A stretch of DNA of 17,437 bases from Hyphomonadaceae bacterium (GTDB lineage: Bacteria > Pseudomonadota > Alphaproteobacteria > Caulobacterales > Aquidulcibacteraceae): contig DPWD01000169.1 in NCBI GenBank assembly GCA_003526465.1, positions 3,055 to 20,491 of the forward strand. Direction: 5' to 3'. Both the position numbers and the translations under genes were made by a program. Under the pieces are notes generated by a model, which saw nothing but the letters and a program-made list of their open reading frames with translations, was not told the DNA's origin and searched no databases. Positions within the stretch are counted from its first letter, which is position 1. The number at the start of each line of letters is the position of its first letter. Positions 1 to 17,437 of this stretch are shown here, in pieces.

Positions 1-25
1 GCTCTACCAGCTGAGCTACACTCCT
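1..25 (-). tRNA. tRNA 5' half, cut by the window edge (tRNA-Trp possible)
   Basis: Read on the minus strand, the first 25 bases give a 7-base acceptor strand AGGAGTG, then T8-A9, the D-stem GCTC, the D-loop with AGCTGGTA, and the closing GAGC. This is the canonical 5' quarter of a bacterial tRNA. The anticodon lies outside the window, so the isotype cannot be read. An A at position 1 is uncommon and fits tRNA-Trp or one tRNA-Ile; Trp is a guess from the AGG...G acceptor. Confidence 0.8.
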
Positions 26-221
26 AGACCCGCCCCATAAGAGGCCAGCTTCCCATATGGGAATTTCAGCGAAACAGCACAAAGCCGGCGGCGGCTTACG
101 CCGCCCCCGGTCCAAGGCACGGGCTTATGCCCGAACCGGACGGGGCCGGCAAGGGCGCGAACTCGCGATTAGGCGCACTGGCCTTCGAGGCCCCCAGGGC
201 GGCCTGGAGGCAAACCAACCT

Positions 222-608
222 CTACCCCGCGTCGTGCAGGACTTCCCAGGTGTGGCCATCGGGGTCGGTGAAATAGCCGGAGTACGATCCGTCCTCGTCC
301 TCGGCGGCAGTGGCGGTTCCCCCGGCGGACTTCGCTTTCGCAAGCAGCTGGTCAACCTCGCCGCGGTTTTCGGCGAAATAACTCAGGATCGTTTCGGCAG
401 CGCCGCGCGCGGCGGGGCGATGGCCGACACTCTCGACATACACTCCGAAGTCGGAACGATTCATCAGCACCAGATACACGCCATCGAGGTTAAACGCCGC
501 GTGGTCTTCGTCCTGCTCTTCGGGCGCGAGACCGAGGCCCCGATAGAAAGCGAGCGACTTTCCCAAATCGTCAACCGGAAGCGTGACGCACGAAATCGCT
601 GCAGGCAT
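222..608 (-). CDS. VOC (glyoxalase/bleomycin-resistance fold) family protein
   Basis: The product has 128 residues, the usual length for a single-domain vicinal-oxygen-chelate protein. The N-terminal half carries a VDDLGKSLAFYRGLGL segment typical of the first beta-alpha-beta module, and the C-terminal half carries YFTDPDGHTWEVLHD, the common DPDGxxWE ending whose Glu is a metal ligand in catalytic members. I chose the ATG at 608 because GGAGGT lies about 7 bases upstream; an in-frame ATG at 635 would add nine residues with no family similarity. The substrate cannot be told: the family includes lyases, dioxygenases and resistance proteins. It is divergent from the secreted protein gene at 905. 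The 196 bases between it and the tRNA hold small GC-rich hairpins (for example GGCGGC-ttac-GCCGCC near 90-105) without a T-run, so no clear terminator. Confidence 0.85.
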   Translation of the reverse strand: MPAAISCVTLPVDDLGKSLAFYRGLGLAPEEQDEDHAAFNLDGVYLVLMNRSDFGVYVESVGHRPAARGAAETILSYFAENRGEVDQLLAKAKSAGGTATAAEDEDGSYSGYFTDPDGHTWEVLHDAG

Positions 609-844
609 TACCGACCTCCACATCGGCGCAGACATCGCGCCGTCTGCCTAGAGCAGTGAACGGATTCTCATGTGCCGCATAGGCAACGGGCGAAAGTGAT
701 GTCCGCAAATTCACGTTCGGCGGCGCATGCAGGCAATCATTTGTTAACAGCATGGCTTTGTTATGACTTGGCGTGGCAGCTGCGGCACACTGGGCCTCCA
801 AGCGACCGGTGACGTGCGTCCAACATTGGTCCGCCGCGGGTCGC

Positions 845-856
845 CATTGTACAATG
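845..856. promoter_or_regulatory. 12-bp perfect palindrome upstream of the secreted protein gene
   Basis: CATTGTACAATG is a perfect 12-base palindrome 48 bases before the ATG at 905, a position where an operator could lie. About four 12-base perfect palindromes are expected by chance in a window this size, so this is only a candidate. No good -35/-10 pair is obvious beside it. Confidence 0.2.
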
Positions 857-904
857 CGATTCAGTCGGCAGATCACGGCTAGAAACACTAAAGGGGAATA
901 TTTC

Positions 905-1612
905 ATGAGCAGAGCGATTTTCTTCGGAGCGGCTGCGCTCGCACTGTTGGCGGCGGCGCCCGCCCATGCAGAGGGCGGCTATGTCGGCGGCGTCTACGGC
1001 AATGTCGACGTTGACGCCGTTGGCGATGCCGATTTCTACGGCATCGAGGGCGCCTTCGCCGGCGCCAATTTCGAGATCGACGGCGAGTTCCTGGACAGCG
1101 ACGATTCCGATTCCGCATTTGGCGTGACCGGTCATCTGTTCGCGCGCAACGACAGCCACCTGTTCGGCGGCTTCCTAGGCATCGACGATTCCAACGACAG
1201 CACCTCCTGGCGCGGCGGCGTAGAAGCGGCCGGCTATTTCGACCGCTGGACGCTCGCGGGCGCCGTCGGTTACGGCAGCAATGACGACCTCGACGCCGAC
1301 GGCTACGGCATCAACGCCGAAGCCCGCGTGTTCCCAACCGACAATGTGCGCCTGCAGGGCGTGCTGGGCTGGACCAGCCTCGACATCGCCGGCTTCGACG
1401 AAGACGTCATGACCTACGGCCTCGGCGGCGAGTTCCAGTTGGACGCGGCGCCGGTCTCGTTCGGACTCGATTGGGAGCACTCCGACGCCGACACTAGCGG
1501 CATCGAAGCCGACACCATTACAGCGCGCCTGCGTTGGAATTTCGGCGGCACCCTGCTTGAGCGCGACCGCACTGGAGCAAGCCAAGCGAGCGTGACCAGG
1601 TTGGCGCTGTAA
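905..1612 (+). CDS. Secreted, beta-rich outer-membrane-type protein (porin-like)
   Basis: The product has 235 residues. Residues 1-22 form a clear Sec signal peptide (MSRAIFF, a hydrophobic Ala/Leu core, then AHA before Glu23), so the mature protein is exported. The mature part is Gly/Asp-rich with repeated alternating strands such as GFDEDVMTYGLGGEFQLD and TITARLRWNFGG, as in small outer-membrane beta barrels. The last barrel-like strand ends near residue 215 and a short basic tail follows, so the protein does not end in the usual C-terminal aromatic. The start is set by AAGGGGA about 8 bases before ATG905; the reading frame is open upstream to 773 but that part is not protein-like. It is a single gene closed by a strong terminator. 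The function is unknown; the barrel assignment is by pattern only. Confidence 0.75.
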   Translation: MSRAIFFGAAALALLAAAPAHAEGGYVGGVYGNVDVDAVGDADFYGIEGAFAGANFEIDGEFLDSDDSDSAFGVTGHLFARNDSHLFGGFLGIDDSNDSTSWRGGVEAAGYFDRWTLAGAVGYGSNDDLDADGYGINAEARVFPTDNVRLQGVLGWTSLDIAGFDEDVMTYGLGGEFQLDAAPVSFGLDWEHSDADTSGIEADTITARLRWNFGGTLLERDRTGASQASVTRLAL

Positions 1613-1635
1613 GCGTCGGTCCAATGCACAACAAG

Positions 1636-1669
1636 AGCCCCCGGCGTTCGCGCGCCGGGGGCTTTTCTT
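1636..1669 (+). terminator. Rho-independent terminator of the secreted protein gene
   Basis: An 11-bp perfect stem (AGCCCCCGGCG / CGCCGGGGGCT) with the 6-base loop TTCGCG is followed by TTTTCTT on the plus strand, 24 bases after the stop codon. This is a textbook intrinsic terminator. Confidence 0.92.
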
Positions 1670-1771
1670 GCTTGGGTAGTCTTGAGATAGTCGAAATCTG
1701 CGATGCGCCCCAACTGAGCCACCGGAGGCTTCGCCTGCACCTCGGCGCGCGCACCCCCTCCGGCTCGCATT

Positions 1772-1810
1772 CGCTCGCCACCTCCCCCATCGAGGGGGAG
1801 GTGGCGAGCG
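1772..1810. repeat. Perfect 17-bp inverted repeat (REP-like hairpin) downstream of fusA
   Basis: CGCTCGCCACCTCCCCC at 1772-1788 and its exact complement at 1794-1810 are separated by 5 bases (ATCGA). The hairpin sits 17 bases past the fusA stop. No U-run follows it on the minus strand, so it is not a standard terminator; it more likely acts as a REP-like 3' stabiliser or is a dispersed repeat. The perfect arms suggest recent arrival or selection. Confidence 0.85.
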
Positions 1811-1826
1811 CTCTGCCCGACTTTCG

Positions 1827-3908
1827 TTACGTCCGCAGCTTGTCCAGCACGTCCTTGGCGACCGCTTTCGGCACTTCTTCGTAATGGTCGAACTCCATCA
1901 CGTAGGAAGCGCGGCCCTGTGAGAACGAGCGCAGCGTGTTGACGTAGCCGAACATGTTGGCGAGCGGCACCATGGCGTTGATGATGGTGGCGTTGCCGCG
2001 CATGTCCTGGCCCTGGATCATGCCGCGGCGCGAGTTCAGATCGCCGATCACCGAGCCGACATAATCCTCGGGGCTGGTGACCTCGACCTTCATGATCGGC
2101 TCCAGCAGACGCGGATCGCCCTTCTCTTTCAGTTCGCGGAACGCGGCTTGCGCGGCGATCTGGAAGGTCAGCACGTTCGAGTCGACATCGTGATAGGCGC
2201 CGTCGATCAAGGTGGCGGTGAAATCGATGAGCGGGAAGCCAGCGAGCAGGCCGTTCTCCTTGCTCATGTTGAGCCCCTTTTCGACGCCCGGCACGTATTC
2301 CTTCGGCACATTGCCGCCGACGATGGCGTTCTTGAACACGAAGCCCGTCCCAGGCTCGCCGGGCCCGAACTCGATCTTGACGCGCGCGAACTGGCCCGAG
2401 CCGCCGGTCTGCTTCTTGTGCGTATAGTCGATGGTGGCGGGCCGCCCGAGCTTTTCGCGGTACGCCACTTGCGGCGCGCCGACGCTGGCCTCTACTTTGT
2501 AGGTGCGGCGCAGGATATCGATCTTGATGTCCAAGTGCAGTTCGCCCATGCCCTTGAGGATGGTCTGGCCGCTTTCCTGGTCGGTCGACACGCGGAAGGA
2601 TGGATCCTCGTTGGCCAATTTAGCCAGCGCAACCCCGAGCTTTTCCTGGTCGGCCTTCGATTTCGGCTCCACCGCCACTTCGATAACGGGCTCCGGGAAG
2701 ATCATGCGCTCGAGAATCACCGGCTTTTGCGGATCGCAGAGCGTGTCGCCGGTGCGCACTTCTTTGAGGCCCGCAAGCGCAACGATGTCGCCCGCATAGG
2801 CTTCCTTGATGTCTTCGCGGTTGTTGGCGTGCATGAGCAGCATGCGGCCCGCGCGCTCCTTCTTGTCGCGCGTGGAGTTCAGGAGCGCATCGCCCGCGTT
2901 CAGCACGCCGGAATAGATGCGGCAGAAAGTGATGGTGCCGACGAAGGGGTCGTCCATGATCTTGAACGCCAGCAGCGCCATCGGCTGGGCGTCGTCCGAA
3001 GGGCGCACCAATTCCTTTTCCGGATCGTCCATGTCCACGCCCTTGATGGGGGGGCGGTCGATCGGGCTCGGCAAGTAATCGACAACAGCGTCCAGCAAGG
3101 GCTGCACGCCCTTGTTCTTGAACGCCGAGCCGAGCAGCATCGGGTACCAGGCAGCATTGAGCACCGCCAAGCGGATGAGCCGCTTCAGCGTCGGAATATC
3201 GGGCTCATTGCCGTCGAGGTAAGCGGCCATCACGTCGTCGTCCATCTCGACGGCGGCCTCGACCAAAGCGGAGCGATATTCGATGGCTTTTTCTTTCAGA
3301 TCGTCAGGGATTTCGATGATGTCGAACTTCGCGCCGAGGCTTTCATCCTTCCAGATGATCGCGTTCATTTCCACGAGATCGACGAGGCCCTTGAATTGCG
3401 ATTCAATGCCGATCGGCAATTGCAGCGGCACGGGGCGCGCGCCGAGACGCTTCTTGATGTCGTCGACGCACATGTAGAAGTCGGCACCGGTCTTATCCAT
3501 CTTGTTGGCGAAGATGATGCGCGGAACCTTGTATTTGTCGCCTTGGCGCCAAACGGTTTCGGTTTGGGGCTCCACGCCCTGGTTGCCGTCGAGCACCACC
3601 ACCGCGCCGTCGAGCACGCGCAAGGAGCGCTCCACCTCGATGGTGAAGTCCACGTGGCCGGGCGTGTCGATAATGTTGAGCCGCTTTTCCTGCCAGAACG
3701 TGGTGGTCGCCGCCGACGTAATCGTGATGCCGCGCTCCTGCTCCTGCTCCATCCAATCCATGGTGGCCGCGCCATCGTGGACTTCGCCGATCTTGTGGCT
3801 CTTGCCGGAATAAAAGAGGATCCGCTCCGTGGTCGTGGTCTTGCCCGCATCGATGTGGGCCATGATGCCGAAGTTGCGGTAGTCTTCTATTTTGTACTGA
3901 CGGGGCAT
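1827..3908 (-). CDS. fusA: Elongation factor G
   Basis: This is the translocation GTPase that moves tRNA and mRNA through the ribosome and, with RRF, helps recycle it. The 693 residues match the usual bacterial length. GTPase motifs are intact: AHIDAGKTT (17-25, P-loop), RGITITSA (59-66, switch I), DTPGH (81-85) and NKMD (135-138). Domains II-V follow, ending in [15 protein letters not shown]. The start is ATG3908 with GGAAGA upstream. It is the third gene of rpsL-rpsG-fusA. The usual following tuf gene is absent: the operon ends in a hairpin and faces a convergent gene. Confidence 0.98.
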
Positions 3909-3954
3909 GGGAAATTCTTCCGTGTTCGGACCCCCGGCTCACCCCGGCGTCCGT

Positions 3955-3972
3955 CAGCCGGCTGAAGCCGGC
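3955..3972. repeat. REP-like GCCGGC hairpin in the rpsG-fusA gap
   Basis: CAGCCGGCTG (3955-3964) is a perfect palindrome and GCCGGC-tgaa-GCCGGC (3957-3972) forms an alternative 6-bp hairpin. It lies in the 74-base gap between rpsG and fusA. An 8-base direct repeat, CCAGCGAT, occurs at 3976-3983 and 3986-3993 around the rpsG stop. It may tune expression between ribosomal protein and EF-G; whether it is a dispersed repeat needs the genome. Confidence 0.55.
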
Positions 3973-3982
3973 GCTCCAGCGA

Positions 3983-4465
<483 letters not shown>

Positions 4466-4837
4466 TTATTTCGGTCGTTTCGCGCCGTAGAGCGAACGGC
4501 GTTGCTTGCGGTCCTTGACGCCCTGGGTGTCCAGCACGCCGCGCAGGATGTGGTAGCGAACACCCGGCAAATCCTTCACCCGGCCGCCGCGAATGAGCAC
4601 CACCGAGTGCTCCTGCAAATTGTGGCCCTCGCCGGGGATGTAGCAGACCGCCTCGATGCCGGTGGTCAGGCGCACCTTGGCGACCTTCCGGAGCGCCGAG
4701 TTCGGCTTCTTCGGGGTGGTGGTGTAGACCCGGGTGCAGACCCCGCGCCGCTGCGGACACGCCTTCAGCGCCGGCGCCTTGTTGCGCACCGGTTTCGGTG
4801 ACCGGGGCTTCCGGATCAGCTGGTTAATCGTCGGCAT
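4466..4837 (-). CDS. rpsL: 30S ribosomal protein S12 (uS12)
   Basis: S12 lies at the decoding centre and takes part in tRNA selection. From ATG4837 the product has 123 residues, the standard short form beginning [10 protein letters not shown]; the frame is open further upstream but that part is not S12. The segment [14 protein letters not shown] carries wild-type lysines, and [14 protein letters not shown] contains the conserved Asp that RimO methylthiolates in other bacteria. Nothing suggests a streptomycin-resistance allele at these two sites. It is the first gene of rpsL-rpsG-fusA. Confidence 0.98.
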
Positions 4838-4987
4838 TTCGCCCTTTTCTCTTCCGTTTCTACCAAACCCAATAAGCGCGCCGAGCGACCCGCGGGGGGC
4901 TGCCAATGGCGCGCTTCTGCCTCAAACCCAATCGGCGGGGCCCTCAAAAGCCAAAGGCAGGGGCAGCCGTTCCGAATGAGGCGCGAG

Positions 4988-5015
4988 CTTTAGAGGCGCG
5001 AGGGGGGGAGGTCAA
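4988..5015 (-). promoter_or_regulatory. Candidate str operon promoter
   Basis: On the minus strand TTGACC (5015-5010) is followed after 16 bases by CTAAAG (4993-4988). The -35 matches the alphaproteobacterial TTGAC pattern well; the -10 is weak. It would give a leader of about 145 bases before rpsL. No other pair in the 243-base gap 4838-5080 looked better. Confidence 0.35.
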
Positions 5016-5080
5016 GGGCGGGGCAACCAGCCGAGAAAAACCGGTTTTGCGAACCCAGCGAACTGGGACGAAAGGGGCCT

Positions 5081-5677
5081 CTAGGCCGAAGCCGCTCCTA
5101 TCCACTCGGGCTCCGCTTGATCCAGGTCATAGTACTCAAAGATGAGGTGAATTCTATCCGTGGACCCTGCGTTGACAACGGAATGAACGCCCATGTTGTT
5201 GACCTCAACGGCTTCGCCCTCGGGGAATGAGTATCCGACGCAGTCGACATAAAAAATGGTTTCCTGGCTGGTCTGCAATGGAACATGGATTTTATGCGGC
5301 CACTTGGCTGCGGGATTGGCGTCTCGGTGCGGGTGAATTACCCCCCCAGGCGCCAGCCGCGCCAACATAATCCTGGGAAACGCGCCGCGCGCATAATTGT
5401 ACGGCGCCACGGCTTGATTCAGGACGGGCTCCAACAGTCCGCGCCACTCCGGCCACAGCCGGTGATCCGCCGAAACACGCCAATCGTTGAAGCTCGTTAC
5501 AAAGCGAAATACGATATGAGTTGCCTGGTCAAGTGCGTCGAACCGGTTAGGCTTGACGCTGTTCTCAGACTGCCAAACTTCTTCCGGCAGCGCCAACACC
5601 GCTTCGCGCAGTGTGACGATGTCCACCACGCCGAGGCGGCGCGCTGTTTTGGTCTTGCGTGGGTTCGCGTAAATCAC
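5081..5677 (-). CDS. Aspartyl/asparaginyl beta-hydroxylase-type 2OG-Fe(II) oxygenase (second, short copy)
   Basis: The product has 198 residues and a jelly-roll-type core. The iron-binding facial triad is visible: GGVIHPHRD gives H117-x-D119, MGVHSVV gives H165, and R175 in TDRIHLIFEYY would bind the 2-oxoglutarate carboxylate. This arrangement is that of the PF05118-like Asp/Asn hydroxylases, which hydroxylate the beta-carbon of Asp/Asn in peptides; some bacterial relatives act on free or carrier-bound amino acids. The start is GTG5677 within a GTGA overlap with the upstream sulfotransferase stop, with AAGGA behind it, so translation is probably coupled. It is the last gene of the island, 243 bases before rpsL. 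The substrate is unknown. Confidence 0.8.
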   Translation of the reverse strand: MIYANPRKTKTARRLGVVDIVTLREAVLALPEEVWQSENSVKPNRFDALDQATHIVFRFVTSFNDWRVSADHRLWPEWRGLLEPVLNQAVAPYNYARGAFPRIMLARLAPGGVIHPHRDANPAAKWPHKIHVPLQTSQETIFYVDCVGYSFPEGEAVEVNNMGVHSVVNAGSTDRIHLIFEYYDLDQAEPEWIGAASA

Positions 5678-6312
5678 CCTGCTTGTCCTTCAAAATCATA
5701 CCCGAACATCTCGAGATCCCCACGATAGATCTCCTCCACGGCATCTCGCATTGGATTGTCGTAGTAGAGTCGATAATCGCCCCGCTGGGAAGAATTTACT
5801 CGCGCCAGCGGATCGGACTGCAGGCCTAGCCTCTCGCAGTACCCGTCGTAGGCGACTTGCATGTTCTCAACTCGGCCAACGGCGTCGGCCAACAATGCGC
5901 CGCGCTCGTCGGTAATAAACGTGTGTTGGGGGACGAAAAGAAGGTGGTCGAGCGGTCGGCTCTCAAAGAGGAACCGCCTCATGACCGCCTGTGGATCCCT
6001 TGCGAACCCGTTGTCCGCTCGGGTCATAAAGGCGCAATAGGAAATAAACCGGTCGAACGGGTTCCTGACGAATGCAAACTTGAAATAGCTCGAGAAATTG
6101 GGCTCCCCCAGGAAAGGACGAACTTGGATAAGGCTGATGTGTCCGTGCTTGAGTCTAGCCAGCGGCTCGAACGGAAACGTCTTTTTTACGAACAAGCCAA
6201 CCTGCTCGAGATCCCCTGCGCCCAGCTGGCGGCGCAGCGCTCCGCGGATTGCGTGCGTACCCGTCTTAGGGATGGCGACGAATACAAATCGGTGGCGGTG
6301 CGAAATTATCAA
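5674..6312 (-). CDS. Sulfotransferase, Sulfotransfer_2-like, short (C)
   Basis: The product has 212 residues. The PAPS 5'-phosphosulfate loop is seen as VAIPKTGTHAIRGAL (K16-TGT), and the 3'-phosphate motif as FAFVRNPFDRFISYCAF (R83, S91). Both are as in the family of HNK-1/chondroitin and heparan 2-O sulfotransferases and their bacterial relatives, which move sulfate from PAPS to hydroxyls. The likely start is TTG6312, with GAGGA 8 bases upstream; no ATG or GTG lies near the correct N-terminus. It begins 27 bases after sulfotransferase B in the same frame, and overlaps the downstream hydroxylase by 4 bases. Third-position GC seems lower by eye than in the str genes, which may point to transfer. 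No TPR region, unlike A and B. Confidence 0.82.
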   Translation of the reverse strand: MIISHRHRFVFVAIPKTGTHAIRGALRRQLGAGDLEQVGLFVKKTFPFEPLARLKHGHISLIQVRPFLGEPNFSSYFKFAFVRNPFDRFISYCAFMTRADNGFARDPQAVMRRFLFESRPLDHLLFVPQHTFITDERGALLADAVGRVENMQVAYDGYCERLGLQSDPLARVNSSQRGDYRLYYDNPMRDAVEEIYRGDLEMFGYDFEGQAG

Positions 6313-6339
6313 GCCGGGCGTCCTCGAGCTTTCAACGCG

Positions 6340-7809
6340 CTAAAGCCCAACCGCCCGCAGCGCCTCGCGCAGCCGCTTTGTAGCCAAGGGGAATTTTGCT
6401 TCAGCGCCCACGCGTGCAGCAGAAATCGGCGCGCGAACCTGAGCGAAACTCGCGGTAGAAACCGCTCGTTCTTGCAGGTGGGGCTGGCGCACTTGCTCTT
6501 CGTCTCGCAGACCCAAGCTCGAAAGGAGGCGCCCAATTTGGGTGTCGGGATCCTTGACCAGATCTTCGTATTGTACCGTGATGATGGAGCCTTGGTCTCG
6601 CTCCGCCCAAGCGCTCATCAAACGTCTGTAGGAAGCTATGTAACGGGCGAGCAAGGAGGGCTCGCATGCCCAACCTGATTCCAGATTGAAGTTCGTGCGC
6701 CAGCACGACCAAGCTATATCCAAGGGATCGCGCCGAACCCAAACAATGCGGGCGCGAGGCAGCGCCCTCCTGATCAATCCAAGGCGCCAATGATTGTTCA
6801 GCTGTTTGTCCGTCACACGCGGCGAAGCTGCGAACCGCGCGGCGGCAAGCTCAAGATAGCGCCGCCCCATTTCCTCCCAAGGGTTGGATTCTCCCCGCGC
6901 CCGCGCCCGTTCCAGCAGCCGCAGCGCCGTCGCGCGCGATATATCGTTGGCGCCGCGTGAGGCGATCCAAAAAAAATTGTGCTCTCCTCCGCCAGCCACC
7001 TCGGAATGGCTAGCCAGGATATGTTCCGCTAACGTCGTGCCAGAGCGTGGCGAGCCCATCACGAAGATAACCCGATCACTCTCCTGGGAGTTCGCAGAGC
7101 CGCCGTATGAGGCGTCTTGTTCCAAGAGTTCTAACGCGCCCCGCTCAGAGCGCTCGATCGAGTCTCCATCGAACCGAGCCAGCAACGACTTCGCAGCCGC
7201 AGCTTCGTCCAACGCCCGCGCCGCGGCCGCGTCATTGTTGGTGTCGACGTATGCCTTTCCCAACCCATAAGAGACTGCCGCGTATTGGTTTGGCAATGAC
7301 TGACCTATTCTCGCCCGCAACGCCTCCATCGCCGCGATATCTGGATCGTCCGCTGAGAATCGCTTGCCTTGCGCGAGTAACGACCACGCGAAGGCGTCGT
7401 CTGGACCTCCGACCATGAGCGCACGCAGGTGCGTGTCAGCCTCTTCGAGACGGTTGGCGAAGGACAACAGCCGCGCGAGGAGGAACCGCTCCTGTGGGAG
7501 CAAATGGCCGGACGACGCCCACGGCAGGAGCGCTTTCGCAGCTTCATCTGCTCTTCCCGCAGCCTCCAGGGCATTCGCGAGAATGACTGCGGTCATGTGG
7601 CTCGGCGGCGTCTCCGCGTTGAGCCGAAACGCGGACTCCGCAGCCGCGTCCTGCAGTTGCGCGCGCGCCGCAATCATAGTCACCTCGGCCCAATAGGGGC
7701 CGACCGACTGACCAGCGTTCAGCAAATCGTTGATGCGCCGAAGGAGCTCAAATGTTTCGCCCGCTTCCGCAGCGGTGCGGATCGCCGCCAACGCCGCGTG
7801 CGTATTCAC
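6340..7809 (-). CDS. TPR-sulfotransferase B (Sulfotransfer_3-like)
   Basis: From GTG7809 the product has 489 residues. Residues 1 to about 210 are helical TPR-type repeats (for example LANALEAAGRADEAAKALLPWA near 77-98). The sulfotransferase domain follows: MGSPRSGTTL (251-260, PAPS 5' loop), VWVRRDPLDIAWSCWR (356-371, 3'-phosphate site) and VQYEDLV (412-418). This architecture, with N-terminal TPR, is that of bacterial protein or small-molecule sulfotransferases; the acceptor is unknown. GTG7809 is preferred because paralogue A starts at the equivalent place and GGGGGA lies just before it, although spacing is short; an in-frame TTG at 7863 would add 18 residues that derive from the decayed small gene upstream. 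It is a clear paralogue of A, sharing SFAQ(V/I)R and PHLxERAV near the C-terminus. Confidence 0.88.
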   Translation of the reverse strand: MNTHAALAAIRTAAEAGETFELLRRINDLLNAGQSVGPYWAEVTMIAARAQLQDAAAESAFRLNAETPPSHMTAVILANALEAAGRADEAAKALLPWASSGHLLPQERFLLARLLSFANRLEEADTHLRALMVGGPDDAFAWSLLAQGKRFSADDPDIAAMEALRARIGQSLPNQYAAVSYGLGKAYVDTNNDAAAARALDEAAAAKSLLARFDGDSIERSERGALELLEQDASYGGSANSQESDRVIFVMGSPRSGTTLAEHILASHSEVAGGGEHNFFWIASRGANDISRATALRLLERARARGESNPWEEMGRRYLELAAARFAASPRVTDKQLNNHWRLGLIRRALPRARIVWVRRDPLDIAWSCWRTNFNLESGWACEPSLLARYIASYRRLMSAWAERDQGSIITVQYEDLVKDPDTQIGRLLSSLGLRDEEQVRQPHLQERAVSTASFAQVRAPISAARVGAEAKFPLATKRLREALRAVGL

Positions 7810-7866
7810 ACGTCCCCCATCTGAAACCTGATTATTCCTAATTGTTGTGTCCAGAATTCTCAAGCA

Positions 7867-7917
7867 TCAGCGGCCTGACGTCTGTAGAAATAGGGCTATT
7901 GCGACAAAGAAATCCAT
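7867..7917 (-). pseudogene. Decayed second copy of the 5' end of the small secreted protein gene
   Basis: On the minus strand, ATG7917 (with TAGGAGGT before it) encodes MDFFVAIALFLQTSG followed by Arg and TGA: 16 residues in all. The intact gene next door begins MDFIVALALFLQTSG, 13 of 15 identical, and the 42 DNA bases 7876-7917 match 8235-8276 at 33 positions. Homology to the middle of the gene is absent. A few bases at about 7838-7850 encode GHNN in another frame, as at the C-terminus of the intact protein, so an internal deletion is possible. It could also be a translated 16-residue leader, since its ribosome binding site and start are intact. Confidence 0.7.
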
Positions 7918-7973
7918 CCGTACCTCCTATCGCGCGTCCGCCAAGCGCCATTTCGGCGCCTAGATCGCTGAAC

Positions 7974-8276
7974 TCAATCGCCAGCCGAGTTATTGTGACC
8001 GGCGCCCCCGAGCATCTGTTCCATGGTTTCGTGGGCGCGGTCGGCCGTTCGATCTGCATGGCTACGCGAATAGCATTCGGTGACGGCAACTCTTGTTCCG
8101 GCGCGCCGCCGGTCCCTGCAGATCAAAACCCTGTCGATGGGAGGTTGGTCCGCTGGCGCTGCGGTTTGCGCCGATGACGACGCATCTGATACCGCTTCAG
8201 GCTGGCTCTGCGGTTGGGGCTCGGCAACTTGGCCAGACGTCTGCAGAAACAGAGCTAGCGCAACTATGAAATCCAT
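7974..8276 (-). CDS. Small putative secreted protein, 100 residues
   Basis: The start ATG8276 has GGAGGGAG 6-7 bases upstream. The N-terminus MDFIVALALFLQTSG is a short hydrophobic export-type segment (no basic residue, so cleavage is uncertain). A low-complexity Pro/Gln/Ser/Ala linker runs over residues 18-46, then a compact C-terminal part with ICRDRRRAGTRVAVTEC: two cysteines (C53, C68) flanking a GTR turn, then charged helical sequence to Asp100. This C-x-GTR-x-C layout resembles small uncharacterised envelope proteins of Caulobacterales and sphingomonads; that resemblance is from memory. It lies 65 bases after sulfotransferase A and before sulfotransferase B. It contains one tyrosine (Y69) next to C68, with E67 before, and several Asp/Asn, so it is a possible modification substrate. 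Function unknown. Confidence 0.75.
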   Translation of the reverse strand: MDFIVALALFLQTSGQVAEPQPQSQPEAVSDASSSAQTAAPADQPPIDRVLICRDRRRAGTRVAVTECYSRSHADRTADRAHETMEQMLGGAGHNNSAGD

Positions 8277-8341
8277 CTCTCGACTCCCTCCGGGGGGACC
8301 GATTGCGCCTATCGACAACGCACCGGCACGACCAAGCCTCT

Positions 8342-9817
8342 TTACACTTCGAGGCCAATCGCGTCCAGAGCTTCGCGCAAGGAGCGCACCGACTGCGGGT
8401 ACGCTTCGAACCCAGCAACAACCCCACGCTCCTGAAGCGGTTCCCGGATCTGGGCAAAGCTCAACGTAGCGACCGCACGCTCGGACAGGTGCGGCGCCCG
8501 TGTTGCTGGATGGTCCCTCAACCCACACTCGCCCAAGACACGCGGAATCTCCGCATCCGGGAAACGCACCAGGTCTTCGTAATTCACGCAGGTGATAGCG
8601 CCGGGGTAGCGGCTGATCCAGGCCTCCATCGCGCGCCGATAAGTGGCGATGTAGAGCGCTATGCCCTCTGGGCTGCCGCCCCAGGCAGATTCCCCGTCGA
8701 ACTGAGACCTCCAACACGACCAAGCCACAGCGAGCGGATTCCGTTTCACATAAACAATTTTTGCATCGGGCAACGCTTGGCGGATCGCCCGCACGCGGTA
8801 GACATTCGACAGTAACTTGTCCGTGAAGCGCGCGCCTCGAGCGAACTCGTCCGCCAGCCCGAGATAACGGCGCCCGATCGGCGCCCAAGGGTCGGAGGCG
8901 GGAGCGCGCGTGCGCTCGCCGTCCAAATATTTCGCAATGGCGCTGGCGCCGCAGTCGCCGAGCGCTTTGGACGCGAGCCAAAACCAACGCCTCTCGCCGC
9001 CAGCACCCACTTCTGGATGGCGCGCAAAGATTTGCTCGACCAACGTTGTGCCAGACCGATTGGGGCCAAGTATGAAGGTCGCGCGCCCGCTGCCCTCGGT
9101 CGTCGCAGCGCCGTCAACGGCGCCTGACTCACACCACCTGACGATATCCGTCAGCGCCGCCCTGTGTCCTTCCGGATTAAACGGAAACAGCGCGCGAAAC
9201 GCCTCGCTGCGAGCACAAAGATGGAGGTCCGCGGCTGCGTCGTCGCCAATATCGACGAAGGCTTTCGCAAGCGCGGCCGCTATCGCGACTCGCCCAGCCG
9301 GACGCGACAGCGGCCAGCGATCGAACACGCCGCGCATAGCATCGATGTCGGGGTCCCCCGCTGCAAAGCGTTTGGTCTGCGCAACGCGCTCCCACAGGGT
9401 TGGGCTGTTGGGATTGTCGGCGAGCAGCGCGCGCGCACGCTCCTGCGCCTCGCCGATGCGCCCCGCGAACATCAGCATGCGCGTAAATTTGAAACGCGCG
9501 TTTGGCGTCAAATTGCTTTCGTGAGGCGCCAGCAACGCCACTGCCTCATCGGCGGCGCCAGCGTCGGTCATCGCCTCGGCGACGAAATGCGCTGTCTCCG
9601 GCGTTGGCCCGACATCTCGCAGGTACCTTCTTCCCATCTCCATCGCGGCGAAATCGTCGCCAATTTCGCGCGCAAGGAGCACGCCCCGTCGCCACCCCTC
9701 CCCGGCGCGTTCGCTGCCGTCCAGAGCTTGGCGCAGGGCCTCGGCCGCGGCCCAACAATCTCCGCGCGAGCGCGCGGCATACGCCGTGTCTATTAGAGAA
9801 TGCACGCTGGCGGCCAT
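8342..9817 (-). CDS. TPR-sulfotransferase A (Sulfotransfer_3-like)
   Basis: From ATG9817 the product has 491 residues. Residues 1 to about 210 form TPR-type helical repeats (AEAMTDAGAADEAVALLAPH, ARMLMFAGRIGEAQERAR-like segments near 80-130). The PAPS-binding domain follows: ILGPNRSGTTLVEQIF (249-264), where PN replaces the usual MP before RSGTT; KRNPLAVAWSCWR (358-370); and NYEDLV (412-417). The frame is open upstream to 10015, but that part overlaps the receptor gene and is not protein-like. It begins 55 bases after the receptor's intrinsic terminator, so it depends on read-through or its own promoter; I saw no clear -35/-10. It is a paralogue of B along the full length. The acceptor is unknown; Xanthomonas RaxST-like tyrosine sulfation is one precedent for bacterial protein sulfation. 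Confidence 0.9.
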   Translation of the reverse strand: MAASVHSLIDTAYAARSRGDCWAAAEALRQALDGSERAGEGWRRGVLLAREIGDDFAAMEMGRRYLRDVGPTPETAHFVAEAMTDAGAADEAVALLAPHESNLTPNARFKFTRMLMFAGRIGEAQERARALLADNPNSPTLWERVAQTKRFAAGDPDIDAMRGVFDRWPLSRPAGRVAIAAALAKAFVDIGDDAAADLHLCARSEAFRALFPFNPEGHRAALTDIVRWCESGAVDGAATTEGSGRATFILGPNRSGTTLVEQIFARHPEVGAGGERRWFWLASKALGDCGASAIAKYLDGERTRAPASDPWAPIGRRYLGLADEFARGARFTDKLLSNVYRVRAIRQALPDAKIVYVKRNPLAVAWSCWRSQFDGESAWGGSPEGIALYIATYRRAMEAWISRYPGAITCVNYEDLVRFPDAEIPRVLGECGLRDHPATRAPHLSERAVATLSFAQIREPLQERGVVAGFEAYPQSVRSLREALDAIGLEV

Positions 9818-9872
9818 CAGAGTCTGCCTGTCGAACGCAAAATTCTGCCTATAGGGCCAAGACTCCGGCAAG

Positions 9873-9901
9873 AAAAAACGGCGGGCCCTGAGGCCCGCCG
9901 T
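9873..9901 (-). terminator. Rho-independent terminator of the TonB-dependent receptor gene
   Basis: On the minus strand a 10-bp perfect stem (ACGGCGGGCC / GGCCCGCCGT, loop of 4) is followed by TTTTTTCTT. It starts 26 bases after the receptor stop codon and separates it from sulfotransferase A. Confidence 0.93.
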
Positions 9902-9926
9902 CCATAAGTCAGGGAATTGTTCAGCG

Positions 9927-12900
9927 TCAGTAGCGCAGTCGCACCTGGGCAAACACGCGCCGCCCAACCACGTCATAGAGAGATGGGTCGGTGCCAGACT
10001 GCACGTTCGGTGCATAGAGCGCCGGCTCCTGGTCGGCGACGTTGTTGACGCCTATCCGCAGTGCGGCGTTGTCCGTCATCTGCCACTCGCCGGACACGTC
10101 GGTGTACCAAATAGCCTCGGCGCCGGTGAACTGGGCCGCTTCTCCCGGGAACAACACATTCGCGCGGTTGATCATATCGCCGATGTAGCGGTTCCTCATG
10201 TTGAATGAGAAGTCGCCGATGCTCCAGGTGGTGTTCAGCGTCGCTTTCCATTCAGGGAAGGACTGACCCAGACCTTCGCCGAAGAACCCAACGGTGCCAG
10301 CGAAGTCAAGTTCAGGCAATCCGCTTGGGAACTGCACGGAGATGTCCGAGTCCTTCTGTATCCACTCCATCAGGTGGTTCACCAGCACGTTGAAATGGAG
10401 GTCGCCAGCTGTGCCGAGATCCATGCCGTAATCGACCTGAATATCGATACCAGAGGTCTCGATGCTGCCGCCGTTGACGCCCGGATAGGTGCCGTTCGGC
10501 CCCGTGCCGTAGATGACAAGGATGTCGCCACCAGCACGATAGATCGCCGAGCAGCTCGGGTCGGTGATGCTGTAGGTCGGGTTCGTGCCGTAATAATTGT
10601 AGCAATTGGCGATGACCTGGTTCACCCCGGGCGCTAGGATCGGATCGCTGATCGCGATGTTGTAATAGTCGATCGAAGCACGCAGATCGACTCCATCCCA
10701 GGGCGAGGTGAACACGGCACCGATTGTGTAGGTGTCGGCGGCTTCAGGGTCGAGGTTGGTGTTGCCCGCAGTAGAGATGCTGACCTGAGTTCCGGGCGTT
10801 TGCACGAACGTGCCAACCCCCCCCAGCCCGGTCGCAGTGCACAGCGCTGCCATCGCCACTGCGTCCACGCCAGTTAATTTGGCGGTGCCAGCGGAGCAGG
10901 GATCGAAGATTTGCGGCGCCGAACCGCCGCCGGCGAACAATTCGCCGAAGTTCGGCGCACGCACGGCGTGCTGGAATGCGGCGCGGAACAGCCAACTATC
11001 GACCGGCGCCCACACGACATCGGCCTTGTAGGTCCAATCCGTTGAGTTGCCTCCCGTGGCTCCCGCCACCGTATCGGTGAACTCGCTGCTGGAGCGGCGG
11101 CCGCCGAGCGTGAAATCCAAGCCCTCGGCGACCGGGAACGCAAACTCAAAGAATACATCTTCGAAGCTGTTTTCGCCGCCGTTGGCCGGGGTCGAATTGA
11201 AGCCCGAAATCGGCCCGCCCGCGGAACCCGGGTTGAAGTTAAATTCGAAGCCGCGATACTCCGCGCCAAACACCGCTTGCACTGGGCCCGCCGGCATCTG
11301 GAACAAATCTCCCGACACGAACGCGTTGAAGATGTCGGAGGTGAAATCTGTCGTTTGCGTGGCGGAAACCGAAAGGAACGCGACGCACGCCGGCGACAAT
11401 GGGTGGCGCCCGAACACGTTGAACCCGGTCGGACCGCAAACACTTACGCCGCCATCCGCAGCTTCCAGGAGCTGTTGCACCTTTTGGGTGTCAATATTGC
11501 CGGTCTGGTTGGAGTCGATTTCGGTGATGCCGTGAGACAGCGACACATCGAAATCCCAACCCGACTCGCCCACTGGTCCGCGAAACCCAAACATGTATTG
11601 GACCACGGTGTTTTCAAATTGCTGCTCGCGCAGGCCGGCGCTGAGGGTGCGCTGGCGAAGCGTGAACGGCTCAGTGGCGCCAGTGCCGACCAAGCTCGGG
11701 TTGTCACCAGAGCGCGAAGCAAGCAGTGTCAGCATATCCGCCGGGATGAACGGATTGGTCACCGGGATGATCATCAAGTTGGCGATAGTTTTCCCGGGCG
11801 TGATCAACGCCGACGTAAACTGGCTGGCCAGAGTGGTGGTCCCCGGCGCCCGCCCTTGCACGGTCGGGAATGGCGTGGGCGCTAGCGCTTGCGTCGAACT
11901 GTACTCCGACCATCCGGCACGGCCGTACACCTGAATTTCATTTTCGAATTCATACTCGAACCGCGACATGAACGAAGTGCGTTCGAGCGGCAGCGTGAGA
12001 ATATTCACGGAGTCGAAGTTGTACGAGTAGACATCGGGGAACAACGTGGAGTTGACCGCCAAGTCGATTGGGTACAGGAAATTCACGACATTGAGCGGGC
12101 TGTTGAAAACACCCCGATAAAACAGCGTGCCGTTGAGGTTGAATCCGGTAACGCCCGAGGCAAGCGTTTGGGCGCCCGCCGGGCTGCCATACGTCGCGAA
12201 AATCGCATCGTACGCCGCCTCGGTCGGCGCATTGGAGCCAGCGAAGAAGAAGTTGCCTTCTGGCAGGAACGATGTCGTCGCCGTCGCGTTCGCGGAGAAG
12301 TCGCGCTGGCTCTTGATCATGATTTCGCGCACCGAGCGCTCAAGACCCATCGAGAAATTGCCGCGTCCGCCATCGAAATTGGCGCCGACCAAGCCGCTCA
12401 GATTGTATTCCTGGGCATCCCAGAATTCCGTGCTGTTCGAGTAGGTGCCGCGGAATTCCATGCCGTCGAAATCGTCGCGCAGGCGGAAGTTCACCACGCC
12501 CGCGACCGCGTCCGCGCCGTAAACCGCGCCCGCGCCGCCGGTGATGACTTCGACATTGCCGATCATCACTTGCGGAATGGTGTTGACGTCGACGGTTTGA
12601 TTGGAGGCCGACATCATCGCGCGACTGCCGTCAATCAGTACGAGGTTGCGGTTAGCGCCGAGGCCGCGCAAGTCGACGTTAGATTGGCCGCCATTGCCGG
12701 GGTTGTTCGAGGTCGTCGTTCCCGCTGGGTTGACCGCGGGGAGTGTGTTCAGGAACGTGTCTATCGTGATGTCAGCATTGCCGACGAGCTGCTCTTGATT
12801 GAGCGTGGTGATCGGGCTTGTGGATACATAATCCTGCCGCGCGATCCGCGAGCCGGTAACCACGATCACATCTTCTTCCGCATCGGCGTCCTGCGCCATC

Positions 12901-12998
12901 GCGGGCGTGCCGGTCATGGCCGCCGCGGCCGCCGCAAGCACGGATGCCCCAGCCAGAAGCGACTTGCGTTGTCCGTTTTGAGTTTTCTTACTGAACAT
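9927..12998 (-). CDS. TonB-dependent outer-membrane receptor
   Basis: The product has 1023 residues. A Sec signal peptide (KK near the N-terminus, Ala-rich core, AMA before Q36) is followed by the TonB box region EEDVIVVTGSRI (41-52), the plug domain (about 55-175, with VDLRGLGANRNLVLIDG and VEVITGGAGAVYGADAVAGVVNF), and a large 22-strand-type barrel ending ...VFAQVRLRY with C-terminal Tyr. Three cysteine pairs (about 521/537, 702/719 and 798/815) probably form disulfides in surface loops. It imports or senses an unknown ligand using TonB/ExbBD energy. AGGGGG about 6 bases before ATG12998 is a good ribosome binding site. It has its own terminator and a 427-base upstream region. The flanking oxygenases and sulfotransferases suggest a modified peptide or polysaccharide ligand, or that the receptor itself is modified. 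Confidence 0.96.
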   Translation of the reverse strand: MFSKKTQNGQRKSLLAGASVLAAAAAAMTGTPAMAQDADAEEDVIVVTGSRIARQDYVSTSPITTLNQEQLVGNADITIDTFLNTLPAVNPAGTTTSNNPGNGGQSNVDLRGLGANRNLVLIDGSRAMMSASNQTVDVNTIPQVMIGNVEVITGGAGAVYGADAVAGVVNFRLRDDFDGMEFRGTYSNSTEFWDAQEYNLSGLVGANFDGGRGNFSMGLERSVREIMIKSQRDFSANATATTSFLPEGNFFFAGSNAPTEAAYDAIFATYGSPAGAQTLASGVTGFNLNGTLFYRGVFNSPLNVVNFLYPIDLAVNSTLFPDVYSYNFDSVNILTLPLERTSFMSRFEYEFENEIQVYGRAGWSEYSSTQALAPTPFPTVQGRAPGTTTLASQFTSALITPGKTIANLMIIPVTNPFIPADMLTLLASRSGDNPSLVGTGATEPFTLRQRTLSAGLREQQFENTVVQYMFGFRGPVGESGWDFDVSLSHGITEIDSNQTGNIDTQKVQQLLEAADGGVSVCGPTGFNVFGRHPLSPACVAFLSVSATQTTDFTSDIFNAFVSGDLFQMPAGPVQAVFGAEYRGFEFNFNPGSAGGPISGFNSTPANGGENSFEDVFFEFAFPVAEGLDFTLGGRRSSSEFTDTVAGATGGNSTDWTYKADVVWAPVDSWLFRAAFQHAVRAPNFGELFAGGGSAPQIFDPCSAGTAKLTGVDAVAMAALCTATGLGGVGTFVQTPGTQVSISTAGNTNLDPEAADTYTIGAVFTSPWDGVDLRASIDYYNIAISDPILAPGVNQVIANCYNYYGTNPTYSITDPSCSAIYRAGGDILVIYGTGPNGTYPGVNGGSIETSGIDIQVDYGMDLGTAGDLHFNVLVNHLMEWIQKDSDISVQFPSGLPELDFAGTVGFFGEGLGQSFPEWKATLNTTWSIGDFSFNMRNRYIGDMINRANVLFPGEAAQFTGAEAIWYTDVSGEWQMTDNAALRIGVNNVADQEPALYAPNVQSGTDPSLYDVVGRRVFAQVRLRY

Positions 12999-13062
12999 TC
13001 GAACCCCCTAAGAGCGCCGGGCCAATCGCCGAAACCGCTCGACGACCTTCTTCATTGTTGCT

Positions 13063-13080
13063 CGGCGAGTTATTTCGCCG
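13063..13080. promoter_or_regulatory. Inverted repeat in the receptor leader
   Basis: CGGCGA-gttatt-TCGCCG has 6-bp arms, 65 bases before the receptor ATG. It could be an operator or leader hairpin. Six-base arms are common by chance in GC-rich DNA. Confidence 0.25.
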
Positions 13081-13245
13081 AACCGCTTTGCGGAAGGGTG
13101 TCACCCGCCAAGGACGACACGAGCCGAGGCCCGGCATCGACTCCCGCCATGCTGCGGCTACGCTTACGACACATTTTAACCAAGGCAAGCGCCGGATGCG
13201 GCGTTCGTCGCATTTCTGCAGGCCGCTGTGTCGAATCCGCACGGA

Positions 13246-13261
13246 ACAAATCGGGATTTGT
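13246..13261. promoter_or_regulatory. Operator-like dyad upstream of the receptor
   Basis: ACAAATC-gg-GATTTGT has perfect 7-bp arms with a 2-base centre. It is AT-rich in GC-rich surroundings and lies about 250 bases before the receptor start, which suits a transcription factor site. The regulator is unknown. Confidence 0.35.
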
Positions 13262-13425
13262 CGCCTCGCGTAACGACATCGTGATCAATTGTGGCGTTTT
13301 CCCCAGGCTGGGGAGACCCCCGCTCCGGCGACCGGATTTCCCACATCGAGCACCAAAGACTATTTTGAAAACTTGCGCGGCGCGAGAAAATCAACCCAGG
13401 GGCGCAAGGGGGCTACATGCCGGGG

Positions 13426-14367
13426 CTACTTGCGGGACAGCGCTGTGCTCAGGACCATCGCATTGAGGGTCGGGATAAACCCGTAGCCATTCTTCAATTT
13501 GAGCGATGCCGCCTGGGATTCGTTTAGGCGCCGCGCCAGAATGTCCAACGCTTGCAGATAGCGCGGCAACCCGTCCACATCGGCACCGAAGGCCGACCAG
13601 TTCATGCGCCACGACCGTTTGAAGTCCTCGAGCGCGCGCGAAACCAAGGTGTACGTCGATCCCTGAGATTCGTCGGTCTCCGACAACAGAAACTCGATGT
13701 GCGCATTCACCTCCCAGGGCGTCATCACCATCGGAGAGCTTACACGTTCAAAATCAATATCGTGGACACTTGCCTGAAACGGCGCAACCGGCGTCGCCGC
13801 CCATCCCGCCGGACTATCCAAGTTGCGGCCACGCGCCATCAGCGCCGAAAACTTGTCGCCGCCCACGGTATCCACCACCAAATGTATGCGCGACTCAACC
13901 GCATCGTTCAGCACGCGATGCCAGGCCCAAGTGTCGAAGATCCAGCACTCCCCAGGCCCCATATTGATTTCTTGGTCGCCGCAGATGAAGCGCACGCTCG
14001 GCTGGGTCACGATGGGAACATGCACGCGCATGCGGTCGCGCCAATAATAGTGAACGTCGATGTGCGGCTTTACCTCGGCGTTGCCAGATAGCCGCATCAA
14101 CCGCGACCGCCCCACGACCACACCGAGACTAGCCAACACGTCTATGAGGTAGGGGCAGCCGAGAAGGTAGGGGGTTGGCCGCATGGGGCCCATGAAGGCT
14201 TCGCTGCGGGGCTCTCCACCCGCCGCGACCAGCGGCAAGTAGTCGTTTCCAGCGAAACCTTGGGGGTGCGACATCCATGCGGAAGCCTCGATGCTGTTAA
14301 CTTCCCGCGCCAACAGCTCGGCGTCGAACTGAAGCGGAATCTGCAGAAATCTCGTCGCCAACTTCAT
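13426..14367 (-). CDS. Aspartyl/asparaginyl beta-hydroxylase-type 2OG-Fe(II) oxygenase with C-terminal extension
   Basis: The product has 313 residues. The core (about 60-170) has the full triad: VKPHIDVHYYW gives H102-x-D104, TWAWHRVLND gives H150, and R160 in SRIHLVVDTVGG fits the 2-oxoglutarate anchor. MRVHVPIVT and GECWIFD are typical jelly-roll strands of PF05118. Residues 170-313 form an extra, mostly helical part with no motif I recognise; it may bind the substrate or partner. The start ATG14367 has only a weak ribosome binding site. It follows the 2OG-Fe(II) oxygenase by 143 bases and precedes the receptor by 427 bases. It is larger than, and only distantly like, the 198-residue hydroxylase at 5081. 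Its substrate is unknown. Confidence 0.85.
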   Translation of the reverse strand: MKLATRFLQIPLQFDAELLAREVNSIEASAWMSHPQGFAGNDYLPLVAAGGEPRSEAFMGPMRPTPYLLGCPYLIDVLASLGVVVGRSRLMRLSGNAEVKPHIDVHYYWRDRMRVHVPIVTQPSVRFICGDQEINMGPGECWIFDTWAWHRVLNDAVESRIHLVVDTVGGDKFSALMARGRNLDSPAGWAATPVAPFQASVHDIDFERVSSPMVMTPWEVNAHIEFLLSETDESQGSTYTLVSRALEDFKRSWRMNWSAFGADVDGLPRYLQALDILARRLNESQAASLKLKNGYGFIPTLNAMVLSTALSRK

Positions 14368-14403
14368 TGCAATGGGCTCGGCGGCCTGCGTTCAGGTGAG
14401 CAC

Positions 14404-14431
14404 GGGCCGTGGCCCAAATCCTATAGATTTG
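14404..14431. repeat. Two adjacent small inverted repeats between oxygenase genes
   Basis: GGGCC-gt-GGCCC (14404-14415) abuts CAAATC-ctata-GATTTG (14415-14431). They lie 37-64 bases before the hydroxylase ATG at 14367. No T-run follows, so they are not a standard terminator; an operator or leader structure is possible. Confidence 0.3.
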
Positions 14432-14510
14432 CTTGTTTGTTGTAAAATGCCCGCGCGCCGCGTCACAGCATCGCCTTGGGCCGAGCCCCCCGCAGGGGCG
14501 CCTACTCATA

Positions 14511-15236
14511 TCAGGGGCCCCGCGACCTCATCCAGCCTGTGATCGACAGACGATCCGCGGGGGCAAACGGCGCCACCACGCTAACGGCGTGCAACTGCGG
14601 CACTCTAAGTATGTTTATCGCGTTCCAACGAGGGGTGTACGCTTCGGCGACATGCCCATCTCCGTCGAGAAACTGCAGGAGGCCGCCCCAATCCGCGCGC
14701 CAATGCGGGGTGAGGTTAATAACGTAAGCATACAGTCGATGTTTGCCTTCGATGTTATCATCGTGAACAGCCAGGAAGTGCCCGCGCCGGTAACGGGTGG
14801 CCTGGGCGTCCAGGTACGCAATCCGCGTGTCACCGGTGAGCTGTCGGAGAGCCGCCAAGGCAGGCTCACTGTTGAGTTCGGTGAACAGACTCGCAAGAGG
14901 TCCGCTGGTCAATTGGCCGGACTCAACCAGATCGCTTACGCGGAATGAATCAAACAAGTACTGAAAATTGTGCGCCGCGCGGGCATGCACCGCCTCCAGG
15001 AGAGCGCCCGCCTGGGCGGGATCCAATGCCGCCACTTCAGTAGCGGAAATGTCATAGGATTGTGTTTCGGTCTTGAGCGCTACCCGCCAATCTACGCACT
15101 GCATCTCCTCAAACAAGATGCGAGCGCCTTGGTCTGTGAGAAAACCAGGCATGTGGATGCGCCCATTGCGCGCCACGATCTTGTGTGCGGCGGCTAAGAG
15201 AGCAGGTTTCAGAAAGTCGCTTGAAATTGCGTTCAT
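14511..15236 (-). CDS. 2OG-Fe(II) oxygenase (prolyl-hydroxylase/Ofd1-like fold)
   Basis: From ATG15236 the product has 241 residues. The sequence begins with a helical lead-in (VARNGRIHMPGFLT at 21-34), then a double-stranded beta-helix with FLAVHDDN giving H158-x-D160, YVINLTPHWRADWGGLLQF, PQLHAV giving H216, and ADRLSITGW with R229 to hold 2-oxoglutarate. This is the layout of PF13640/PF13661-type oxygenases, which hydroxylate prolyl or other peptide side chains. The frame runs upstream to 15356 but the added part is not family-like; the ribosome binding site before ATG15236 is weak, so the start is provisional. It lies 122 bases after the YkgJ-type gene. Together with the hydroxylase at 13426 it makes an oxygenase pair upstream of the receptor. 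Confidence 0.85.
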   Translation of the reverse strand: MNAISSDFLKPALLAAAHKIVARNGRIHMPGFLTDQGARILFEEMQCVDWRVALKTETQSYDISATEVAALDPAQAGALLEAVHARAAHNFQYLFDSFRVSDLVESGQLTSGPLASLFTELNSEPALAALRQLTGDTRIAYLDAQATRYRRGHFLAVHDDNIEGKHRLYAYVINLTPHWRADWGGLLQFLDGDGHVAEAYTPRWNAINILRVPQLHAVSVVAPFAPADRLSITGWMRSRGP

Positions 15237-15332
15237 GTACAACGGGCGCTGGGAGCGCCAATCCCCTGTGTAAGGCCGCTGCAATGGGACGGCAATTTGC
15301 TCATGGCCGCCGCCAAGCCCAGCCCGTACACC

Positions 15333-15351
15333 CCGCAGCCGAAGGCTGCGG
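15333..15351. repeat. 8-bp hairpin between the YkgJ-type and 2OG oxygenase genes
   Basis: CCGCAGCC-gaa-GGCTGCGG forms a perfect 8-bp stem with a 3-base loop, directly after the stop codon of the gene at 15359. No U-run follows on the minus strand. It is probably a REP-like element or weak attenuator. Confidence 0.55.
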
Positions 15352-15358
15352 CCCAAAA

Positions 15359-15988
15359 CTACCCTGGCGGTCTCGCGGGCTCGACATCTCCGCTTGTTGC
15401 ACCGAGCATCTCGGTTCGGCGAGGATCATCAGGCTCCATTAGCGCCACGTCGTACCGAACGCCATTTTCTGCTTGCGACCGTTTGACAACCACCACCTCG
15501 CTAGTTACGCGCCCGAGCTTGACCTCGCGATCCGGCAATACAGCGATCGCGTCTTCGCCCTGCCAAACAATAAGGTAGCCGTCGCCACGCAGCGCGTTTT
15601 CGGCAATACGTTTGATTTGCTGGTAGTAAGGCGGCGCGCGCCAGGCATCCGCGCGCATCGGATCGACCTGGATGTCCACGCGCCGGCTGCTGGGCTCGTA
15701 GGTCATGACCATACCACATATCGTGGGTCGCCATTCCTCCCCAAGCGCTGCACTCCGCCGATAGTCGCAATAAAACGCCTCACATTCTTTCGGGCGGGTG
15801 TCGTAGGCTTTGCATCCCCGCCCGACGTCGCAATGCTGGCACCACGTAAGCCGCGGTTTCGCAATCGCTGGAACGCGCATAAGCAGGCAGCATAACGTGC
15901 AGCCATCGCAGGATCGGCCTGGCGCCAAATGAGATACTGTATCGGTCAAGTTGGTGTTCCATCGCCTAGTTAGCGCGCACAGCCCCAT
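15359..15988 (-). CDS. YkgJ-type cysteine-cluster protein
   Basis: The product has 209 residues. The N-terminal third holds the cluster: SCDGCTLCC (C27, C30, C33, C34), then WCQHC (C50, C53), C59, C69 and C74 in CEAFYC. This CxxCxxCC...C pattern is that of the PF03692 family, thought to bind Zn or an Fe-S cluster; its role is not established. Residues 90-209 are a beta-rich tail with no known motif. The start ATG15988 has only a weak GGGCG upstream, and a TTG at 15949 is possible. It is the first gene of the oxygenase group, 121 bases after the aldo/keto reductase stop. In this setting it could supply or sense metal, or be a modification enzyme itself; that is inference. Confidence 0.85.
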   Translation of the reverse strand: MGLCALTRRWNTNLTDTVSHLAPGRSCDGCTLCCLLMRVPAIAKPRLTWCQHCDVGRGCKAYDTRPKECEAFYCDYRRSAALGEEWRPTICGMVMTYEPSSRRVDIQVDPMRADAWRAPPYYQQIKRIAENALRGDGYLIVWQGEDAIAVLPDREVKLGRVTSEVVVVKRSQAENGVRYDVALMEPDDPRRTEMLGATSGDVEPARPPG

Positions 15989-16109
15989 TCGTGCAACGCC
16001 CAGTCCGGGCTCAGCGCGTTTGAAACGGTTGGTTCGCCTTGGCTTGGAGGGTCCGCGACGCCAGGCGCGTTAGGCGCGCGCCGAGCGTGGGCGGTTCGCC
16101 CCCAGCCGT

Positions 16110-17090
16110 TCAGTCGGTATCCAGCGCGCGCATCCCCGCCTCGTCGTAGCGTTGACCGGCGACCCGCTCGGCCAGCGCCCCCAGACGGGTCAGGTCCGCT
16201 TCGCTGAGGGTCATATCCGCCGCGCCAAGATTGCTCTTCAGATTGGCCAACTTCGTGGTTCCCGGGATGACATGCGCGTTAGGCGCACGCTTCAGCACCC
16301 ATGCCAGCGCAATCTGCGCCGCCTTGGCGTTCTTTTCCGCGGCGATCGCTTCGATTTCGCGCACAAGCGCGCGGTTGGCCTGGAATGCATCGCTCGCAAA
16401 GCGCGGCGACGTCCGCCGAAAATCGCGTTCATTGGCGGCATCGACCGAGAACGCACCCGTCAGCATCCCGCGGCCTAAAGGCGAGTACGCCACCAGCGAA
16501 GCGCCGACTTCGGCGATCGCGGGCAGCACGTTCTGCTCCACATCCCGCGTGAAGATCGAGTACTCGGTCTGAATCGCCGCAATGGGATGCACCTTGGCGC
16601 CGCGGCGGACATTCTCTGAACTGGCTTCGGACAAGCCTATCGCGCGCACTTTTCCTTCCGCCACTAACTTCGCCATCGCGCCAATTGTTTCCTCGATCGG
16701 GCGGCTCTTGTCGGGGCGATGCAGGTAATAGAGATCGACGTGGTCGGTCCTGAGCCGCGTCAGCGATTGTTCGATGGCGCGGCGCATGTTGGTTTCGGAG
16801 CCGTCGACGCCAAGGCGCCGCCCGGTGGACCAATCGATGACCGGGCCGAACTTGGTTGCGATGAACACCTTGTCGCGCTTGCCGGCGAAGGCCTCGCCGA
16901 GCTGCTCCTCGTTGCTCATGTAGAGTTCGGCGGTGTCGAAATGATCGACGCCCAGATCGATGGCCTGATGGATCAGCGCGTTCACATCCGCCTGCGCGGT
17001 CGGCGGCCCGTAGAACGCCGCTAGTCCCATGCAGCCCAGGCCGATCGGGTTCAGTTTCGGGCCGCCCCGGCCCAGTTCGCGCTTTTCCAT
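16110..17090 (-). CDS. Aldo/keto reductase
   Basis: From ATG17090 the product has 326 residues, the usual length for an NADPH-dependent (beta/alpha)8-barrel reductase. The catalytic tetrad is visible: D52 and Y57 in [14 protein letters not shown]80 in IATKFG, and H124 in YYLHRPD. Further family marks are [32 protein letters not shown] and the cofactor region [14 protein letters not shown]. It is most like the YakC/AKR13-type group. GGAG lies about 8 bases before the start; the frame is open to 17258 but the extra part is the antisense of uvrB. It is divergent from uvrB across 90 bases. Its link with the modification island is only by position. The substrate cannot be told. Confidence 0.93.
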
Positions 17091-17176
17091 GATCCCGTCT
17101 CCACTACCTTGAGCTTCCGCCGGTACATGGCGCCGCCGCGCCGCTGGCGCATCCCTGCGGCGCGCCCTATTTTGCC

Positions 17177-17191
17177 GTTCATGCCTCGTTC
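17177..17191 (+). promoter_or_regulatory. Candidate LexA (SOS) box overlapping the uvrB start
   Basis: GTTC-atgcctc-GTTC matches the alphaproteobacterial LexA motif GTTC-N7-GTTC exactly, and it overlaps the uvrB ATG17181. UvrB is an SOS gene in many bacteria. About half of one such match is expected by chance in a window of this size, and a box over the start codon is unusual, so the call rests on the gene context. Confidence 0.45.
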
Positions 17192-17437
17192 CCAACCCCC
17201 TGGCGTCGCCGAAGCGTCCGCCGTCTTCGACGCCACCGCCGCAATCTGGACACCGCACCGGCCTGAGCGGGCGTGGGAGAAGCTTGAGGGCGGACGCGCG
17301 TTCAAACTCGTTTCGGACTACGACCCCTCCGGCGACCAGCCCACCGCCATCGCCGACCTGATGGCCGGCCTCGAAGGCCGCGAACAGGATCAGGTGCTCC
17401 TCGGCGTCACCGGATCGGGCAAGACCTTCACCATGGC
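17181..17437 (+). CDS. uvrB: Excinuclease ABC subunit B, N-terminal part (runs off the window)
   Basis: UvrB is the damage-verifying helicase-like subunit of nucleotide excision repair, loaded by UvrA and recruiting UvrC. The 85 complete codons in the window encode an N-terminal extension of about 40 residues, then [20 protein letters not shown] (Q-motif type, residues 41-60) and the Walker A loop [12 protein letters not shown] (75-86). These are diagnostic of UvrB. The frame is open to the edge. ATG17181 lacks a clear ribosome binding site; a TTG at 17172 in the same frame is an alternative. N-terminal extensions of this kind are seen in alphaproteobacterial UvrB. The gene is divergent from the aldo/keto reductase. 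Confidence 0.93.

Follow-up and report, generated by a model that had tools for sequence, protein, structure and literature searches.

The window analysed here is a stretch of 17,437 nucleotides from a Hyphomonadaceae genome. Its minus strand carries an island of nine ORFs between positions 5081 and 15988, which we read from the ORF list and a Pfam scan (Table 1). The initial annotation had placed three oxygenases, three PAPS sulfotransferases, a Cys-cluster protein, a small protein and a 1023-aa TonB-dependent receptor (TBDR) on one strand, and all of these are present. The oxygenases are 2OG enzymes, and the sulfotransferases have intact motifs, with P-loops that read IPKTGT, SPRSGT and PNRSGT. 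The genome also encodes an APS kinase. Two gene starts were corrected: the ATG at 15236 is the simplest choice for P4H_A, and TPRST_b begins at 9817 or 9871, not at 10015. The grouping of the island genes is more than chance, because gene pairs and neighbourhoods recur in the counts from other genomes that are described below. The gene calls and the TBDR, sulfotransferase and oxygenase labels of the neighbourhood counts came from our own scripts and local profiles, with a Pfam check on a subset of the proteins.

Table 1. Features of the island, in order of position in the window
Feature	Positions	Strand	Length	Description
AspH_C	5081..5677	-	198 aa	PF05118 2OG hydroxylase, E 1.1e-10
ST2	5674..6312	-	212 aa	PF03567 sulfotransferase, E 1.1e-12; 4-bp overlap with AspH_C
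TPRST_a	6340..7863	-	507 aa	TPR superhelix and PF13469 sulfotransferase, E 2.9e-36
Small-protein remnant	7867..7917	-	16 codons	Remnant of a duplicate of the small protein
Small ORF	7974..8276	-	100 aa	Probably exported; CR...GTR...C
TPRST_b	8342..9817	-	491 aa	Weak TPR and PF13469, E 1.6e-27; 41% to TPRST_a
TBDR	9927..12998	-	1023 aa	Plug PF07715, E 5.6e-17; barrel PF00593, E 6.7e-33
AspH_B	13426..14367	-	313 aa	PF05118 hydroxylase, E 8e-16
P4H_A	14511..15236	-	241 aa	PF13661 2OG oxygenase, E 1.3e-20; doubtful member
Cys-rich protein	15359..15988	-	209 aa	11 Cys; doubtful member

Hydroxylases and sulfotransferases of the island

AspH_B and AspH_C fall within the PF05118 Asp/Asn hydroxylase superfamily, scoring 58.7 and 42 bits against a cut-off of 22.6, and beta-hydroxylation of Asp or Asn in a protein is a putative reaction for them. 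Their iron sites are HID102/H150 and HRD117/H165, each followed by an Arg. The PF05118 fold is common to these enzymes and to human AspH (5jqy, 6yyu), which also has a TPR domain. Human AspH lacks the acidic iron ligand, whereas HxD is kept in 63/63 rows of the AspH_B family alignment, and AspH_B relatives are fused to a sulfotransferase.

AspH_B is the counterpart of the N-terminal half of these fusions. More than 1000 database relatives of the fusion exist, and among the database matches listed for AspH_B, 118 of 120 carry both a hydroxylase and a sulfotransferase domain. At all 13 AspH_B loci (a count that leaves out the G052:C1 match, a 655-aa open frame) a sulfotransferase is fused to AspH_B or lies at most two genes away on the same strand; a TBDR is absent at five of the 13. 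Within the PDB, the sequences closest to the hydroxylase half are those of L-proline cis-4-hydroxylase (4p7w/4p7x) and proline 3-hydroxylase (1e5r). These are stand-alone enzymes that act on free proline, alike in sequence to the hydroxylase half but without a sulfotransferase. In fold comparison the sulfotransferase half matches protein-tyrosine sulfotransferases (TPSTs) best, by a narrow margin, with CurM nearly equal; the predicted structure of the fusion has a pTM of 0.56, and the relative orientation of the two halves was left out of the reading.

AspH_C is paired with a different sulfotransferase. Strong AspH_C orthologues occur in only two of 149 other genomes (G137:C22, 71%; G042:C1, 64%), strong ST2 orthologues occur in the same two places only (64% and 60%), and the two genes adjoin in both. 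Sequence searches of the PDB found no meaningful relative of AspH_C or of ST2. The hydroxylate-then-sulfate reading of the initial annotation gains support from this conserved pair and from the fused AspH-sulfotransferase relatives.

The best fold match of TPRST_a is to the protein-tyrosine sulfotransferases TPST1/2 and tick TPST (3ap1, 5wrj, 8w5z), which are closer than other sulfotransferases. Residues R273, E294, K353, R378 and S386 align with identical residues of tick TPST, which we take to be catalytic there. Unlike TPST, TPRST_a has a TPR superhelix of its own in front of the transferase domain (the TPR matches include designed repeat proteins too) and presumably works in the bacterial cytosol; its peptide-tyrosine activity is only putative. 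The order of superhelix and transferase is also that of O-GlcNAc transferase (OGT), although the catalytic domain and donor are unrelated, and the likeness is one of analogy only.

Receptors, neighbours and doubtful members

Both the Plug and the beta-barrel of the TBDR exceed their Pfam cut-offs, and its nearest relatives are 59-61% identical. As to its ligand class, 22 NCBIfam models touch the receptor and 0/22 reach their own cut-off.

TPR-sulfotransferase genes are frequently linked to a receptor, contrary to the lack of co-occurrence near related receptors that the initial annotation had named as refuting: a TBDR gene adjoins 32 of 56 such genes in a rank-picked sample, compared with 4 of 173 control genes. 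The sample comprised 57 stretches (L042-L058, L160-L199) picked by rank from the match list, and so non-random, of which L179 was dropped as no sulfotransferase was called in it. Nine loci read earlier were left out of the 56 (two of the window, G053, G112, two of G077, G117:C3, G042 and G036:C25). Also outside the sample were G035:C90, whose contig is short, two G133 matches from other contigs, and additional matches from contigs that had been read before. The control used those 173 of 364 genes that lie at least five genes from the end of their stretch; 2/20 control stretches hold a TBDR. In control stretch L216 only one gene was called; like L179 it belongs to G110, so the codon model fails for this genome.

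The hydroxylases do not follow the TPR-sulfotransferases in general. Only 1/56 of the latter have a 2OG oxygenase at most five genes away, or 9/65 when the nine earlier loci are added (eight of these have an oxygenase within five genes and three a TBDR neighbour), which rules out a hydroxylase with every TPR-sulfotransferase. Nor is there support for receptors of this kind generally coming with these enzymes: in 11 stretches chosen for receptor similarity we found no sulfotransferase, and an oxygenase in two. Two receptor relatives (L036, L037) have neither in their stretch, and a third, L038 from a Hyphomonadaceae MAG, has a TBDR and a TPR-sulfotransferase, together with an AspH-type gene on the opposite strand. 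No clear N-terminal motif shared by sulfotransferase-adjacent TBDRs was found by eye when 37 of them were set against 23 other TBDRs.

The place given to the third oxygenase in the cassette was not supported. P4H_A is of the OGFOD1/Tpa1 type by sequence (PF13661, 74.1 bits, cut-off 27; OGFOD1 4nhx, E 1.4e-7), with an iron site at HDD159/H217, numbered from one codon before the ATG. Its nearest relatives in the genus adjoin a MetRS-sized gene in all five stretches read; in one of these Pfam confirms the gene as MetRS. As a core member it was rejected: among order matches of at least 133 bits, its own excluded, 0/47 have a listed TBDR within 8 kb. For P4H_A-like order matches of 98-125 bits the figure is at least 14 of 37; both figures are lower bounds from a hand count, with TBDRs at E <= 1e-40 and five candidates scored per genome. 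In favour of membership, P4H_A-like genes precede two sulfotransferase ORFs in G074 and G010, though those of G074 match the 216-position profile over roughly positions 91-216 only and may be fragments. An rpsL-like ORF lies at 4466-4837 and proves nothing about P4H_A acting on ribosomal protein uS12. The Cys-rich protein matches neither Pfam nor NCBIfam at E 0.1 and was found in 0/62 other long stretches compared. We regard both proteins as doubtful members of the cassette.

The small protein has no Pfam family at E 0.1, and the protein database holds three homologues and a near-identical self; the remnant has full-length relatives elsewhere. Among 13 relatives, of which six carry the cassette, none gave a match to it below E 0.005. 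A RiPP-like substrate role was rejected on this result and the three homologues, and the small protein, proposed earlier as a target, is for the same lack of matches a weak candidate. Because one weak match (L223, E 0.009) shares its signal-linker-CR..GSR..C layout, we take the small protein to belong to a loose family of small proteins, presumably common in these bacteria.

A putative hydroxylation and sulfation cassette

Our tentative reading, held with less than even confidence, is a cytosolic two-step cassette whose substrate is probably an exported protein. An AspH-type 2OG/Fe(II) hydroxylase would first hydroxylate a side chain, and the new hydroxyl would then be esterified with sulfate by a PAPS sulfotransferase. 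Two pairs could do so: AspH_B and a PF13469 enzyme, which are separate in the window and form one protein in many relatives, and AspH_C and ST2, whose genes overlap. By analogy with OGT, the TPR superhelices on the TPST-like sulfotransferases would capture the substrate as a polypeptide. The substrate, presumably the same for both steps, would most likely be a protein bound for export. The TBDR precursor encoded alongside is the simplest candidate; the sulfate would then lie on a region facing the periplasm or the cell surface, where it would tune contact with ligand or phage.

The main rival to an exported-protein substrate, and a possible one, is that the enzymes tailor a small-molecule pathway product, hydroxylating and sulfating something that the TBDR handles, such as a small peptide, a free amino acid or a metabolite resembling a siderophore. 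Two results shift our weighting slightly from an exported protein, which stays ahead, towards such a ligand, and slightly lower that of the broader hydroxysulfation idea given below: CurM nearly ties with TPST for the sulfotransferase half of the fusion, and the receptor-similarity stretches have no sulfotransferase. Sulfation of a surface polysaccharide or hydroxylated lipid by ST2 and its partners appears improbable. In its favour, AspH_C weakly touches the LpxO model (NCBIfam NF033391) at 21.6 bits, below the cut-off of 500, although AspH_B has no match to it; the family of ST2, PF03567, is one we take to include carbohydrate sulfotransferases, which also counts for this possibility, as do two further PF13469 genes in the genome that adjoin a gene with a glycosyltransferase-2 domain. 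A common accretion zone of sulfotransferase, hydroxylase and receptor genes with no common pathway, which the MetRS-like neighbours of P4H_A relatives, the solitary Cys-rich protein and the closest receptors lacking such enzymes would suit, is equally improbable in view of the AspH_B-sulfotransferase fusion and the repeated pairing of AspH_B, AspH_C, ST2 and TPR-sulfotransferases.

Bacterial protein sulfation has few worked examples, RaxX being the one found in our literature search. We know of no sulfated outer-membrane receptor, and a search of one open-access literature collection found no description of such a cassette. In Xanthomonas the bacterial sulfotransferase RaxST acts on a secreted peptide, RaxX (PMC6637879). 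The island shares with it a bacterial sulfotransferase, the secreted-peptide substrate being known on the RaxX side; the listed description of that system names no hydroxylase. The RaxST-RaxX-RaxAB system has export genes beside the sulfotransferase, while the Pfam scan found none among the nine island ORFs, which have a TBDR in their place.

The two-step reading also raises the broader idea, which we consider rather unlikely, of a new kind of bacterial post-translational modification, 'hydroxysulfation'. Here a bifunctional AspH-sulfotransferase, or two enzymes forming a matched pair, would give a hydroxyl to a side chain that has none and immediately O-sulfate it, the targets being TBDRs or other exported envelope proteins. 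Hydroxylation with sulfation has a precise mass signature for testing, +95.95 Da. If the cassette acts as proposed, it would provide a first function for the hydroxylase-sulfotransferase fusions and the receptor-linked TPR-sulfotransferases, and would bear on how uptake and phage contact are tuned at the surface of such bacteria.

Composition of the island

The window (G000:C182:3055-20491) derives from a genome that is 57% complete in 403 contigs, and its island is flanked by an rpsL-rpsG-fusA block on one side and an aldo-keto reductase/uvrB end on the other (names read from the sequence). The island consists of nine ORFs, all on the minus strand. Among them Pfam bears out two PF05118 hydroxylases (AspH_B and AspH_C), a PF13661 oxygenase (P4H_A), a PF03567 sulfotransferase (ST2), two PF13469 sulfotransferases (called TPR-ST for their TPR arms) and a Plug-plus-barrel TonB-dependent receptor (TBDR). 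The metal-site motifs and P-loops of the enzymes are intact.

An AGGAGG-like site precedes a 16-codon ORF whose sequence duplicates the beginning of the small protein. P0127, a database relative with this same start, is full length, and it probably forms a tandem pair with the near-identical P0124, both being listed on a contig of length 7247. Elsewhere in the window's own genome (L041, G000:C376) two more sulfotransferase-like genes adjoin a glycosyltransferase-2-domain gene.

Coordinates of the features discussed
Feature	Stretch	Position	Strand
rpsL (uS12)	window	4466-4837	
Island	window	5081-15988	-
16-codon ORF	window	7867-7917	-
Small protein	window	7974-8276	-
P4H_A, OGFOD1-like	window	14511-15236	-
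336-aa protein	L072	10361-11371	+
Three P4H_A-like genes	L147 (G111:C3)	8308-10482	
Five TPR-ST genes	L047 (G133:C17)	6787-16369	one strand

Two members are doubtful. P4H_A is similar to OGFOD1, and its five nearest genus relatives adjoin metG or a gene of metG size (568-573 aa; methionyl-tRNA synthetase in the one scanned). It may be a translation-related hydroxylase that sits in the island by chance, a lead apart from the cassette. The window also holds rpsL, and L147 carries three P4H_A-like genes in tandem. No counterpart of the Cys-rich protein turned up in the 62 other long stretches compared.

Gene order around the hydroxylases

Among the 149 other genomes searched in the order, ST2 and AspH_C have only two strong orthologues each, in G137 and G042. 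In both genomes the two genes adjoin each other, an arrangement shared with the window, and the matches ranking after these have 32-35% identity. The order in G042, on one strand, is TBDR, ST2, AspH_C, TPR-ST and AspH_B, with a receptor only distantly like that of the window. In G137 it is ST2, AspH_C, TPR-ST, a TPR-PF13759 oxygenase on the opposite strand, AspH_B, another PF05118 enzyme and TPR-ST, with a TBDR upstream. Counting the window, three genomes from two families thus keep the same enzymes together with a receptor.

Thirteen AspH_B loci were read (the window, L069-L076, L151, L152, L158 and L159). In eight the enzyme is fused to a sulfotransferase, and in five a separate sulfotransferase gene lies at most two genes away on the same strand. 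Eight of the 13 loci have a TBDR no more than eight genes away, against 13/173 control genes; the other five show none. Source names among the hydroxylase's relatives include Hyphomonadaceae, Terricaulis, Caulobacteraceae and Rhodanobacteraceae. At the G117 locus the next receptor is 60% identical to the window TBDR over residues 2-171, where the contig stops. By Pfam, uvrB adjoins three of the four genus loci; the window likewise closes with a uvrB-like start, read from the sequence. Beside the fused enzyme in L072 is a 336-aa protein with a P-loop-like FHIAHCGSTLLARAL stretch and no Pfam match, maybe a further type of sulfotransferase.

Linkage to receptors

From the sulfotransferase side, recurrence near receptors gained support. 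In 56 TPR-ST loci of the order, chosen by rank, a TBDR gene is the direct neighbour in 32 (same strand in 31), against 4 of 173 control genes from 20 stretches (nominal Fisher p 1.2e-19, the cases not being independent). The 32 receptors form five clusters at 30% identity (largest 24) and seven at 40% (largest 22). From the receptor side, however, the link is weak: none of 11 stretches fetched by likeness to the window TBDR (L077-L086, L088) has a sulfotransferase, and two have an oxygenase.

A recognised 2OG oxygenase lies within five genes of TPR-ST in 1/56 loci. Restoring nine matches first omitted because their loci had already been read gives 9/65, and a TBDR neighbour in 35/65. Hydroxylases therefore join just a subset of TPR-ST loci.

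Other combinations occur. A P4H-like oxygenase, a TPR-sulfotransferase, a TPR-PF13759 oxygenase and a TBDR form a single row in G143 (two genes covered by the Pfam scan) and G113; outside the class, G299 has TBDR, TPR-ST and AspH_B in a row. In L038 the consecutive genes are a TBDR, a TPR-ST and, on the opposite strand, an AspH-type gene. In L156 (G046:C30) an AspH-type gene adjoins a PF13469 gene, followed by a tryptophan halogenase and a TBDR, so that enzymes of putative hydroxylation, sulfation and halogenation are grouped together. One genome clusters five TPR-sulfotransferase genes (L047). L162 and L164 each have three genes in a row, for a TBDR, a TPR-sulfotransferase and a transporter of the BCCT betaine/choline type, the last confirmed by Pfam in both; genes of similar size follow at other TPR-ST loci.

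A proposed modification pathway

The fusion argues that hydroxylation and then sulfation would be successive steps on one substrate. The TPR arms and TPST-like site of the companion enzymes suggest a polypeptide. PAPS and 2-oxoglutarate are cytosolic and no signal sequence was seen by eye on the island enzymes, so these enzymes should encounter their substrate in the cytosol, ahead of export.

A small-molecule substrate instead of an exported protein stays a close rival, because the link is weak when seen from the receptors, five AspH_B loci show no TBDR, and the fusion resembles proline hydroxylase and CurM. The TBDR is the one exported protein that recurs beside these enzymes; with the fusion and the TPR and TPST-like features, this makes AspH-type hydroxylation followed by O-sulfation of an exported protein, most simply the TBDR, the best explanation, in which we infer every link beyond the fusion.
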